The notes beneath the pieces are model-generated. The model was not told where the DNA came from, ran no database searches, and saw nothing but the letters and a program-made list of their open reading frames with translations. The position numbers were made by a program, and so were the translations under genes. From assembly GCF_024734665.1 (NCBI RefSeq), contig NZ_CP102931.1, positions 6,074,001 to 6,138,000 on the forward strand: a stretch of DNA of 64,000 nt, in the 5' to 3' direction. This stretch comes from Variovorax paradoxus. Lineage in GTDB: Bacteria; Pseudomonadota; Gammaproteobacteria; Burkholderiales; Burkholderiaceae_C. Shown in pieces: positions 1 through 64,000 of this stretch (position 1 is the stretch's first letter; each line of letters starts with the position of its first letter).

Positions 1-971
1 TCGATGGCAAGGAGATCCGGCTCAACGACCTCTGGCCGAGCGACGAGGAAATCGACTCGATCGTCGCGGCCTCCGTCAGGCCCGAGATGTTCCGCAAGGT
101 CTACGAGCCCATGTTCGCGATCCACGCGGACAGCGGCGAAAAGGTGAGCCCGCAGTACGACTGGCGACCGCAGTCCACCTACATCCGCCGGCCGCCCTAC
201 TGGGACAGCGAGGGCGTGGGCGCGCTCGCGGCCAATCCGCGCACGCTGCGCGGCATGCGGCCGCTGGCGCTGCTGCCGGACAACATCACGACCGACCACC
301 TGTCGCCGTCCAACGCGATCCTGCTGGACAGCGCCGCTGGCGAGTACCTGGCGAAGATGGGTCTTCCGGAAGAAGACTTCAACTCCTACGCCACGCACCG
401 CGGCGACCACCTGACGGCCATGCGCGCCACCTTCGCCAACCCGCAACTCGTCAACGAGATGGCGGTGGTCGACGGCGTGCAGAAGAAGGGATCGCTCGCG
501 CGCATCGAGCCTGAAGGCAAGGTCGTGCGCATGTGGGAGGCGATCGAGACCTACCTGAACCGCAGGCAGCCGCTGATCATCGTGGCCGGTGCCGACTACG
601 GCCAGGGCTCGTCGCGCGACTGGGCCGCCAAGGGCGTGCGCCTGGCCGGCGTGGAAACCGTCGTGGCCGAGGGCTTCGAGCGCATCCACCGCACCAACCT
701 GCTCGGCATGGGCGTGCTGCCGCTGGAATTCAAGCCCGGCACCACGCGGCTCACGCTGGGCCTGGACGGCACCGAAACCTACGACGTGATCGGCAAGCCC
801 GCACCGCGCGCCGACCTCACGCTGGTCGTCCACCACAGGAGCGGCGACACGCTGCAGGTTCCGGTGACCTGCCGGCTGGACACCGCCGAGGAAGTGTCGA
901 TCTACGAAGCAGGCGGCGTGCTGCAGCGCTTTGCACAAGACTTCCTGGCCGAGAACAAGTCGGCAGCCTGA
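1..971 (+). CDS. acnD: Fe/S-dependent 2-methylisocitrate dehydratase AcnD (5' truncated)
   Basis: This is the C-terminal part of an aconitase-family hydratase. The frame is open from base 3, so the gene begins outside the window. The swivel domain is clear: a GADYGQGSSRDWAAKG stretch near bases 585-640 is followed by FERIHRTNLLGMGVLPLEF, the substrate-binding signature of aconitases. AcnD dehydrates 2-methylcitrate in the methylcitrate route of propionate breakdown and makes a 2-methylaconitate isomer that needs PrpF. The prpF gene starts 23 bases downstream, which separates this from housekeeping AcnA. The Fe-S cysteines lie in the missing part. The upstream prpB and prpC genes are presumably just outside the window. 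Confidence 0.93.
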   Translation, partial: DGKEIRLNDLWPSDEEIDSIVAASVRPEMFRKVYEPMFAIHADSGEKVSPQYDWRPQSTYIRRPPYWDSEGVGALAANPRTLRGMRPLALLPDNITTDHLSPSNAILLDSAAGEYLAKMGLPEEDFNSYATHRGDHLTAMRATFANPQLVNEMAVVDGVQKKGSLARIEPEGKVVRMWEAIETYLNRRQPLIIVAGADYGQGSSRDWAAKGVRLAGVETVVAEGFERIHRTNLLGMGVLPLEFKPGTTRLTLGLDGTETYDVIGKPAPRADLTLVVHHRSGDTLQVPVTCRLDTAEEVSIYEAGGVLQRFAQDFLAENKSAA

Positions 972-994
972 AGACAACCACCACTCCATTTGCC

Positions 995-2188
995 ATGGCA
1001 TCCGTTCCCCAGATCAAGATTCCCGCCGTCTACATGCGCGGCGGCACCAGCAAGGGCGTGTTCTTTCGCCTGCAGGACCTGCCCGCGGCGGCGCGCCAGC
1101 CCGGGCCGGCGCGCGATGCGCTGCTGCTGCGAGTGATCGGTAGCCCCGACCCCTACGCCAAGCAGATCGACGGCATGGGCGCGGCCACCTCCTCCACCTC
1201 GAAGACCGTGATCCTGTCGCGCTCCACGCGGCCGGACCACGACGTCGACTATCTGTTCGGCCAGGTCTCCATCGACAGCGCCTTCGTCGACTGGTCGGGC
1301 AACTGCGGCAACCTGTCGGCGGCGGTCGGTCCGTTCGCGATTGCGCAGGGCCTGATCGACCGGGCGCGCGTGCCGCAGAACGGCATGTGCACCGTGCGCA
1401 TCTGGCAGGCCAACATCGGCAAGACCATCGTCGCCCACGTGCCGATCGCCCGAGGCGAGGTTCAGGAAACCGGCGACTTCGAACTCGACGGCGTGACCTT
1501 CCCCGCGGCCGAGGTGCCGCTGGAATTCATCGACCCGGCCGACGAGGGCGACGGCGAAGGCGGCGGCGCGATGTTCCCGACCGGCAAGGTGGTCGAGGAG
1601 CTCGAAGTGCCCGGCGTGGGCACTTTGCGCGCCACGCTGATCAACGCGGGCATTCCGACCATCTTCGTCAACGCAGGCGACATCGGCTACACCGGCACCG
1701 AGTTGCAGGACGCCATCAACGGTGACGCGAAGGCACTGGCAATGTTCGAGGCGATCCGCGCGCATGGCGCGGTGAAGATGGGCCTCATCAAGGACATCGG
1801 TGAAGCGGCCAAACGCCAGCACACGCCCAAGGTGGCCTTCGTCGCAACGCCCAGGGACTACACGGCCTCCAGCGGCAAGGCAGTGAAGGCGGCGGACGTG
1901 GACCTGCTCGTGCGTGCGCTGTCGATGGGCAAGCTGCACCACGCCATGATGGGCACGGCCGCGGTCGCCATCGGCACCGCAGCGGCGATCCCCGGCACGC
2001 TGGTGAACCTTGCGGCCGGCGGTGGCGAGCGCCAGGCAGTGCGCTTCGGCCACCCATCGGGCACGCTGCGCGTCGGCGCCGAGGCCCGCAAGGTCGATGG
2101 CGAATGGGTGGTGACCAAGGCCCTGATGAGCCGGAGCGCCCGCGTGTTGATGGAAGGCTGGGTGCGCGTGCCTGGCGACAGTTTCTGA
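995..2188 (+). CDS. prpF: 2-methylaconitate cis-trans isomerase PrpF
   Basis: The 397-residue protein has the PrpF-family start (IPAVYMRGGTSKGVFF) and the WSGNCGNLSAAVGPFA core typical of this diaminopimelate-epimerase fold. PrpF isomerises the 2-methylaconitate made by AcnD so that it can be hydrated to 2-methylisocitrate. The ATG at 995 puts the conserved MRGGTSKG near residue 14. A longer open frame runs back into acnD but is not needed. The gene lies 23 bases after acnD in the same direction, so the two are very likely co-transcribed. Confidence 0.95.
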   Translation: MASVPQIKIPAVYMRGGTSKGVFFRLQDLPAAARQPGPARDALLLRVIGSPDPYAKQIDGMGAATSSTSKTVILSRSTRPDHDVDYLFGQVSIDSAFVDWSGNCGNLSAAVGPFAIAQGLIDRARVPQNGMCTVRIWQANIGKTIVAHVPIARGEVQETGDFELDGVTFPAAEVPLEFIDPADEGDGEGGGAMFPTGKVVEELEVPGVGTLRATLINAGIPTIFVNAGDIGYTGTELQDAINGDAKALAMFEAIRAHGAVKMGLIKDIGEAAKRQHTPKVAFVATPRDYTASSGKAVKAADVDLLVRALSMGKLHHAMMGTAAVAIGTAAAIPGTLVNLAAGGGERQAVRFGHPSGTLRVGAEARKVDGEWVVTKALMSRSARVLMEGWVRVPGDSF

Positions 2189-2222
2189 TCGACAAGCCGG
2201 AATGCGACGCGCTGGAAAGGCG

Positions 2223-3104
2223 CTACACCTGACGCGCCAGCTCGACAAAGGCCTTCAGGTAATCGACGTCGGTGTCCGCTTCCCGCGCGCCAAGAAAGAT
2301 CTGCTTGGCGATGCCGCGCGAGCCCAGCCGGACCGGCACGATTTCCATCTTCTCCGCGTACTCCTCCACCAGCCAGCGAGGCAGCGCGGCCACGCCACGG
2401 CCGCTCGCCACCATCTGCAACATGATGTCCGTTGTCTCGATGGCCTTGTGGCGCTTGGGCGTCACGCCCGCGGGCATCAGGAACATGTTGTAGATGTCCA
2501 GCCGGTCCGTCGCCACCGGGTAGGTGACGAGAACCTCCTCGGTCAGTTGCGCGGGTTTCACGTAGGGCACGTTCGCCAGGCGGTGGCCGCGCGCGACCGC
2601 GAGCACCTGCTCGTAGTCGAACACGGGCTCGTAGTGCAGGCCCGGCTTGTAGAGCGGATCGGGAGTCACCAGCAGGTCGATCTCGTAGCCGAAGAGCGCG
2701 CCGATGCCGCCGAACTGGAATTTCTGCTTCACATCCACATCCACGTCGGGCCATGACGCCAGGTACGGCGACACCACCTTCAGCAACCACTGGTAGCAGG
2801 GATGGCATTCCATGCCGATGCGCAGCGACCCGCGCTCGCCCTGGGCGAACTGGCGCAGTCGCTCTTCTGCCAGCGTGAGCTGCGGCAGCACGCGGTTGGC
2901 AACCGCCAGCAGGTACTGGCCCGCCTGAGTCAGCCGCAGGCTGCGTCCTTCGCGCTGCCAGATCTCCGTTCCGAGCTGGATCTCGAGCTTGCGGATGGAA
3001 TGGCTCAAGGCCGATTGCGTCAGGTGAAGCACTTCGGCGGCGGCCGTGAGCGAGCCTTGCTTGTCTACCTCCTGGACGATGGCGAGATGCGTGCGCTCCA
3101 ACAT
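2223..3104 (-). CDS. metR: LysR-family transcriptional regulator MetR
   Basis: The 293-residue LysR-type regulator has an N-terminal winged helix-turn-helix (residues 3-62, QGSLTAAAEVLHLTQSALSH) and a C-terminal effector-binding domain. MetR activates methionine synthase genes in response to homocysteine. The assignment rests on the N-terminal sequence, which is typical of MetR, and on the divergent metE 106 bases away. The regulator starts by an ATG at 3104 that abuts the operator-like repeats. It is convergent with prpF. Confidence 0.92.
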   Translation of the reverse strand: MLERTHLAIVQEVDKQGSLTAAAEVLHLTQSALSHSIRKLEIQLGTEIWQREGRSLRLTQAGQYLLAVANRVLPQLTLAEERLRQFAQGERGSLRIGMECHPCYQWLLKVVSPYLASWPDVDVDVKQKFQFGGIGALFGYEIDLLVTPDPLYKPGLHYEPVFDYEQVLAVARGHRLANVPYVKPAQLTEEVLVTYPVATDRLDIYNMFLMPAGVTPKRHKAIETTDIMLQMVASGRGVAALPRWLVEEYAEKMEIVPVRLGSRGIAKQIFLGAREADTDVDYLKAFVELARQV

Positions 3105-3110
3105 AACTAA

Positions 3111-3154
3111 TGAGCAGTATTCATGGATACGTGAAATAAGACCATTTTACTTCA
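3111..3154. promoter_or_regulatory. Candidate MetR operators in the metR-metE intergenic region
   Basis: The 106-base divergent gap contains TGAGCAGTATTCA at 3111-3123, close to the MetR consensus TGAA-N5-TTCA (mismatches at position 4 and at the central A/T). A second pair of arms, TGAA at 3132-3135 and TTCA at 3151-3154, flanks an AT-rich segment. Their position between divergent metR and metE fits shared autoregulation and metE activation. The sites were found by eye only. Confidence 0.6.
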
Positions 3155-3210
3155 AGAGTCGGCAAACCTACGATCCCCACTTTCTCTGACTGCCGGACGT
3201 TCCGATACCC

Positions 3211-5502
3211 ATGACCACCACCCACAACCTTGGCTTTCCCCGCATCGGCGCCAGGCGCGAATTGAAGTTCGCGCTCGAGTCGTACTGGAAGGGAGAGTCC
3301 TCGCGCGACGCGCTCAAGGCGCTCGGCGCCGAGCTGCGCCAACGCCACTGGCAAGACCAGGCCGGAATCGATCTGGTCCCGGTGGGCGACTTCGCGTTCT
3401 ACGACCAGGTGCTGGACATGAGCTTCACGCTGGGCAACCTGCCCGAGCGCGTGCGCGGCTTCCACGGCGATGCCCTGGACAACTACTTCCGCGTGGCGCG
3501 CGGCCGCTCGGCGCAGTCCGCCGAAGACCACGCGGGCTGCTGCGGCGGCGTGGCCGCCGGCGAAATGACGAAGTGGTTCGACACCAACTACCACTACATC
3601 GTCCCCGAGTTCACGTCGGCAACCGAGTTCAGGCTCGACGCATCGCGCATCCTGGAGCAGCTCGCCGAAGCCAAGGCGCAGGGCGTGAAGGCCAAGCCCG
3701 TGCTGGTCGGCCCCGTGACGTACCTGTCCATCGGCAAGGCCAAGGACGACTCCGACAAGCTCGCGCTGCTGCCGCACCTGCTGCCGGTGTACGCGGAACT
3801 GCTCGACGCGCTGGCGGCCCAGGGCGTCGAGTGGGTGCAGATCGACGAGCCCCTGCTCGTCACCGAGCTGGACGCCGACTGGCAACATGCCTTCAACACG
3901 GCCTACCACCATCTCAAGGCCGCCAAGGTCAAGATCCTGCTCGCGACCTATTTCGGCCAGCTGCAGGAGAACAAGTACCTGGCCGCCAACCTTCCGGTGG
4001 CGGGCCTGCACGTCGACGCCATCAACGGCCGCGACGACGTGGTGCCTCTGCTGAGCATGCTGCCCGCGCACAAGGTGTTGTCGCTCGGGGTCATCAATGG
4101 CCGCAACATCTGGAAGAGCGACCTGGCCGCCATCCTCGACTGGCTCGAGCCGCTGGCGCAACGCCTGGGCGACCGCCTCTGGATCGCACCGTCGTGCTCG
4201 CTGCTGCACGTGCCGGTGGATCTGGCCAGCGAGCAGAAGCTCGACGCCGAGGTCAAGTGGTGGCTCGCCTACGCGCTTCAGAAGCTCGAGGAGCTGAGAG
4301 TGCTGGCCGCCGCCCTGCGCAACGGCCGTGATGCCGTGAAGGATGAGCTGGCAGCCAATCAGGCCGCCATTTCCGCCCGCCGCAACTCGCCGCGCGTGAA
4401 CAACCCCGGCGTCAAGGCCGCCATCGCCAGGCTGAACGCGGCCTTGGGCCAGCGCAAGAGCGTCTACGCCCAGCGCGCGCCCAAGCAAGCCGCTCTGCTG
4501 AAGCTGCCGGCCTACCCGACCACCACCATCGGCTCATTCCCGCAGACTGCGGACATCCGCCATGCGCGCAGTGAGTTCAAGGCGGGTCGCCTCGATGCAG
4601 CAGGCTACAAGGCCGCGATGCAGGCCGAAATCGGCCGCAGCGTGAAGGAACAGGAAGTCCTGGGCCTGGACGTGCTGGTGCACGGCGAAGCCGAGCGCAA
4701 CGACATGGTCGAGTACTTCGGCGAGCAGCTCGACGGCTACGCCTTCAGCCAGTTCGGCTGGGTGCAGTCGTACGGTTCGCGCTGCGTGAAGCCGCCGATT
4801 CTGTTCGGCGACATCAGCCGTCCGAAGGCGATGACCGTGGAGTGGATCAAGTACGCGCAGTCGCTCACGCAAAAGCCGATGAAGGGCATGCTGACCGGTC
4901 CGGTCACCATCCTGAACTGGTCTTTCGTGCGTGACGACCAGCCGCGCTCGGTGTCGTGCCACCAGCTTGCGCTGGCCATACGCGAAGAAGTGCTCGACCT
5001 GGAAAAGGCCGGCGTGCGCGTGATCCAGATCGACGAGGCGGCGCTGCGCGAAGGTCTTCCGCTGCGCAAGTCGCAGTGGCAGGAGTACCTGGACTGGGCT
5101 GTCGAATCTTTCCGCATCACGGCCAACGGCGTGCGCGACGAGACGCAGATCCACACGCACATGTGCTATTCGGAGTTCAACGACATCATCGCGTCGATCG
5201 CCGACATGGATGCCGACGTCATCACCATCGAGACCTCGCGTTCGGACATGGAGCTGCTCGATGCCTTCGACAACTTCAAGTACCCCAACGAGATCGGCCC
5301 CGGCGTGTACGACATCCACTCGCCGAACATTCCGAGCCAGGAGCACATCGTGCAACTGATGAGGAAGGCGGCGGAGCGCGTTCCTGCCGAACGCCTGTGG
5401 GTCAACCCCGACTGCGGCCTGAAGACGCGCCAGTGGGCGGAAGTGGTGCCGGCGCTGACCAACATGGTGGCGGCCGCCAAGACGCTGCGCGCATTGGCCT
5501 GA
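3211..5502 (+). CDS. metE: 5-methyltetrahydropteroyltriglutamate--homocysteine methyltransferase (cobalamin-independent methionine synthase)
   Basis: The 763-residue protein is full length for MetE. It moves the methyl group from 5-methyltetrahydrofolate polyglutamate to homocysteine without cobalamin. The zinc ligands of the C-terminal barrel are all present: His650 and Cys652 (THMCYSEF), Glu674 (TIETSRS) and Cys735 (NPDCGLKTR). They keep the spacing of the E. coli enzyme with a constant offset of nine. The N-terminal half begins with [18 protein letters not shown], as expected. The gene is divergent from metR. No strong ribosome-binding site is visible before the ATG. Confidence 0.97.
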
Positions 5503-5514
5503 GCTCAGCGCGGA

Positions 5515-5548
5515 CTCCACCGGCCCCTTCTAGGGATGCCAGGTGGAG
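5515..5548. terminator. Possible bidirectional hairpin between metE and the IclR gene
   Basis: CTCCACC at 5515-5521 pairs with GGTGGAG at 5542-5548, and inner GGC/GCC pairs extend the stem with a one-base bulge. It lies between the convergent ends of metE and the IclR gene and covers the IclR stop codon. There is no U-tract, so termination is only a guess from position. Confidence 0.3.
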
Positions 5549-6324
5549 ACCACCGCTGGAGTCTGCGCAGTGGGCCGGCCGGCCAACGCATAGGAGAGTT
5601 CGTTCGCGGCCTTCATGATCGTCTTCGCGTGGCCGAGCAGCTTTGCCTTGGGCAGCCGGTCCGCGGGGCCCGAGATGCACACCGAACCCAGCAGCGCCCA
5701 GCGCAGGCCAAAGACCGGCGCCGACACGGTCGCCACGTTCTTCTCGCGCTCGCCGATGGAGAAGTGATAGCCCTTCTTGCGGATGTCTTCATACAGCTTT
5801 CCGGGCTCGCCGGAGAACGCAAGAATCACCCGCCCCGGCGACCCCTTTTCCAGCGGCAACATCGCGCCCATGCGTGCGTGGTGCCGGATGGGCTGCGGCC
5901 CTTCCACGCGCGCCAGGCAAGTCCTGGAATTTCCTTCGCGCACATAGAACGCCGCGCTCTCGCCCGTTGCATGCGACAGGGCGAGCAGCATCGGCTCCAC
6001 CACATTGTTGGCATCGAAGCTGGCTTGGTAGCGGGCTCCGAGCCAGCCTGCCGCGGGCCCCAGCCGCCATTCGCCGTCGTCGCGCTGCACCACGTAGCCG
6101 GCAAGCGCCAGCGTGCGCAGCAGCCGCAGCGCGGTTGTCTTGTGCATGTGGCTGCGGCGGGTCAGCTCGGCCAGCGAGAGGCGCTCGTCCTGCATGCCGA
6201 AGGCATCGAGCAGCTGCAGGGCACGGGTGACGGCGGTTACGCCGCCAGTGGCGCCTTCGTCCACTTCACGCGGCTCTTCGATGACTTCGGTCGGCCTCTT
6301 GGCTGCGGGTGACTTGTTTCGCAC
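5530..6324 (-). CDS. IclR-family transcriptional regulator
   Basis: The protein has an N-terminal winged helix-turn-helix (TAVTRALQLLDAFG to LAGYVVQ) and a C-terminal IclR effector domain (RVEGPQPIRHHARMGAMLPL, then GSPGRVILAF). The GTG at 6324 gives 264 residues, the normal family length. An ATG at 6447 would give 305 residues but would translate through a palindromic operator-like sequence and nearly reach the divergent gene. The gene is divergent from the Bug receptor at 6453, so it probably controls the catabolic cluster, with an intermediate as effector. The exact ligand cannot be read from sequence. Confidence 0.88.
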   Translation of the reverse strand: MRNKSPAAKRPTEVIEEPREVDEGATGGVTAVTRALQLLDAFGMQDERLSLAELTRRSHMHKTTALRLLRTLALAGYVVQRDDGEWRLGPAAGWLGARYQASFDANNVVEPMLLALSHATGESAAFYVREGNSRTCLARVEGPQPIRHHARMGAMLPLEKGSPGRVILAFSGEPGKLYEDIRKKGYHFSIGEREKNVATVSAPVFGLRWALLGSVCISGPADRLPKAKLLGHAKTIMKAANELSYALAGRPTAQTPAVVSTWHP

Positions 6325-6325
6325 A

Positions 6326-6353
6326 GTGGTCCATGGTCCGTTCAGTGGACCAC
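6326..6353. promoter_or_regulatory. Palindromic operator candidate for the IclR regulator
   Basis: GTGGTCCA at 6326-6333 and TGGACCAC at 6346-6353 form a perfect 8-bp inverted repeat. A second TGGTCC at 6334-6339 also pairs with GGACCA at 6347-6352, so two overlapping palindromes share the right arm. The site lies just upstream of the proposed IclR start and about 100 bases from the divergent Bug gene. That is a suitable place to control both. Confidence 0.55.
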
Positions 6354-6452
6354 CATTGTATGGAGCGGAACGCAAATCTAAAGTCACTTCATGCCTGAGA
6401 GCACCACCGCTCGCAGGCACTGATTGATCGAACGATTCCGGAGACAAGACAA

Positions 6453-7439
6453 ATGCGTACCTCGAGCCCCAGCTCCATTCCTCGCCGCGCGGCCATCGGC
6501 CTCGCCCTTCTGTTTTCTTGCGGCGTGACGCTGGCGCAAGGCTATCCGGCGCGACCCATCCGCCTCGTCGTGCCGTTCCCGCCGGGCGGCGGCACGGACA
6601 TCATTGCCCGCGAGGTGGCAAACAAGGTCGCGACCTCGGAGGGCTGGACCATCGTCATCGACAACAAGCCCGGCTCTGGCGGCAACATCGGTGTCGACGC
6701 GGCGGCCAAGGCCAACCCCGACGGCTACACGCTGGTGCTGGGGCAGACCAGCAACCTCGCGATCAATCCGACGCTCTACGCCAAGCTGCCCTACGACCCG
6801 GTGAAGGACCTCGCAGCTGTCGGCCTCGTCGCCTCCGCGCCGCTGGTGCTGGTGGTCTCGGCCGCATCGCCCTACAAGAAGCTCGCGGACGTGGTCGCCG
6901 CAGCCAAGGCCAAGCCCACCGCACTCAACTACGCGAGCTCGGGCAACGGCACGGTGGCCCATCTCGCCACCGAGCAGTTCCAGAAGGCCGCGGGCGTGCA
7001 GTTCACGCATGTTCCCTACAAGGGCGCATCGCAAGGCCTGACCGACCTGGTCGGCGGCCAGATCCAGATGTACATCTCGTCCGTGCCGACCCTGATCGCG
7101 CAGATCAAGAGCGGCCAGTTGCGCGCGCTGGCCGTGACCTCGCTGCAACGCAACCGCGACTTGCCTGACGTGCCCACCATGGCCGAGTCGGGCTACAAGG
7201 ATTTCGAGGCCGTCACCTGGTTCGGCGTGGCAGGCCCCGCGGCCATGCCGAAGGATGCGGTCACCAAGCTCAACGCAGCCTTCAACAAGGCGCTCGCCAC
7301 GCCTGAAGTGCAGAAGAAGCTCGCGGCGCAAGGCGCGGAGGTGATGTCCGGCCCGCCCGAGAAGTTCGCATCGCTGATTCGCACGGACGGCGTTCGCTGG
7401 GGCGCCGTCGTCAAGGTTTCGGGCATCAAGCTGGATTGA
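6453..7439 (+). CDS. Bug-family substrate-binding protein of a tripartite tricarboxylate transporter (1 of 3)
   Basis: The 328-residue protein has a Sec signal peptide (hydrophobic stretch near residues 13-27, cleavage probably after TLA). The Bug hallmarks follow: YPARPIRLVVPFPPGGGTDIIAR, IDNKPGSGGNIG and ANPDGYTL. These periplasmic proteins bind carboxylated solutes and hand them to TctAB-type permeases. No TctA or TctB membrane genes are in the cluster, so the receptor either shares a permease encoded elsewhere or works as a sensor. It is the first gene of the set divergent from the IclR regulator. The ligand is unknown. Confidence 0.93.
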   Translation: MRTSSPSSIPRRAAIGLALLFSCGVTLAQGYPARPIRLVVPFPPGGGTDIIAREVANKVATSEGWTIVIDNKPGSGGNIGVDAAAKANPDGYTLVLGQTSNLAINPTLYAKLPYDPVKDLAAVGLVASAPLVLVVSAASPYKKLADVVAAAKAKPTALNYASSGNGTVAHLATEQFQKAAGVQFTHVPYKGASQGLTDLVGGQIQMYISSVPTLIAQIKSGQLRALAVTSLQRNRDLPDVPTMAESGYKDFEAVTWFGVAGPAAMPKDAVTKLNAAFNKALATPEVQKKLAAQGAEVMSGPPEKFASLIRTDGVRWGAVVKVSGIKLD

Positions 7440-7477
7440 GCGCCCTTCTTCATCCCATCACTTCTGAAAGCACCCTC

Positions 7478-8167
7478 ATGTCATCGCCCCTCCCCGACAT
7501 CGTCCGCAACTTCGAGCGCGTGCCCGCGCACATCGTGGCGCAGGCCGCCGAATTCCAGCCAGCCATCCTGGCCGACGTGGCCGGGCGCCGCGGCGCGGTG
7601 GACGGCCGCATCAAGGCGCTGCGCCCTCGCATGAAGCTGGCCGGCACCGCGATCACCGTGGAGGTGCGCCCCGGCGACAACCTGATGATCCATGCCGCCA
7701 TTGCCATGGCGAAGCCCGGCGACGTGCTCGTCATCGACGGCAAGGGAGACCAGACCTGCGCGCTCATGGGCACGATCATGATGACCGCCTGCAAGCAGGT
7801 CGGCATTGCCGGCGTGGTCATCGACGGGGCCTGCCGCGACAGCAACGAGATCGACGAGATGGACTTTCCGGTGTTCTCGGTCGGCACCAATCCGAACGGG
7901 CCGACCAAGAACATCGGCGGACGCATCGGCCATCCGGTGTCGATCGGCGGCGTCACGGTGCATCCGGGCGACTTCATCGTCGGTGACGGCGACGGCGTGG
8001 TCGTGGTGGAGCGCGAAAAAATCGAGTCGCTGCTGCCTCTCGCTGCGAAGAAAGTGAAGGACGAGGCCGCGCGCATCGCCGCCATCAAGGGCGGGGACAC
8101 CGCCGCCAAGTGGCTCGATGCAGCGCTGCGCACGGCCGGTGTGCTGAAGGAGGGCGAGACGCTGTGA
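7478..8167 (+). CDS. 4-carboxy-4-hydroxy-2-oxoadipate aldolase/oxaloacetate decarboxylase (RraA fold)
   Basis: The 229-residue protein matches class II pyruvate aldolases of the RraA fold. It shows DGACRDSNEI with the catalytic Arg120-Asp121 pair, then VGDGDGVVVV near the end. Family members split 4-carboxy-4-hydroxy-2-oxoadipate or 4-hydroxy-4-methyl-2-oxoglutarate into pyruvate plus oxaloacetate or pyruvate, the last step of protocatechuate 4,5-cleavage and gallate breakdown. The ATG at 7478 gives family length; an upstream ATG at 7436 overlaps the Bug gene and is less likely. The stop overlaps the next start by four bases (GTGA). Confidence 0.9.
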   Translation: MSSPLPDIVRNFERVPAHIVAQAAEFQPAILADVAGRRGAVDGRIKALRPRMKLAGTAITVEVRPGDNLMIHAAIAMAKPGDVLVIDGKGDQTCALMGTIMMTACKQVGIAGVVIDGACRDSNEIDEMDFPVFSVGTNPNGPTKNIGGRIGHPVSIGGVTVHPGDFIVGDGDGVVVVEREKIESLLPLAAKKVKDEAARIAAIKGGDTAAKWLDAALRTAGVLKEGETL

Positions 8168-9090
8168 GAGCCATCCTGGTAACGGGCGCCGACCTCGCGC
8201 CGCAGGCACTCGACCTCCTCGAGGGATACGAAGTCATCTACGCGGGCAAGACGCCGACCGAGGACGACCTCGTGGCGCTGTGCCGCGCGCATGACCCCGT
8301 GGCCATCATCGTCCGCTACGGCAAGGTGGGCGCGGCGGTCATGAACGCGGCCTCTTCGCTCAAGGTGATCTCCAAGCACGGCAGCGGCACGGACACGATC
8401 GACAAGGCGGCCGCACAGGCGCGCGGCATCGAAGTGGTCGCGGCCGTGGGCGCCAATGCCGCGGCGGTGGCCGAGCAGGCGCTCGCGCTGCTCCTGGCCT
8501 GCGCCAAGTCGGTGGTGGCGCTGGACGCGCGCATGCATGCCGGCCACTGGGACAAGGCAACGCACAAGAGCCTCGAGCTCGGCGGCCGCACCATCGGCCT
8601 CATCGGGCTCGGCGCCATCGGGCTGCGTTTCGCGCGCATGGCCGATGCGCTGGGCATGCGCGTGCTTGGGTTCGATCCGTACGCCAAGAACCTTCCGGCG
8701 TACGTACAAGCCGTGGACCTGGCGACCATCTGGGCCGAATCGGATGCCATCTCTCTGCACTGCCCGTTGACGGACGACAACCGCGGGCTGCTCAACGCCG
8801 AGACGCTGGCACGATGCAAGCGCGGCGTGATCGTCATCAACACGGCACGCGGCGGCCTGATCGAAGAGGCTGCGCTGCTGGCGGCGGTCCGCTCGGGCCA
8901 GGTGGCCATGGCCGGGCTGGACAGCTTCGCGGTCGAGCCGATGGCGCCCGGCCATCCGTTCCAGGGCGAGAAGAACTTCGTGCTGAGCCCCCACATCGGC
9001 GGCGTGACCAGCGATGCCTACGTGAACATGGGCGTGGGTGCGGCGAAGAATCTGCTGCAAGTCATCACACGCCAGACGACGGCCGCTTGA
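8164..9090 (+). CDS. NAD(P)-dependent D-2-hydroxyacid dehydrogenase
   Basis: The 308-residue protein is a D-isomer-specific 2-hydroxyacid dehydrogenase. The nucleotide-binding GLGAIG lies at residues 148-153. The catalytic triad is visible as Arg229 (NTARGG), Glu258 (FAVEP) and His277 (SPHIGG). It probably interconverts a 2-oxo acid and a D-hydroxy acid feeding or leaving the neighbouring aldolase step. The GTG start at 8164 overlaps the aldolase stop by four bases, which implies translational coupling. The substrate is not deducible. Confidence 0.9.
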   Translation: MRAILVTGADLAPQALDLLEGYEVIYAGKTPTEDDLVALCRAHDPVAIIVRYGKVGAAVMNAASSLKVISKHGSGTDTIDKAAAQARGIEVVAAVGANAAAVAEQALALLLACAKSVVALDARMHAGHWDKATHKSLELGGRTIGLIGLGAIGLRFARMADALGMRVLGFDPYAKNLPAYVQAVDLATIWAESDAISLHCPLTDDNRGLLNAETLARCKRGVIVINTARGGLIEEAALLAAVRSGQVAMAGLDSFAVEPMAPGHPFQGEKNFVLSPHIGGVTSDAYVNMGVGAAKNLLQVITRQTTAA

Positions 9091-9152
9091 GAGCCTGAGG
9101 CTCGGGGCTGCAGGGCAGCCTGCATCATCCGGACCAGAACAAGGAGACAAGA

Positions 9153-10139
9153 ATGAACAGAGGCAAGAACGCCCGCCGGGCGATGGCCATGCTCGGGCTG
9201 ATTGGGCTTCAGGCCGCGCTGGCAACAGCGCATGCGCAGACCTGGCCAGCCAAGCCGGTGCGCATCCTCGTCGGCTTTTCCGCAGGCGGCCCCACCGATG
9301 TGGTGGCGCGCGCCTTTGCCGACCATGCATCGCGCGCCCTGGGCCAGCCCTTCATCGTCGACAACAAGCCCGGCGCCAACACGATCCTCGCAGCCGAGGC
9401 AGTCGCTGCCGCGCCGGCCGACGGCTACACGCTGCTGCTGGGCGCAACGAATCACACGATGATCCCCGCTCTCTACAGCCAGCGGGTCAAGTTCGACGCC
9501 GTGCGGTCGTTCGCTCCGGTGTGCTCGCTCGCCGTGAGCCCGACGGTGCTGGTCGTCGGGCCATCGATGCCCGTCAAGTCGTTCGGCGCGTTCCTGCAGG
9601 CGGTGAAGGCCGAACCGGGCAAGCGCACCTATGCCACGCCGGGCTCGGGCAGCTCGGGGCATTTCGCGAGTGCGCAGTTCACGCGGCTGACAGGCACGTC
9701 GATGAACCACATTCCGTACAAGGGCGCGGCGCAGGCGACGACCGATCTCATGGGAGGCCAGGTCGACAGCTCTTTCGCCACGCTGGGCTCGGTGCTCACA
9801 CAGGTGCAGTCGGGCAAGCTGACGGCCCTGGCCGTGGCGGCGCCGAAGCGATCGGCATTGCTGCCGGACGTGCCGACTTTCGAGGAGGTGGGCGTCAAGG
9901 GCTACACGGCTGACGCGTGGTACGGCCTGCTTGCGCCCGCCAGAACGCCGCCGGAAGTCCTGGCCGTGCTGCGCCGCGCAGCCACCGAGTTTGCGCAAGC
10001 GCCGGCCACGCAAGAGAAGCTGCGCTCGCTCGGCATGGAAGCACAGAACACCTGCGCCGATGCCTTCGGCGCGCAACTGGCGCGCGAGGTCAGGCTCTAC
10101 GGCGAGGTGGCCCGAACGCTCGACCTCAAGACCGAATGA
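9153..10139 (+). CDS. Bug-family substrate-binding protein of a tripartite tricarboxylate transporter (2 of 3)
   Basis: The 328-residue periplasmic receptor has a signal peptide ending near ATAHAQT. The Bug motifs are WPAKPVRILVGFSAGGPTD, FIVDNKPGANTILAAE and PADGYTLLLGA. A GGAGA ribosome-binding site lies at about 9142-9146. It is one of three clearly diverged paralogues in this cluster, so they probably differ in ligand. It lies between the dehydrogenase and the third receptor on the same strand. Confidence 0.92.
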   Translation: MNRGKNARRAMAMLGLIGLQAALATAHAQTWPAKPVRILVGFSAGGPTDVVARAFADHASRALGQPFIVDNKPGANTILAAEAVAAAPADGYTLLLGATNHTMIPALYSQRVKFDAVRSFAPVCSLAVSPTVLVVGPSMPVKSFGAFLQAVKAEPGKRTYATPGSGSSGHFASAQFTRLTGTSMNHIPYKGAAQATTDLMGGQVDSSFATLGSVLTQVQSGKLTALAVAAPKRSALLPDVPTFEEVGVKGYTADAWYGLLAPARTPPEVLAVLRRAATEFAQAPATQEKLRSLGMEAQNTCADAFGAQLAREVRLYGEVARTLDLKTE

Positions 10140-10159
10140 CCGCACACCCCAAGGAATCC

Positions 10160-11119
10160 ATGATGAAGGCCATCCAACGCATGCTCGCCGCATGCCTCTT
10201 CACTGCTGCCGTGTCCGCACAGGCGGCCTTTCCGGACCGCCCCATCACGCTCGTCGTGCCGTATGCGCCGGGCGGCTCCGCGGACGCGCTGGCGCGCGTG
10301 CTGGCGGTGCGCATGGGCGAGAAGCTGGGCACCAGCGTGATCGTCGACAACAGGCCCGGCGCCAGCGGAACCATCGGCGCGAGCTTTGCCGCCAAGGCCG
10401 CGCCCGACGGCTACACGGTGCTCTACGACGCCACGCCGTACTCGATTAATCCACATCTCTTTCCCCGCATGCCGTACGCCGGCAATGCCCTGCAGCCGCT
10501 GGCGCTCGTCTCGCTGGCGCCCAACATCGTGATCGTCCGCGCGGAGTCGCCGGTGAAGAGCATCAAGGACCTCGCGGACCGGGCGAAGGCCGAACCCGGG
10601 AAACTCAACTTCGCATCGGGCGGAAGCGGCACCGTGCAGCGGCTGGCGGCGGAACTGCTGCGCCAGCGGCTCGGGCTCGACATGGTGCATGTCGGCTACA
10701 AGAGCGGCGGCCCCGCCATCTCCGACGTCATGGGCGGGCAGGTCGACTTCATGTTCAGCACCATCGCGGCGTCGTATCCGCTCGTGTCTTCCGGCAAGCT
10801 GCGCGCGCTGGCGGTGTCGTCGCCGCAGCGCTCTGCGCGCCTGCCCGATGTGCCGACCATCGCCGAAACCGTTGCGCCCGGCTACGAGGCCTACGAGTGG
10901 AACGGCCTGCTCCTGCCGGCGGGCACGCCCGCGCCCATCGCCGACAAACTCCACAAGGCGGTGGTCGATGCCCTGAAGAATGACGAAGTGAAGCGGCGCT
11001 TCGTGGATGTGGGCGTGCAGCCGGTCGGCTCGACGCCATCCGAGTTCGCCGACTTCCTGAAGAAGGAAGATGCGAAGTGGGCGGAAGTGATCCGCAAGGG
11101 CAACATCAAGCTCGACTGA
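10160..11119 (+). CDS. Bug-family substrate-binding protein of a tripartite tricarboxylate transporter (3 of 3)
   Basis: The 319-residue receptor has a signal peptide (KAIQRMLAACLFTAAVSAQA). Its Bug motifs are FPDRPITLVVPYAPGGSAD, IVDNRPGASGTIG and PDGYTVLYDA. The ATG at 10160 is chosen because AAGGA lies at 10151-10155. An ATG at 10136 overlaps the preceding stop and would add eight residues. Together with the other two receptors it suggests a broad carboxylate-scavenging role for the cluster. Confidence 0.92.
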   Translation: MMKAIQRMLAACLFTAAVSAQAAFPDRPITLVVPYAPGGSADALARVLAVRMGEKLGTSVIVDNRPGASGTIGASFAAKAAPDGYTVLYDATPYSINPHLFPRMPYAGNALQPLALVSLAPNIVIVRAESPVKSIKDLADRAKAEPGKLNFASGGSGTVQRLAAELLRQRLGLDMVHVGYKSGGPAISDVMGGQVDFMFSTIAASYPLVSSGKLRALAVSSPQRSARLPDVPTIAETVAPGYEAYEWNGLLLPAGTPAPIADKLHKAVVDALKNDEVKRRFVDVGVQPVGSTPSEFADFLKKEDAKWAEVIRKGNIKLD

Positions 11120-11127
11120 AGACAGCC

Positions 11128-12018
11128 ATGAACCAAGCCCCCGACGCGCAGCCGGTGCCCCATTCGGTGGGGACGAACCGGCCCGCGGCTGCACTGCCCG
11201 CCGACGCCTGCGACAGCCACATGCACATCTTCGACCCGCGCTTCGCCGCGTCGCCGCACTGGAAGCGCCAGCCGCCGCGCGCCGAGGTGGCAGCCTATCG
11301 CTTGCTCCAGCAGCGGCTAGGAACCTCGCGCACGGTGGTCGTCAATCCCTCGACCTACGGCACGGACAACGCCTGCACGCTCGACGCGCTCGCGCAACTG
11401 GGCGAGCGTGCGCGCGGCATCGCAGTCGTCGGCCAGGACGTGGCCGACGACGAACTCGACCGCCTGGCGGCGCATCGCATCTGCGGCTTGCGCGTGAACT
11501 TCGTGACGCCGCAGTCCTGGGGCGTCACCACGCCGCAGATGCTGACGACGCTGGCACGCAAGGTGGCCCGGCTGGGCTGGCACATCCAGGTCTTCCTGCA
11601 ACCCGAACAACTGATGGAACTCGCGCCGATATTGGCGACACTCCCGGTACCGCTGGTGATAGACCACATGGCCCGCATCGACCCGGCCGACGGCGTCGAT
11701 GGCGCGGCGTTTGCGGTGGCGCGACGGCTGCTCGACGGCGGCAACACGTGGATGAAGCTGTCGGGCGTCTACATGCGATCGCGCGACGGAGCGCCCGCCT
11801 ACCAGGATGCCTTCGCGCTGGGCCGTGCGCTGGTCAAGGCAGCACCGGAACGGCTGGTCTGGGGCAGCGACTGGCCTCACACCACGGAGACTCCCGGAAC
11901 CGTCAACGACGCCGACCTGGCAAACGTGCTGTCGGCATGGTGCGATGGCGCCACCGCCGTGCGCGACCGCATCCTGGTCGACAACCCGGCGAGGCTCTAT
12001 GGCTTCGCGATGACCTGA
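11128..12018 (+). CDS. Amidohydrolase-2 family lactonase-like hydrolase
   Basis: The 296-residue TIM-barrel amidohydrolase has metal-ligand residues His31 and His33 (DSHMHIFDP), His180 (VIDHMARID) and Asp248 (WGSDWPH). This is the pattern of the 2-pyrone-4,6-dicarboxylate lactonase (LigI) and D-galactarolactone isomerase group. LigI opens pyrone dicarboxylate in the same pathway that ends with the neighbouring aldolase, which favours an aromatic route. The adjacent SMP-30 lactonase instead fits sugar acids. Start ATG 11128 follows the third Bug gene by eight bases. Confidence 0.87.
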   Translation: MNQAPDAQPVPHSVGTNRPAAALPADACDSHMHIFDPRFAASPHWKRQPPRAEVAAYRLLQQRLGTSRTVVVNPSTYGTDNACTLDALAQLGERARGIAVVGQDVADDELDRLAAHRICGLRVNFVTPQSWGVTTPQMLTTLARKVARLGWHIQVFLQPEQLMELAPILATLPVPLVIDHMARIDPADGVDGAAFAVARRLLDGGNTWMKLSGVYMRSRDGAPAYQDAFALGRALVKAAPERLVWGSDWPHTTETPGTVNDADLANVLSAWCDGATAVRDRILVDNPARLYGFAMT

Positions 12019-12035
12019 TCGCAGAGGAGACCGAC

Positions 12036-12956
12036 TTGTACCTGCTTCAAGCGCCCCAGGTGCTGGACCTGCAGACCTTCACCAGCATGCCCGAGTCCTT
12101 TCGCCGCCCGGAGCCCAGCGTCTGGGCCGATGCCAATCGCGGCGGGCAGGTGACCGACTCCTTCCTCGAAGGCCCTGTGTTCGACGACGACGGCAACCTC
12201 TACGTCACGGACATCCCTTTCGGCCGGATCTTCCGCATCGACACATCGGGCGAATGGACACTGGTCGCCGAATACGACGGCGAGCCGAACGGCATGAAGT
12301 TCGTCGACGCACACGCCCTGCTCGTCACCGACTACAAGAACGGCCTGATGCGGGTGGATGTGCGAACCGGCCGCATCACGCCACACCTTCAGCGGCGCAA
12401 CACCGAGAGCTTCAAGGGCGTGAACGACCTGGTGCTCGATGCGCGAGGCAACGTGTATTTCACGGACCAGGGCCAGAGCGGCTTGCACGACCCATCGGGT
12501 CGCCTGTATCGCCTGAGGCCCGACGGGCAGCTCGACCTGCTGCTGTCCAACGTGCCCAGCCCGAATGGCGTCGCCCTCTCGCCGGACGGCAAGGTGCTCT
12601 ATCTCGCGGTGACGCGCGGCAACTGCGTCTGGCGCGCGCCCTTGCTGGCCGACGGGAGCGTTGCCAAGGTGAGCCAGTTCTTCACGTCCTACGGGCCCAG
12701 CGGCCCTGATGGGCTCGCGGTCGACACGCAGGGGCGAGTGCTGGTGGCCAACCCCGGCCTGGGCTATGTCTGGGTGCTCAACACGCGCGCCGAACCCGTC
12801 ATGGTGCTGCGCGGGCCCACCGGTGCGTCGACGACGAACATTGCCTTCGGCGGCCCTGGCAGGTCGACCTTGTTCGTCACCGACTCCACGCACGGCAACG
12901 TGCTGAAGCTGGCACTCGACGCTCCTGGCGTGGAACTTCATCGCTGGTCGTCCTAG
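12036..12956 (+). CDS. SMP-30/gluconolactonase/LRE family protein
   Basis: The six-bladed beta-propeller hydrolase shows the family pattern: LEGPVFDDDGNLYVTDI (Glu metal ligand), KGVNDLVLDARGNVYFTD, PNGVALSPDGKVLY and GPDGLAVDTQGRVLVANPG. Members hydrolyse aldonolactones and related lactones with a divalent metal. A TTG at 12036 with AGGAGA about ten bases upstream gives 306 residues. An ATG at 12087 is the alternative. It is the last gene of the cluster and is followed directly by a terminator. The natural substrate is unknown. Confidence 0.87.
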   Translation: MYLLQAPQVLDLQTFTSMPESFRRPEPSVWADANRGGQVTDSFLEGPVFDDDGNLYVTDIPFGRIFRIDTSGEWTLVAEYDGEPNGMKFVDAHALLVTDYKNGLMRVDVRTGRITPHLQRRNTESFKGVNDLVLDARGNVYFTDQGQSGLHDPSGRLYRLRPDGQLDLLLSNVPSPNGVALSPDGKVLYLAVTRGNCVWRAPLLADGSVAKVSQFFTSYGPSGPDGLAVDTQGRVLVANPGLGYVWVLNTRAEPVMVLRGPTGASTTNIAFGGPGRSTLFVTDSTHGNVLKLALDAPGVELHRWSS

Positions 12957-12975
12957 CCCCGCAGCGGGCTTTTTT
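12956..12975 (+). terminator. Rho-independent terminator after the SMP-30 gene
   Basis: CCCG-CAG-CGGG forms a short GC-rich stem directly after the stop codon and is followed by an uninterrupted T run. It closes the catabolic cluster before the IscR-like gene. Confidence 0.7.
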
Positions 12976-13009
12976 CGATTTGTTTCAAAAAAGGCCTTTA
13001 CCTCCCGAA

Positions 13010-13057
13010 GGAAACTTTCCCGGTCTTTTGCACACCTATCACGCATTGTTTGCAAAA
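13010..13057. promoter_or_regulatory. Inverted repeats upstream of the IscR-like gene
   Basis: The 100-base leader holds GGAAACTTTCC at 13010-13020, a palindrome around one base. It also holds TTTTGCA at 13026-13032 paired with TGCAAAA at 13051-13057. Either could be an autoregulatory site for the downstream Rrf2-family protein. This rests on symmetry and position only. Confidence 0.3.
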
Positions 13058-13078
13058 CCCAACACCGAGGAACACTCC

Positions 13079-13621
13079 ATGCGTCTCACGACGAAGGGCG
13101 GCTTCGCCTTGACGGCCATGATCGATGTCGCCATGCGCGAACGGGATGGCCCCGTACCGTTGGCGTCGATCAGCCGACGACAGCACATTGCCCGCTCGTC
13201 GCTCGAACTGCTGTTCAGCAAGCTGCGCCAGCATGCGCTGATCAAGGCAACGCGCGGACCGGGCGGCGGCTACACGCTGACGCGCAGGGCGTCCGAAATC
13301 ACCGTGGCGGACATCCTCGCTTCGGTCGATGGCCAGCCACTGGCCGACACCGAAGCCTCGACGAACAAGGAAGACGCCGGCAGCAGCAAGGGCTGCTACT
13401 CGACCGATGCGTTGTGGGCCTCCGCCAAGCACCATGTCATGGAATTCCTGGGCTCCGTCACGCTGCAGAGCCTGGTCGAAGACCAGCTGGCCAAGGGCGT
13501 GCGCGTCGAGCACGAGCCCCCGAAGAAGAAAGAAGCCCCACCGAGCCCCGCGGCCCTGCCGATGCGCGTGAACGCGCCGAACTCGGTGTTCGCGTGGAAC
13601 GGCGTGTTCGCCAAGCGCTGA
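13079..13621 (+). CDS. Rrf2/IscR-family transcriptional regulator lacking most Fe-S ligands
   Basis: The 180-residue protein begins MRLTTKGGFALTAMIDVA and continues through LELLFSKLRQ and RGPGGGYTLTR, so the winged helix-turn-helix is clearly of the IscR type. IscR normally binds [2Fe-2S] with three closely spaced cysteines. Here only Cys106 (GCYSTDALW) remains, and the two earlier positions are replaced within TEASTNKEDAGSSKG. It probably regulates without a cluster, or with a different cofactor. The C-terminal tail (PPKKKEAPPSP onward) is longer than in IscR. No isc or suf genes are adjacent. Start ATG 13079 gives the conserved N-terminus. Confidence 0.85.
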   Translation: MRLTTKGGFALTAMIDVAMRERDGPVPLASISRRQHIARSSLELLFSKLRQHALIKATRGPGGGYTLTRRASEITVADILASVDGQPLADTEASTNKEDAGSSKGCYSTDALWASAKHHVMEFLGSVTLQSLVEDQLAKGVRVEHEPPKKKEAPPSPAALPMRVNAPNSVFAWNGVFAKR

Positions 13622-13664
13622 AGACAAAGCAGGCTTTACATGGCCGACTGACCTGAAACGCAAG

Positions 13665-13700
13665 GCGCATTACGGGTTTTGAAAACTCGTACGGCAAGGG
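13665..13700 (+). promoter_or_regulatory. Repeat motif A, candidate FecI-type ECF sigma promoter
   Basis: ACGGGTTTTG at 13672-13681 and GGCAAGG at 13693-13699 flank a CTCGTAC stretch. Two similar copies occur at 14492-14530 and 17191-17220. The CGT at 13688-13690, with GCGCATT about 16 bases upstream, resembles the -10/-35 arrangement of iron-starvation sigma promoters. It precedes the SGNH gene. Confidence 0.5.
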
Positions 13701-13730
13701 ATCGATGCTTCCGGAAAACGCCGGAGGCCC

Positions 13731-14471
13731 TTGCCGGAGATCGCCTTGGTTTCTCTTTCCGCACGCCCCCACGCGGCCTGTGTCCGCCTGTCCGACATCG
13801 CTTTCACGCTGCTTGCCATCCTTGCGATCGGTGCGCTGGTCCCCGCCTGCGGAGGCGACAGGGGCAGCAGCAATAGCCACAGCAGCAGTGCCCCGACCCG
13901 TCCGGCAGCGTCCGCGAAAGCTCCCGACGACGCACCCCGCGACTGCACCGTCACCCTGGAGGGCGACTCGATCCTCCACGGTGCCTACGGCTACAACAAG
14001 CGCTTCGACGAGCCGCCCGCGGCGATGCTCAAGCGCCTGCGGCCGGCCTACACGGTGTTCGACAACAGCGCGCCGGGGTCGACAGCCACCCAGCGCGCGC
14101 CCGCCTTCTCCAGCACACCGCTGACCACGCATTTCGTGGTGCTGCAACACGGCATCAACGACGGGCAGTTCGGCCAGCCCTACGAGCCGGCGCTGCGCCG
14201 CATGGTGGCGCACGTGCAGGCCCAGGGGCGCACGCCGGTCATCACCGGCCTCAGCCGCCAGACGCACCCCGCACCGGGCAGGGACGCGGCCGACAACATC
14301 GCCCGGCGCGTGGCCGGCGAAACCGGCGCGCTGTTTGCCGACTGGGGCGCCGTTTCCTTCAAGCCCGCCGAAATGGCCGACGTGCTGCACCCCGCGCCCG
14401 CCTACAGCGAACGGCTGGTCGGGCGCATCGTGGCCTTGCTCGACCAGGCCGCGCCCGAGTGCAGGTACTGA
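13731..14471 (+). CDS. SGNH/GDSL-family hydrolase, probable lipoprotein
   Basis: About 246 residues. The four GDSL-family blocks can be traced: LEGDSI with nucleophile Ser80, a Gly in the DNSAPGST stretch, HGIND, and DVLHP with Asp217 and His220. An N-terminal hydrophobic stretch ends at Cys40 (LVPAC), which suggests a lipoprotein followed by a low-complexity Ser/Ala linker. Family members are esterases or lipases. Next to an iron-type signalling locus it could act on a siderophore ester, but that is inference. The start is uncertain: the TTG at 13731 has a close GGAGG, and the TTG at 13746 has GGAG at better spacing. Confidence 0.8.
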   Translation: MPEIALVSLSARPHAACVRLSDIAFTLLAILAIGALVPACGGDRGSSNSHSSSAPTRPAASAKAPDDAPRDCTVTLEGDSILHGAYGYNKRFDEPPAAMLKRLRPAYTVFDNSAPGSTATQRAPAFSSTPLTTHFVVLQHGINDGQFGQPYEPALRRMVAHVQAQGRTPVITGLSRQTHPAPGRDAADNIARRVAGETGALFADWGAVSFKPAEMADVLHPAPAYSERLVGRIVALLDQAAPECRY

Positions 14472-14491
14472 CGCCCGCAACTTTTTTCGAT

Positions 14492-14530
14492 GCGCCATTA
14501 CGGGTTTTGGCGGCTCCGTTCGGCAAGGAA
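14492..14530 (+). promoter_or_regulatory. Repeat motif B, candidate FecI-type ECF sigma promoter
   Basis: ATTACGGGTTTTG ending at 14509 and CGGCAAGG ending at 14528 match motif A, with one base more between the two blocks. CGT lies at 14517-14519. It precedes the membrane protein gene at 14637 and keeps exactly the block spacing of motif C. Confidence 0.5.
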
Positions 14531-14636
14531 GTGAATTCACCTGAGACCGAAAGAGGAGCCGCCTCGCCATGCTTCAGAGCACTTTCCATACACCATCGCC
14601 CAAGTCGCTCACATCGCCCCGCCAGGAGGCTGCCAG

Positions 14637-15257
14637 ATGAGCGTCAGCAGCCTTTGCATCGTCGCGACCGCCTTCTTCGCGCTCGGCGCCGTCTGGTTCA
14701 CGGGCAAGGCGCTCAGTGTGCGCGCCGCGGGCACGCCGCCGGCCCACATCGGCGCGCGGCCGGGGCCCGTCGCCACGCGCGAGCGCATCGACCTGCGACA
14801 GCCGCTGCGCGCGCTCGCCGTCACCCACGGGGCGACGCTGGCGCAACGCGGCATCGGGCTCGACCTGCGCCTGCCGGAAGATCCGCTGCCGGTGGCCGTG
14901 ATCGCCGGCGACCTGCCCCAGCTCATGGCGCACATCGCCGACGCGGCGGCCGCCACCTTGCCGCAGGGCACGACGCTGCACGTGCTGGCGCGCGCCGAAG
15001 GGCACCAGGCGGTGATCAGCTGGCGCGAGGCCACTATCGACAGCGACACCGGCATCGACGCACCCCGCCTGTCGCACGCCTTCGAAACCAGCGCCGGCCG
15101 CGCGGCCACGCCCCGCATCCATGCCTGCCGGGCCATCGTGGCGCGGCACGGCGCGCGCATCTACACCGCGCCCTCGCCTCTGGGCGACGGCTGTCTCACG
15201 CTGCGGTTTCCGCTGTACGGCGACCGCGCGGCGCGTGCCCCGAAGGGGTTGCTGTGA
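14637..15257 (+). CDS. Membrane protein with degenerate histidine-kinase-type ATPase domain
   Basis: The 206-residue protein has one N-terminal membrane segment (residues 5-25). The rest reads like a worn GHKL ATPase module: LPQLMAHIADAA stands in the N-box position, and ACRAIVARHGARIYTAPSPLGDGCLTLRFPL matches the usual kinase C-terminus. The N-box Asn, the DxGxG box and the glycine-rich lid are not recognisable, and there is no dimerisation domain with a phospho-His. ATP binding is therefore doubtful. A strong AGGAGG at 14624-14629 fixes the start. It lies between motif B and the sigma factor gene and may belong to the same regulon. Confidence 0.65.
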   Translation: MSVSSLCIVATAFFALGAVWFTGKALSVRAAGTPPAHIGARPGPVATRERIDLRQPLRALAVTHGATLAQRGIGLDLRLPEDPLPVAVIAGDLPQLMAHIADAAAATLPQGTTLHVLARAEGHQAVISWREATIDSDTGIDAPRLSHAFETSAGRAATPRIHACRAIVARHGARIYTAPSPLGDGCLTLRFPLYGDRAARAPKGLL

Positions 15258-15544
15258 TGGCCACCCCCTGGCTCTTCGTGCCGCCGCGCCCCCGCGCACG
15301 AACACGGGCGCGAGCCACCGTCGGTGTCACTGGCTCCCTGCGCTCCTGGCTGGCCAGCGTGTGCTGCCTCGGCGCGGCGGCGGGCGGCCTTGCGCTGTCG
15401 ATCGGCCTCGGGCGCTGCGAGGCTGGCAGCACCAGCGCCACCAGCCTGTCCACGCTCGCGCCGATCATGCAGACCCGGGGCCATCCCCCGGCGGGATGCA
15501 GCCGCGGCAGTAAATCTTTCACAAATGTCAACCCAGTGAGATAG
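15257..15544 (+). CDS. Small hypothetical membrane protein
   Basis: The 95-residue frame has a start ATG that overlaps the preceding stop (TGATG). It is rich in Arg at the N-terminus and has one hydrophobic stretch (LASVCCLGAAAGGLALSIGL, about residues 30-50). No family is recognised. The overlap suggests coupling to the upstream gene, but high GC makes spurious frames common and the C-terminal part looks low in information. It ends four bases before the sigma factor gene. Confidence 0.4.
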   Translation: MATPWLFVPPRPRARTRARATVGVTGSLRSWLASVCCLGAAAGGLALSIGLGRCEAGSTSATSLSTLAPIMQTRGHPPAGCSRGSKSFTNVNPVR

Positions 15545-15548
15545 ATTC

Positions 15549-16097
15549 ATGCCTGCAACGCTCGCTGCGTTCCCGAACGACTTCTCTCTGCCTTCCATGC
15601 CGGACCGTCCTCCCACGCGCAGTGTGGAAACCCTCTATGGCGACCACCACGGCTGGCTGCTCGGATGGCTGCGCCGCAAGCTCGGCCACGCGGGCGACGC
15701 CGCCGACCTCGCACAGGACACATTCGTGCGCGTGCTGGGCCGTCCGGGCGATGTCGAAGAGGTGCGCGAGCCGCGTGCCTGGCTCACCACCATCGCGCAC
15801 GGCCTCGTGGTCGACCACGTGCGCCGCCGCACGCTGGAGCGCGCCTGCATGGAAGCCATCGCGGCCCTGCCGGAGCCGCAGGCGCCCTCGCCCGAGACGC
15901 AACTGCTGCTGGTCGAGGCGCTGGTGCGCATCGACACCATGCTCGACGGCCTCCCGCCCAAGGCGCGCAGCGCCTTCCTGCTCTCGCGGCTCGACGGCCT
16001 CGGCTATGCCGAGATCGCGCAGCGCCTGAACGTGAGCCTGAGCTCGGTCGAGAAATACATGGCAACTGCCATCCGCCACTGCTTGGCGCTGCGATGA
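15549..16097 (+). CDS. FecI-type ECF RNA polymerase sigma factor
   Basis: The 182-residue protein has sigma-70 region 2 (LYGDHHGWLLGWLRRKLGHAGDAADLAQDTFVRVL, then PRAWLTTIAHGLVVDHVRRR) and region 4 (LPPKARSAFLLSRLDGLGYAEIAQRLNVSLSSVEKYM). This is the FecI pattern. It is paired with a FecR regulator whose start overlaps its stop by four bases, and with an STN-type TonB receptor. The set works as a cell-surface signalling system in which the loaded receptor releases the sigma factor. Three similar motifs at 13665, 14492 and 17191 are candidate targets. Confidence 0.93.
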   Translation: MPATLAAFPNDFSLPSMPDRPPTRSVETLYGDHHGWLLGWLRRKLGHAGDAADLAQDTFVRVLGRPGDVEEVREPRAWLTTIAHGLVVDHVRRRTLERACMEAIAALPEPQAPSPETQLLLVEALVRIDTMLDGLPPKARSAFLLSRLDGLGYAEIAQRLNVSLSSVEKYMATAIRHCLALR

Positions 16098-17167
16098 AAC
16101 CTGCATTCCCCTCTTCTTCTCCTTCGTCCGGCGACGGCGGCAACGCCTCCGACCTGCTCGAACAGGCCATCGCCTGGGTCGTGCGGCTGGGCTCCGGCAG
16201 CGCGGACGAAACAACGCACAACGCCTGCGACGCATGGCGCGCCGCGCACCCCGCGCACGAACAGGCCTGGCAGCAGGTGCAGGCCGTGGAAGACGCCTTC
16301 CGCCAGGTGCCGCGCATCGGCAGCGGCATGAGCAGTGACATGGGCGACGCAGGCGGCGCGCTGGCCCACGGCGCGCTGCAGGCCGCGACCCTGATGCGCG
16401 CGCAACAGCAGCGGCAGCAGCAAAGCCGGCGCCGCGCGCTCAGCGTGCTGGGCCTGGCTGTCACCGGCGGCGTTGTCGGCCTGTTCGTCTGGCGCGAAAC
16501 GCCCTGGGAACGGCGCACCAACTACGCCACCGCCGTGGGCGAGCGCCGGCGCGTGACGCTGGCCGACGGCACCGAGCTGAACATCAACACCGGCTCCGAG
16601 GTGCAGGTGATCTTTTCGCCGCGCCAGCGGCGCATCGTGCTGAGCCGCGGCGAGCTCTTCGTGCGCACCGGCGCCGACAGCGGCGCGCTGCTGGGCCACC
16701 GCGCCTTCTGGGTCGAGACGCCGCATGCCCGCTTCGAGGCGCTGGGCACGCGCTTCGGCGTGCGCGAGCAGGACGACCAGACACGGCTGTCGCTCACCGA
16801 AGGCCGCGTGGCCATCCACACCGAAGGCGCACCGCCGGTGGTCGCGCAGGCGGGCGACGGCTACATCGTGCGCGGCGGCGCGGCACAGCCCCAGCGCATC
16901 GTGGACCGCAGCTTCGAGCCCGACGCCTGGACCGACGGCGCTCTGGTGGCCCGGCAGATGCGCCTGGACGCCTTCGTCGCCGAACTCGCGCGCTACCACG
17001 GCACGCCGCTGCTGTGCGATGCGGACGTGGCCTCGCTGCGCGTGTCGGGCGTGTTCCAGCTCAACGGCCCCGACCCGGTCGGCCGTGCGCTCGAAGCGCT
17101 GGTTCGCACACTGCCTGTACGGCTCGAACATGGCACAGGAGGCACATTGACTGTTGCGCGACGTTGA
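16094..17167 (+). CDS. FecR-family anti-sigma regulator
   Basis: The 357-residue inner-membrane protein has an N-terminal DUF4880-like segment (residues 20-65, LEQAIAWVVRLGSG to HPAHEQAWQQV), one membrane helix near residues 120-141 and a periplasmic FecR domain (RRVTLADGTELNINTGSEVQV, LSRGELFVRTG). The C-terminal part (VAELARYHGTPLLCDADVASLRVSGVF) is the STN-like region that contacts the receptor. It inhibits or activates the upstream sigma factor depending on receptor occupancy. Start ATG 16094 overlaps the sigma stop (ATGA). Confidence 0.93.
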   Translation: MKPAFPSSSPSSGDGGNASDLLEQAIAWVVRLGSGSADETTHNACDAWRAAHPAHEQAWQQVQAVEDAFRQVPRIGSGMSSDMGDAGGALAHGALQAATLMRAQQQRQQQSRRRALSVLGLAVTGGVVGLFVWRETPWERRTNYATAVGERRRVTLADGTELNINTGSEVQVIFSPRQRRIVLSRGELFVRTGADSGALLGHRAFWVETPHARFEALGTRFGVREQDDQTRLSLTEGRVAIHTEGAPPVVAQAGDGYIVRGGAAQPQRIVDRSFEPDAWTDGALVARQMRLDAFVAELARYHGTPLLCDADVASLRVSGVFQLNGPDPVGRALEALVRTLPVRLEHGTGGTLTVARR

Positions 17168-19590
17168 GACGGCTTTCTCCGGACCGCCCACCCGGGTTCT
17201 GGCGGTTCCGGCCGGCAAGGCCCACCCTGCTTCCCGCGCTGCTGCTGGGCGTCGCGGCGGGATGGGCTGCGCCCGCAGGATCCGCACGCGCACAGGCGCA
17301 GGCTTCCGCGCGCGCCGGTTTCGATGTTCCGGCCGGCGCGCTCGAAGACGCGCTCAGCACCTTCGCGCGCCAGGCCGGCATCACGCTGTCTTTCGATCCG
17401 GCGCTGGTGCATGGCAAGAGTGCCGCCGCGCTCCAGGGCAGCCGCACGGTGCCCGAAGGCTTGGCCGAGCTGCTGTCGCCCCACCAGCTGGAGGCCGTGC
17501 CCGGCAGCAGCGGCGCCTATGCGGTGCGCCCGGCCGTCGCCACGGCGGCAACCCCGGGCACCGGCAGCACGCTGCCCACGCTCACCGTCACCGCGCAGGG
17601 CGAGCGCGCTGACGGCCAGGTGCAGGGCTACGTGGCGCAGCGCAGCGCCACCGCCACACGCACCGACACGTCGCTGCTCGAAACGCCGCGCGCCGTCACC
17701 GTCGTCACGCGCGCGCAGATGGACGACCAGGCCGTGCACACCGTCGAGCAGTCGCTGCGCTACTCCGCCGGCGTGCTCACCGAGGTCAGCGGCTACGACC
17801 CGCGCTTCGCGTCGCTCACGGTGCGAGGCTTCACGCCCGCCGAATACCTCGACGGCTTCAAGCTCCCCACCACCAGCCTCGTCACGCGGTGGCTGGTCGA
17901 GCCGCAGGCGCTGGAACGCGTCGAGCTGCTGAAAGGACCGGGCGCGGTCTACGACCCGTCGGCGCCGGGCGGGTCCATCAACATGGTGTCGAAGCGCCCT
18001 TCGGCGGAGGCGGTTCGCGAGGTGAGCCTTTCGGTAGGCAATCGCAACCGCTACCAGGGCAGCTTCGACCTCGGCGGCGCGATGACCGCCGACGGCAGCC
18101 TGCTCTTCAGGCTCAACGGCGTGCTGCGCAACAGCAACGGCCAGACCGACTTCTCGCGCGACGACCGCGGCTTCATCGCACCGTCGCTGACGTGGACGCC
18201 ATCGCCGCGCACCAAGGTCACGCTGATGGCCGAGGCCACGCGCGACCGCATGACGCCCAAGAGCATCTGGCCCGAAGGCGCGCTCATCTCGCCCAACCCC
18301 AACGGCAGCATTCCGCGCGAGCGCTTCATCGGCGAGCCCGGCTTCGACCGCTACAACCGCGACGCGTTCTCGCTCACCTACCTGCTGGAGCACCAGCTGA
18401 ACGACAACTGGACGCTGCGGCAGAACGCGCGCCACGCGACGCTCGACATCGACTACCGGCAGGTCTACGGCACCGGCTTCGAGAGCGACCTGCGCACGCT
18501 CGACCGCTCGGCGGTGCGGATGAAGGACAGGAGCCGCACCACCACGCTCGACACCCAGCTCGAAGGGCGCTTTCGCACCGGGCCGGTGGAGCACACGCTG
18601 CTGATGGGGCTGGAGTACCAGCGCCAGAGCAGCACCACGCAGACCAGCGTCGATCCGGCCTCTTCCATCGATGCCTTCGCACCGGTCTATGGCGCGCCCG
18701 TGCCCGAGCCCGCGTTCTCCGTTCAGTCGACCAACGGCATCACGCAGCGCGGGTTCCATGTGCAGGACCAGATGCGCGCGGGGCCGTGGTCCCTCGGGCT
18801 GGCCGTGCGGCAGGACCGGGCGCACAACAGCGCCAGCCCGGGGCCGCAGGCGGCAGCGTCGTCCATCGGCCTCGACACCAACACCAAGACCACCTACAAC
18901 GCGGGCCTGCTCTACCTCGCGCCGAACGGCCTGGCGCCCTACTTCAGCTACTCGACCTCGTTCACCCCGCTGCTGGGCACCATCGCCGGCGGCGGCGACC
19001 TCCTGAAGCCCGAGCTCGGCCGGCAGTTCGAGGTGGGCCTGAAGTACCGTCCGCCGGACGTGGACGCACTGTTCACCGTGTCGGTCTTCGACCTGAAGAA
19101 GAACAACTCGCCCACGTTCACCCCGTACGTGCTCAACCCGGTTTCGCAGATCGGCGAGGTGCGCACGCGCGGCCCGGAGTTCGAGGCGCGCGCCTCGCTG
19201 ACCCGACAGCTCAAGCTGGTGGCCAGCTACACCCTGCTCGACGCAAAGATCACCCGCAGCCTGAACCCCGAAGAACTGGGCAAGCAGCCGCTCAACACAG
19301 CGCGCCAGACCGCCGCGCTGTGGCTCGACTACCGCTTCGGCAGCTCCGAGCTGCAGGGCTGGAGCGTGGGCGGCGGCGTGCGCCGTGTCGGCAAGGTGCC
19401 GGCCAGCGTGGACAACAGCAGCTACAACCCGGCCTACACACTGGTCGACGCGGCCATCCGCTACGAACGCGGCCCCTACAGCTTTGCGCTGAACGCCACC
19501 AATCTCTTCGACAAGAGCTACGTCGCGGGCTACGGCCAGTACTTCGGCCAGGGGCGCACGGTGCAGGCGAAGCTCACCTACCGCTGGTAG
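17164..19590 (+). CDS. TonB-dependent siderophore receptor with STN signalling domain
   Basis: About 808 residues. Order: signal sequence (LLPALLLGVAAGWAAPAGSARAQ), STN domain (FDVPAGALEDALSTFARQAGITLSF), plug (ETPRAVTVVTRAQMDDQ, RGFTPAEYLDGFKLP, VELLKGPGAVYDPSAPGG) and a 22-strand-type barrel ending NLFDKSYVAGYGQYFGQGRTVQAKLTYRW. This is the FhuA/FecA architecture of a receptor that imports a ferric siderophore and signals to FecR. The start is uncertain because no ATG or GTG lies close by. TTG 17164 overlaps the fecR stop, but then repeat motif C would be inside the coding sequence. A CTG near 17227 is the alternative. Confidence 0.92.
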   Translation: MRRLSPDRPPGFWRFRPARPTLLPALLLGVAAGWAAPAGSARAQAQASARAGFDVPAGALEDALSTFARQAGITLSFDPALVHGKSAAALQGSRTVPEGLAELLSPHQLEAVPGSSGAYAVRPAVATAATPGTGSTLPTLTVTAQGERADGQVQGYVAQRSATATRTDTSLLETPRAVTVVTRAQMDDQAVHTVEQSLRYSAGVLTEVSGYDPRFASLTVRGFTPAEYLDGFKLPTTSLVTRWLVEPQALERVELLKGPGAVYDPSAPGGSINMVSKRPSAEAVREVSLSVGNRNRYQGSFDLGGAMTADGSLLFRLNGVLRNSNGQTDFSRDDRGFIAPSLTWTPSPRTKVTLMAEATRDRMTPKSIWPEGALISPNPNGSIPRERFIGEPGFDRYNRDAFSLTYLLEHQLNDNWTLRQNARHATLDIDYRQVYGTGFESDLRTLDRSAVRMKDRSRTTTLDTQLEGRFRTGPVEHTLLMGLEYQRQSSTTQTSVDPASSIDAFAPVYGAPVPEPAFSVQSTNGITQRGFHVQDQMRAGPWSLGLAVRQDRAHNSASPGPQAAASSIGLDTNTKTTYNAGLLYLAPNGLAPYFSYSTSFTPLLGTIAGGGDLLKPELGRQFEVGLKYRPPDVDALFTVSVFDLKKNNSPTFTPYVLNPVSQIGEVRTRGPEFEARASLTRQLKLVASYTLLDAKITRSLNPEELGKQPLNTARQTAALWLDYRFGSSELQGWSVGGGVRRVGKVPASVDNSSYNPAYTLVDAAIRYERGPYSFALNATNLFDKSYVAGYGQYFGQGRTVQAKLTYRW
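17191..17220 (+). promoter_or_regulatory. Repeat motif C, candidate FecI-type ECF sigma promoter before the TonB receptor
   Basis: CGGGTTCTG at 17193-17201 and CGGCAAGG ending at 17220 repeat motifs A and B, with the same spacing as B. The CGT is replaced by CGG. It sits between fecR and the receptor body, the usual place for the FecI-dependent promoter. Confidence 0.45.
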
Positions 19591-19609
19591 CCACCACGGC
19601 AGCGGCTGG

Positions 19610-21001
19610 TCAGCGCAGCGTCGCGTGCGGATGCAGCGGATGCGCCAGCGTGTCCGCAATCAACCGCAGCGCCTGATCGCACTGCTCGCGCGACATCGGC
19701 CCGCCCAGGCAGATGCGCACCGCATCGGGCGGGTCGCCATCGGTGGAAAAAGCCGCACTCGCCACCACGCCCACGTTCTGCGTGCGCAGGTACGACGCGA
19801 ACTCCACCGGGCTCCATCCCGGCGTGAGCGGCAGCCAGGCATGAAAGCCCTCGGGGTGCGCCTGCAGGCCGCTGTCGCCCAGGTAGCGCGTGGCCAGCAG
19901 TTGCCGCGCCACCGACTCCGCGCGCACCGCCTGCAGCATCTCTTCGGTCGTGCCGTCTTCCACCCACATCGTGGTCAGCGCGTTGGTGATCGGCGAGGCC
20001 ATCACCGTGGTGGCGCGCATCGCACCCGCCAGCCGCTGCGACTGCACCACCGTCGGCGAGCACACGTACGCGCTACGCAGCCCCGCGCCGAAGCACTTGG
20101 AGAAACCGCTCACGTAATAAGTGAGCCCCGGCGCCAGCGTGGCCAGCGACGCGGGCGTCTGGCGCGGCAGCATGCCGTAGGCGTCGTCCTCGATGATCGG
20201 TACCGCATAGCGCAGCGCCACGTCGGCCAGCGCCTCGCGCCGCGCGCGCGACACGGTGGCGGCCGTGGGGTTCAGCAGCGTGGGGTTGCAGTACAGCGCC
20301 TTGGGCTTGAGCGTCTTGCAGGCGTGCTCGAAGGCATCGGCGATGGGGCCGTCGTCGTCCATCTGCAGCGCGTGCAGCTGCACGCCGAGCTGCGCCGCGA
20401 TGGCTTTCACGCCGGGGTAGGTGAGCGACTCCACGCAGATCAGCTCGCCCGGCCGCGCCAGCTGCGAGAACAGCGCGGTCAGCACGCCGTGGATACCAGG
20501 GCACACCAGGATGCGGTCGACGCTCGCCTCGGGCACGAAGGGCCGCAGCCAGTGCATGGCGGCGGCGCGGTCGTGCGCGGTGCCGCCGAAGTCCTGGTAG
20601 CGCAGCAGGTCGTGGAAATCGACCTGCGCAAAGGCGCGACTCGCGCTGTCGTGCAGCCGTGCCATCAGGTGCTCGTCGCCGGGCTCGGGCGGCATGTTCA
20701 TCGTCATCTCGGCGCCGCTGCCGCCGCGCAGCCGCAGGCTCGGGCTGCCCGAGCGAATGAAGGTGCCGGTGCCGGCGCGCGAGTCGATCAGCCCGCGCTT
20801 GCGTGCCTCGGCGTAGCCGCGCGCCACCGTCGTGTAGTTCAGCTCCAGGTCGGCAGCCAGCTCGCGCAGCGTGGGCAAGCGGTCGCGCACGCCGAGGCGA
20901 CCGGTCTTGATGTCGTCGGCGATCAGGTCGGCCAGCAGCAGGTAGGCCGGCCGGGAGGTGTTGCGCAGCTGCTTGCGCCAGTGGGCGGTGATCGTGGTCA
21001 T
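19610..21001 (-). CDS. MocR-family PLP-dependent transcriptional regulator
   Basis: The 463-residue protein joins a GntR-type winged helix-turn-helix (residues 12-80, LPTLRELAADLELNYTTVARGY) to a fold-type-I aminotransferase domain. PLP-binding residues are visible: Lys302 (SGFSKCFG), Asp272/Tyr275 (IIEDDAYG) and Asn239 (CNPTLLNPT). MocR proteins sense PLP or amino compounds and usually control a divergent operon. Here that operon is the Nit1C set, and the shared 354-bp region carries many repeats. ATG 21001 gives the conserved N-terminus; an ATG at 21043 would extend through one repeat. Confidence 0.9.
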   Translation of the reverse strand: MTTITAHWRKQLRNTSRPAYLLLADLIADDIKTGRLGVRDRLPTLRELAADLELNYTTVARGYAEARKRGLIDSRAGTGTFIRSGSPSLRLRGGSGAEMTMNMPPEPGDEHLMARLHDSASRAFAQVDFHDLLRYQDFGGTAHDRAAAMHWLRPFVPEASVDRILVCPGIHGVLTALFSQLARPGELICVESLTYPGVKAIAAQLGVQLHALQMDDDGPIADAFEHACKTLKPKALYCNPTLLNPTAATVSRARREALADVALRYAVPIIEDDAYGMLPRQTPASLATLAPGLTYYVSGFSKCFGAGLRSAYVCSPTVVQSQRLAGAMRATTVMASPITNALTTMWVEDGTTEEMLQAVRAESVARQLLATRYLGDSGLQAHPEGFHAWLPLTPGWSPVEFASYLRTQNVGVVASAAFSTDGDPPDAVRICLGGPMSREQCDQALRLIADTLAHPLHPHATLR

Positions 21002-21355
21002 CGGTGATGGTCCGGCGAAGTTGATTGCATTCATTGATTGCATCTGGCTACCGATCAACATGCAGGATCCGCGCCCGCTCCAGAGGGGAAGAATGCTTCG
21101 ATCAGGTGCGATCAACCCCATTGATCGGGTGCATTGATCGCATGGCATGTGCGTCGTCACGGTGCAGAACAGGCCGCGCAGGCCCACCTCGAACCCGCGT
21201 TTCCGGGTGCCGGAAAAAATTTTGCGCGCACGCAGCCCGCACTGCTGCACGTTGATCGCGCATTGATCGCATGAGCCCGGCAAACCGCTGGCACATCGCC
21301 TGCGAAGGAAAAGGCACGCAACACCTGCGTACCCACCACCCAACCGGAGTACCCC
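21002..21355. promoter_or_regulatory. Intergenic control region with repeated TTGAT(C/T)GCAT words
   Basis: This 354-base gap between the MocR gene and nitB holds no gene. Both-strand copies of a TTGATCGCAT-like word occur at 21021-21030, 21033-21043, 21052-21058 (reverse), 21098-21104 (reverse), 21107-21115 (reverse), 21121-21127, 21133-21143, 21251-21257 and 21263-21272. The two direct pairs at 21121-21143 and 21251-21272 have centres 12-13 bases apart. This fits paired operators of a dimeric MocR regulator controlling both divergent units. Confidence 0.65.
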
Positions 21356-21838
21356 ATGCCCAAAGTCACCCGCCCCCGCAACGAGAAAGGCGAGTTCCTC
21401 GTCGACTACGAAGAGAAGGTGTTCGAAGACGTCAAGGCCGAGCCGGGCCAGAAGGCGCTCGTCACCTTTCATACAGTGGCCTTCGAGGGTTCGATCGGCT
21501 TCGTGAACCTGCTGCAGGCCACACGGCTGCGTCGCAAGGGCTTCGAGACTTCCGTCCTGCTGTACGGCCCCGGCGTGACGCTGGGCGTGCAGCGCGGCTT
21601 TCCCACGCTGGGCGACGAAGCCTTTCCGGGCCACCAGAACTTCAACAAGCAACTCGCCAAGTTCATGGAAGAGGGCGGCAAGGTGTACGCCTGCCGTTTC
21701 GCGCTGCAGGCGCTGTACGGCCACGGCGAAGGCGCGCTGATCGAGGGCATCACGCCGATCAACCCGCTCGACGTGCTTGACCTCGTGCTGCTGCACAAGA
21801 AGGCCAACGCAGTGGTCATCGACACCTGGACGCTGTAA
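21356..21838 (+). CDS. nitB: Nit1C protein NitB, MSMEG_0572/Sll0783 family
   Basis: The 160-residue cytosolic protein is of the MSMEG_0572/Sll0783 nitrogen-starvation response family and has a DsrE-like look ([40 protein letters not shown]). It is the first gene of the Nit1C cluster, a seven-gene set shown in pseudomonads to be needed for assimilating cyanide as nitrogen source. Its own biochemical role is not established. GGAG about six bases before the ATG supports the start. The six following genes are in the canonical order. Confidence 0.9.
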
Positions 21839-21851
21839 GGCAGCACGAGCG

Positions 21852-22907
21852 ATGGCTTCCACCTCCCGCATCGTGCGCGCAGCGGCGATCCAGATCGCGC
21901 CCGACTTCGAGCGGCCCGACGGCACGCTCGACCGGGTGTGCAGCGCCATCGACGAAGCCGCATCGAAGGGCGCGCAGATCGCGGTCTTTCCCGAGACCTT
22001 CGTGCCCTACTACCCCTACTTCAGCTTCGTGCTGCCGCCGGTGCTGCAGGGTGCGCCGCACCTGCAGCTCGTGGAGCGCGCGGTGGTGGTGCCCGGCCCC
22101 GTCACGCAGGCGGTGGCCGAGCGGGCCCGTGCGCGCGGCATGGTGGTGGTGCTCGGCGTGAACGAGCGCGACCACGGCAGCCTCTACAACACGCAGCTGG
22201 TGTTCGACGCCGACGGCACGCTGGTGCTCAAGCGCCGCAAGATCACGCCCACCTATCACGAGCGCATGGTCTGGGGCATGGGCGACGGCGCCGGCCTCAA
22301 GGTGGTCGACACCGCCGTGGGTCGCGTCGGCGCGCTGGCCTGCTGGGAGCACTACAACCCGCTCGCGCGCTACGCGCTGATGGCGCAGCACGAGCAGATT
22401 CACTGCGCGCAGTTTCCCGGCTCGCTGGTCGGCCCGATCTTCGCTGAGCAGATGGAAGTGACCATCCGCCACCACGCGCTGGAGTCGGGCTGCTTCGTGG
22501 TCAACGCCACCGGCTGGCTCACAGACGAGCAGATCCGCTCGGTCACGCCCGACGCCAATCTGCAGAAGGCGCTGCGCGGCGGCTGCCACACGGCCATCGT
22601 CTCGCCCGAGGGAAAGCACCTCGCGCCGCCGCTCACAGAGGGCGAAGGCATGGTGGTGGCCGACCTCGACATGGCGCTGATCGCCAAGCGCAAGCGAATG
22701 ATGGATTCGGTCGGCCACTACGCGCGGCCCGAGCTGCTGTCGCTCGCCATCAACGACCGGCCGGCGCAGACCACCGTGCCCATGCACCTCACGCAACCTT
22801 TCGCCCAACGGAGCCCCGACCATGACGACAACACCCACGACGATGCATCCCCAGGACAGCCGGCAGCTGATGACAGAGCTCCAGTCCTTCGGGTTGCGGC
22901 TGGTTGA
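21852..22907 (+). CDS. nitC: Nit1C nitrilase NitC
   Basis: The 351-residue carbon-nitrogen hydrolase has the full catalytic triad: Glu48 ([12 protein letters not shown]), Lys130 ([11 protein letters not shown]) and Cys164 ([11 protein letters not shown]). The FPETF and CWEHYNP motifs are those of true nitrilases rather than amidases. Within Nit1C it hydrolyses the nitrile or cyanide-derived substrate to release usable nitrogen. The start lies 13 bases after nitB. The 3' end overlaps nitD by 86 bases, so the last 28 residues are double-coded. Confidence 0.94.
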
Positions 22908-23940
22908 CCCTTCGGCCGGCGTCGCGAGCCGCCGCGGCGGCGCGGGCCCGTCGGACCACAAGGCCGTGACGGTCGACGGCCACACGATCATGGTGCCGGT
23001 CCACACCTCCACCGCCTGGCACTCGCCCTTCACCGCCGAGGCGCCCGATGCCACCGGCATGAGCCGCGTGATGCGCGGCAGCATCCCCATTGCGAGCATC
23101 AGCTTTCCGAAGCAGCCGCGCTTCTACGCGATGCAGACCTTCGACGGCGTGCCCTACTCGCACATCGCCACGCTGCACGGCAGCGACGTGCTGGCAACCA
23201 CCGTGCTGCAGACCTGCATCCGCTACGAAAGCCGCAAGAAAAGCTGCAAGTTCTGCGCAATCGGCCAGTCGCTCGCGGCCGGCCGCACCATCGCGCGCAA
23301 GACGCCAGAGCAGCTTGCCGAGGTGGCGCGCGCCGCCGTGCTGCTCGACGGCGTGAAACACATGGTGATGACCACCGGCACGCCCAACGCCACCGACCGC
23401 GGCGCGGCCGTGCTGTGCGAGAGTGCCTTCGCCATCAAGGCCGCGGTCGACATTCCCATCCAGGGCCAGTGCGAGCCGCCCGACGACGACCAGTGGTTCC
23501 ACCGCATGAAGGCCGCGGGCATCGACACGCTGGGCATGCACCTCGAAGTGGTCACGCCCGAGGTGCGCGAACGCATCATGCCGGGCAAGGCCAGCGTGCC
23601 CGTCTCGCGCTACATGAGCGCCTTCGACGCCGCCGTGGGCGTGTTCGGGCGCGGGCAGGTCAGCACCTACATCCTGGCCGGGCTGGGCGACACGCGCGAA
23701 GCCATCCTCGACACCTGCGACCAGCTGCTGGCGCGCGGCGTGTACCCCTTCGTCGTGCCCTTCGTGCCGATCAGCGGCACGCCGCTCGAGGACCATCCTG
23801 CGCCCACGCCGGAGTTCATGAAGTCGCTGCTCGCGCCGCTGGGCGAACGCGTGGTGGCGGCGGGCCTGCGCTCGGCCGACATCAAGGCCGGCTGCGGCAA
23901 GTGCGGCGCATGCTCGTCGTTATCGGTCTACGAAAGCTGA
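22822..23940 (+). CDS. nitD: Nit1C radical SAM protein NitD, MSMEG_0568 family
   Basis: The 372-residue protein has a radical-SAM-like core with an unusual cysteine spacing, Cys132-x9-Cys142-x2-Cys145 ([18 protein letters not shown]). A second triad sits at the C-terminus, Cys358, Cys361 and Cys364 (CGKCGAC), which could hold an auxiliary cluster. The reaction is unknown, but the gene is an invariant member of Nit1C. The MTTTPTTM start at 22822 lies inside nitC. A later ATG at 22843 would shorten the overlap. Confidence 0.9.
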
Positions 23941-23942
23941 GC

Positions 23943-24515
23943 ATGCTGTGCATCGACGACCTCTGCGAGATGTGCGAACGGATGGGCGACCACTACGCGC
24001 CCGTCGAATACCTGGTGCGCGAAGCCGCCCAGCAGTGGGAGCGCGACGAGGCCATGGCGCTGCGCCGCGCGGTGTTCTGCATCGAGCAGGGCATCTTCGC
24101 GCGCGACGACCGCGATGCCATCGACGACCACGCGCGCCTGCTGGCGGCCATGTCGTGCAACGGCGGCATGCCCGAGCAGGTGGTGGGCACGGTGCGCATC
24201 CATCGCGGTGAAGCCGAAGGCGAATGGTGGGGCTCGCGGCTGGCGGTGCACCCCGCGTTCCGCAGCCAGGGGCATCTGGGCGCGACGCTGATACGGCTGG
24301 CCGTGTCACGCGCCAATGCACTGGGCTGCGAGACCTTTTTCGCGCAGGTGCAGATGCAGAACGTGCCGCTGTTCAACAAGCTTGGCTGGACGGTGCTCGA
24401 AGAAACGAGCGTGCATGGCCGCCCGCATGCGCGCATGCAGGCCGACCTCGGTCGCTACCCGCCCTGCCACGACCCCGTGAGCGGCTTCGTCACGCGCGCC
24501 AAGGTGCTGGCATGA
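23943..24515 (+). CDS. nitE: Nit1C GNAT-like N-acyltransferase NitE, MSMEG_0567/Sll0786 family
   Basis: The 190-residue protein has a GNAT fold with the acyl-CoA-binding stretch RLAVHPAFRSQGHLGATLIRLAVSRA. Two Cys-rich turns (LCIDDLCEMC) mark the N-terminus. It belongs to the Sll0786-type acyltransferases found only in Nit1C neighbourhoods. The acceptor is unknown. It starts two bases after nitD and its stop overlaps the nitF start by four bases (ATGA). Confidence 0.88.
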   Translation: MLCIDDLCEMCERMGDHYAPVEYLVREAAQQWERDEAMALRRAVFCIEQGIFARDDRDAIDDHARLLAAMSCNGGMPEQVVGTVRIHRGEAEGEWWGSRLAVHPAFRSQGHLGATLIRLAVSRANALGCETFFAQVQMQNVPLFNKLGWTVLEETSVHGRPHARMQADLGRYPPCHDPVSGFVTRAKVLA

Positions 24516-25522
24516 CGACGAACGTCCGCGAGATTGCCGAAGCCCTGCGCGCCACGCGTGGCTTCGCCCACAAGCGCGACATCAGCGACGTGGTGTCGGC
24601 CCTCGGCCGCTCGCTGCCCGGCGGCCATGCCGCGCTCGCGCAGGCCGTGCCAATCGGCGACGACTGCGCGGCCATTCCCGACGGCCACGGCGGCTACCTG
24701 CTGTTCGCCATCGAAGGGCTGGTGGAAGACTTCATCGTGCGCATGCCCTGGTTCGCGGGCTATTGCGGCGTGATGGTCAACGTGAGCGATATCTACGCCA
24801 TGGGCGGGCGCCCCACCGCGGTGGTCGATGCGCTGTGGAGCAGCGGCATGAGCCCCGCCGACGACGTGCTGCGCGGCATGGCCGAGGCCGCCGTGCGCTA
24901 CGGCGTGCCCATCGTCGGCGGGCACAGCAACAACCGCAGCGAGCGGCCACAACTGGCAGTGGCCATCCTCGGTCATGCGCGCCGGCTGCTGACCAGCTTC
25001 GACGCGAAGCCGGGCGACCTGCTCGTGATGGCCGCCGACCTGCGCGGCGCCTACGAAGAGCCCTTTCCATACTGGAACGCCTCGACCCACGCGCCCGCCG
25101 CACGGCTGCGCGCCGACCTGGAGCTGCTGCCGGCCATCGCCGAAGACGGCCTGTGCGGCGCCGCGAAAGACATCAGCATGGCCGGCGCGGTGGGCACGGC
25201 CATGATGCTGCTCGAATGCTCTGGCGTAGGCGCGCGCATCGACCTCGATGCGCTGCCACGGCCCGACGGCGTGCCGCTGCTGCGCTGGTTGTCTTCGTTC
25301 CCCAGCTACGGCTTCGTGCTCAGCGTGGCGCCCGCGCAGGTGGCCTCGGTGATGGCGCGCTTTGCCGCGCGCGACATCGCCTGCGGCGTGATCGGCGAAG
25401 TCGATGCCACCCGGCGGGTGCGGCTGCGCGCTGAAGGCGAAGAGGCGCTGCTGTGGGACTTCGGCAGCGATGCCTTCATCCAGCCGCCCATCGCCCTGCG
25501 GGAGCCCGCCACATGCCTGTAG
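24512..25522 (+). CDS. nitF: Nit1C AIR-synthase-like protein NitF, Sll0787 family
   Basis: The 336-residue protein is of the PurM/SelD ATP-binding superfamily. It shows IGDDCAAIPDG, a metal/ATP-binding loop, MVNVSDIYAMGGRPTAVVDALW and GLCGAAKDISMAGAVGTAMMLLECSG. Related enzymes make aminoimidazole ribotide or selenophosphate by ATP activation. In Nit1C the substrate is unknown. It overlaps nitE by four bases and nitG by ten. Confidence 0.89.
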   Translation: MTTNVREIAEALRATRGFAHKRDISDVVSALGRSLPGGHAALAQAVPIGDDCAAIPDGHGGYLLFAIEGLVEDFIVRMPWFAGYCGVMVNVSDIYAMGGRPTAVVDALWSSGMSPADDVLRGMAEAAVRYGVPIVGGHSNNRSERPQLAVAILGHARRLLTSFDAKPGDLLVMAADLRGAYEEPFPYWNASTHAPAARLRADLELLPAIAEDGLCGAAKDISMAGAVGTAMMLLECSGVGARIDLDALPRPDGVPLLRWLSSFPSYGFVLSVAPAQVASVMARFAARDIACGVIGEVDATRRVRLRAEGEEALLWDFGSDAFIQPPIALREPATCL

Positions 25523-25797
25523 TGCACTTTCGCGTGCGCTGGCCCGATGCCAGCGAAACCCGCTGCTATTCACCTTCCAGCGTGGTGCGCGACTACCTCG
25601 CGCCCGGCGAACGCTATGCCCTGGCCGACTTCATGCGGCGCACGCGCGAGGCACTGGGCATGGCCTCCGAGCGGGTTCGCGCGAAGTACGGCTTCGCCTG
25701 CTCGCAGGCCATGGACCAGCTCGCCGAGATCGAACACATCGCCACGCGCTTCAGCGAAACCGCAGAGGCCCAGGTCACCGTCGTCTCCTTCGACTGA
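25513..25797 (+). CDS. nitG: Nit1C small protein NitG, MSMEG_0570 family
   Basis: The 94-residue protein belongs to the MSMEG_0570 nitrogen-starvation response family (VHFRVRWPDASETRCYSPSSVVRDYL, then LGMASERVRAKYGFACSQAMDQLAEIE). It has no recognisable catalytic motif and may be a partner of the preceding or following enzyme. The ATG at 25513 overlaps the end of nitF by ten bases, supporting translational coupling. Confidence 0.88.
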   Translation: MPVVHFRVRWPDASETRCYSPSSVVRDYLAPGERYALADFMRRTREALGMASERVRAKYGFACSQAMDQLAEIEHIATRFSETAEAQVTVVSFD

Positions 25798-25830
25798 CCG
25801 TCCCCACATCCAGAGAGAAAGAAGAAACCC

Positions 25831-27138
25831 ATGTCACACCCCTACGGCGGACGCAGCCACTACAGCGTCGTTATCGTCGGCGGCGGCCAGGCCGGCCTGT
25901 CGCTGAGCCATTGCCTGCAGCAGCGCGGCATCGACCACCTCGTGATCGAGAAGCGCAGCCTCGTGCACACCTGGCGCACGCAGCGTTGGGATTCGTTCTG
26001 CCTCGTCACACCCAACTGGCAGTGCCAGCTGCCGGGCTGGGGCTACATCGGCAGCGATCCGCACGGCTTCATGGTCAAGGACCAGATCAACGAATGGCTC
26101 GCGGGCTTCGTCGAGCACGTGAAGGCGCCAGCCATCGAAGGCGTGACTGTCGAACGCGTATCGCGTGATGGCGAACGCGAGCGCGAGCGCTTCAGCGTAC
26201 AGACCGACGCCGGCCTCTACACCGCCGACCAGGTGGTGGTGGCCTCCGGCGGCTACCACCGCCCCATCGTGCCGCGCCTGGCCGAGAAGCTGCCTGCAAG
26301 CGTGGCGCAGTTCCACTCCGCGCAGTACCGCAACCCGGCGCAGCTGCCTGAGGGCGCGGTGCTGGTGGTGGGTTGCGGCCAGTCGGGCGCGCAGATCGCC
26401 GAAGACCTGCACCTGGCCGGCCGCAAGGTGCACCTGGCCACCGGCAACGCGCCGCGCTGTGCGCGCTTCTACCGGGGCCGCGAGGTGGTCGACTGGCTTG
26501 CCGACATGAAGTACTACGACATGCCGGTCACCGAGCATCCGCTGCGCGAAGGCGTGCGCGACAACACCAACCACTACGTGACCGGCCGCGACGGCGGACG
26601 CGACATCGACCTGCGGCGCTTCGCACTCGAAGGCATGGAGCTGTATGGCCTGCTGAGCGGCTTCGACAACGGCAGCTTCGAGCTGCAGCCCAACCTGCGC
26701 GACAACCTCGACCAGGCCGACGGCACCTACAACCGCATCAACGCATCGATCGACAAGCACATCGCCGCGCAGGGCATCGAGGCGCCGCCGCCTTCGGTCT
26801 ACGCGCCGGTGTGGGAGCCGCAGGAAGAACGCACGCGGCTCGACCTTGCGGCGGCGGGCATCACCAGCGTGGTCTGGTGCATCGGCTTCTCACCCGATTT
26901 CGCATGGGTCGACGCGCCGGTGTTCAACGGGCGCGGCGCACCGGTGCACCTGCGCGGCGTGACGAACGAGCCGGGGCTTTACTTTCTCGGGCTGCCCTGG
27001 CTGTACACGTGGGGTTCGGGTCGCTTCTCGGGCGTGGCGCGCGATGCCGAGTTTCTGGCCCAAGCCATTGCGCAGAGAAAAGAGGGGTTGCGCGGCAGTG
27101 CCGAAACCGCACCGCCCCCCGAGTTGCGCGCAGCCTAG
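25831..27138 (+). CDS. nitH: Nit1C flavin-dependent oxidoreductase NitH, MSMEG_0569 family
   Basis: The 435-residue flavoprotein monooxygenase-like protein has an FAD-binding GGGQAG at residues 17-22 and an NAD(P)H-binding GCGQSG at 181-186. A GVARDAEFLA tail completes a layout like that of YUCCA and Baeyer-Villiger-type enzymes. It closes Nit1C and is thought to oxygenate the cyano substrate or a product. A GAGAGAAAG purine run precedes the ATG. It is convergent with the response regulator gene, and their stop codons overlap at a CTAG. Confidence 0.92.
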   Translation: MSHPYGGRSHYSVVIVGGGQAGLSLSHCLQQRGIDHLVIEKRSLVHTWRTQRWDSFCLVTPNWQCQLPGWGYIGSDPHGFMVKDQINEWLAGFVEHVKAPAIEGVTVERVSRDGERERERFSVQTDAGLYTADQVVVASGGYHRPIVPRLAEKLPASVAQFHSAQYRNPAQLPEGAVLVVGCGQSGAQIAEDLHLAGRKVHLATGNAPRCARFYRGREVVDWLADMKYYDMPVTEHPLREGVRDNTNHYVTGRDGGRDIDLRRFALEGMELYGLLSGFDNGSFELQPNLRDNLDQADGTYNRINASIDKHIAAQGIEAPPPSVYAPVWEPQEERTRLDLAAAGITSVVWCIGFSPDFAWVDAPVFNGRGAPVHLRGVTNEPGLYFLGLPWLYTWGSGRFSGVARDAEFLAQAIAQRKEGLRGSAETAPPPELRAA

Positions 27139-27833
27139 GCCTGCTGCGCCTCGGTCAGCGCCTGCGCAGCCACTACCGCCTCTGTGCGGTTGCGCACATT
27201 GAGCGCCCGAAAGATGGCTGCCAGGTGGATCTTCACGGTGCCTTCGCTGATGCCCAGGCTGCGCCCGATCAGCTTGTTGGGCTTGCCCTGCGACAGCAGC
27301 TGCAGCACCTCGACCTGGCGCTCGGTGAGCACGTTGCGCAGGTGCTCCAGCGTCTGGGTGCCGCCATTGCCGCCGCCTGCGCCGCGCGTCAGCGCCTCGG
27401 TGGCCGCCTGCGGCCCCATGCCGGCCACGATGCCCGGCGGCAGCGCCGTGAGCATCATCGGCGGCACATACACGCCGCCGGCCAGCACCAGCCGCACGGC
27501 CGAGAGCATGACCTCGGGCGAATACGCCTTGGGAATGAAGCCGAGCACGCCGCGCTCGAGCGCGCTGCGCATGATGGCCGGGTCTTCGTAGCCCGACAGC
27601 ACGATCACCGGCACGGCCGGATGGCGGCGGCGGATTTCGTCGATGTGGGCCTGGCCGTCGGCGCCTGGCATGTTGAGGTCGATCAGGGCCAGGTCGAGAT
27701 CGTCGGTGGCTCCGGCAAGCAATTCGTCGACGCTCATCGCCAGAACGAATTCGATGCCAGGCTCCAGCTCCGACAACTTGGCTTTGACCGCCTCGATGAC
27801 GAGCCGGTGGTCGTCGGCGATCAGGATTTTCAT
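27135..27833 (-). CDS. NarL/LuxR-type two-component response regulator
   Basis: The 232-residue protein has a receiver domain with the acidic pair Asp7/Asp8, phospho-acceptor Asp52 (ALIDLNMPG) and Lys102 (FIPKAYS). A Gly/Ala linker leads to a LuxR helix-turn-helix (LTERQVEVLQLLSQGKPNKLIGRSLGISEGTVKIHLAAIFRAL). No histidine kinase lies next to it, so it is an orphan in this window. It could control either flank, but nothing here shows which. ATG 27833 puts MKILIADDH at the N-terminus. The 243-base gap up to tssL shows no clear feature. Confidence 0.9.
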   Translation of the reverse strand: MKILIADDHRLVIEAVKAKLSELEPGIEFVLAMSVDELLAGATDDLDLALIDLNMPGADGQAHIDEIRRRHPAVPVIVLSGYEDPAIMRSALERGVLGFIPKAYSPEVMLSAVRLVLAGGVYVPPMMLTALPPGIVAGMGPQAATEALTRGAGGGNGGTQTLEHLRNVLTERQVEVLQLLSQGKPNKLIGRSLGISEGTVKIHLAAIFRALNVRNRTEAVVAAQALTEAQQA

Positions 27834-28076
27834 GATGTCTTTCCCCGTGTCCCAGCGTGCAGTGCACTTGCAGACGCTGAAGATACCGGCGAATGCCCCG
27901 CTCAGCAAGGCCGCCCGCCCCACCAACGGCATAGACCCCAAGCGATATGGCGCCCGCCGCGCCCCCTTTGAAAGAATGAACGCCTACTCGAAGGAACCGG
28001 GGACATGGGCATGTGCCATCGCAGCAGACTCTGGCGCCGGGCATCCTTCGCAACGCATGGCTGAGCGGGCCCGCCC

Positions 28077-29411
28077 ATGGCTCGCCTTCTAGACTGCTTC
28101 TCCAGCTTCATCTCGTTCGGCCTCGCACTGGACGCATCGATCGCGGCCGGCACGCCCATGCTGGCGCACGATGCTGCACAGCAGCAGGCCCGCCAGCGGC
28201 TCGACGCGGCCCGCGCCGCCGCCGAGGCCTCGGGCACGCCCGCGGGGCAGATCGAATCGGCGGCTTTCGCAATGGTGGCCTGGATCGACGAAATCCTCGC
28301 GCGCCACCCCGAGGCCACCTTGGCGGCAGGCGCGGCGGCCCCGCTGCAGGTGCAGCTCTTCAACTCCAACAACGCGCACAGCGAGTTCTTCCACCACCTG
28401 TCGGCCCTGGGCGCGCGGGACGACGCGGTGCGCGAGGTGTACTGGCATGCGCTGGCGCTCGGCTTCAAGGGCCAGTACTACTTCGAGGACGGCGACCAGG
28501 GCGAGCTGGGCAAGCTGAAAGACCTGCACGGCAGCCAGCTGCTGCTGCGCCCGCTGTCCACCGGCAGCCTGGTGCAGGACCGCATCACGCCGCAGCCCTA
28601 CGAGGTGCCCGACCCGCGCGGCCCCAACGACACGCGCCGGCGCGACCGCACGCTGCTGCTGAGCAGCGCCGCGCTGGCGCTGGCGCTGCCCCTGCTCTAC
28701 CTGCTGTGGCTGTGGTCCACCGGGTCGCCCGCGGCCGCCACCGGCCTGAGCCAGCGCGTCGAGCAGCACCTGCAGACTTTTGCCTGCGCCGACCTCACTG
28801 CCACCGTCGACCGCGACGGCCGCACGCAAGTGACCGGCTTCGTCTCGCTGCCGGGCGACCTGCCGCGCGTGGAGCATGAAGTGAGCGCGCTGCCCGGCGT
28901 GAAGGCGCCGCGCTTCGACATCGGCCTGCGCGTATGGCCGCACTGCGAGGTGTTCGCCATCCTCAAGCCCTACCAGATGCGCAACAACGAGAAGGTCTAC
29001 GGGCTGGACGTGACCGCGCCCTCGGCCCGAGAAGGCCAGCTGCGCGAGGGCGACAACGTGCGCGTGCAAGTGGTGGCGCCGCGCCACGACAGCTACATCT
29101 GGGTCGACTACTACACGGTCGACGGCTCGGTCATGCACCTCAATGCCGGGCAGATGCCCACGCGGCTGCACGCCGGCGAAACGCTGGAGCTGGGCCGCGA
29201 CATTCCGTCGAGCTGGCTGGTGAGCCCGCCCTTCGGCAACGTGCTGGTCACCGTGCTGTCGTCGCCGACGCCATTCAGCGAAACCTCCGATCGTCCGCCC
29301 TACGAGTTGGCCTCCGCCTACCTGCTGCGGCTGCGCGAGGCGCTCGCGGCCGGCAAGAGCAGCGAGCGGCTGATCGCCGACTTCGTCTTCCTCGAGACCG
29401 TTTCCCGATGA
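28077..29411 (+). CDS. tssL: T6SS inner-membrane protein TssL (DotU) with C-terminal periplasmic extension
   Basis: The 444-residue protein has a cytoplasmic DotU/IcmH domain (residues 1-165; FAMVAWIDEILARHP, FFHHLSAL, YYFEDGDQGELGKLKDLHG) and one membrane helix at 192-213. About 230 residues follow, predicted periplasmic. TssL is part of the TssJLM membrane complex that anchors the T6SS. The extension is not the common OmpA-type peptidoglycan-binding domain. Its second half (LREGDNVRVQVVAPRHDSYIW, then HAGETLELGRDIPSSWLV) resembles DUF4384, which also ends the caspase-like protein at 62.6 kb. The stop overlaps the next start (ATGA). Confidence 0.88.
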   Translation: MARLLDCFSSFISFGLALDASIAAGTPMLAHDAAQQQARQRLDAARAAAEASGTPAGQIESAAFAMVAWIDEILARHPEATLAAGAAAPLQVQLFNSNNAHSEFFHHLSALGARDDAVREVYWHALALGFKGQYYFEDGDQGELGKLKDLHGSQLLLRPLSTGSLVQDRITPQPYEVPDPRGPNDTRRRDRTLLLSSAALALALPLLYLLWLWSTGSPAAATGLSQRVEQHLQTFACADLTATVDRDGRTQVTGFVSLPGDLPRVEHEVSALPGVKAPRFDIGLRVWPHCEVFAILKPYQMRNNEKVYGLDVTAPSAREGQLREGDNVRVQVVAPRHDSYIWVDYYTVDGSVMHLNAGQMPTRLHAGETLELGRDIPSSWLVSPPFGNVLVTVLSSPTPFSETSDRPPYELASAYLLRLREALAAGKSSERLIADFVFLETVSR

Positions 29412-30532
29412 ACGCCCTGCTCTCGCCCACCCATCGCTTCTGGCTGCTGCTGGCGCTGTGCCTGCTCGGCTTCGGCCTGCTGTACGCGGTGGTGCGCGAT
29501 GCGGGCCGCGGTGCGCGCCGACGGGGGCTGCAGAAGCGCATCGCGGCGCTCGGCGCGCCATCCACCGGCGCCGACGAGGCTGCCATCGACGCCCTGAGAG
29601 ACGGCATGGCGCAGGCGCAGCAAGCCCTGCGCCGCTCGCCACGGCCGAAAGCCGTGGTGCCCGCGCCGTGGTTCCTGTGCTTCGGCGACGCGGCAGCCAA
29701 CCTGCCCGGCCTGTTCGCTACAGCGCACGCCGAACGCGTGCCCCCGCCCGCCCCCGCGAGCGGAGGTGGCAGCGGCGAACCCTTCGGCGCGACGTGGTGG
29801 CACTGGTGGCTGACAGGCGCGACGGTGTCCATAGAGATCCATCCGGGCGCGCTCGGCGACACGGCCGGTACGCCGCCGCTGCGCGGCTTGTGGCTGCAGT
29901 CGCTGCTCGCGCTGGCCGAGCGGCGCAACCGGCTGCCGCTCAACGGCCTGGTGGTGGGCGTGGCGGCGGGCGAGCTGCTGCATGCCGATGCCACGGAGCT
30001 GAAGTCATTGGCCGCGCGAGCGCGCCGCCTGCTCGACGAAACCAGCGACACCCTGCGCCTGCAGCTGCCCACCTACCTCGTCGTGACCGGGCTCGAACAG
30101 CTCACGGGCTATGCGGCCCTGCGCGGCGCGCTGCCGCCTGAGGTGCTGGCGCAGGTGCTGGGGCACCGGCTGACCGACGCCTCGCCCTTCATCGAGACAC
30201 CGGCCGGCGAGCGGCTGGATACCGTGTTCGACCCCATCGCGAAGCACCTGCACGCGCTGCGCATGGCGCTGCTGCGCGAGCAACCCGGCGCCGCAGGACG
30301 GCTCGCCATTCATGAATTCGTGGAGGCCGTGCGCGCGCTGCAGCCCGGCCTGCGCCAGTTCGCGCAGGTGCTGTTCGAGAACCACGGCAAGTCCTCGCGC
30401 ACGCCGCGCTGGCGCGGGCTCTACCTCACGGCAGCCGCATCGGACTCAACCCGCGGGGCCTTCGTGAATGATCTGTTCGAGCACTTCCTGCCCGCCGACC
30501 AACCGCTGGTGCGGCCAGGGCGGCCGTCATGA
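29408..30532 (+). CDS. Stand-alone TssM (IcmF) N-terminal pseudo-NTPase protein
   Basis: The 374-residue protein has one N-terminal membrane helix (residues 11-29). The rest follows the TssM cytoplasmic domain: APWFLCFGDAAANLPG near 86-101 stands where TssM has its Walker A loop, then LNGLVVGVAAGELL, LPTYLVVTGLEQLTGYAAL and RWRGLYLTAAAS. The GxxGxGKT residues are gone, so nucleotide binding is unlikely. TssM normally exceeds 1100 residues with a large periplasmic part, which is absent here without any sign of a frameshift remnant downstream. It is coupled to tssL by a four-base overlap. Confidence 0.75.
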   Translation: MNALLSPTHRFWLLLALCLLGFGLLYAVVRDAGRGARRRGLQKRIAALGAPSTGADEAAIDALRDGMAQAQQALRRSPRPKAVVPAPWFLCFGDAAANLPGLFATAHAERVPPPAPASGGGSGEPFGATWWHWWLTGATVSIEIHPGALGDTAGTPPLRGLWLQSLLALAERRNRLPLNGLVVGVAAGELLHADATELKSLAARARRLLDETSDTLRLQLPTYLVVTGLEQLTGYAALRGALPPEVLAQVLGHRLTDASPFIETPAGERLDTVFDPIAKHLHALRMALLREQPGAAGRLAIHEFVEAVRALQPGLRQFAQVLFENHGKSSRTPRWRGLYLTAAASDSTRGAFVNDLFEHFLPADQPLVRPGRPS

Positions 30533-30558
30533 CCCGCCCCCGAGGAAAACCGCAGCGC

Positions 30559-31071
30559 CTACTTCGCGTCGATGCGCATTGCGCGTGCGCCGAAAGTCAC
30601 GTCGAGCGCCTGCGCCTTGCCCGTGGTAACCGGACGCACTTCGCGCCAGCGCGCACGGTCGAGATCGCGGAACGCCGCCATCACGCCGATGGACTTCGCG
30701 TCGGGCGGCAGGTTGAAGTCGAGCTTCTTCGTCTCGCCGGGCCGCAGCAGCACTTCTTCGCGCTGCACGAGTTCGGCGCCGAGCGTGGCCTGGTCTTTCT
30801 CGAACAGCGAGAAGAAATCGGCGCCCTCGAACGGGCCAGGCGACTTCAATGCATACACGCGCACGGTGAGCGGCGAGGCCCGGCCGCGCGCATCGGGGTT
30901 GGCGTCGGCGCCGGCCGTGAGGGTCACGGCCACCGTGGTGACCACCGGTTTGCTCGCGCAGCCCGCGATGAAAAGACCCGCTGCAGCAAGGCCAAGAGCT
31001 GCGATGCGGCGCCGCGTTGCCGCGCCAAGGAGGCCTTCATAGGACGAATGGTGTGTACCCAGCGTGCGCAT
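30559..31071 (-). CDS. tssJ: T6SS outer-membrane lipoprotein TssJ
   Basis: The 170-residue protein has a lipoprotein signal peptide with lipobox IAGC, Cys38. A transthyretin-like TssJ domain follows (SPLTVRVYALKS, FFSLFEKDQATLGAELVQREEVLLRPGE). TssJ anchors the TssLM complex to the outer membrane. The ATG at 31071 with GAAGGGA upstream is preferred. The open frame extends further but would put over 30 extra residues before the signal. It is divergent from tssA and faces the TssM-like gene. Confidence 0.9.
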   Translation of the reverse strand: MRTLGTHHSSYEGLLGAATRRRIAALGLAAAGLFIAGCASKPVVTTVAVTLTAGADANPDARGRASPLTVRVYALKSPGPFEGADFFSLFEKDQATLGAELVQREEVLLRPGETKKLDFNLPPDAKSIGVMAAFRDLDRARWREVRPVTTGKAQALDVTFGARAMRIDAK

Positions 31072-31089
31072 GCTATTCCCTTCGTTGCA

Positions 31090-31118
31090 TTGACCGGTCA
31101 AGACGCATCTTTGATTAT
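31090..31118 (+). promoter_or_regulatory. Candidate sigma-70 promoter of the tssABC-hcp unit
   Basis: TTGACC at 31090-31095 and GATTAT at 31113-31118 are separated by 17 bases, in the 71-base gap between divergent tssJ and tssA. The -35 matches 5 of 6 and the -10 matches 4 of 6 consensus bases. Transcription would start about 18 bases before the tssA ATG. Confidence 0.5.
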
Positions 31119-31142
31119 CACCAGCGAACTCCAACAGGCAAC

Positions 31143-32183
31143 ATGCTGACCAACGAACTCGCAGCCACACTGCTCGCGCCCATCGGCGAGGCCTCGCCGT
31201 GCGGCGACGATCTCGAGTACGACGCGGACTTCATGACGCTGGTCTCGGCCGCGCAGGGAAAGCCCGAGCAGCAGTTCGGCGACACCGTGATCCCCGCGGT
31301 CGAACCCGAGTGGCGCGAAGTGGGCGAACGGGCCGACGGCATCCTGCGCCGCAGCAAGGACGTGCGCGCCGCGGTGCTGCTGCTGCGCGCATCCACCCGC
31401 ATGCAGGGCGTGGAAGGCTTCGCCGCCGGGCTGCGCCTGCTCAACGGATTGCTCGACACATTCTGGGACGGCATACATCCAAAGCTGGATGCCGACGACG
31501 ACAACGACCCGACGATGCGCCTGAACGCGCTCGCGCCGCTGACCGACGAGAGCATGGGCCTGCGCGACCTCTACGAGGCGCAGATCGGCATCGCGCGCGG
31601 CGTGGGCCCGATCCGTGTGCGCGACATTGCCATTGCCCACAACACGCTCACCGCCGTCGGCGGCGAGGCCGCCTACTCCGCAGCGCAGGTGCATGGCGGG
31701 CTCGAAGCCATCCAGGCCGAGCGGCCCGAGGCGATCCAGGCCGCACTCGGCGTGCCCGCGCTGGTGGAGCAGCTGAAGAAACTCGTCGCCGATCACACCG
31801 GCCGCGCCGATGCCGTCGACCTCGAGCCGCTGCGCACCATCGCCCGCGTGCTGCAGAAGGCCTGCGCCGCCGCCAGCGGCGCGCCGGCCGACGCCGCTTC
31901 GGATGCCTCCGGCGACACGGCCGCCGATGCACAGGCGAACGGCAGCGCGGCCGCCCGCCCCGCCGCAGCACGCGGCGAGATCCAGAACCGGCAGGACGCG
32001 GTGCAGATGCTCGACCGCGTCATTCGCTACCTCGAGCAGGCCGAGCCGGGCAACCCCGCGCCGCTCTTGATCGAGCGCGCCAAGAAGCTCATCGGCGTGA
32101 GCTTTCTCGAAATCATGGCCAACCTCGCGCCGAACGCGATGGACACCATCGAAACGGTCACGGGCCGCCGCCCGTCCGAGTAA
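31143..32183 (+). CDS. tssA: T6SS protein TssA
   Basis: The 346-residue protein has the ImpA N-terminal domain (LLAPIGEASPCGDDLEYDADFM, then DTFWDGIHPKLDADDDNDP). The C-terminal part contains an Ala-rich linker (about residues 240-280) and the RQDAVQMLDRVIRYLEQAEPGNPAPLLI helical segment. TssA caps and coordinates tail tube and sheath assembly at the baseplate. It begins the + strand run tssA-tssB-tssC-hcp. Confidence 0.92.
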   Translation: MLTNELAATLLAPIGEASPCGDDLEYDADFMTLVSAAQGKPEQQFGDTVIPAVEPEWREVGERADGILRRSKDVRAAVLLLRASTRMQGVEGFAAGLRLLNGLLDTFWDGIHPKLDADDDNDPTMRLNALAPLTDESMGLRDLYEAQIGIARGVGPIRVRDIAIAHNTLTAVGGEAAYSAAQVHGGLEAIQAERPEAIQAALGVPALVEQLKKLVADHTGRADAVDLEPLRTIARVLQKACAAASGAPADAASDASGDTAADAQANGSAAARPAAARGEIQNRQDAVQMLDRVIRYLEQAEPGNPAPLLIERAKKLIGVSFLEIMANLAPNAMDTIETVTGRRPSE

Positions 32184-32234
32184 GCCAACACCACCCCACA
32201 CCCGCCCCCATTCACACCCGCAAGGAGCATCTCC

Positions 32235-32753
32235 ATGGCCAAGAGCAGTCAGAAATTCATCGCCCGCAACCGGGCGCCCCGGGTCCAGATCGAGTACGAC
32301 GTGGAGCTCTACGGGGCAGAGAAAAAGGTGCAGCTGCCCTTCGTGATGGGCGTGCTGGCAGACCTCTCGGGCAAGCCGGCCGACCCGCTCGCGCCGGTGG
32401 CCGATCGCAAGTTCCTGGAGATCGACGTCGACAACTTCGACTCGCGCATGAAGGCCATGAAGCCGCGCGCGGCCTTCGCGGTAGAGAACTCGCTCACCGG
32501 CGAGGGCGACCTGAAGGTGGAGCTCACCTTCGAGAACATGGAAGACTTTTCGCCCGCCGCCGTGGCACGCAAGGTGGGCGCGCTGAACAAGCTGCTCGAA
32601 GCGCGCACGCAGCTGTCGAACCTCGTCACCTACATGGACGGCAAGGGCGGCGCCGAAGACCTGCTGGCCAAGGTGCTCGAAGACCCTGCCCTGCTGCAGA
32701 CGCTGGCCGCGAGCAAGAAGCCCGAAGACGCCGGCGGCACACCCGCCGCCTGA
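32235..32753 (+). CDS. tssB: T6SS contractile sheath small subunit TssB (VipA)
   Basis: The 172-residue protein has the TssB signature near the N-terminus (SSQKFIARNRAPRVQIEYDVE, PFVMGVLADLSG) and NLVTYMDGKGGAEDLLAKVLEDP near the end. TssB pairs with TssC to build the sheath whose contraction drives the tube. AAGGAG lies at 32221-32226, nine bases before the ATG. The gene sits 51 bases after tssA. Confidence 0.97.
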   Translation: MAKSSQKFIARNRAPRVQIEYDVELYGAEKKVQLPFVMGVLADLSGKPADPLAPVADRKFLEIDVDNFDSRMKAMKPRAAFAVENSLTGEGDLKVELTFENMEDFSPAAVARKVGALNKLLEARTQLSNLVTYMDGKGGAEDLLAKVLEDPALLQTLAASKKPEDAGGTPAA

Positions 32754-32802
32754 CGACGACACCCATCCGACCGCCACACAGGATCACGAGGAGTAAACCA
32801 CC

Positions 32803-34299
32803 ATGGCCACCGAAGCACTCGAACAGAGCGCGCTGAAAGATGTCGCGTATGCGGGCAGCGACTTTTCGTCGCTGCTGCAAAAGGAATTCAAGCCGCGCAG
32901 CGACGAAGCCAAGAGCGCCGTCGAAGCCGCGGTGCTCACGCTGGCGCAGCAGGCGCTGGCCAACAGCACCGTCATCGGCAAGGACGTGACCAAGTCGATC
33001 CAGGCCATGATCGCCGCGATCGACGCCAAGCTCACCGACCAGGTGAACAAGATCATCCACCACCCCGAATACCAGAAGCTCGAGAGTGCGTGGCGCGGCC
33101 TGCACTACATGGTGAACAACACCGAGACCGACGAGAACCTGAAGATCCGCGTGATGGACATCTCCAAGACGGATCTGGCCAAGAGCCTGAAGAAGTTCAA
33201 GGGCGCGGCCTGGGACCAGAGCCCGATGTTCAAGAAGATCTACGAGCAGGAGTACGGCCAGTTCGGCGGCGAGCCCTTCGGCGCGCTGGTGGGCGACTAC
33301 CACTTCGACCAGAGCCCGCCCGACGTGGAACTGCTCGGCGAGATGGCCAAGATCGCCGCTTCGGCGCATGCACCGTTCATCACCGGCGCCAGCCCCAACC
33401 TGATGCAGATGGAGTCGTGGCAGGAGCTCGCCAACCCGCGCGACCTGACCAAGATCTTCCTCACGCCCGAGTACGCCGGCTGGCGCAGCCTGCGCGAGTC
33501 GGACGACTCCAAGTACCTCGGCATGTGCATGCCGCGCTTCCTGGCGCGCACGCCCTACGGCGCCAACACCAACCCGGTGGAAGAGTTCGACTTCGAGGAA
33601 GACACCGCCGGCGCCGACCACAGCAAGTACGCCTGGGCCAATGCGGCCTACGCGATGGCGACCAACATCAACCGTTCGTACAAGCTCTACGGATGGGGTT
33701 CGCGCATCCGCGGCATCGAGTCGGGCGGCGCGGTGGAAAACCTGCCGCTGCACACCTTCCCGAGCGACGACGGCGGCGTGGACCAGAAGTGCCCAACCGA
33801 GATCGCCATCAGCGACCGGCGCGAAGCCGAACTGTCGAAGGCCGGCCTGCTGTCGATGATCCACCGCAAGAACTCCGACTTCGCGGCCTTCATCGGCGCG
33901 CAGTCGCTCAACAAGCCGGCCGAGTACGACGACCCGGACGCCACGGCCAACGCCAACCTGGCGGCGCGTCTGCCCTACCTCTTTGCCTGCAACCGCTTTG
34001 CGCACTACCTCAAGTGCATCGTGCGCGACAAGGTGGGCAGCTTCAAGGAGCGCGAGGACATGCAGCGCTGGCTGAACAAATGGATCATGAATTACGTGGA
34101 CGGCGACCCGGCCAACTCGTCGGAAATCACCAAGTCGCAGAAGCCCCTGGCGGCCGCCGAAGTGGTCGTCGAGGAAGTGGAAGGCAACCCGGGCTACTAC
34201 ACGTCCAAGTTCTTCCTGCGCCCGCACTACCAGCTCGAAGGCCTCACGGTTTCTTTGCGCCTGGTGTCGAAGCTGCCGACGGCCAAGGGCGCCGGCTGA
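32803..34299 (+). CDS. tssC: T6SS contractile sheath large subunit TssC (VipB)
   Basis: The 498-residue protein is full-length TssC (HPEYQKLESAWRGLHYMVNNTETDENLKIRV, PFGALVGDYHFDQ, GEMAKIAASAHAPFI, FLARTPYG, PGYYTSKFFLRPHYQLEGLTVSLRLVS). With TssB it forms the helical sheath recycled by ClpV. It lies 49 bases after tssB with AGGAGTAA before the ATG. Confidence 0.98.
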   Translation: MATEALEQSALKDVAYAGSDFSSLLQKEFKPRSDEAKSAVEAAVLTLAQQALANSTVIGKDVTKSIQAMIAAIDAKLTDQVNKIIHHPEYQKLESAWRGLHYMVNNTETDENLKIRVMDISKTDLAKSLKKFKGAAWDQSPMFKKIYEQEYGQFGGEPFGALVGDYHFDQSPPDVELLGEMAKIAASAHAPFITGASPNLMQMESWQELANPRDLTKIFLTPEYAGWRSLRESDDSKYLGMCMPRFLARTPYGANTNPVEEFDFEEDTAGADHSKYAWANAAYAMATNINRSYKLYGWGSRIRGIESGGAVENLPLHTFPSDDGGVDQKCPTEIAISDRREAELSKAGLLSMIHRKNSDFAAFIGAQSLNKPAEYDDPDATANANLAARLPYLFACNRFAHYLKCIVRDKVGSFKEREDMQRWLNKWIMNYVDGDPANSSEITKSQKPLAAAEVVVEEVEGNPGYYTSKFFLRPHYQLEGLTVSLRLVSKLPTAKGAG

Positions 34300-34352
34300 A
34301 AAAAATCTGGGGATTCTTCTTGAATTCCCGGTTCCGTTTCGTTCTATGAGTA

Positions 34353-34398
34353 GCTGCCGGGCATCGGAACTTACCTCCCACCGCCGGCAGCCATTTTT
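34353..34398 (+). terminator. Hairpin with T-run between tssC and hcp
   Basis: GCTGCCGG at 34353-34360 pairs with CCGGCAGC at 34384-34391 and is followed by a run of five T. It is a likely terminator or attenuator, which would let hcp be expressed apart from the sheath genes. Confidence 0.6.
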
Positions 34399-34451
34399 CT
34401 CGTTTCGATCATCAACCGCCCGAACGCAATCGGGTTCCAAGGAGTAGGAAC

Positions 34452-34931
34452 ATGTCATCTGACTTTCACATCAAGCTCGACGGCGTCAAGGGCGAGTCTT
34501 CCCACAAGGACCACAAGGACGAGATCGAGATTTCGTCGTGGTCCTGGAGCGTGGCCAACGCGTCGGGCGCGGGCTCTGGCGGCGGCTCGGGCAAGGGCAA
34601 GGCCACGCCCGGTGAATTCCACTTCACGCACACCTACGACAAGGCCTCCCCGGTGCTGGCCAAGAACTGCGTGAGCGGCAAGCACTTCAAGGACATGGTC
34701 CTGACCTGCCGCAAGTCGGGCGAAGGCCAGCAGGAGTACCTGAAGGTCACGCTGAAGGAAGTCTTCATCTCCAGCGTGGGCCCCGGCGGCGCGCAAGGCG
34801 GCGACGTGTACGAACAAGTGATGTGCTCGTTCAAGGACATCGAGTTCGCCTACAAGGCCCAGGACGACAAGGGCGCCGGCGGCGGCGAAGTCAAGTTCGG
34901 CTGGAACGTGGCGACCACCGAAACCCGCTGA
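34452..34931 (+). CDS. hcp: T6SS tube protein Hcp (TssD)
   Basis: The 159-residue Hcp has the expected start (SSDFHIKLDGVKGESSHKDHKDEIEISSWSWSV), TYDKASPVLAKNCVSGKHFKDMVLTCRKSG in the middle and a Gly-rich loop near residues 40-48. Hcp hexamers stack into the tube that carries effectors. AAGGAG lies about ten bases before the ATG. A second, diverged Hcp-like protein is encoded at 61942-62499. Confidence 0.96.
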   Translation: MSSDFHIKLDGVKGESSHKDHKDEIEISSWSWSVANASGAGSGGGSGKGKATPGEFHFTHTYDKASPVLAKNCVSGKHFKDMVLTCRKSGEGQQEYLKVTLKEVFISSVGPGGAQGGDVYEQVMCSFKDIEFAYKAQDDKGAGGGEVKFGWNVATTETR

Positions 34932-34945
34932 CGGGCGACGGACCG

Positions 34946-34977
34946 CCGGGCACGGCATCGGGCGCGCCAGTGCCCGG
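34946..34977 (+). terminator. Stem-loop after hcp
   Basis: CCGGGCAC at 34946-34953 pairs perfectly with GTGCCCGG at 34970-34977, with a 16-base loop, shortly after the hcp stop. The T tract is poor (TTT), so it may act more as a 3'-end stabiliser than as a terminator. Confidence 0.4.
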
Positions 34978-35016
34978 TGCGGTTTCCATGCGTCCTCACC
35001 GCACCGGAGCAATGCA

Positions 35017-35517
35017 ATGGCATTCAGCACCCCAACCATCAGCAGCAGCGGCGCGCTGCTCACGACCTACAACACCGACTGGTCGGTCGGTCGGATCGGC
35101 TCCAACACACGTGAAGACGTGATGCTCGTGCAGGCGCTGTTCAAGATCTTCTACTACGAACTGCTCGGCTTCAACCACGATCTGGAGCCGCCTCCCGGCC
35201 AGACAGAGGTGATCGTCGTGGACGGCTACTACGGGCAGATCACGCAGAAGCACATTACGCACTTCCAGACGCAGGCGATAGCGCTCGGATACAAGGTTCT
35301 GCCGGACGGCATCTTCGATCCGTTCCGGGAGCCCGGTGCGTCCAGCACGATCAGCAAGACACGCTATGCGCTCGACCTGCTCAACAACGCCTGTGCCAAC
35401 TGCTGCAAGGAGCAGGGCATCGACAACTACACGAACCTGCCGAACCGGGACGACATGCCCCTGTTGCTGCGCAGCGCGTTGAAGAAGGTCAAGAAGACGG
35501 CCAGGAAGTACAGCTGA
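35017..35517 (+). CDS. Peptidoglycan-binding-like protein of the T6SS locus
   Basis: The 166-residue protein has a PG_binding_1-like repeat (DVMLVQALFKIF, then VDGYYGQITQKHITHFQTQAIALGYKVLPDGIFDP). It has no signal peptide, so a wall-binding role would require secretion, for example through the adjacent T6SS. A Cys pair (ANCCKEQ) and a Lys-rich tail end the protein. No catalytic motif was seen. GGAG at 35006-35009 supports the ATG. It could be a cargo or accessory of Hcp, which is inference from location. Confidence 0.7.
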   Translation: MAFSTPTISSSGALLTTYNTDWSVGRIGSNTREDVMLVQALFKIFYYELLGFNHDLEPPPGQTEVIVVDGYYGQITQKHITHFQTQAIALGYKVLPDGIFDPFREPGASSTISKTRYALDLLNNACANCCKEQGIDNYTNLPNRDDMPLLLRSALKKVKKTARKYS

Positions 35518-35542
35518 GCGGCCCCAGCGACCGCCAGCCTGG

Positions 35543-35568
35543 CGCCCGTCCGATGGACGGGCGTTTTT
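35543..35568 (+). terminator. Rho-independent terminator ending the tssA-hcp unit
   Basis: CGCCCGTCC at 35543-35551 pairs with GGACGGGCG at 35555-35563 across a GAT loop, followed by TTTTT. This is a textbook terminator lying between the convergent peptidoglycan-binding-like and pppA genes. Confidence 0.9.
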
Positions 35569-35578
35569 CTTTAGGGGC

Positions 35579-36373
35579 TCAGGTGTCCGTCGATGCGGCG
35601 TTCTCGGGCATCAGCCGCGTCGCGTCGTCTTCGTCGTCCTCGATCACCCACAGCGTGAGCGCCGTGTAGTTGTCGTAGCCCGGCTTCGCATTCGCCTTGA
35701 CCTGCGCGTCGAGCAGCTCGGTCCACTGGCTGGGCGTGCGCGAGGCGTGCAGCGTGTCGATCAGGCATTCGTCGCCCAGCGGCTCCCACACGCCGTCGCT
35801 GCACAGCAGGAGCACGTCGCCGGGCAAGAGGCGCATGCGGTCCGACACGGCGATGTCGGGCGCTTCCTCGACCGAGCCCAGCGCCGACAGCAGCATGTTG
35901 CGCTGCGGATGCAGCCGCGCACCCTCTTCGTCGAGCATGCCGCCAGCCACCATCTGCTGCACCAGGCTGTGGTCGGTGGTGCGCGCCACGATGGCGCCGC
36001 CACGGAACAGGTAGGCCCGGCTGTCGCCACTGTGCACCCATGCCAGAGCCTGGCTTTCGAGGTCGATGGCCGCGAACACGATGGTCGAGCGCATGCCCGC
36101 GAGCTTGCCGCCCTCGGCCTGGCGCGCCACCACGTCGAGGTTGGCCTGCTCCACCAGCCGGCGCAGCGTGGCTTCGTCCAGCCCCGGCGCAGCCGAGAAG
36201 CCGCCGAGCATGCTGCCGCGCGCGGTGGCCGCCGCCACGTCGCCGCCGCCATGGCCGCCCGCGCCGTCGGCCACCAGGCAGGCGACATAGCGCTCGTCGT
36301 GCCAATGGCCGTGCACGTCCTCGTTGTAGGTGCGGCCTCCCTGCCGGGAGAGCGTGACGATTTCGATTTCCAA
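35579..36373 (-). CDS. pppA: PP2C-family Ser/Thr phosphatase PppA of the T6SS
   Basis: The 264-residue PP2C phosphatase has the metal-binding motifs GGRTYNEDVHG, CLVADGAGGHGGGDVA, WVHSGDSRAYLF and LLLCSDGVWEPL. In T6SS loci PppA reverses PpkA phosphorylation of FHA proteins and so switches firing off. The neighbouring FHA protein TagH supports that role. No ppkA kinase gene lies in the window. It is the last gene of the long - strand run. Confidence 0.93.
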   Translation of the reverse strand: MEIEIVTLSRQGGRTYNEDVHGHWHDERYVACLVADGAGGHGGGDVAAATARGSMLGGFSAAPGLDEATLRRLVEQANLDVVARQAEGGKLAGMRSTIVFAAIDLESQALAWVHSGDSRAYLFRGGAIVARTTDHSLVQQMVAGGMLDEEGARLHPQRNMLLSALGSVEEAPDIAVSDRMRLLPGDVLLLCSDGVWEPLGDECLIDTLHASRTPSQWTELLDAQVKANAKPGYDNYTALTLWVIEDDEDDATRLMPENAASTDT

Positions 36374-36413
36374 GCGGGGTGCCTCGCGGGTGCTGGGGTT
36401 GTTCTGGTTTTCT

Positions 36414-38099
36414 TCAGGCGTCGGACTTCAGGCGCGCCATCTGCTCTTCGTAGGCCTCGAGGAAAGCCTTGCCGAAGAGGCTGTGGAAGTCGTCCTCCGC
36501 CTCGCTCGCGATGCCGCCGTAGAGCGACACGAACTGGTCCCAGAGCTTGGCCTTGCGGTTGGCGCTGAAGAGCGCGTCGAGCGCCGACTTGGCACTGATC
36601 TTCTTCTCAAGCTCCGCCGGCTCGAAGCGCCCGATGACGTGGGCCAGCGCCGCGCGCATGCCCACCATCACGCCGAATTGATGCGCGCGCAGGTCGTTGA
36701 AGGCGTCGCGCATCGCGGCCTCTGGCGGCATGAAGCCGCGCACGCCGGGCCCCAGCAGATGGGCCAGCGCCACCTCGACAGTAGGCGAGAACTTCAGCGG
36801 ATTGTTGGCCTGCGCCGCGATCATCGTGACCTCGGCGCGCACCTCGCGCTTGAACTCCTGGCGCGTGAGCAGCAGCTGCAGCGTGCCCTCGGTGGCGCTG
36901 CGCAGCATCGAGCCAATGCGCTCCATCAGGCCCGGCGTGAGCATCTCGGGCGGCTGGTGCGTGCTGGCCAGGCCGCGCAGGAAGGCGGCGAGCAGCTCGT
37001 CGTCGGTGGCGATGCGCTCGGGCGGCGTTGCTGCGCGCCTGGCTGGCGGCGCGGGCGCGATGTCGATGGGCGGCGGCAGCGACTCGACGGGCCTGCCGGA
37101 ACTCTCGGGTCCGCTGATGCGTATCGGCTGGCCGGTGATGTCGTCGAACTGCGCCAGCGGTTGCACGGGCGCCGGTGCAGCCACCGGAGGCAGTGCAGGC
37201 GGCGGCGGTGGTGGTGGCGGCTCGATGGCCTTCGGCGGCGTAAAGCCGAACTGGTCGATCGGCAGATGGTCGGAGCGCGGCGTGGGCGTACGCGGCGCCG
37301 CGTGCTGCAGCGCGGCCAGTGGATCGGCTTCGGAAGCGGTGTTGGGCTGCAGCAGCGGATCGGCCAGCGGCGACAGCGCGAGCGGATCGCCTCCGATGCC
37401 GCCGCCACCACCCATGCCACCGAACAGCTCGTCGATGCCCGCGGCCTTGCCATGCGCGGGCGGCGCGCCGAGGTCGGAGAAATCGTCGAGCGCACCAAGG
37501 CCGGCCGCTGGCGTCGACGACGGCGTGGGTCCGAGCAGGTTCGCGAAAGGATCGATCTGCGCGGCCTGCACGTTGCGCGAGCCGCTTTCCATCGGGTCGG
37601 GGAACAGCAACGAATCGGGCAGTGCCGCGGCAGGGGTCGGGGCAGGCGCCGCGGCTGGTGCGGCCGGCGGCGCGAGGCCGGCCAGCAGGTCGGCGAAGGG
37701 GTCGTCGCTCGAAGGTGCGGCTGGCGCGGCCATGGCAGCCCCTCCAAGCACCGTGCTCGGGATGGCCAACGACGGCGGCGCGACGGCGGCAGTCACGCGC
37801 ACCGTGAGCTCGAAGCTGCCTACCACCAGCCGCGCGCCATCGGTCAGCGCGGCCTCTTTACCCGAGCCCAACGACACGCCGTTGCACTGCATCGGGTTGC
37901 TGCCCCGGTCGATGACGAAGTACTGCCCGTCGCGGCACAGCACCTGCGCATGCACGCGCGAGACGGTGCGGTCCGGATCGTCCAGCACCAGCGTGTTGGT
38001 GTCGGCCCGGCCGATGGTTCCGCCATTGGGTCCGAAGTCCGCGGCAATGGCCTGCCCCGCCGGAGCGCCTTGCCGGGTGATGACAGCGATATGGATCAT
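36414..38099 (-). CDS. tagH: T6SS FHA-domain protein TagH
   Basis: The 561-residue protein has an N-terminal FHA domain (residues 20-95; GGTIGRADTNTLVLDD, TVSRVHAQVL, VIDRGSNPMQCNGVSLGSG) with the Arg, Ser, His and Asn that bind phosphothreonine. A long Pro/Ala/Gly-rich linker covers about residues 105-365, including a run of eight prolines. The C-terminal TagH domain ends EKKISAKSALDALFSANRKAKLWDQF. It is a post-translational regulator of T6SS assembly. ATG 38099 puts the FHA domain at the N-terminus. Confidence 0.92.
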   Translation of the reverse strand: MIHIAVITRQGAPAGQAIAADFGPNGGTIGRADTNTLVLDDPDRTVSRVHAQVLCRDGQYFVIDRGSNPMQCNGVSLGSGKEAALTDGARLVVGSFELTVRVTAAVAPPSLAIPSTVLGGAAMAAPAAPSSDDPFADLLAGLAPPAAPAAAPAPTPAAALPDSLLFPDPMESGSRNVQAAQIDPFANLLGPTPSSTPAAGLGALDDFSDLGAPPAHGKAAGIDELFGGMGGGGGIGGDPLALSPLADPLLQPNTASEADPLAALQHAAPRTPTPRSDHLPIDQFGFTPPKAIEPPPPPPPPALPPVAAPAPVQPLAQFDDITGQPIRISGPESSGRPVESLPPPIDIAPAPPARRAATPPERIATDDELLAAFLRGLASTHQPPEMLTPGLMERIGSMLRSATEGTLQLLLTRQEFKREVRAEVTMIAAQANNPLKFSPTVEVALAHLLGPGVRGFMPPEAAMRDAFNDLRAHQFGVMVGMRAALAHVIGRFEPAELEKKISAKSALDALFSANRKAKLWDQFVSLYGGIASEAEDDFHSLFGKAFLEAYEEQMARLKSDA

Positions 38100-38187
38100 G
38101 AATCGGCCCCCGAAGGCTCTGTGCCTGAATGCGCCCGAACAAACTCGCAAGGAGTATTCATTCCGTGGGGCATGTTGGCAATCTCGC

Positions 38188-39447
38188 CTAAAGAGGTATG
38201 CCGTCGCCAAGCCAGCGCTGCTGCCGCCACGCCGGCGCGCTGGTTGCGAACAGCGGCGCGCGCGCATCGAGCAGCGCAAGGTGCAGCGCCGCTGCCACGC
38301 GCTGGCGCTGGAAACCCTGGCGCAGCACACCCGTGCAGCTGTCGGGCGAGACCGGCTGCCCCATGAAGAGCCGCACACCAGGGGCAAAGCGCGCGCCGTT
38401 CTGCTGCCACCACGCGCGGATCTTGTCGACATCGGGCCAAGGCAAGGCTATGTCCTCGGGCAGCTCCACGTTGTCGTCGTCGGGGTCGTCGGTCGGCCCA
38501 TCCTCGAAGCCATCGGGCGGCGGAACCTCCATCTGCGCGAGATTGAAGTCCACGCCGGTAATGGTCACGAAGGCCTCGGCCGCAATGCGTGCCGTGGCCG
38601 GCTGCGCCATCTGCTCGATGAGCCAGGGCACATAACGCGCATCGCCGATGAAACCGGAGCCGATGACGCGCAGACGCTGCGCCTCGGGCAGCGCGGCACT
38701 GTCGAGCAGCAGCGCGTGGCCAGGTGCGAGCTCCATCACCTGCAGCGCGAGCTGGAACGCGCGCGGCTGGCGCGGCCCGCTCTTCAGCGCAAAGGTTGAG
38801 AGCGCATCGAGTGCCTGCGCCCGGTCGCCGAGCAGCACCGCCGCCCACGCGGCCCAGAAGCGCAGCTCGGGCTTGGCCTCGCCGAGCAGCGATTGGGCCT
38901 GCGGCAACAGGTCGGCACGGCCCAACTCGCCGGCCGCGCGCAGCGCGCGGATGCGCACGCTGTCTGGCGCACTCGCGAGCAGTTGCCCGAGCAGCGAACC
39001 TGCGTCGCGCCGATGCAGCGCGCAGGCTGCCACGCCGAGCTTCTGCCGCAGCGGAGAGGTGTCTTCGAGCAAAGCCCTGACGCGGCCGCCGAGATACTTC
39101 GGCTCGACCCAGCCCAGCGCAGAGATCAGGCCGGGCACGACTTCGGGCAGGTCCTTCGCGCGCTCGACCAGATCGTCGAAGCGACCATCGACCGCTTCGA
39201 TGGCGAGCACGGCGGCGACGAAGAAGTCTTCGGGGCCTTCGTTGTCGGTAAGCGCCAGTGCTTGCTGCCAGCCTTCGTCACCGGCAACGCGCAGGCCGTC
39301 GATGTGGGCGGCGAGGCGTTCGTCGAGGTCGGCGAATTGCTGGGGCGAGTAGTTGGGGGCGTGGACTGCGCTGGCGCGTTGGAGCCAGAGGAAGGAGGCT
39401 TCGTCGGCGTGCTCTGCGACAACGGAAGACAGCGTGTCGGAGTCCAT
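38188..39447 (-). CDS. TIGR02270-family HEAT-repeat-like T6SS protein
   Basis: The 419-residue protein belongs to the TIGR02270 group found in T6SS neighbourhoods. The middle part is a run of short helical repeats (LRQKLGVAACALHRRDAG, VRIRALRAAGELGRADLL, ELRFWAAWAAVLLGD) in HEAT style. An acidic stretch follows (DDPDDDNVELPED) with AWWQQNGARFAPG. Its role is unproven; a scaffold or effector-loading role is plausible. It is downstream of the effector/immunity genes. Confidence 0.8.
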   Translation of the reverse strand: MDSDTLSSVVAEHADEASFLWLQRASAVHAPNYSPQQFADLDERLAAHIDGLRVAGDEGWQQALALTDNEGPEDFFVAAVLAIEAVDGRFDDLVERAKDLPEVVPGLISALGWVEPKYLGGRVRALLEDTSPLRQKLGVAACALHRRDAGSLLGQLLASAPDSVRIRALRAAGELGRADLLPQAQSLLGEAKPELRFWAAWAAVLLGDRAQALDALSTFALKSGPRQPRAFQLALQVMELAPGHALLLDSAALPEAQRLRVIGSGFIGDARYVPWLIEQMAQPATARIAAEAFVTITGVDFNLAQMEVPPPDGFEDGPTDDPDDDNVELPEDIALPWPDVDKIRAWWQQNGARFAPGVRLFMGQPVSPDSCTGVLRQGFQRQRVAAALHLALLDARAPLFATSAPAWRQQRWLGDGIPL

Positions 39448-39457
39448 GGGCAAACTC

Positions 39458-40168
39458 CTATTCGAAGTGCAGCCGCACGATGGGCAGCGTCTCGTGCCAG
39501 GCGCAGCAGAGATTGATGATGAGATCCCACGCCTCGGCGTCGGCGTTGTCCCAGACCCATTCGTGATAGTGGATCGTGCGCGGATCGTTGAACATGGCCT
39601 GCGCGCCGCCGGCTTCCACGGGAAGGTCAGGATCCAGAGGGTAGGCCAGCGTGAGGGCATCCCACAACGCCAGGGTGGAGAGCAGCTTCTGGCCCACATC
39701 CGGGGGCACCGGATGCGCGAATTCGATCTCCACCAGCAGGGCGTAGTTGCCGCCCATGTCCTCCGGGAACTCGACCTCGAAGGGCGGGAATTCCGACGCC
39801 GCCGGACGCACCCCACTGTCGATCTGCAGGTCGAACTCGCGCTGCCCCAGAACGGCACGCGCGGACTGGATGAAGGCGTCGCGGTGGCGCCCGTCCGCCA
39901 GCATGCCGGCCAGCACGGCCAGGGCCGCCACGGGCAGATCGTCGACGTCCACCCGGCCGTGCACTGACGCACCTGCGACGTAAAGTTCCAGCGGCGCCGA
40001 AGGACACAGCCTTGCGGGGAAGAAGAAGCCAGCGCCGATCGCATCGATGAAGCTGCGAAGCTGCCGCTCCACCACCTCGATCGCGTCTGCGGGACCCTGC
40101 GCCGGTGTCACCTCCAGCAGGAGCAGACCGCCGTAGCGCTCAGACGAAGAAACGTCGAAACCACTCAT
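39458..40168 (-). CDS. Hypothetical protein following the DUF3396 immunity gene
   Basis: The 236-residue protein is of unrecognised family, acidic and rich in aromatic residues, with no signal peptide or membrane segment. Notable pieces are FHGR-like HGRVDVDDLP, VEFPEDMGGNYALLVEIEFAHP and YHEWVWDNADAEAWDLIINLCCAWHETLP. Start ATG 40168 overlaps the end of the DUF3396 gene by 29 bases, suggesting co-translation. Its place right after the immunity gene makes a second immunity or accessory protein possible. Confidence 0.72.
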   Translation of the reverse strand: MSGFDVSSSERYGGLLLLEVTPAQGPADAIEVVERQLRSFIDAIGAGFFFPARLCPSAPLELYVAGASVHGRVDVDDLPVAALAVLAGMLADGRHRDAFIQSARAVLGQREFDLQIDSGVRPAASEFPPFEVEFPEDMGGNYALLVEIEFAHPVPPDVGQKLLSTLALWDALTLAYPLDPDLPVEAGGAQAMFNDPRTIHYHEWVWDNADAEAWDLIINLCCAWHETLPIVRLHFE

Positions 40169-41048
40169 AGGCGTCGTCTCCCTGCATGCCATCGACCGCG
40201 ACCTCGTCGAGTGCCTCGTCGGGCGCCACGACGGGCGCCACCATGCGGCCGACTGCGTGGTAGACGGGCAGAGGGTCCCGCCGATTCACATCCCCCAGCG
40301 CCGGCGCCTCTCCGGCGCGCAAGATCGCCCCGCCCGGACTCAGTGGCAGCACGCTCACTTCCGTGGGTGCGTTCTGTGCCAACGCCTTGCCTCCCCCCAG
40401 CGCGGCCGTCAATCCGGGGCCGAGCAGGGTCAACCAGCTCACCACGGCCAGGCCCGCCTCGGAGGCATTCGCGACAGACAGCGGCTTGCCATAGCCGAGG
40501 CCCGGATGGCGTCGCAACAAAGGGGCGGCCCACTCGCAGATCGCCTGGTCCACCGAAGGGTCGCGGTCCCACAGCAGCGAGTAGCCGCAATAGCCGCTCG
40601 CCAACGGAAACTCGGCGAGCGCATCCTGGGCCAGCCGCACCACCTGGTCCGGGCTGTCGCCCGACTCGACGGGCAGGACCATTCGAAACACATAGCGCTG
40701 GGGTTCGAAGTTGCCCATCAACGATATGTCGAGCGCCGGCGCGGCGATGTCGCGCGCAGTGGCGCCCGCATGCGCCTCGAATCCCAGCACCTTGGTCGCC
40801 AACAACGCGGGGTCGGAGAACCAGTGGCGCGGTCCCTCGAGTGCCTTGGGATCGAAGGGACGGAAGCGCTTCATGTCGCCGGTGCGATAGACCGAGAGGC
40901 GATCACCGAATGCCTCGCAGAACACGCGCAGGAATCTCGCGAACCCGGCGCCGTCGGCGGGAACTCCGAACGAAAAGGCGACGAGCTCGAGACAAGGCAC
41001 CGCCGCCACGCGCTCGTCGAACTTCAGGGTGAGTTTCTCGGCATCCAT
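40140..41048 (-). CDS. DUF3396-type T6SS immunity protein
   Basis: The 302-residue protein has the look of the DUF3396 type VI immunity family. It shows LVAFSFGVPADGAGFARFLRVFCEAFGDRL at the start, then GYCGYSLLWD, LRRHPGLGYGKPLSVAN and WLTLLGPGL. Family members neutralise the toxin encoded immediately upstream. Here that gene is the PAAR-like nuclease protein, 11 bases away. AAGGA precedes the ATG at 41048. No signal peptide is seen, which fits protection against a cytoplasmic nuclease. Confidence 0.82.
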   Translation of the reverse strand: MDAEKLTLKFDERVAAVPCLELVAFSFGVPADGAGFARFLRVFCEAFGDRLSVYRTGDMKRFRPFDPKALEGPRHWFSDPALLATKVLGFEAHAGATARDIAAPALDISLMGNFEPQRYVFRMVLPVESGDSPDQVVRLAQDALAEFPLASGYCGYSLLWDRDPSVDQAICEWAAPLLRRHPGLGYGKPLSVANASEAGLAVVSWLTLLGPGLTAALGGGKALAQNAPTEVSVLPLSPGGAILRAGEAPALGDVNRRDPLPVYHAVGRMVAPVVAPDEALDEVAVDGMQGDDAYEWFRRFFV

Positions 41049-41059
41049 CTGGAGTCCTT

Positions 41060-41989
41060 TCAGGTGCACAGGCAGTCGGGAGGGGGTTTGGCATTGGGGT
41101 CGGTGCCGACGGTCATGGTAGTTACTTTGTCCTTCTGCGATTTCGGCATCGAGTCCATCAGGGACTGCTGATTCTTGGTGAGCGTGTCATTCGGAAACTT
41201 GACCTCGACGAAATGCTTGATGTCCTTGACCCCCAGCGACTTCACTCCGGGGGTGACTCCGGCCGCGGTAATGACGATGTCCCACTTGACGAAGGCACGG
41301 CCATTGGCGACCTTGGAACCCCATTTGCCGATGAGGTCCTTGCCCGCCTGTCCCACCTCCGTGATCAGCCCCGGGTTCTTGGTCCCGCGCTTGCGCGGGT
41401 CCAGCAGGTTGCGCATCTCGTTCTGGAACTTGCTGGTCGAGGGCTTCTGCTTCTTCTTGTTCTGCTTGGCCTTCTTCTTGGCCTTGTTGTCGCCCTTCTT
41501 CTTCTTTTCCATCGCCTTGCAGGCGGCTTCGCAGAGCTTCTGCGCCAGGGCCTGGTCCCCGTCCAGCGCATCGATCAGCGGCTGCTGCGCCACCCCACCC
41601 AGATTCGCCGCGTTCTCCGAGTTATGGAACATCTTGTCCGTGAGCCGGGCCGTGTTCTTGCCGTCCATCTTCACGTCGAAGGAGTAGAGGATCCAGGTTG
41701 CCTCCTTCATGAAGGTGCTGGACTTCACGCCCCCCGCCACACCTGCGTTGTCACCGTTGGACAGCGCGAACTTCGAGCCCTTGTTCGCGGCCATCGCCTT
41801 GTCGCCTTTGACGGTGCTGGTGCCGCTCGACAGCGTGATCGAGTTGGCGATGTTCGGATAGGGAACCGGCACGGGACCACCGGGGCTCGGCGTCTTGCAC
41901 ACGTCGGGGATGGTCGCGGTGCTGATGCCGATGCTGAACTTGTGGACCAGCGTGAGACTGGTGCCATTGACCCTGATGGTGAGCGGCAT
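41060..41989 (-). CDS. T6SS effector: PAAR-like (DUF4150) domain with C-terminal PD-(D/E)XK/VRR-NUC-like nuclease
   Basis: The 309-residue protein has an N-terminal DUF4150 PAAR-like domain (PVPVPYPNIANS, then LSNGDNAGVAGGVKSS). A very Lys-rich linker spans about residues 161-182. The C-terminal domain has nuclease-like residues Asp237 (FVKWDIVI), Glu262-x-Lys264 (FVEVKFPND) and Gln274 (TKNQQSL). This arrangement matches VRR-NUC-type PD-(D/E)XK enzymes, some of which are T6SS DNases. The PAAR-like part would cap a VgrG spike and deliver the toxin. The DUF3396 immunity gene follows 11 bases downstream. The toxin activity itself is inferred. Confidence 0.82.
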   Translation of the reverse strand: MPLTIRVNGTSLTLVHKFSIGISTATIPDVCKTPSPGGPVPVPYPNIANSITLSSGTSTVKGDKAMAANKGSKFALSNGDNAGVAGGVKSSTFMKEATWILYSFDVKMDGKNTARLTDKMFHNSENAANLGGVAQQPLIDALDGDQALAQKLCEAACKAMEKKKKGDNKAKKKAKQNKKKQKPSTSKFQNEMRNLLDPRKRGTKNPGLITEVGQAGKDLIGKWGSKVANGRAFVKWDIVITAAGVTPGVKSLGVKDIKHFVEVKFPNDTLTKNQQSLMDSMPKSQKDKVTTMTVGTDPNAKPPPDCLCT

Positions 41990-41992
41990 GAC

Positions 41993-43060
41993 TCAGCCTC
42001 CCATCGGTTCAGCGCAGCGCACCAGCACCGCCCCGCGTTCGCCCGACTCGGAACTGCCCCATATCATCGACAGCGGCCCCTTGGCGTAGCGCTTGCGATT
42101 GGCGATGACAGCCAGCGCCATGTGCAGCGGCGAACCCGCCGCACCCACGTCACCCCAGCAGTCGGCTGGCGCGATGAAATCCGATGCTGCGCGAAAGTGT
42201 TCTCCGTTGCGCAGCGTGGCAAAGCCGAACTCGTCGGCCCGGTAGGGCTCTCCGTTGAGATCGCAGAACACGTTGTGCACTTGCTCGCCAGGCGCGAGGG
42301 CCCGCAGCGCGGCGCGGAAGGCCTGGGTCAAGCCCTCGCCGATGCACACCGCATCCGTCTTGATGACCTTGGACTCCATGCCAATGCCAACCGACACCAG
42401 TTCCCCCAGGGGCACGATGCCGCACAGCTGAGCCAAACGGGGCGTGCCAAGCAGCACCGCACCAGCGGCCTCGCCGGGGATGAAGCCCCAGGCATTGTTG
42501 AGCGGGCCGCCGCCGTGGAGTTGATCGCAGGCTTCGACCCATTCGAGCGTCTCGGGCGTGAGGTACGAGTCGGTGCCCGCCACCACACAAGCATCGAAAG
42601 CATCACGCGCGCAACCTGCCTCGGCCGCAGCTATGGCCATGTGGCCCGCTGCGTGGCCGACTTCGAAGCGCGCGATGCGGGCGAATCGATCCCCCATGCG
42701 TTCCCGTATGGCCTCCAACACGTCATCGGCCAAGCCATCAGGCTGCCCGGGGCGCGGCGGCGGCAGCGCCAGTGCAAGGCCGATGCGCGGCGACACGTTT
42801 CCGCCAGGCTCCGTCAACGGTGCCAACGCCTCCTCGATGGCCGGCAGCAGCAGCGCGCCCAGGCGCGCGGCGCCGTCGAGGCCAACGTCGAGCCAGGGCG
42901 CTCGCGCGATACGCATCGCCTCGCCGGCCGTGTCGACCATGTACGGGTGCTCGGAAAATCCACACACGCCAGCGCGCGCCGCCGCGGCACTGGCCCACAC
43001 ATTGCGTCCTATCGGCGTGCTGGCGCCGAGCCCGAGGATCTGCAATGCGTTGCCGGCCAT
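41993..43060 (-). CDS. Beta-ketoacyl-synthase-like (thiolase-fold) protein of the VgrG module
   Basis: The 355-residue protein has a thiolase-type fold. LGLGASTPIGRN lies at the N-terminus, and DACVVAGTDSYLTPETLEWVE with WGFIPGEAAGAVLL matches ketosynthase sequence. The active-site cysteine expected near residues 135-141 is missing: the region reads FEVGHAAGHMA. It is therefore probably not a synthase but a folding or loading factor. It lies three bases upstream of the effector gene and two bases after the DUF2169 gene. Confidence 0.8.
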   Translation of the reverse strand: MAGNALQILGLGASTPIGRNVWASAAAARAGVCGFSEHPYMVDTAGEAMRIARAPWLDVGLDGAARLGALLLPAIEEALAPLTEPGGNVSPRIGLALALPPPRPGQPDGLADDVLEAIRERMGDRFARIARFEVGHAAGHMAIAAAEAGCARDAFDACVVAGTDSYLTPETLEWVEACDQLHGGGPLNNAWGFIPGEAAGAVLLGTPRLAQLCGIVPLGELVSVGIGMESKVIKTDAVCIGEGLTQAFRAALRALAPGEQVHNVFCDLNGEPYRADEFGFATLRNGEHFRAASDFIAPADCWGDVGAAGSPLHMALAVIANRKRYAKGPLSMIWGSSESGERGAVLVRCAEPMGG

Positions 43061-43062
43061 GC

Positions 43063-44115
43063 TCAGGCCTCCACCGCCTGCTCGGGCACAGTCTCGCCCA
43101 GGCGCAGTAGCCGTTTCTCGACGATGCGCGTCTTCAGCAGCTTATGAACCTTGGGATGGCAAGGCAGCGCGCTGTGCCAGACCAACGAAACGCGCATCAC
43201 CGCCGGCTCGAGGATCACCGTGTGCAACTGCGGTCGCTCATGCAGCACCTTCGTGTCGTCGGAGAAGAAGGTTTCGAGACCCAGCAGCACGCGCGGCAGC
43301 GTGAAGCGTATCTCGGACTGCTGCGCCAGATGCACCATCAACACCGGCTCGTCGCCCACCAGCAACTGCGGCGCCTGCTGATCCACAGGCGCACACTGAT
43401 AGTGCCGATCATCGAAATCCACCGGCAGCAGCGGCAACCGATCTCGCTGCCACGCCTCGTCATACGTCCCCGCAAACCCCGCGCGTGGCTGCCAGTGATT
43501 GCACAGCGGCCCGAAGCCCGCCGGCTCCGGCCTGTCGCTCCACGCCCGCACGCATTGATCCGGATATTCGATATTCGGCAGTCGCACACCTTCCGCATGC
43601 GCAGCCTCCATCACAAAGCCCGTACCCACCGGATTGCGCACATCGAACTGCGGCAACGGCGCATCGCGCATCCACGGATCGACACCGCCGTATGCGCGCT
43701 CCCACACCAGCGGCATGGTGCTGAAAGGCTCGGGCTCCGATGGCGTGCCGCCGAGCCACACGCGGTCGCCTGTCACGCGCAGCCGCTTGGCAATCGGGCC
43801 GACGCGCAGGCCCACGTCGAGCTGCGTCACGGGCACTCCACCGGGCGCATGCGCATTGCCGATCAACAGCACGTCGGTCGTCAGCTTGGTGCGCACCAGG
43901 TCCATCTCGTAGAGCAGGCTGGGCTGCGGCGCGGCCTCGTCGACGAAGACGGGCGCCTGCGCGACGGGTGGTTGTTCGGGGGCAACGCTCGTCTCGCCAT
44001 CGGGCGAAATGTCGAAGCTGCACTTCACCGCCACGAGCCAGATCTCCGCACCATCGCGGTCGCGCACCCAGGTGCGTTCGGCGGCATAAGGCGTACGGTT
44101 GTCGAGCTGCCACAT
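43063..44115 (-). CDS. DUF2169-family T6SS effector adaptor
   Basis: The 350-residue protein is of the DUF2169 family (WVRDRDGAEIWLVAVKCSFDI, LVRTKLTTDVLLIGNAHAPGG, ERAYGGVD, NPVGTGF). Members occur between vgrG and PAAR-linked effectors and act as adaptors or chaperones. A second, longer DUF2169 protein is encoded at 49164-51761 next to the second vgrG. That repeat suggests one adaptor per spike. Confidence 0.87.
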   Translation of the reverse strand: MWQLDNRTPYAAERTWVRDRDGAEIWLVAVKCSFDISPDGETSVAPEQPPVAQAPVFVDEAAPQPSLLYEMDLVRTKLTTDVLLIGNAHAPGGVPVTQLDVGLRVGPIAKRLRVTGDRVWLGGTPSEPEPFSTMPLVWERAYGGVDPWMRDAPLPQFDVRNPVGTGFVMEAAHAEGVRLPNIEYPDQCVRAWSDRPEPAGFGPLCNHWQPRAGFAGTYDEAWQRDRLPLLPVDFDDRHYQCAPVDQQAPQLLVGDEPVLMVHLAQQSEIRFTLPRVLLGLETFFSDDTKVLHERPQLHTVILEPAVMRVSLVWHSALPCHPKVHKLLKTRIVEKRLLRLGETVPEQAVEA

Positions 44116-44132
44116 GGCGTGTGCCTCGTTCG

Positions 44133-44609
44133 TCAGTTGATGCCCACGTAGGCACCCTTGACGCGATTGGCGCCGCGCGAGCGAGACAGCACGTAGTTGC
44201 CGTTGATCAACACCTTGCCCGCACGCGTGAGCACGATGCTGGCCTCGCCGCAGCGCAGCTCGATGCGCTCGCGCCCCTGCAGCACGACGCGCTCGCCATC
44301 CACGCGCGCATCGAGTGCCGGTGGTGCCTCGGTGCGCAGCGGCTGCACGCGTCCGACGATGACTGGGTGCCGCACCTCGCCCTGCTCGAAGGCCACGACG
44401 ATCGCCGTGCCTGCATCGCCAGGTGCCAGGCCTACTGTCGAGAGCGCCTGCACCGGCGCCATGCCTTCGCCCAGCGTGACCAGGAAGCGCCCCTCGGCAT
44501 CGAAGCCGGCAAAGGCGGCCACCGCCACGCCCTGGCCCGACAGCTTCGACCAGGCCGCCACGCTGTGCAGCACGCTGCGCGCGCTCTGGAGATCGGTTTG
44601 GTCTTCCAC
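44133..44609 (-). CDS. DUF6484-type small protein downstream of vgrG
   Basis: The 158-residue protein has VAAFAGFDAEGRFLVTLGEGMAPVQALSTVGL and GTAIVVAFEQGEVRHPVIVGRVQPL, consistent with the DUF6484 family found beside vgrG. The second half (ERVVLQGRERIELRCGEASIVLTRAGKVLINGNYV) has the beta-strand repeat style of VgrG tips. It may extend or bridge the spike. The GTG at 44609 lies four bases after the vgrG stop with GGAGG upstream. Confidence 0.78.
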   Translation of the reverse strand: MEDQTDLQSARSVLHSVAAWSKLSGQGVAVAAFAGFDAEGRFLVTLGEGMAPVQALSTVGLAPGDAGTAIVVAFEQGEVRHPVIVGRVQPLRTEAPPALDARVDGERVVLQGRERIELRCGEASIVLTRAGKVLINGNYVLSRSRGANRVKGAYVGIN

Positions 44610-44613
44610 GGCG

Positions 44614-46959
44614 TCAGTCCTCCCCCAGGTTGGAGCCCTTGATCTTGATCGAGCCACCGGCCTTGAACGATGCGCTGCCGTCAGCCTTGATGGTGATCTT
44701 GGCGCCCTTGATGGTGATACCGCTGGCGTTCATGACGATCTTGCTGCCGCCCGCCTTGAGCATGATGGTGGGCGCCTCGACCATGCAGATCGCGCCCGCC
44801 TTGATCTTGATCGGCCCCTTCGATGTCTCGGAGATCACCGCGGCCGAGAGCTTGTGCGGACCACCCACCGAGATCGACTGCAGCGCGCCCACGCTCACCT
44901 TCTGCACGCCGCCCACACTGACCATCTGCGCGCCGCCGACGCTCACGGTCTGCACGCCGCCGACATTGATGGCCTCCCCCGCGCCCACGCTGTGCATGCG
45001 GCCCGCGCCCACGGTGTGCGCCTCGGCCACCGAGATGGTGGTGGTCTGCATGCCATTGACGGTGTGACTGCGCCCGCCGTTCACGGTCACGGTCTCGCCG
45101 CCGTTCACGGTCTCGGTGCGGTGGCCGGTGATGACGATGGTCTCGGTGCCGCCCACAGTCTCGCTTCGGTTGGAGCCTATCGACACGGTCTGGTCGACGC
45201 CCACGTGCTGCTTCTGGTTGTTGCCCACGCTCTCCGAGTCGTCCACGTCGATGGTGTCGGTGCGGCTGTTGTGCACTGTGGTCGTCTGGTTGTTCTCGAC
45301 CGTGGTGTTCATGTCGTACTGGCCGTGGATGGTCACCTTCTCCTTGCCGGCGGTGTCGTCCATCGACAGCTCGTTGTAGCCCTTGCCCTTGTGCGTGTTC
45401 GACTTGATGCCGCTCACCACGGCACCGGCCGGCAGGCCGAAGGGCGCCATCGATTCGCCGTTGTAGAAGCGGCCGACGATGATGGGCTGGTCGGGGTCGC
45501 CGTCCAGAAAATCGACGATCACTTCCTGGCCGATGCGCGGAATGCTGATCGCGCCCCAGCTCTTGCCGGCCCAGGGGTGCGACACGCGCACCCAGCACGA
45601 ACTGTTCTCGTCGTTCTTGCCGTAGCGGTCCCAGTGAAACTGCACTTTCACGCGGCCGTGCTCCTCGGTCCAGATCTGCTCGCCGCTGCGGCCGGTGACG
45701 ATGGCGCTCTGCGGGCCGGGCATGGTGACGCGCGGCGTCAGGCGTGGCGGGCGCCAGGGCGTGTTCAGCGGAATTACCGTGAGCAGAAAGCTGCTGCTCG
45801 CGCGCTGGCCGGTGCTCAGCGCCGGCGTCTCTGCGATCAGGTCGCCCACCAGTTCGCCCAGCCCGGTGTTGACGGGGTCGTCGGCCAGCGCGTCGTGCAG
45901 CACGACGTCGATCGAACGCTGGCTCTCGGGAAAGTTCGCGCCCTCGTAGCCGGGGTGGCTCGCGACGAAGGTGCAGGCCGCGATCAGATAGTCGCCGTCG
46001 CGCTTGCCGTCGGGGTCGCCCTTGAACGCGAAGCTGCGCCCGGCCGTCACGTCGGGCCAGCTGGTCAATGCCCAATGGCGCTGCCGCCGGCCGATGAGTT
46101 CGTCGAGCCGCAGTTGCGCAAGGTTGTCGGTGTCGTCGCCCGACTGATAGCCGCCCGGGAACTCGAACACTTCGAGGTCCGACAGCTCGTGCGTGTCGGG
46201 ATCGCCCTTGTCGGCGCGCAGCTGCTTGCTGATGACCTTGAAGTCGCGGTCGCGCGACGCGAACTTGCCCGATTCGAACTGGCGCGAGCTGATCCAGCGC
46301 GTGATCTCGTTGAAGCGCCCTTCCGACGCACCGCGCTCTGCATGGTTCAGCGTGTCGGCAACGGGCAGTTTCTCGTGCGCCAGCGTGCTGCTGTCCGACA
46401 GGTACAGGGTACCGGGCGCGTCGTGCGCGTCGAACCAGTAGTAGATGCCCTCTTCTTCCAGAAGGCGCGAGAGAAACTGGTAGTCGCTCTCCCGGTATTG
46501 CACGCAGTACACGTGGGGTTCATGGGGGCCGACCACGCCGCCCGCCTTGAGCTTCTTGAGGCTGCCGATGGGGCTGTCGTCGAGCACGGCATCGATCACG
46601 CCCAGCACCGGCTTGTTCTGCAGGATGCGCGCGTTGACGCGCTTGCTCAGCAGCCAGAACCACGAGCGCAGGCTGATGCGGTATTCGAGGAAGCGCCCAC
46701 TCTGCGCCACGCGCGTGAAGCGCACGGCATGCCCCTGGCAGTGCCGCTTGTGGATGTCGCCGTCGGCATCGGCGAACTCGATCACCACGTCGAAGGAGCG
46801 GCCCAGCACGTCCGCTGCATCGATGCTTTCGTTGTCGGTCAGCACGGTGAGTTCGTAGGCCGACGGGCGCGCAAGCACCTCGTGGCCCACGATGCGCCAG
46901 AACATGAGCTTGTCGACTACGGGCGAATCGCCCTGGATGCTGAACTTGTGATCGGCCAT
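44614..46959 (-). CDS. vgrG: T6SS spike protein VgrG (first copy)
   Basis: The 781-residue VgrG has a gp27-like N-terminal part (SPVVDKLMFWRIVGHEVLARPSAYELTV, YRESDYQFLSRLLEEEGIYYWF) and the gp5 OB-fold (EEHGRVKVQFHWDRYGKND, SCWVRVSHPWAGKSWGAISIPRIGQEVIVDF). A long repeat-built beta-helix tip follows. From about 45.15 to 44.87 kb the protein runs in short units such as HTVGAGRMHSVGAGEAINVGG, encoded by degenerate tandem DNA. No toxin domain follows the tip (ends SNLGED), so cargo is presumably carried by PAAR-like partners. ATG 46959. Confidence 0.96.
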   Translation of the reverse strand: MADHKFSIQGDSPVVDKLMFWRIVGHEVLARPSAYELTVLTDNESIDAADVLGRSFDVVIEFADADGDIHKRHCQGHAVRFTRVAQSGRFLEYRISLRSWFWLLSKRVNARILQNKPVLGVIDAVLDDSPIGSLKKLKAGGVVGPHEPHVYCVQYRESDYQFLSRLLEEEGIYYWFDAHDAPGTLYLSDSSTLAHEKLPVADTLNHAERGASEGRFNEITRWISSRQFESGKFASRDRDFKVISKQLRADKGDPDTHELSDLEVFEFPGGYQSGDDTDNLAQLRLDELIGRRQRHWALTSWPDVTAGRSFAFKGDPDGKRDGDYLIAACTFVASHPGYEGANFPESQRSIDVVLHDALADDPVNTGLGELVGDLIAETPALSTGQRASSSFLLTVIPLNTPWRPPRLTPRVTMPGPQSAIVTGRSGEQIWTEEHGRVKVQFHWDRYGKNDENSSCWVRVSHPWAGKSWGAISIPRIGQEVIVDFLDGDPDQPIIVGRFYNGESMAPFGLPAGAVVSGIKSNTHKGKGYNELSMDDTAGKEKVTIHGQYDMNTTVENNQTTTVHNSRTDTIDVDDSESVGNNQKQHVGVDQTVSIGSNRSETVGGTETIVITGHRTETVNGGETVTVNGGRSHTVNGMQTTTISVAEAHTVGAGRMHSVGAGEAINVGGVQTVSVGGAQMVSVGGVQKVSVGALQSISVGGPHKLSAAVISETSKGPIKIKAGAICMVEAPTIMLKAGGSKIVMNASGITIKGAKITIKADGSASFKAGGSIKIKGSNLGED

Positions 46960-47032
46960 GTTTTCCGTCCCTTTTTTGCGTTCCCTCTCCCTGGCGAACC
47001 GCACCGTCGTGCGGCCCGCGCGGCCACCCCGC

Positions 47033-47428
47033 CTAGGGCGCCAGCAACAGCACCAGCGGCTGGCTCGGCACCGTGCGCACACCGGGGCAATTCGTGCTGT
47101 TCTGCAGCGACGTGCTGGTGAGCCGCGACGCGGGCATGCCCATCCACAGCACCGTGAAGGCGCCGGTGAGATGGCGACTCGGCCCCATCACCGTGCCCGA
47201 GGCCACGCCCAGCATCACGCCCGGGTTGTCGCCGTTGGTCATGGGAATGGTGGTGCCGAGGTTGTGCGCCGGCCCGCCCATGATGAGGATCGTGGGGCAG
47301 TTCGGAATCGCCATCGGCCCCATCGCGATGTTCGGATACGGCACCGGAATGGGCGACGGCGCGGCGGGCGTGATGCAGACATCGGGAAAGCCCATGTCGG
47401 TGCCCATCAGCTGGCAGTTGGCGAACAT
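47033..47428 (-). CDS. PAAR-like DUF4150 protein
   Basis: The 131-residue protein is of the DUF4150 PAAR-like family: FANCQLMGTDMGFPDVCITP, PIPVPYPNIAMG, MTNGDNPGVMLGVASGTVMG. Its sequence is close in pattern to the N-terminal domain of the effector at 41060-41989 but has no toxin tail. It would sharpen a VgrG spike. It is upstream of vgrG in the same direction, 73 bases before its start. Confidence 0.88.
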   Translation of the reverse strand: MFANCQLMGTDMGFPDVCITPAAPSPIPVPYPNIAMGPMAIPNCPTILIMGGPAHNLGTTIPMTNGDNPGVMLGVASGTVMGPSRHLTGAFTVLWMGMPASRLTSTSLQNSTNCPGVRTVPSQPLVLLLAP

Positions 47429-47449
47429 TTCCTGTTCTCCCTTTTCGCT

Positions 47450-48064
47450 TCAGCCGAAGTGGATCTGCGCGCCGCGCGCCTTGATGAGCTCGCGGCCGTT
47501 GACCAACGTGTGCTCGCCTTCGAGCCGCAACAGCTGCTTCGCCTCGCACTCCAGGTGCGTGGCCGCCACGCGGTCGATGCCGTCGGTGGTGCGCAGGTAG
47601 TGCTTGCTGAAATGCTGCACGCGGTCCATTACCGAAGACAGCACCGAGCCGACCAGCTTGATGCCGGTGCCCACCACGGTGAGCTGGCGGCCGATGACGT
47701 CGGCGGTGTCGGTGGCGAGGCGGGTGCGCTGGGTGGCCACGTCGAGCTCTTCGGCCGCGAGTTCGAGCCGGCCGCCTTCCACGGCGATGCGCATGTTGTT
47801 GCCTTCGCAGCTGACGACGTTGGCGGTGCCTTCCTCGCGCTGCAGCACGGCCATGACCCAGACCTCGTCGGGCGCGATGCGCAGGCAGGCAACGCTGTCG
47901 CCGGCGGCGGGTTCGAGCAGGCAGCTCGCCGCTCGCCGCGTGCGAAGCCGCAGGCCGCCGCTGTCGACGACGAGCGCCCCGACCTCGTCGAGGCCGAGCA
48001 CGCCGACGCACCACTGGCCGGTGATGGCCTGAGCGGGCGCTGGTTTCAGGCTGCTTGTCTTCAT
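47450..48064 (-). CDS. DUF3540-family T6SS accessory protein
   Basis: The 204-residue protein is of the DUF3540 family, seen with DUF2169, DUF4150 and pentapeptide genes in VgrG modules. It has a beta-rich first half (GLRLRTRRAASCLLEPAAGDSVACL) and a repeat-like second half (LRLEGEHTLVNGRELIKARGAQIHFG). It is probably a structural add-on of the spike or an adaptor. No enzymatic motif is visible. Confidence 0.82.
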   Translation of the reverse strand: MKTSSLKPAPAQAITGQWCVGVLGLDEVGALVVDSGGLRLRTRRAASCLLEPAAGDSVACLRIAPDEVWVMAVLQREEGTANVVSCEGNNMRIAVEGGRLELAAEELDVATQRTRLATDTADVIGRQLTVVGTGIKLVGSVLSSVMDRVQHFSKHYLRTTDGIDRVAATHLECEAKQLLRLEGEHTLVNGRELIKARGAQIHFG

Positions 48065-48114
48065 GGTGTGTTCCTCCGTTACGTGCTTCGATGTGGTGTG
48101 GCTGCGATGTGGCG

Positions 48115-49167
48115 TCATGCGACCAACGGCTGCCAGCGCTCGGATTTCTCCAGCTCCGGGTCGCTCTCGATGGCGCGTGCGCGGTCGGTCATCTGCGCGT
48201 CTTCCGTATTGGCGCCATGCAGCACGGTGCGCATCAGCGTGGCGTGGCGCAGGTCGGCGGTGCCCAGGTCGGCATGGCGGAAATCGGCATAGGTGAGTTC
48301 GGCGCCCGTGAAGTTGGCGCCGCGCAGCTTCGCGCCCGCGAAGTGCGTCTGGTACAGGTCGCAGCCCGAGAAGTTGGCCTGCGGCAGCGTGGCTCCGGTG
48401 AACAGCGCCTGCCTCAGCTTCGCGCCCGAGAAGTCGCACCCCGTGCCGCTCGCCTCGCAGAAGATCGACGAGGGCGCCACCGCCTTGGTGAACTTCGCGC
48501 CGTCGAGCCGTGCACCCTGGAAGTTGCACTGCCGCAGCACGATGCCGCTGAAGTCCGCGCCGCCCAGGTCGGTAAACGAGAACTGGCAGCCCTCCAGCTC
48601 CAGCCCCGCGAACGACATGCCCTTCAGCGAAGTCTTGAAGAACACGTTGCGCAGCATGCGCGCGCCGGTCCACGTGAGGTGCGACAGGTCGCACTCGTTC
48701 ACCGTGGTGTAGTGCCAGCTGGTGTCGTCGGCGCACACGTCCAGCAGCACCGACTGGCTGAACACCGCCGAGTCGAGCTGCGCGCCGCGCAGCACCGCGT
48801 GGTCGAGCCGGCACTTCGCGACGGTGGCCATGGTGAGCACGGTGCCGGCCAGCTGCGCGTGCGTCAGGTCGCATTCGGTGAACACCGCGCCGTGCAGGTT
48901 GGCCTCGCGCAGGTCGACGTGGTCGAGCAGGCAGCGATTGAACACGGCCTTGCGCAGGTTCGCACCCGAGACGAGCGCGCCGCGCAGGTCGCACTGGTCG
49001 AACACGGTCTCGCGCAGGTCTGCTGCGCGCAGGTCTGCTTCGGCGAAGTTGACCTTGGAGAACACGCCGCCGCCCAGCAGCAGTTTCGCGAACTGGCCCT
49101 TGCGCAGGTCGAGTCCTTCCAGCGTCTCTCCGACGCCCACTGCAATGGCGAGCAATTGGGGTGTCAT
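48115..49167 (-). CDS. Pentapeptide-repeat protein
   Basis: The 350-residue protein is built almost wholly of A(D/N)LxX repeats (ADLRAADLRETVFDQCDLRGA, ANFTGAELTYADFRHADLG), giving a right-handed quadrilateral beta-helix. No signal peptide is present. In this T6SS setting it accompanies the larger DUF2169-pentapeptide protein, whose stop overlaps its start by four bases, so the two probably work together. Confidence 0.9.
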   Translation of the reverse strand: MTPQLLAIAVGVGETLEGLDLRKGQFAKLLLGGGVFSKVNFAEADLRAADLRETVFDQCDLRGALVSGANLRKAVFNRCLLDHVDLREANLHGAVFTECDLTHAQLAGTVLTMATVAKCRLDHAVLRGAQLDSAVFSQSVLLDVCADDTSWHYTTVNECDLSHLTWTGARMLRNVFFKTSLKGMSFAGLELEGCQFSFTDLGGADFSGIVLRQCNFQGARLDGAKFTKAVAPSSIFCEASGTGCDFSGAKLRQALFTGATLPQANFSGCDLYQTHFAGAKLRGANFTGAELTYADFRHADLGTADLRHATLMRTVLHGANTEDAQMTDRARAIESDPELEKSERWQPLVA

Positions 49168-51761
49168 GCTGCAGCCTGCTGTTCAGGGGTGAGCCGGGGC
49201 CACGTGCGCGCACGCTGGAGCAACGCGCCGTCGAAGCTGGTCGAGCCGTCGAGCCGCACGCGGCTCAGGTCGGCACCGAAGAGGTTGCTGCGCCGCAGGT
49301 CGGCGCCGCGCAGGTCGGCCGACTGGAACACCGCGTCGCTGAAGTTCACGCCCGACAGCAGCGCGCCAGTGCACACGGCTTTGCGCATCAGCACGCCCTT
49401 GGCGCTGGCCAGCCGCAGGTCGGCCCCGTCGAGCCGCGCATCGCAGAGGTTGGCGCCGTCGAGCACGGAACGCACCAGCTTCGCACCGCGCAGGTCCGAA
49501 GCGCCGAAGTTGAAGTTGCGCAGGTCGGCCAGGCCCATCTCGGCATCGGCGAGGCTGGTGCCCTTCACGGCCACGGCGCCGGCGCACTTCGCGCCCATGA
49601 GCCGGGCGGCGTCGAGCTTGCAGGTGACGAAGGTGGCGGCTGCGAGTGTGGCGTCGTGCATGTCCACGCCCGTGAGGTCGCATTCGATGAAGTTGCAGGC
49701 CGACAGGTCGGCCTCGGGCCAGCGCATGCCCTTGAGGTCGAGCTTGTGGAAAACCTGGCCCGCGAGCAGTGCACCGGTCCAGTCCGCCTCGCCCCAGGTG
49801 GTGTCGAGCAGCTGGGCTTTCGTGAAGTTGGCGCGCCGCATCTGCGTGCCGCCGAAGGCGCAGTGCATGAGCATGGCCTGCGAGAAATCACAGCCGTCGA
49901 ACACGGCGCGCGCGAGCCGCGCTTTGCCGAGGTTGGCCTCGCGAAAGCTGGCGCCGATGGCAATCGCGCCCTCGAGGTTCGCATGCGCGAGCACGGCCCC
50001 CGCGAAAGTGGCGCCCGAGAGGTTGGCATTGCTGAAGTTGACGCTCTCCAGCCATGCGCCTTCGAAGTTCACCTCACGCAGGTCGAGGCCCGAGAAGTCG
50101 GCGCCCGTGAAGTCGGCGCGCGAAAACAGCTTGATGCCGGCCGCGATGGCACGCGTCATTTCCGCACGCAATGCTGCTGCCGCTTCGGCCGGCATCGCAA
50201 AGGCCGGCGGCTGCACATGGGCGGACTGCAGGTAGCCCTTGCGCTGCACTTCCTCGAGTTCGCAGAGCTTGGGGAACATCGGCGTCAGGTCGACCTTGCG
50301 GGTGCTGCCTGCCGCCTGCGCCTGCATCTCGGCCAGATGCTTCTCGGCGTGGTAGAGCGGCGGCCCGCGGTGCTGCACCTTGGCGAGGTCGATGCGGTGC
50401 TGCTCCGCCGCTTCCAGTGCCTTCTCGAGCACGGTCACGGCGTCTTCGACGGCAGCCCAGCCCTGCGCGTTGGCCTCCTTCATCTTCTTCTCGAGGTACG
50501 GTGGCAGCTCATCGCCCACCGGCACCTTCTCGCGCGGCGGCATCTTGATGCCGAGCGCGTCGGGGTCCTTGCCCATTTCCACGGCCTTGTCGCGCGCGAA
50601 CTCGACGTCCATCTCGGCCCGGCGGTACTGCGCCTCGCCCTGCAGGCCGTCCATGCCGAACGGTGCCTTGGCGGCTTCGACGTCGGGATCGAGCGTGCTG
50701 ATGCCTTCGGGCAGCAGGTCGCTGTCGATGATGGCGTAGACGGGGCCCATCTTCGGGTCTGCGCGCTTCGCGGCGGCCTCAAGGTAATGCGCGTCGCTGC
50801 GCGGCTCGCCGGTGCGCTCTACCGCACCCATCAGGCTGGCCACGTCGGAGCCGTCGTCGGTGCCGACCTCGGCCAGCCCCTGGAAGATCGCGATGCAGCG
50901 CTCAGCGTGCGGGAAGAACCACACGGTGGTCAGCCGCAGCGGCACCTCACGCACCTTGGGCTCGCTGCTGCCGGCAATCCTGTAGCCGACGAACACGCGC
51001 GCGCGCAGGCCCGGCAGGCGGCCTTCGATGCGCGGCTTTTGCGGGTGCATGTTGTCGAAGGCGAAGGGCTCGTCGCCGGCGAGCGGCACGGCCATCCACT
51101 GGTCGGGAGGCGCGAGGTTGAAGTAGCGCCAGTCGGTGTCGGGCGCAAAGCCTGGCGCATGCAGCTTCAGGTAGTCGGCGTCGTAGGTGCCGCGGTACTG
51201 CGCGCGCTGCGGATGCATCAGGTCGAGCGCGCCGAAGCCGGCCGGCGCAATGGCCTGGTCGGGCCGCAGCAGGCGGTCTTGCGGCAACTCGGTGTTCGGC
51301 AGCCACAGGACGCCGTCACGCGCCTGCCGGCCCCGGCCTTGCGGGTTCTGCGCGAAATCGGCGCCGCCGTATGCGGCAGCCCAGTCGAGCGGCAACGACT
51401 CGAAGGACTGCGGCGCGGTGGCGCGCGTGCCCTCCCAGTGCCGCTCGCCGAAGACGAGCAACGTCTTCTCGCACGCGCCGAAGCGCGCGCGCACCGCGCA
51501 GGCATCGGGTCGGTCGGCCGGCGCGAAGGCCTTGCCGTGCACCAGGAACTCGGGCGTGAGCTTGGCAACGCCTTCGTCGATCAGCGGCTGAGCCATTTCC
51601 TTCGCAAGAAAGGACCACATCGACTGCTCGGCCCACAGCGTGCCGCGCTCGCCCTGCGCGAACGGCAGGTGCAGGTACGCGCTGACGCTGAGTCCGAACC
51701 GCTTGCGGAACTCGATGGGCCGCGTCGAGAGGCCGAGCGCCTGGGGCTTGAGGACTTGCAT
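49164..51761 (-). CDS. DUF2169 and pentapeptide-repeat fusion protein
   Basis: The 865-residue two-part protein has a DUF2169 domain at about residues 1-300 (FGLSVSAYLHLPFAQGERG, LLVFGERHWEG, AAYGGADFAQNPQGRG). A helical Lys/Glu-rich connector spans about 390-500. Pentapeptide repeats fill about 540-850 (FTGADFSGLDLREVNFEGA, SADLRGADLRRSNLFGADL). It follows the second vgrG by 12 bases and looks like its dedicated adaptor. Confidence 0.88.
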   Translation of the reverse strand: MQVLKPQALGLSTRPIEFRKRFGLSVSAYLHLPFAQGERGTLWAEQSMWSFLAKEMAQPLIDEGVAKLTPEFLVHGKAFAPADRPDACAVRARFGACEKTLLVFGERHWEGTRATAPQSFESLPLDWAAAYGGADFAQNPQGRGRQARDGVLWLPNTELPQDRLLRPDQAIAPAGFGALDLMHPQRAQYRGTYDADYLKLHAPGFAPDTDWRYFNLAPPDQWMAVPLAGDEPFAFDNMHPQKPRIEGRLPGLRARVFVGYRIAGSSEPKVREVPLRLTTVWFFPHAERCIAIFQGLAEVGTDDGSDVASLMGAVERTGEPRSDAHYLEAAAKRADPKMGPVYAIIDSDLLPEGISTLDPDVEAAKAPFGMDGLQGEAQYRRAEMDVEFARDKAVEMGKDPDALGIKMPPREKVPVGDELPPYLEKKMKEANAQGWAAVEDAVTVLEKALEAAEQHRIDLAKVQHRGPPLYHAEKHLAEMQAQAAGSTRKVDLTPMFPKLCELEEVQRKGYLQSAHVQPPAFAMPAEAAAALRAEMTRAIAAGIKLFSRADFTGADFSGLDLREVNFEGAWLESVNFSNANLSGATFAGAVLAHANLEGAIAIGASFREANLGKARLARAVFDGCDFSQAMLMHCAFGGTQMRRANFTKAQLLDTTWGEADWTGALLAGQVFHKLDLKGMRWPEADLSACNFIECDLTGVDMHDATLAAATFVTCKLDAARLMGAKCAGAVAVKGTSLADAEMGLADLRNFNFGASDLRGAKLVRSVLDGANLCDARLDGADLRLASAKGVLMRKAVCTGALLSGVNFSDAVFQSADLRGADLRRSNLFGADLSRVRLDGSTSFDGALLQRARTWPRLTPEQQAAA

Positions 51762-51773
51762 TCGGCGCCCCGG

Positions 51774-54581
51774 CTAGTCGTCTTCGGGCTCGCGCTCTGC
51801 GGGCGGCCGGGCCGAGCCGTCGGGCTCGACGGCGTTGTTGACCTTGCCGAGATCGGCGGTGCCGCTGGGGTCGCTGGTAAAGACCTCCGCGATCGGCAGC
51901 CCCAGCCCCATGATCGGCACCAGCCCGAGGATGGCGTCGAAACGCCGGTTGCTGGCCTTGCCCGCCAGCGACCGCAGCCGGTCTTCCAGGCTGTGCAGGC
52001 CTTCTGCATGCGCGTCGTCGGCGGCCTTGCCCAGTGCCGTTGCCGCATCGGCGTACTGCTTGAGCGTGGCGCCGATGTCGACATAGGCCGAGGCGGCACC
52101 CGCCACGGCGGCCAGGCCGCCGGCCACCGCGGCTGCCCCGGCGCCCGCGCCACCAGCGCCCGGCGTGAAGGTGTGCAGCGCCGATTGCTTGACATCCATC
52201 GCCACCGCCGCGATGTCGGGCGCCGCGCAGTTGGTCAGCTTCACGCCCGCCGTATTCTCGATGTTCACGCCAAGCACGTTGGCCATGGCCAGCGCCAGCG
52301 CGTTCTCGATGCTCATGCCGATGAAGGTCGAGCGGGTCACGCCCATGTTGGCTTCGCTGTTGGTGCCGATGTAGCCGCTCGAATTGGAGCCCAGTACCGT
52401 GGTGTTCGAGCCGATGGAGGTGGCGTTGATGTCGCCCACCGCCATCATCTCGATCTTGGTGTTGCTTATCAGCTTGATCTTGTCCGCCATCAGCCCCAGC
52501 GGGCCGCTGGGCACGGTGATGTACTTGGAGTTGGAGCCCGTCACCAGCCAGTCGATGTGGGCGGCCTCGAAGCTCATCTTCGCAGCCTTGTAGGTGACGT
52601 TGCCGCTGACGGTGATGGTCTGGTTGCCGGTGACGTTGCGGGTTTCGCCGGCGCGCGAGGTGTCGGTGCGCGCGCCGGTCACGTCGCTCAGGCTGGTGCC
52701 CGTGACCATGGTCTTGTCGTCGCTGTCGATGAAGGTGGTGCGAGTGCCAACCACCTGGTTGTTCTGCTTTCCCTTGACCGTGTTCTTCTGGTCGACCACC
52801 ACCATGTTGGTGTCGTTGCGCGTGACGGTGCTCTTGCGGTCGCGGTCTACCAGGCTGGTCTGGTCGCGCTTGACGGTGACGGTCTGGTCGCGGTCGATGG
52901 TGGTCGAGTCGTCGCGCTCCACGCTGCGGCTCATGTCGAGCTCGGCGTGGATGTTGATGTTCTCCTCGCCCTTCTTGTCCTCGAACATGATCTCGTTGTA
53001 GTTCGCAGGACCGCCGCCGGGCGTGGAGCGGGTCTTGAAGCCGCTCTGCGTGGGCGACTTGTACGGAATGGGCTGCTCGTCGTTGTAGACGCGCCCGACG
53101 ATGATCGGCCGGTCGGGGTCGCCGTTGAGAAAGTCGACGATCACCTCCTGCCCGATGCGCGGAATGAAGTAGCCGCCCCAGCCCTTGCCGCCCCAGGGCT
53201 GCGACACGCGCACCCAGCAGGTCGACTTCTCGTTGCTCTCGTCGTAGCGGTCCCAGTGAAAGTGCACCTTCACGCGGCCGTGGTCGTCCACGTGCAGCTC
53301 GTCGCCCTTGGGGCCGACCACGATGGCGGTCTGCGGGCCCGGCATGGTCACGCGCGGCGTGAGGCGCGGCGCGCGGAACAGGCGTTCGGCCGGCAGCACG
53401 GTGAGCAGGAAGATGCTGCTGCCGGTCTGCGCAGCGGCCAGCGCGGGCGTGGCGGCGATGATCTCCTCGAGCACCGGCAGCGTGTCGGCGTTCACCGCGT
53501 CGTCGCGCAGCACGTCGGCCAGCGCGTTGTGCACGGGACGCGCCGCGGCGCTGGCGCTCACGCCTTCGTAGCCGCGGTGGCTGGCGACGAAGGTGCAGGC
53601 GGCAATGACGTAGTCGCCGTTGCGCGTGCCGTCGGGGTCGCCCTCGTACTTGAAGCCGCGCCCGGCGGTGACGTCGGGCCACGGCGTCACCGCCCAGTGG
53701 CGGTCGCGGCGCGCGTTGAGTTCATCGCCGCGCAGCTTGGCGCGGGTCTCGGCTTCGTCGCCGGTGAAGTAGCCGCCCGGAAACTCGAACAGCTCCAGGT
53801 TGGCCAGTTCGTGGTCGTCCGAGGCGTCGATGTCTGCACCCAGCTTTTTCTTGATGGCCTTGAAGTCGCTGTCGCGCGAGGCATGCTTTCCGGTGTCGAA
53901 CTGACGCCCACTGACCCAGCGCGAGATTTCGTTGAAGCGCGGCTCGGCGGCGTTGGTGGCCATGTGGCGCAGGGTGTCGGCGGCGGGCAGCTTGTCGTGC
54001 GCCATGTCGCTGGCGTCCGAAAGGTGCATGGTGCCGGGGGCGTCATGTGCGTCGAACCAGTAGTAGATGCCTTCGTCCTCCAACAGGCGCGACAGGAACT
54101 GGTAGTCGCTTTCCTGGTGCTGCACGCAGTAGCGGCGCGGGTTGTGCGTGCCGACGACGTTGTCGGCCTTGGTCTTCTTGAAGCGCTTGATGGGGCTGTC
54201 CTCGAACACGGCGTCGAGCACTTCGAGAACTTTCTTTTCTTGCAGGATGCGGGAGTTGGCGCGCTTGGTGAGCAGCCAGAACCACGAACGCAGGGTGATG
54301 CGATATTCGTAGTGCCGCCCCATGTGGCCGGCGCGCACGAAGCGCACCGCGTGGCCCTGGCAGTGGCGCTCGTGCGTGCCGCCGTCGGCGTCCTGGAACT
54401 CGATGACCACGTCGAAGGCATGTCCCAGGATGTCCTTGGCCTCGATGGCCTTGTTCTGCGAGATCACCGTGAGCTCGTAGGCCGACGGACGCGCAAGCGC
54501 CTCGTGGCCGACGATGCGCCAGAACATCAGGTCGTCCTTCGCGGGTGAATCGCTTTCTATGCGGAACTCGTGGTCGGCCAT
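51774..54581 (-). CDS. vgrG: T6SS spike protein VgrG (second copy) with Ala-rich C-terminal extension
   Basis: The 935-residue VgrG is paralogous to the copy at 44.6 kb. The N-terminal segments are nearly superimposable (MADHEFRIESDSPAKDDLMFWR), and the hub part shares DHGRVKVHFHWDRYDE. It differs after the beta-helix tip, where some 150 extra residues begin with an Ala/Gly-rich hydrophobic stretch (AAAVAGGLAAVAGAASAYV) and include LGLVPIMGLGLPIAEVF. The extension ends in an acidic tail and could dock cargo or insert in membranes. No known toxin motif is visible. Confidence 0.95.
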   Translation of the reverse strand: MADHEFRIESDSPAKDDLMFWRIVGHEALARPSAYELTVISQNKAIEAKDILGHAFDVVIEFQDADGGTHERHCQGHAVRFVRAGHMGRHYEYRITLRSWFWLLTKRANSRILQEKKVLEVLDAVFEDSPIKRFKKTKADNVVGTHNPRRYCVQHQESDYQFLSRLLEDEGIYYWFDAHDAPGTMHLSDASDMAHDKLPAADTLRHMATNAAEPRFNEISRWVSGRQFDTGKHASRDSDFKAIKKKLGADIDASDDHELANLELFEFPGGYFTGDEAETRAKLRGDELNARRDRHWAVTPWPDVTAGRGFKYEGDPDGTRNGDYVIAACTFVASHRGYEGVSASAAARPVHNALADVLRDDAVNADTLPVLEEIIAATPALAAAQTGSSIFLLTVLPAERLFRAPRLTPRVTMPGPQTAIVVGPKGDELHVDDHGRVKVHFHWDRYDESNEKSTCWVRVSQPWGGKGWGGYFIPRIGQEVIVDFLNGDPDRPIIVGRVYNDEQPIPYKSPTQSGFKTRSTPGGGPANYNEIMFEDKKGEENINIHAELDMSRSVERDDSTTIDRDQTVTVKRDQTSLVDRDRKSTVTRNDTNMVVVDQKNTVKGKQNNQVVGTRTTFIDSDDKTMVTGTSLSDVTGARTDTSRAGETRNVTGNQTITVSGNVTYKAAKMSFEAAHIDWLVTGSNSKYITVPSGPLGLMADKIKLISNTKIEMMAVGDINATSIGSNTTVLGSNSSGYIGTNSEANMGVTRSTFIGMSIENALALAMANVLGVNIENTAGVKLTNCAAPDIAAVAMDVKQSALHTFTPGAGGAGAGAAAVAGGLAAVAGAASAYVDIGATLKQYADAATALGKAADDAHAEGLHSLEDRLRSLAGKASNRRFDAILGLVPIMGLGLPIAEVFTSDPSGTADLGKVNNAVEPDGSARPPAEREPEDD

Positions 54582-54629
54582 TTTCTTTTTTCTCAGTTGG
54601 GTCGTTCGAGGCGTTCTTGTTCGGGGCGC

Positions 54630-54723
54630 GTGCACAGGACACCGGGTACTCCCCTCCGCGAATGTCCCCCGCCTTCGGCTCCTCCTTTATTTCGCTGCGG
54701 GGAGCACCCGATGCCCTGTGCAC
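54630..54723. repeat. Hairpin repeat unit 1
   Basis: The unit is bounded by GTGCACAGG at 54630-54638 and CCTGTGCAC at 54715-54723. Inside is a core reading CTCCGCGAATGTCCCCCG from 54654 and CTCCTCCTTTATTTCGCTGCG ending near 54699. The same core occurs in unit 2 in opposite orientation. Confidence 0.8.
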
Positions 54724-54767
54724 GGTGAGCGCCGCGCTTGTGCTGGTCGTTCAACCGCTGCGCTGGA

Positions 54768-54863
54768 CGATCACGCCGATGGGGTGCCTTGCGCAGCGAA
54801 ATAAAGGAGGAGGCCGCAGGCCGGGGGACATTCGCGGAGCAAGGCACCCCGTCGGCGTGATCG
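54768..54863. repeat. Hairpin repeat unit 2 (inverted relative to unit 1)
   Basis: The unit is bounded by CGATCACGCC at 54768-54777 and GGCGTGATCG at 54854-54863; the pairing continues inward to GGGGTGCCTT/AAGGCACCCC. The core, read on the - strand, repeats that of unit 1, while the flanking arms are unrelated to those of unit 1. The 324-base gap from 54582 to 54905 holds only these two units and no gene. Confidence 0.8.
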
Positions 54864-54905
54864 CGCCCCGAGCCAACGCAGCGAATAAAAGAGCAAGGCG
54901 ACATC

Positions 54906-57620
54906 TCAGTCGAACGCGTAAGTGAAGTCAGCATCCTTCACGTCCAGCGCAACACGGCGGATCTCCCCGCCGGAAGCAAGACGCTGCAGATACTCGACAG
55001 AAATCGTAGGCAGCACGGTGTTGGTAAGGATCGCGTCGATCACGCGCCCACCCGACTCCGGGTCCTGGCATCGCGCGACCACCTGCTCGACCACCGCTTC
55101 GCTGTACTCGAAGGGCACGCCGTGGTTGGTCTCGACCCGCTTCTTGATGCGGCCCAGCTGCAGCCGCACGATCTTCTTCATCATCTCGGGCGACAACGGG
55201 TAATAGGGAATGGTGACGATGCGGCCCAGCAGCGCGGGCGGGAACACCTTCATCAACGGCGCCTTCAGCGCATCGGCCAACGCGTTGGAGTCGGGCAGCA
55301 ACTCGGGGTCGCGGCACATGCTCATCACCAGCTCGCTGCCGGCGTTGGTGGTCAGCAGGATGATCGTGTTCTTGAAATCGATCATGCGACCCTCGCCGTC
55401 TTCCATCCAGCCCTTGTCGAACACCTGGAAGAAGATCTCGTGCACGTCGGGGTGGGCTTTTTCCACTTCATCGAGCAGCACCACGCTGTAGGGGCGGCGG
55501 CGCACGGCCTCGGTCAGAATGCCGCCCTCGCCGTACCCCACGTAGCCCGGAGGCGCGCCCTTGAGCGTGGAGACGGTGTGCGCCTCCTGGAACTCGCTCA
55601 TGTTGATGGTGATGATGTTCTGCTCGCCGCCGTACAGCGCCTCGGCCAGCGCAAGCGCGGTCTCGGTCTTGCCCACGCCGGAGGTGCCGCAGAGCATGAA
55701 CACGCCAATGGGCTTCTGCGGGTTGTCGAGCCGCGCGCGAGAAGTCTGGATGCGGCGCGCGATCATTTCCAGACCGTGCTTCTGGCCGATGACGCGCTGG
55801 TTGAGCGTGTCGGCAAGCTTGAGCACCGCCTCCACTTCGTTCTTCACCATGCGGCCGACGGGAATGCCGGTCCAGTCTGCGACGACCGAGGCCACGGCCT
55901 GCTCGTCGACCGAGGGCAGGATGAGTGGCGACTCGCCCTGCACCGCGTGGATCTTGGCCTGCAGCTCGTGCAGCTCGGCGAGCAGCGCTGCACGGTCGTG
56001 CGCGGGCTCTGCCGCGGCGGCTGGTGCCGCATCGGTGACGGTGGCCGCAGCAGGCGTATCCACCGGCTTGTTGCCCGCGCGCAGCTTGCTGCGCAATTCA
56101 AGCAGCCGGTCGACCAGCCCCTTTTCTTCCTGCCAGCGCGCATTCAGCGCATCGAGCTGCACCTTCGATTCGGCCAGCAGCGCTGTGACCTGCGCTGCGC
56201 GCTTGGTCACGTCGATGCCGATGGCTTCTTCGCGGCCGATGATTTCCTGCTCGACCGTGAGCCCTTCGATGCGGCGCATGCAGTCTTCCACCTCGGGTGG
56301 CGTCGCGTGCTGCGACACGGCCACGCGTGCGCAGGCCGTGTCGAGCAGGCTCACGGCCTTGTCGGGCAACTGGCGCGCGGGAATGTAGCGGTGCGACAGC
56401 TTCACGGCCGCTTCGATGGCCTCGTCGAGCAGCTGCACGCGGTGGTGCTTCTCCAGCACGCTGGCCACGCCACGCAGCATCAGGATCGCCTTGGTCTCGT
56501 CGGGCTCCGGCACCTGCACCACCTGGAAGCGACGGGTGAGCGCCGGGTCTTTCTCGATGTACTTCTTGTACTCGGCCCATGTGGTGGCGCCGATGGTGCG
56601 CAGGTTGCCGCGCGCCAGAGCCGGCTTCAGCAGGTTGGCCGCGTCGCCCGTGCCTGCCGCGCCGCCCGCACCCACCAGCGTGTGGATCTCGTCGATGAAC
56701 AGGATGATGGGCGTGGGCGAGCTCTGCACCTCGTCGATCACCTGGCGCAGGCGCTGCTCGAATTCGCCCTTCATGCTCGCGCCGGCCTGCAGCAGGCCGA
56801 TGTCGAGCGTGAGCAGCTTCACGTCTTTCAGCTGCGGTGGCACGTCGCCGCGTGCGAGGCGCTGCGCAAAGCCTTCGACCACGGCCGTCTTGCCGACGCC
56901 GGCCTCGCCGGTGAGCAGCGGATTGTTCTGGCGGCGGCGCATGAGGATGTCGACGATCTGGCGGATCTCTTCGTCGCGCCCGGTCACCGGGTCCATCTCG
57001 CCCTTCTTCGCCTTCTCGGTGAGGTCGACCGCGAACTTCTTCAGCGCATCGCCCTTGCCCATGGCGGCCGGCGCCATCGCGCCCGAGTCTTCACCTGGTG
57101 CGCCGCTGCCCATGCCGGTGCCGTCCTGCGCGCGCATCTGCGCTTCGGGCGAGGCATCGCAGATTTTTGCGAAGTTGTCGGCCAGGTCTTCGACCTTGAC
57201 CTTCTCGAACTGCTTCGACAAGCCGAACAGCGGGTTGCGCAGGCTCTGCGTCTTCAGCATGCCGACCAGCAGGTAGCCGGTGCGCACCTGCGCTTCGCCG
57301 AACTGCAGGGTGGCATAGGTCCATGCGCGCTCGATGGCGTTCTCTATGTGCGGAGAAAAGTCGCTGATGGCAGTGGCGCCGCGCGGCAGGCGGTCGAGCG
57401 CGGTGGTCATGTCTTTCGCGATGACCGATACGTCGAGCCCGTAGTGCTGGATCACGCGGTGCAGGTCGGAGTCCTGCGCCTGCAGCAGTTGCGCGAACCA
57501 GTGCTCCAGCTCCACGTACGGATTGCCCCGCATCTTGCAGAACACGGTGGCGCCTTCGATGGCCTTGTAGGCCAGCGAGTTGAGTTTGCCGAAAAGGGCG
57601 GTGCGGCTGATTTCACTCAT
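54906..57620 (-). CDS. tssH: T6SS AAA+ ATPase TssH (ClpV)
   Basis: The 904-residue ClpV-type unfoldase has an N-terminal ClpN domain (residues 1-150), a first AAA+ module with Walker A GEAGVGKT at 238-245 and Walker B LFIDEIHTLVG, and a middle coiled segment. The second module has GTSGVGKTETALA and VVLLDEVEKAHPD. An Ala/Gly/Met-rich linker at about 165-190 is unusual. TssH disassembles contracted TssBC sheaths. ATG 57620 overlaps the tssG stop by four bases and has GGAG upstream. Confidence 0.97.
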   Translation of the reverse strand: MSEISRTALFGKLNSLAYKAIEGATVFCKMRGNPYVELEHWFAQLLQAQDSDLHRVIQHYGLDVSVIAKDMTTALDRLPRGATAISDFSPHIENAIERAWTYATLQFGEAQVRTGYLLVGMLKTQSLRNPLFGLSKQFEKVKVEDLADNFAKICDASPEAQMRAQDGTGMGSGAPGEDSGAMAPAAMGKGDALKKFAVDLTEKAKKGEMDPVTGRDEEIRQIVDILMRRRQNNPLLTGEAGVGKTAVVEGFAQRLARGDVPPQLKDVKLLTLDIGLLQAGASMKGEFEQRLRQVIDEVQSSPTPIILFIDEIHTLVGAGGAAGTGDAANLLKPALARGNLRTIGATTWAEYKKYIEKDPALTRRFQVVQVPEPDETKAILMLRGVASVLEKHHRVQLLDEAIEAAVKLSHRYIPARQLPDKAVSLLDTACARVAVSQHATPPEVEDCMRRIEGLTVEQEIIGREEAIGIDVTKRAAQVTALLAESKVQLDALNARWQEEKGLVDRLLELRSKLRAGNKPVDTPAAATVTDAAPAAAAEPAHDRAALLAELHELQAKIHAVQGESPLILPSVDEQAVASVVADWTGIPVGRMVKNEVEAVLKLADTLNQRVIGQKHGLEMIARRIQTSRARLDNPQKPIGVFMLCGTSGVGKTETALALAEALYGGEQNIITINMSEFQEAHTVSTLKGAPPGYVGYGEGGILTEAVRRRPYSVVLLDEVEKAHPDVHEIFFQVFDKGWMEDGEGRMIDFKNTIILLTTNAGSELVMSMCRDPELLPDSNALADALKAPLMKVFPPALLGRIVTIPYYPLSPEMMKKIVRLQLGRIKKRVETNHGVPFEYSEAVVEQVVARCQDPESGGRVIDAILTNTVLPTISVEYLQRLASGGEIRRVALDVKDADFTYAFD

Positions 57621-58681
57621 GAGGGACTCCGTATCTCTTCTGAACGAATGAAGATGGGTTTGTTGAAAGACTGGTTGCCGATGCGCACGTCCGCTGCATC
57701 GCGCGAACGCTTGCGCTGCCCGAGCCACGACACCCAGCCCAGGCGCGGTGCATTGCCCTTCGCGTCGCCAAGGCGCGTGAGCGGAACCTGTGCTTTCTCG
57801 AGCACCAGCTCGGCGTCCCACTCGAGCTCGTCGCCGAGCAGTTGCTGCATCCAGCGCTGCAGCACGGGGCGCGCATTGCCGATGGGGAGAAACATGCGGT
57901 ACTGCTCCAGCGTGAGCGGGCCCAGGTGCAGGCGCACGCGGTGCTGGCGGTCCCAGGCGCGGGTGCCGAGCATGGCGCCCATGCCCATCGAGCGCGAGCT
58001 CTCGCCCTGCCCCAGCCGCGTGAGCTCTGCTACCGGCAGGCTCATCCAGTGGCCAACCCAGCGCTCCAGCTTCACGGGCACGCCGAAGTAGCTGCACAGC
58101 ACCGACTCCACGCTCTCCACGTTGTGCACGCGGCGCGCGAGCCAGCCCGAGAAATGCAGGCGCGCGTCATCATGGATCTCGTCGCGGTCCACGCGGCCCG
58201 GCGTGCCGATGCCGACCAGCGCACCAACCTGCAGACGGAAGCGGTCTTCGCCCGGCCGGTCGAGCGCCACGGCCGGCCGCGACTGCGCCCACGCGCGATA
58301 GAAGTGCAGCGAGAAGCGGTGCGAAAAGCTGTCGAGAAAGGCCAGCCACGTCGGGTCGCCATGGTTCAGGCTGCGCTCGCGGATGAAGTCGCTCAGGTGC
58401 ACCGGCAGCGGGCCGTTGGGGCCGATGTAGCTGAAGAAGTGCTGGCGCAGGCGCGGCGGCGAATAGGCGGTGGCGGGCTCGAAGCGGCTGAAGCTCGCGG
58501 GTGCAAACGAGAGCGAAGGCTCCTGCCCCACGCGCACCGGCTCGGCGCTCGGCAGCAGCGCGCGGCCCCAGCGCGGCGTGGTCTTGGCGACGGACTCCAG
58601 CCGGCGCATCACCGCGAAGTAGTCGAACGACCACGGCTCCGCGGACCACCCGCGCAGCGCGTTGTCCACCCGCGTGCTCAC
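57617..58681 (-). CDS. tssG: T6SS baseplate protein TssG
   Basis: The 354-residue protein is TssG (WSFDYFAVMRRLESV, SFAPASFSRFE, QHFFSYIGPNGPLPVHLSDFIRE, FLDSFSHRFSLHFYRAW, LGPLTLEQYRMFLP). With TssE and TssF it forms the baseplate wedge. The GTG at 58681 overlaps the tssF stop by four bases (GTGA) and gives family length. An upstream GTG would add eight residues. Confidence 0.94.
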   Translation of the reverse strand: MSTRVDNALRGWSAEPWSFDYFAVMRRLESVAKTTPRWGRALLPSAEPVRVGQEPSLSFAPASFSRFEPATAYSPPRLRQHFFSYIGPNGPLPVHLSDFIRERSLNHGDPTWLAFLDSFSHRFSLHFYRAWAQSRPAVALDRPGEDRFRLQVGALVGIGTPGRVDRDEIHDDARLHFSGWLARRVHNVESVESVLCSYFGVPVKLERWVGHWMSLPVAELTRLGQGESSRSMGMGAMLGTRAWDRQHRVRLHLGPLTLEQYRMFLPIGNARPVLQRWMQQLLGDELEWDAELVLEKAQVPLTRLGDAKGNAPRLGWVSWLGQRKRSRDAADVRIGNQSFNKPIFIRSEEIRSPS

Positions 58682-60570
58682 AGAATCTGTCGCGTCCCGC
58701 ACAGCGGCCTCCAGCGCATGGTCTCGCCCTTGCCTGCGATGCGCAGCACGGTCTCGACGAAATGGTTCACCTCCACATGGCGCGAGAGAAAGCGCGCGAG
58801 CACGGCGCCGAACAGGAAGGCGCTGTGGCCATGAAAGGCGTCCTTGTCGACTTCGAGCGTCACTTCGAGCCCGCGCCCGAAAGCGATCGGGCCCTTGAGC
58901 GGCAGGCGGCGCGCAACGGGCTTGCACTTCACCGACAGCAGGCCGCGCACCTGGCCCTGGCGCATCTCGTCGGCATGCACGGCATAGAGCATCAGCGTTT
59001 CGCGCAGCGCGGCCGCGCCCTGCTCCGGCGTGCTGTCGGACAGCGACAGGTAGTTGAGCGCGAGGTGATCGACCACGCGCCACCCCAGCCCCTGGCTCAC
59101 CACCGGCGACACCGGCCGCGACGGCCCGCGCACCATGCGCACGCGCTGCACGGGAAATGAATCGACGCAGTCGAAGTCGTTCTCGCGGCCAAGCGGCATC
59201 AGGAGCGGCAGGTCGCGGTTTGTGCACAGCGCCGTCACCGCCAGCTGCCGCAGTGTGGCCGCGTACGGCGCCTGCTGCGGATCGACGATCTGCATGTAGA
59301 CCTCGGAGCCGATGTGGCTGCTGCGGTTGCCCTCGGTGCGCTGTCGCACCGACAGCATGCGCGGCTCGCGCGTGGTCGTGAAGTAGGCCGGGTGGCTGTT
59401 GCGGCTGCCGTGAAAGGCCGAATAGAAAGGCCTGAAAGGCTGCTCGGCCGCGACCGCATCGGCGCCGGGCGCGCCGTGGCCGATGACTTCGGTGATGGTG
59501 TGCACCTCGAAGTCCTGCGGGCGCGTGCGGTCGGGCACCAGGTGGAACTGGCTCACGCCCTCGCTCATGGGCACGCGGTCGAGCCGCTTGCTGAACAGGT
59601 TGACGGCAGGCACGCAGTGCAGCTGCACGTTGTCGGCGCTCACCAGCTTTTCGAGTGCTGCGTCGCCGCGCGAGAACAGCAGCACGATTTCGACGTCGGT
59701 CACGGGCATGGCCGCGAGCAGCGCCTGGAGTCCGCCGATGCGCACGAACTGGAAGCGCTGCGGAAACGCGAAGTACTCCTGCAGCAGCCGAAAGCCCGAG
59801 AAGCCGGTGGCGGTGGTGGGCAGCAGCGCTTCGTCTTCCTCGAAGCCGACCGCGCCGATGGCGCTGGCCGGCAGGCTCTGCGCTGTGCCTTGCAGCGCAC
59901 CGCTGGGCGCGAGCGGCCGCACCAGCACGCCGATGGGCTGGCCCAGCGCGCATTCGTGCAGTTGCCAGGCCACGTCTTCGGCACCGCCGAAGTGCAACAC
60001 CAGATCGTCGAGTGCGATCTGGCTGAAGTTCAGGCCGGCCGTGGCATGCAGCGCAATGCGCAGGCCGCCGCGGATGGCGCGCGATTGCGGGTGCGTGTTC
60101 AGCGGCAGGTCGGGCGCGTAGGTGAAGTACTGCGCGCGCTGCACTTCGATGGGCCAGATGCGCAGCGCGCTGGCCGTGCGGAACTCGCAATGCGTGTTCT
60201 GCCCCACCGCCTGCCGTGCGCGCAGTCCGCTGCCGCGCGGCAACGTGGGGCCGGTCGCAAGGTTCGCGTCGTCGGGGTCGGGCACGAAAGACACGACCAC
60301 CATCGCCGGCGTGGGCGAAAGAAAGTGCGGATAGACGATGTCGAGCAGGTGGCCCGTGAAGCGCGGGTATTCGGCGTCGAGCTTCAGGCCCACCCGCGCC
60401 GAAAGAAACGCCGTGGCCTCGATGAGCCGCTCCACATACGGGTCGGCCACTTCCTGGCCCTCGATGCCAAGTCGATGCGCAATCTTTGGAAATGCCCGCG
60501 CGAACTCGGAGGCGCTTTCGCGGAAGTAGCGCAGCTCCTGTTCGTACAGGCTCAGCAGCCGAGGGTCCAT
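58678..60570 (-). CDS. tssF: T6SS baseplate protein TssF
   Basis: The 630-residue protein is full-length TssF, starting MDPRLLSLYEQELRYFRES and containing EGQEVADPYVERLIEATAFLSARV and a C-terminal HVEVNHFVETVLRIAGKGETMRW. TssF and TssG make the baseplate wedge on which tube and sheath polymerise. The gene lies seven bases after tssE in an operon of overlapping genes. Confidence 0.97.
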   Translation of the reverse strand: MDPRLLSLYEQELRYFRESASEFARAFPKIAHRLGIEGQEVADPYVERLIEATAFLSARVGLKLDAEYPRFTGHLLDIVYPHFLSPTPAMVVVSFVPDPDDANLATGPTLPRGSGLRARQAVGQNTHCEFRTASALRIWPIEVQRAQYFTYAPDLPLNTHPQSRAIRGGLRIALHATAGLNFSQIALDDLVLHFGGAEDVAWQLHECALGQPIGVLVRPLAPSGALQGTAQSLPASAIGAVGFEEDEALLPTTATGFSGFRLLQEYFAFPQRFQFVRIGGLQALLAAMPVTDVEIVLLFSRGDAALEKLVSADNVQLHCVPAVNLFSKRLDRVPMSEGVSQFHLVPDRTRPQDFEVHTITEVIGHGAPGADAVAAEQPFRPFYSAFHGSRNSHPAYFTTTREPRMLSVRQRTEGNRSSHIGSEVYMQIVDPQQAPYAATLRQLAVTALCTNRDLPLLMPLGRENDFDCVDSFPVQRVRMVRGPSRPVSPVVSQGLGWRVVDHLALNYLSLSDSTPEQGAAALRETLMLYAVHADEMRQGQVRGLLSVKCKPVARRLPLKGPIAFGRGLEVTLEVDKDAFHGHSAFLFGAVLARFLSRHVEVNHFVETVLRIAGKGETMRWRPLCGTRQIL

Positions 60571-60577
60571 GCGGGAC

Positions 60578-61093
60578 TCACCTTGGGTTTTGCGCCATGT
60601 CCACGATCTCGATGCGTCCTTCTTCCAGGTCTACGCGGCTTCGCATCAGGAACTCGAGCGGCACCGGTTGCGCCCACAGCATGCCGCGTATCTGCAGGCC
60701 GATGCTGTTGTGGGAGTCCAGTGCCGGGCCTTCCATGACGAGTTCCACTTCGAGTGTGCGGGACAAAATGCGCGGCTCGAACTGCAGGATTGCGTTCTTC
60801 AAAGCCTGTTCCATGCTGACACGCTGCACCGACGAGGTGAACTGGCCAGACAGCATAGGCAATCCGTAGTTGATGACCGAGCGCGCCGCGTTCGGGTATT
60901 GCTTGTCGTCCATCGAGAGGCCGTAGCCGGTGGCGTTGAAGAGCCAGCCGAGGTCGCGCAGCACGGCCTGGCGCAGTGCCTGCTTGGTCAGCGTGCGCTT
61001 CTCGTCGCCCTCGCGCTTTTCGTCGGGGGCGTTGTCGACGAGGCGATCGAGCAGCGAGGGCTGCAGCCGCTCCTGCGCGGTGAGCTCAGCCAT
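60578..61093 (-). CDS. tssE: T6SS baseplate gp25-like protein TssE
   Basis: The 171-residue protein is of the gp25/TssE family (QPSLLDRLVDNAPDEK, AVLRDLGWLFNAT, RSVINYGLPMLSGQ, ILQFEPRILSRTLEVELV). TssE initiates sheath polymerisation on the baseplate. Its start overlaps the tagJ stop by eight bases. Confidence 0.94.
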   Translation of the reverse strand: MAELTAQERLQPSLLDRLVDNAPDEKREGDEKRTLTKQALRQAVLRDLGWLFNATGYGLSMDDKQYPNAARSVINYGLPMLSGQFTSSVQRVSMEQALKNAILQFEPRILSRTLEVELVMEGPALDSHNSIGLQIRGMLWAQPVPLEFLMRSRVDLEEGRIEIVDMAQNPR

Positions 61094-61910
61094 CGACTGC
61101 GCCTTCGGCGGGCGCCTCGGCCTGCGTGAACAGGATCTCGCGCACGTCCATCAGCGCGTACTCGCCCGCGTCGCTGCCGAGCACGCGCTGGCCGTAGCCG
61201 GCCCAGACTTCGGGGCGCAGCTCGCGCCACTCGGTCTTGCGCGCGAGACGCAGCTCGCCGTCTTCCACCTTTTCTGTGCCCTCGTAGCGCGTGGGAATCA
61301 GCGCAAGGGTTTCGCCGCCGTTCTCGAACTGCAGGTGCGCGGGCATCCACACGCAGTCGCGCAAGTCTTCGGGCGGTTCGATCTTGATGTGCGCGAGGCG
61401 CGCATACGGAATCCAGTAGTACTTGCCGTTGACGAAGGCTTCGAGCACCGGGCCCAGTCGCATGTCTGCATCGGCCAGCCATTCGAAGGGTGCGCCATCG
61501 ATGGTGCCGCTGATGGCGGGCGCGCCGTCGAAGGCGCGCTGGCGCAGGTCCTCGGCCAGTTCGCTCTCGCCGCGGCCCTGGCGCAGCAGCGACTCGATGA
61601 GCAGCGCCAGCCATTGGTCGGGCTGGCCGAAGATCATGGGCGTGCGCGTGCCGGCGAACACTTCGGCGCGCAGGCCCTCGCAGCGCACGGCCTCGCCGTA
61701 GACCTGTTTCATGGGCACGGCGAGTGCGTCGAGCTCGGCCGCAACGGTCAGCTGGTTGAGCGCGCGCTCCCACTGCCCGAGCACGCACAGCAGCTGCGCC
61801 ATGAACACGCGGTGCTTGCTGTCGGAAGGCTTGGCGCGCACGTCGTCGCTCAGGGCCTTGAGCGCGGCGGCCGGATCGGCGGCCTTGAGAAATTCGGCGG
61901 CGGTCGTCAT
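61086..61910 (-). CDS. tagJ: T6SS accessory protein TagJ (ImpE/SciE family)
   Basis: The 274-residue protein is of the ImpE family: ALSDDVRAKPSDSKHRVFMAQLLCVLGQWERALNQL at the start (a TPR-like pair), WLADADMRLGPVLEAFVNGKYYWIPYARL in the middle and REILFT near the end. TagJ binds the sheath protein TssB and helps ClpV recognition in some T6SS. It is directly upstream of tssE. Confidence 0.92.
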   Translation of the reverse strand: MTTAAEFLKAADPAAALKALSDDVRAKPSDSKHRVFMAQLLCVLGQWERALNQLTVAAELDALAVPMKQVYGEAVRCEGLRAEVFAGTRTPMIFGQPDQWLALLIESLLRQGRGESELAEDLRQRAFDGAPAISGTIDGAPFEWLADADMRLGPVLEAFVNGKYYWIPYARLAHIKIEPPEDLRDCVWMPAHLQFENGGETLALIPTRYEGTEKVEDGELRLARKTEWRELRPEVWAGYGQRVLGSDAGEYALMDVREILFTQAEAPAEGAVDG

Positions 61911-61941
61911 GGTGTGCGGCTCCTGGGTGGGGTGATGAGGC

Positions 61942-62499
61942 TCAGGCGCGGGTGAACTGGCATTCGCGCACCGCGCCGCGCAAGCCGGTGGTCTTCTGCG
62001 GTGCCGACTTGACCTTCACCGTGCGGTAGCTGATGGAGATCAGCTCCGAGGGCACGCCCCAGTGGCCGCCGGAGTTGAGCACCAGCCGGCAGATGCGCGC
62101 GTTCTCCAGCACCATCTCGAAGGTCGACTGCGCATCGGGCGAGCGCTCGTCGCCGCCCGACTTGAAGGCGCTGATGACGACCTTCAGGTCTTTCTCCTGC
62201 GCGCGCAGCAGGCTGGCGATGGTGGCGGTGGCCGCGTCGCTGCGGCGCGCAACGATCAGGTTGTTGGGCACGACCTGGTTCTGGCTGGAAGATTCGGGCA
62301 CCTGCACCGACCAGTAGTAACCGCCGATGTTCATGCGCGCCTTACCGTCGTCGAAGGGTCGGTCGAGTTCGCCTTCGACCGGCGCGCCCTTGTTCTCGAT
62401 CAGCATGACCAGGTCGGTTTCGGCCGAGCCGGTGCCGATCAGTTCGTAGAACCGCTGGGCGTCTTCAGGGCTCCAGGAGCCATCGTCTAGAAATGCCAT
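61942..62499 (-). CDS. Diverged Hcp-like tube protein (second copy)
   Basis: The 185-residue protein follows the Hcp fold pattern. GGYYWSVQVPESSSQN occupies the position of the Hcp loop strand, then IASLLRAQEKDLKVVISAFKSGG, FEMVLENARICRLVLNSGG and SELISISYRTVKVKSA. It is longer than the Hcp at 34452 and only weakly similar to it. It may be a specialised tube subunit or a cap. The gene sits upstream of tagJ and downstream of the caspase-like gene. Confidence 0.75.
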   Translation of the reverse strand: MAFLDDGSWSPEDAQRFYELIGTGSAETDLVMLIENKGAPVEGELDRPFDDGKARMNIGGYYWSVQVPESSSQNQVVPNNLIVARRSDAATATIASLLRAQEKDLKVVISAFKSGGDERSPDAQSTFEMVLENARICRLVLNSGGHWGVPSELISISYRTVKVKSAPQKTTGLRGAVRECQFTRA

Positions 62500-62553
62500 A
62501 TCACCTCCGGAAATCGAAACGAAGAAAAGAAACCGTGATCTCGGACCGCGTCG

Positions 62554-64000
62554 TCATGGCCGGGCTCCGCCACCATCCATGGCGCCGCCACTCCTGCGCA
62601 GCAGGGCCGCGAACACCTGCCGCTCGCCGCTCTCTGCAGGTGGCTGGCCGCCGCGCACGCGCACTTCCGACACATCGGCCTGCGCATAGGCCACGCCGAA
62701 CAGGCGCGGCGCGCTGTAGGGCGTGGCGGGCACGGCCATGACCAGCAGTCGCGCATCGCCAGCAGCATCGAGCCAGGGCAGGTCGAAGCGCTTGACCGAG
62801 GGCTGATCGGGCGTGCCGCGCTTGAAGCGGTTGGTTTCGCCGACGAGCTCGTCGGGGTAGACCGACTGCAGGTTGCCGCGCGCGTCGATGCCGGCGATGA
62901 CGAGATCGAGCGAACGGCCGCTGGTGTTGCGCACGTTCAGGCGCAGGCGCTCGCCGGTGCGCAGCGAGGGCAACGCGCTCGCCGCTTGAGCAACGGGCGT
63001 GCTGCGCAACATGCGGTCGGCGCTCCACACTTCGAGCGCGGCATCGAAGCCGTCGAGCTGGCCGTCCTTGCCGTAAGCCTGCAGCTGCGCGAGCCACTTG
63101 AGCTGCGCCAGGGCCTGCAGGCGGCGACGCAACGTGGCGGTGTCGGGCAGCACCACAGTGGAAACCGTGGCGCCGAACAGCGGCGAGAGCAGTTCGAGGC
63201 GCTGGCCCGAGGGGCCGAGGTCAGTCCAGCGCACGTCGGCGGTGGCCGCATCGTCGGTGGGGCGGATCGCGGCCGGGTAGTCGAGGCTGAGGCCGGCGGG
63301 CAGCGGCTTGTCCGCGCGCACGCGCAAGGCGGTGGCGGCCGGCTCGCTCATCGGCGTGACGCTCCAGAACGCAGCGCCCGATACATCCTTCAGCGCCGCC
63401 GGCACGGCCAGCCATGCGCCGCCGAGCTTGATCTGCGACACGGTGGCCGGCGCGCTGCGCACGGCGCCGTCTTCGAGCGTGGCGAGCACGCGCAGCTCCT
63501 GCTGCTGCGCGAGACCGTCGAGCAAACCGGCCTTGATGGCCAGGCTGTCGCCGCTGCGTTGCGCGCGCCACACGGGGCGCGTGGATGCGGGCGCGCCGCT
63601 GTTGGCGAACAGCGGCGCATCGAGGTTGCCTTCGGCCACCGGCGACGGCAGCTCGCGCGTAGGAAAGCGCTGCGCGAGTTCGTCGATGACCGGCGGGTAC
63701 TGCGCGAGCACGCCGTCGAACAGGTCGCGCCAGGTGGCGGGCTTGCGCGACAGCGCCTCCACCACCGCCCAAGTCAGCAGGCCCTGCGGCCGGGCATTGC
63801 GCGCCTTGCGGGGCAGGCGCAGCTCGGGCGTGATCTGGTGGCTTTCGGACGCGAAGAAGGCGACGTAGCGGGCGCGTGGCACGGCTTCGGCCGGCACGGG
63901 CGGCGTCTGCGGTCGCGCTGGCGGTGCGCCACCCGTCAGTTGGGTCACGCGCAGGCCGCGCCAGCGCACTTCGTCGTCGGGCGGACCTTCGGCGGTGGCG
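62554..64000 (-). CDS. Caspase-family protein with C-terminal DUF4384-like domain (5' truncated)
   Basis: The frame is open to the window edge, so the N-terminus is missing. The visible start carries the end of a caspase/peptidase C14 domain (YVAFFASESHQITPELRLPRK, QGLLTWAVVEALSRKPATWRDLFDGVL). The catalytic His-Cys part is mostly outside. A beta-rich middle follows. The C-terminus is DUF4384-like (LRTGERLRLNVRNTSGRSLD, AGIDARGNLQSVYPDE, LLVMAVPATPYS). It heads the - strand T6SS operon in view. Its role could be protein processing or sensing. Confidence 0.8.
   Translation of the reverse strand, partial: ATAEGPPDDEVRWRGLRVTQLTGGAPPARPQTPPVPAEAVPRARYVAFFASESHQITPELRLPRKARNARPQGLLTWAVVEALSRKPATWRDLFDGVLAQYPPVIDELAQRFPTRELPSPVAEGNLDAPLFANSGAPASTRPVWRAQRSGDSLAIKAGLLDGLAQQQELRVLATLEDGAVRSAPATVSQIKLGGAWLAVPAALKDVSGAAFWSVTPMSEPAATALRVRADKPLPAGLSLDYPAAIRPTDDAATADVRWTDLGPSGQRLELLSPLFGATVSTVVLPDTATLRRRLQALAQLKWLAQLQAYGKDGQLDGFDAALEVWSADRMLRSTPVAQAASALPSLRTGERLRLNVRNTSGRSLDLVIAGIDARGNLQSVYPDELVGETNRFKRGTPDQPSVKRFDLPWLDAAGDARLLVMAVPATPYSAPRLFGVAYAQADVSEVRVRGGQPPAESGERQVFAALLRRSGGAMDGGGARP

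Follow-up and report, generated by a model that had tools for sequence, protein, structure and literature searches.

According to a review, fecIR of E. coli is Fur-regulated and not autoregulated, and the surface-signalling sigma factors of iron uptake do not activate the genes that encode them (PMC9249621). The same text describes the HasI/HasS/HasR system of Serratia, in which the sigma factor also regulates its anti-sigma gene (PMC9249621). For PUMA3 (VreAIR) of P. aeruginosa, two reports present a surface-signalling sigma factor that governs non-receptor genes and shares an operon with the receptor; VreA is without a barrel, the sigma factor controls at least 27 genes, and VreI failed to induce a vreA fusion (PMC4971064, PMC2729926). 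The S. meliloti ECF paper reports that its authors found no FecI motif in that species (PMC6180224). A search of titles and abstracts returned nothing on the Variovorax locus described here or on relocation of FecI promoters.

This locus lies in a stretch of 64,000 nucleotides of Variovorax paradoxus DNA (the window). It shares with E. coli fecIR-fecA the sigma subfamily, a FecR, a receptor with a signalling domain, and the blocks and spacing of the fecA promoter (TTTT-N8-CGTTCG). E. coli, however, has a single site, at fecA, whereas in Variovorax the sites come before an operon of which the sigma gene is a part. As in Serratia Has, the anti-sigma gene would be a target of the sigma factor, but in Variovorax the sigma gene would be under this promoter as well, and the receptor is of a siderophore rather than heme kind. 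By solved structure (a FoxA chain), the receptor is closest to FoxIRA-type ferrioxamine signalling. Loci in Delftia, Achromobacter and Oxalicibacterium have close sigma relatives and the same TTRCGGGTTT element; they differ in having one site, between fecR and the receptor gene, followed by an ATG. A sequence-only reading of the window had regarded targets beside the receptor as unusual, for which PUMA3 is a precedent. What is unusual is that the receptor has no intact promoter of its own and that a promoter stands before the operon holding the sigma gene.

Gene content of the locus

The features are listed in Table 1. A FecR-type anti-sigma factor is encoded beside the sigma factor, and the receptor has an N-terminal signalling domain, as in FecI-type surface signalling. 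Against the stricter equivalog NF041727, the sigma factor scored 202.8, below 260. The receptor's STN domain scored 21.6 bits, under 28.4, but residues 22-807 of the protein could be aligned with a FoxA/CntO chain of full length; FoxA/CntO chains are its best solved relatives (E 3.5e-136). Its likeliest start is the TTG at 17164, because the 4-nt overlap of this codon with the fecR stop is kept in 7/7 loci, window included. The sigma gene and fecR overlap by 4 nt in the window and in G059, G483 and G491, and an insertion of about 150 nt separates them in G049 and G051.

Table 1 Features of the locus, in window coordinates.
Feature	Position	Strand	Description
Copy A	13672..13699	+	FecI-type core ACGGGTTTTG-N6-CGTACGGCAAGG before the SGNH hydrolase gene
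Inverted repeat	13693..13735	+	GGCAAGGG (13693-13700) ... CCCTTGCC (13728-13735); predicted to fold into a stem-loop close to the start of the A transcript
SGNH/GDSL hydrolase	13746..14471	+	PF13472, 39 bits (cut-off 32.9); start TTG after GGAG
Copy B	14479..14528	+	Complete putative FecI-type promoter: T-tract AACTTTTTT, TTACGGGTTTT, CGTTCGGCAAGG
23-codon ORF (MLQ...)	14569..14640	+	After AGAGGAG; 4-nt overlap with next start
Kinase-like protein	14637..15257	+	Degenerate HATPase_c-like, 12.4 bits (cut-off 26.4); membrane-anchored by eye
Small protein, 95 aa	15257..15544	+	Contains a hydrophobic stretch; one base is common to its start and the previous stop (TGATG)
FecI-type ECF sigma factor	15549..16097	+	PRK09651 FecI subfamily, 198.2 bits (cut-off 185); sigma r2 and r4
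FecR-type anti-sigma factor (DUF4880 + FecR)	16094..17167	+	PF04773, 70.4 bits; PF16220, 60.6 bits (both above cut-off)
FoxA/FhuA-like TonB-dependent siderophore receptor with signalling domain	17164..19590	+	TIGR01783, 374.7 bits (cut-off 223.5)
Copy C	17171..17220	+	Degenerate promoter CGGGTTCTG ... CCGGCCGGCAAGG at the apparent ancestral receptor-promoter position, in signal-peptide coding frame

The SGNH hydrolase carries an N-terminal signal, has a conserved start region and is possibly a lipoprotein. The layout of the 23-codon ORF, a possible coupled leader, was recognized by eye also in G016, G049, G051, G483 and G491 and not in G007 or G059. The same five genomes encode stretches 48-72% identical to the small protein; G059 gave no match. 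The kinase-like protein lacks the features of a histidine kinase: the ATP-binding boxes (N, G1, G2) were not recognizable by eye, there was no HisKA match, and the C-terminal match to BaeS was weak (20.4 bits, cut-off 603). In G051, the gene was matched over residues 118-206 only and may be broken. The stretches fetched for 14 more distant relatives of the kinase-like protein (L040-L053) gave no match to this sigma factor, FecR or receptor.

Three motif copies and the type of promoter

Direct reading bore out the three copies, all on the + strand. Copy A has ACGGGTTTTG at 13672-13681 and GGCAAGG at 13693-13699 (gap 11 bases), copy B the corresponding blocks at 14500-14509 and 14522-14528 (gap 12 bases), and copy C CGGGTTCTG at 17193-17201 and GGCAAGG at 17214-17220 (gap 12 bases). 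Copies A and B contain CGTACGG and CGTTCGG, respectively; copy C reads CCGGCCGG, without CGT. Of 27 positions, 4 distinguish C from B, against 9 for the next best match on either strand of the 64 kb, and in 60 simulated windows the best match never had fewer than 6 differences from B. The strict form, ACGGGTTTTG-N8-14-GGCAAGG, matched only A and B in the whole 7.29-Mb genome (reversed control, 0). That every copy precedes a gene holds for A and B; C probably lies inside the receptor frame.

By sequence, the promoters are of FecI type (AAATTTTTT / TGTCCYTTTT or TTRCGGGTTT / TCGTTCGGC), and we infer that A and B depend on a FecI-type sigma factor. Copy B has the T-tract, the TGTCC/CGGGTTTT block and the CGTTCGG block at the set spacing, and with a motif learned elsewhere it scored 32.2 bits and came first among 127,908 window positions (next unrelated place, 12.6). 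Copy A is without the upstream T-tract in this strain, though relatives have it, and its bipartite motif score of 5.2 ranked 29 of 127,908; C is without CGT.

We learned a motif de novo from paralogous fecR-receptor junctions of the genus, this locus excluded. Of 46 junctions extracted, five had a misplaced fecR end and were left out; the remaining 41 were thinned for similarity to 29, which still include six with a doubtful motif site. With this motif, B ranked first of 127,908 window positions (24.0 bits; next unrelated, 7.7), and the E. coli fecA promoter scored 23.0. Among seven related loci, A-type and B-type sites took first or second rank in 11 of the 14 cases; the misses were the A-type site of G007 (rank 4, the only A-type exception) and the B-type sites of G483 (rank 4) and G059 (rank 67; -3.0 despite an intact core). 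The genus-wide motif is a usable search tool for FecI-type promoters.

The sequence-only reading had taken the copies for iron-starvation promoters of the PvdS/OrbS type, with CGT as the -10. Such promoters have the box TAAAT-N16/17-CGT. A and B do hold CGT, but direct reading found no TAAAT 16-17 bases 5' of it in either, the sigma factor fits the FecI subfamily, and the motif fits FecI receptor junctions and E. coli fecA, so that this assignment is highly improbable. In our FecI-type reading, CGT probably lies at or directly after the transcription start, because of the alignment with the E. coli fecA promoter. The regulon proposed around the locus, including the SGNH hydrolase and the kinase-like protein, is supported as one of FecI type that is confined to this locus. 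GGCAAGG, which had seemed to need more than a promoter to explain it, is accounted for by the promoter family, its first half falling within a general downstream block of FecI-type promoters; in A it is also one arm of a predicted stem-loop. The downstream block is reportedly already hinted at by E. coli mutant data.

Distribution of the sites across genomes

Eight Variovorax genomes selected for carrying the locus each had exactly two strict sites there (8/8). Hits scattered at random would have spoken against the motif; off-locus strict matches numbered 11 vs 18 for the reversed control, not above it. Across 101 genomes of the genus, 14 genomes gave 18 matches (control, 3), and orthologous loci account for 11 of these 18. 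Across 399 genomes of the family, 18 matches in 17 genomes (one being copy B) stood against 23 in the reversed control; by itself, the short pattern therefore says nothing beyond the clade.

Among relatives, the A and B spacers vary in sequence and length and the blocks stay. A one-base change in spacer length, together with a stop in the relevant frame of A, makes it extremely unlikely that the copies are a conserved short peptide, for which the open frame of B and C in the window (both ...GFWR(L/F)R(S/P)AR) could be cited. It is very unlikely, too, that they are a repeat element or the operator of another regulator such as an Rrf2-type protein (13079-13621). The Rrf2 gene is directly 5' of A and also near the locus in G016, G049, G051 and G007, but the fetched stretches of G059, G483 and G491 keep both sites and gave no Rrf2 match; moreover, the element tracks the sigma subfamily across genera, and off-locus copies do not exceed the control.

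Probable relocation of the promoter and the fate of copy C

We scanned 80 sigma relatives, 76 with enough downstream flank, for TTRCGGGTTT with one mismatch allowed. At the receptor, the element occurred in 6/8 loci at 66-80% sigma identity and in 1/10, 1/16 and 1/37 in the lower bins, counts that are lower bounds since the pattern misses variant sites, for example in Pseudomonas nitroreducens and P. mangiferae, where TTACGGGTTT is kept but CCTTCGGC or GCTTCGAC is present. Upstream, it occurred in 5/5 loci above 80% identity and in 0/71 below, where some loci have a short upstream flank (the search covered 5 kb where the locus holds that much, and several hold far less). The five loci above 80% are all Variovorax, with two elements upstream and none intact at the receptor (0/5). 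The Delftia, Achromobacter and Oxalicibacterium relatives have TTRCGGGTTT at the canonical receptor position and none in the upstream stretch searched. Because relatives carry the element at the receptor and the five Variovorax loci carry it upstream instead, the promoter was probably relocated in this clade from the receptor to the front of the control operon.

A sigma-dependent promoter directly before the receptor gene was not found in the clade, C being degenerate. C might still work as the receptor promoter, inside or just before a re-defined start, with the canonical promoter remaining active. It begins 3 nt past the fecR stop (5 nt for the Delftia promoter), CGGGTTCTGG is retained in G016, G049 and G051, GGCAAGG is retained in G016 and G051 (GACAAGG in G049), and in G483 C scores 15.8 (rank 2), above B (10.3). 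However, CGT is lost in 6/6 examined genomes that have C, and C is missing in G059 (a 33-bp in-frame gap). C also shares the reading frame of a plausible signal peptide that begins at the conserved TTG, and in the window strain no in-frame ATG, GTG or TTG was seen by eye from C to the hydrophobic core. We regard a working C as unlikely; most likely, C is a relic of the ancestral receptor promoter.

Leader structures

The leader of A has a predicted stem-loop with z -3.4, and the mean z over eight A leaders was -2.1 (G007, -0.1); G016, G049 and G051 pair different letters (CCGGATG/CATCCGG). As a full explanation of GGCAAGG, the stem-loop has support for A but not for B (mean z +0.5) and was rejected. 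An Rfam search of 12500-20000 gave no family at the gathering threshold. Receptor leaders, measured at 23 of the 29 junctions (six with a wrong-looking motif site dropped, the L145 site set by hand), had a mean z of -1.13. The 23 coding controls averaged -0.03 (p 0.003), and the 22 upstream controls averaged -0.47 (p 0.045).

A predicted self-activating circuit

We propose that A and B are read by the FecI-type sigma factor of the locus. A ligand at the receptor, which is probably a FoxA/FhuA-like receptor for hydroxamate siderophores, would signal through FecR and free the sigma factor, which would then direct transcription from A (SGNH hydrolase) and from B. B would drive one coupled operon for the kinase-like protein, the small protein, sigma factor, FecR and receptor, and the system would raise its own sigma factor, FecR and receptor together. 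Upstream copying or transfer of the element would have left the old site, C, to decay into what is now the beginning of the receptor gene. We consider this explanation as a whole likely. Promoter type, conservation, the number and placement of the sites, operon packing and the relocation pattern come from the computations, whereas sigma dependence, start sites, autoregulation and the ligand are inferred. Since B stands before a closely packed operon with the sigma gene in it, positive autoregulation is predicted. If true, this would be a natural rewiring in which a whole signalling operon became self-activating and its old promoter survives as a readable relic, and promoter relocation in sigma circuits would become directly testable in a soil bacterium.

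More tentatively, with the chances slightly against it as a combined claim, the Variovorax clade may have made a self-amplifying circuit out of a Fur-gated FecI circuit of the standard, receptor-only kind. The sigma factor's promoter would have moved upstream of the factor's own operon, the old one would have been absorbed into the receptor signal peptide, and the downstream CGTTCGGC block (often a predicted 5' stem-loop arm) would be a third element of FecI-type promoters generally. At the window's sigma gene, no Fur box beyond chance was found (best match 9/19, shuffle mean 9); the Delftia locus reached 15, and many canonical loci only 10-11. GTCAAC...AGTGAGATAGATTC is conserved before the sigma start in most relatives. 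A separate promoter for the sigma gene may thus lie within the gene upstream of it, and autoregulation could therefore be partial.

Promoter type of the motif copies

Sequence checking recovered three motif copies (A, B and C) where the sequence-only reading had placed them, all on the + strand. B and C are mismatched at 4 of 27 positions. The second-nearest place to B in the window has 9 differing positions, and the minimum in 60 simulated windows was never below 6. The strict form (first motif block, N8-14 and GGCAAGG) occurs in the whole genome only at A and B.

Features of the locus, in window coordinates
Feature	Position	Remark
Copy A	13672-13699	
SGNH hydrolase	13746-14471	
Copy B	14479-14528	motif part 14500-14528
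Short ORF	14569-14640	23 codons (MLQ...); AGAGGAG upstream; 4 nt overlap with kinase-like start
Kinase-like protein	14637-15257	weak HATPase_c match
95-aa protein	15257-15544	
GTCAACCCAGTGAGATAGATTC	15525-15548	just upstream of sigma start
FecI-subfamily sigma	15549-16097	PRK09651 above cut-off
FecR	16094-17167	
TonB receptor	17164-19590	FoxA/FhuA kind
Copy C	17171-17220	motif part 17193-17220

FecI paralogs within the genus supplied 29 non-redundant receptor junctions, with the window's locus left out, and an unsupervised search of these yielded the motif AAaTTTTTt....cTgtCc.tTTTt.cg.TCTCGt.cGG. When the window was scanned with it, B came top at 24.0 bits and the next unrelated place reached 7.7; E. 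coli fecA scored 23.0. When the spacer was allowed to vary by one base, B was first of 127,908 places (32.2 bits), C 23rd (7.0 bits) and A 29th (5.2 bits), the last because the window strain lacks the T-tract that precedes A in its relatives. In the relatives, 11 of 14 A and B sites took one of the top two ranks; the exceptions were B of G059 (67th), A of G007 (4th) and B of G483 (4th). Our confidence in the promoter type and conservation of A and B is high, and these promoters are likely read by the sigma of this locus.

CGT had been proposed as the -10 of an iron-starvation sigma promoter. Section 20 of a review (PMC9249621) puts the fecA Fur box at -36 to -17, and the same review describes fecA transcription as strongly lowered by changes downstream of the start. 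Placing the Fur box coordinates on the E. coli fecA sequence sets its CGTTCG block at about +5 to +10. By analogy with this one promoter, a downstream block is therefore the likelier reading of CGTTCGGC, ahead of a -10. As for GGCAAGG, which the earlier reading found unexplained by a promoter alone, inspection by eye of FecI receptor leaders (the stretches after the promoter site) showed GGC after the CG block in 15 of 23; 8 of the leaders had GGCA there and 2 had GGCAAGG exactly. Its first half is thus common, and the AAGG ending characterises certain groups. The A leaders had more stable predicted folding than shuffles (mean z -2.1, n=8), with other pairing letters in G016, G049 and G051, and the B leaders folded no better than shuffles (mean z +0.5, n=8).

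Conservation in Variovorax

A sigma at least 81% identical was found in 7 of 101 genomes of the genus (next-best 61%), and an eighth, G007, has just the front part of the locus, located at the edge of a contig. All eight carry two strict sites in the locus, no more and no fewer; the motif blocks are kept, and the spacer between them differs in sequence and in length, the latter by one base. Site two always precedes the kinase-like gene. Site one precedes the SGNH gene, except in G483, G491 and G059 (the last by eye), where the gene after it encodes a small protein containing two hydrophobic helices. Off-locus strict matches in these eight genomes numbered 11 versus 18 for a reversed control, so no wider regulon of strict sites was seen.

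The A-type promoter and two-helix gene occupy 6905-7300 of the G483 locus (L109) and 7581-7990 of the G491 locus (L110), in reverse-complement coordinates; in G059, a related two-helix gene precedes the SGNH gene. A stretch of ~1.1 kb between an Rrf2 gene and A in G016, G049 and G051 is absent from the window (13621-13672). The window's genome has four FecR-domain matches, and another species of the genus has 11 close FecI relatives.

Probable relocation of the element and likely origin of copy C

We scanned the loci of 80 named sigma relatives, 76 of them with enough downstream flank, for TTRCGGGTTT with one mismatch allowed. Above 80% sigma identity (five Variovorax loci), the element stood twice upstream in 5/5 and at the receptor in 0/5. 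At 66-80% (eight loci, other genera), it stood at the receptor in 6/8 and upstream in 0/8, and the lower bins (<66%) had it at the receptor in 1/10, 1/16 and 1/37. In Delftia, the fecR stop is followed by five bases, a T-tract, CATTACGGGTTT, CGTTCGGCA and an ATG about 100 nt past the site start, a layout that is likely the ancestral plan. In the window, C begins three bases past the fecR stop, and the receptor frame probably starts at TTG 17164 and runs through C. CGT is absent from C in all six C-bearing genomes examined, and G059, without the C stretch, has a 33-bp in-frame gap. We consider it likely that C is a relic of the ancestral receptor promoter; C also closely resembles B, so the two may have exchanged sequence at a later time.

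Predicted operon layout and control of the sigma gene

From the kinase-like gene through the receptor, adjacent genes share 1 to 4 nt or sit 4 nt apart, and they thus look like a single coupled operon with B at its front. B lies ahead of the genes for sigma, FecR and the receptor, which predicts that the circuit activates itself; we regard such positive autoregulation as moderately likely. The best Fur box match at the window's sigma gene (9/19) was not beyond chance and that of Delftia was 15/19, a weak comparison because scores of just 10 or 11 are frequent among canonical loci. The GTCAACCCAGTGAGATAGATTC stretch is nearly constant in most relatives and may be a second, separate basal sigma promoter.

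The kinase-like protein scored 12.4 bits against HATPase_c in the window and 19.3 in G483 (cut-off 26.4), and all named ones among its 18 listed database relatives are labelled hypothetical. A role of this protein or the hydrolase in siderophore handling or signal tuning is guesswork. In G051, the kinase-like protein was matched over residues 118-206 alone (about 8930-9375 of locus L038), so the gene there may be broken or frameshifted. The short ORF ahead of the kinase-like gene, with similar ORFs in five relatives, may encode a coupled leader peptide. Finally, a palindrome-rich insertion of ~150 nt, resembling a small repeat element, separates sigma and fecR in G049 (about 8460-8620 of L036) and G051 (about 10225-10380 of L038) and is missing from the five other loci compared.
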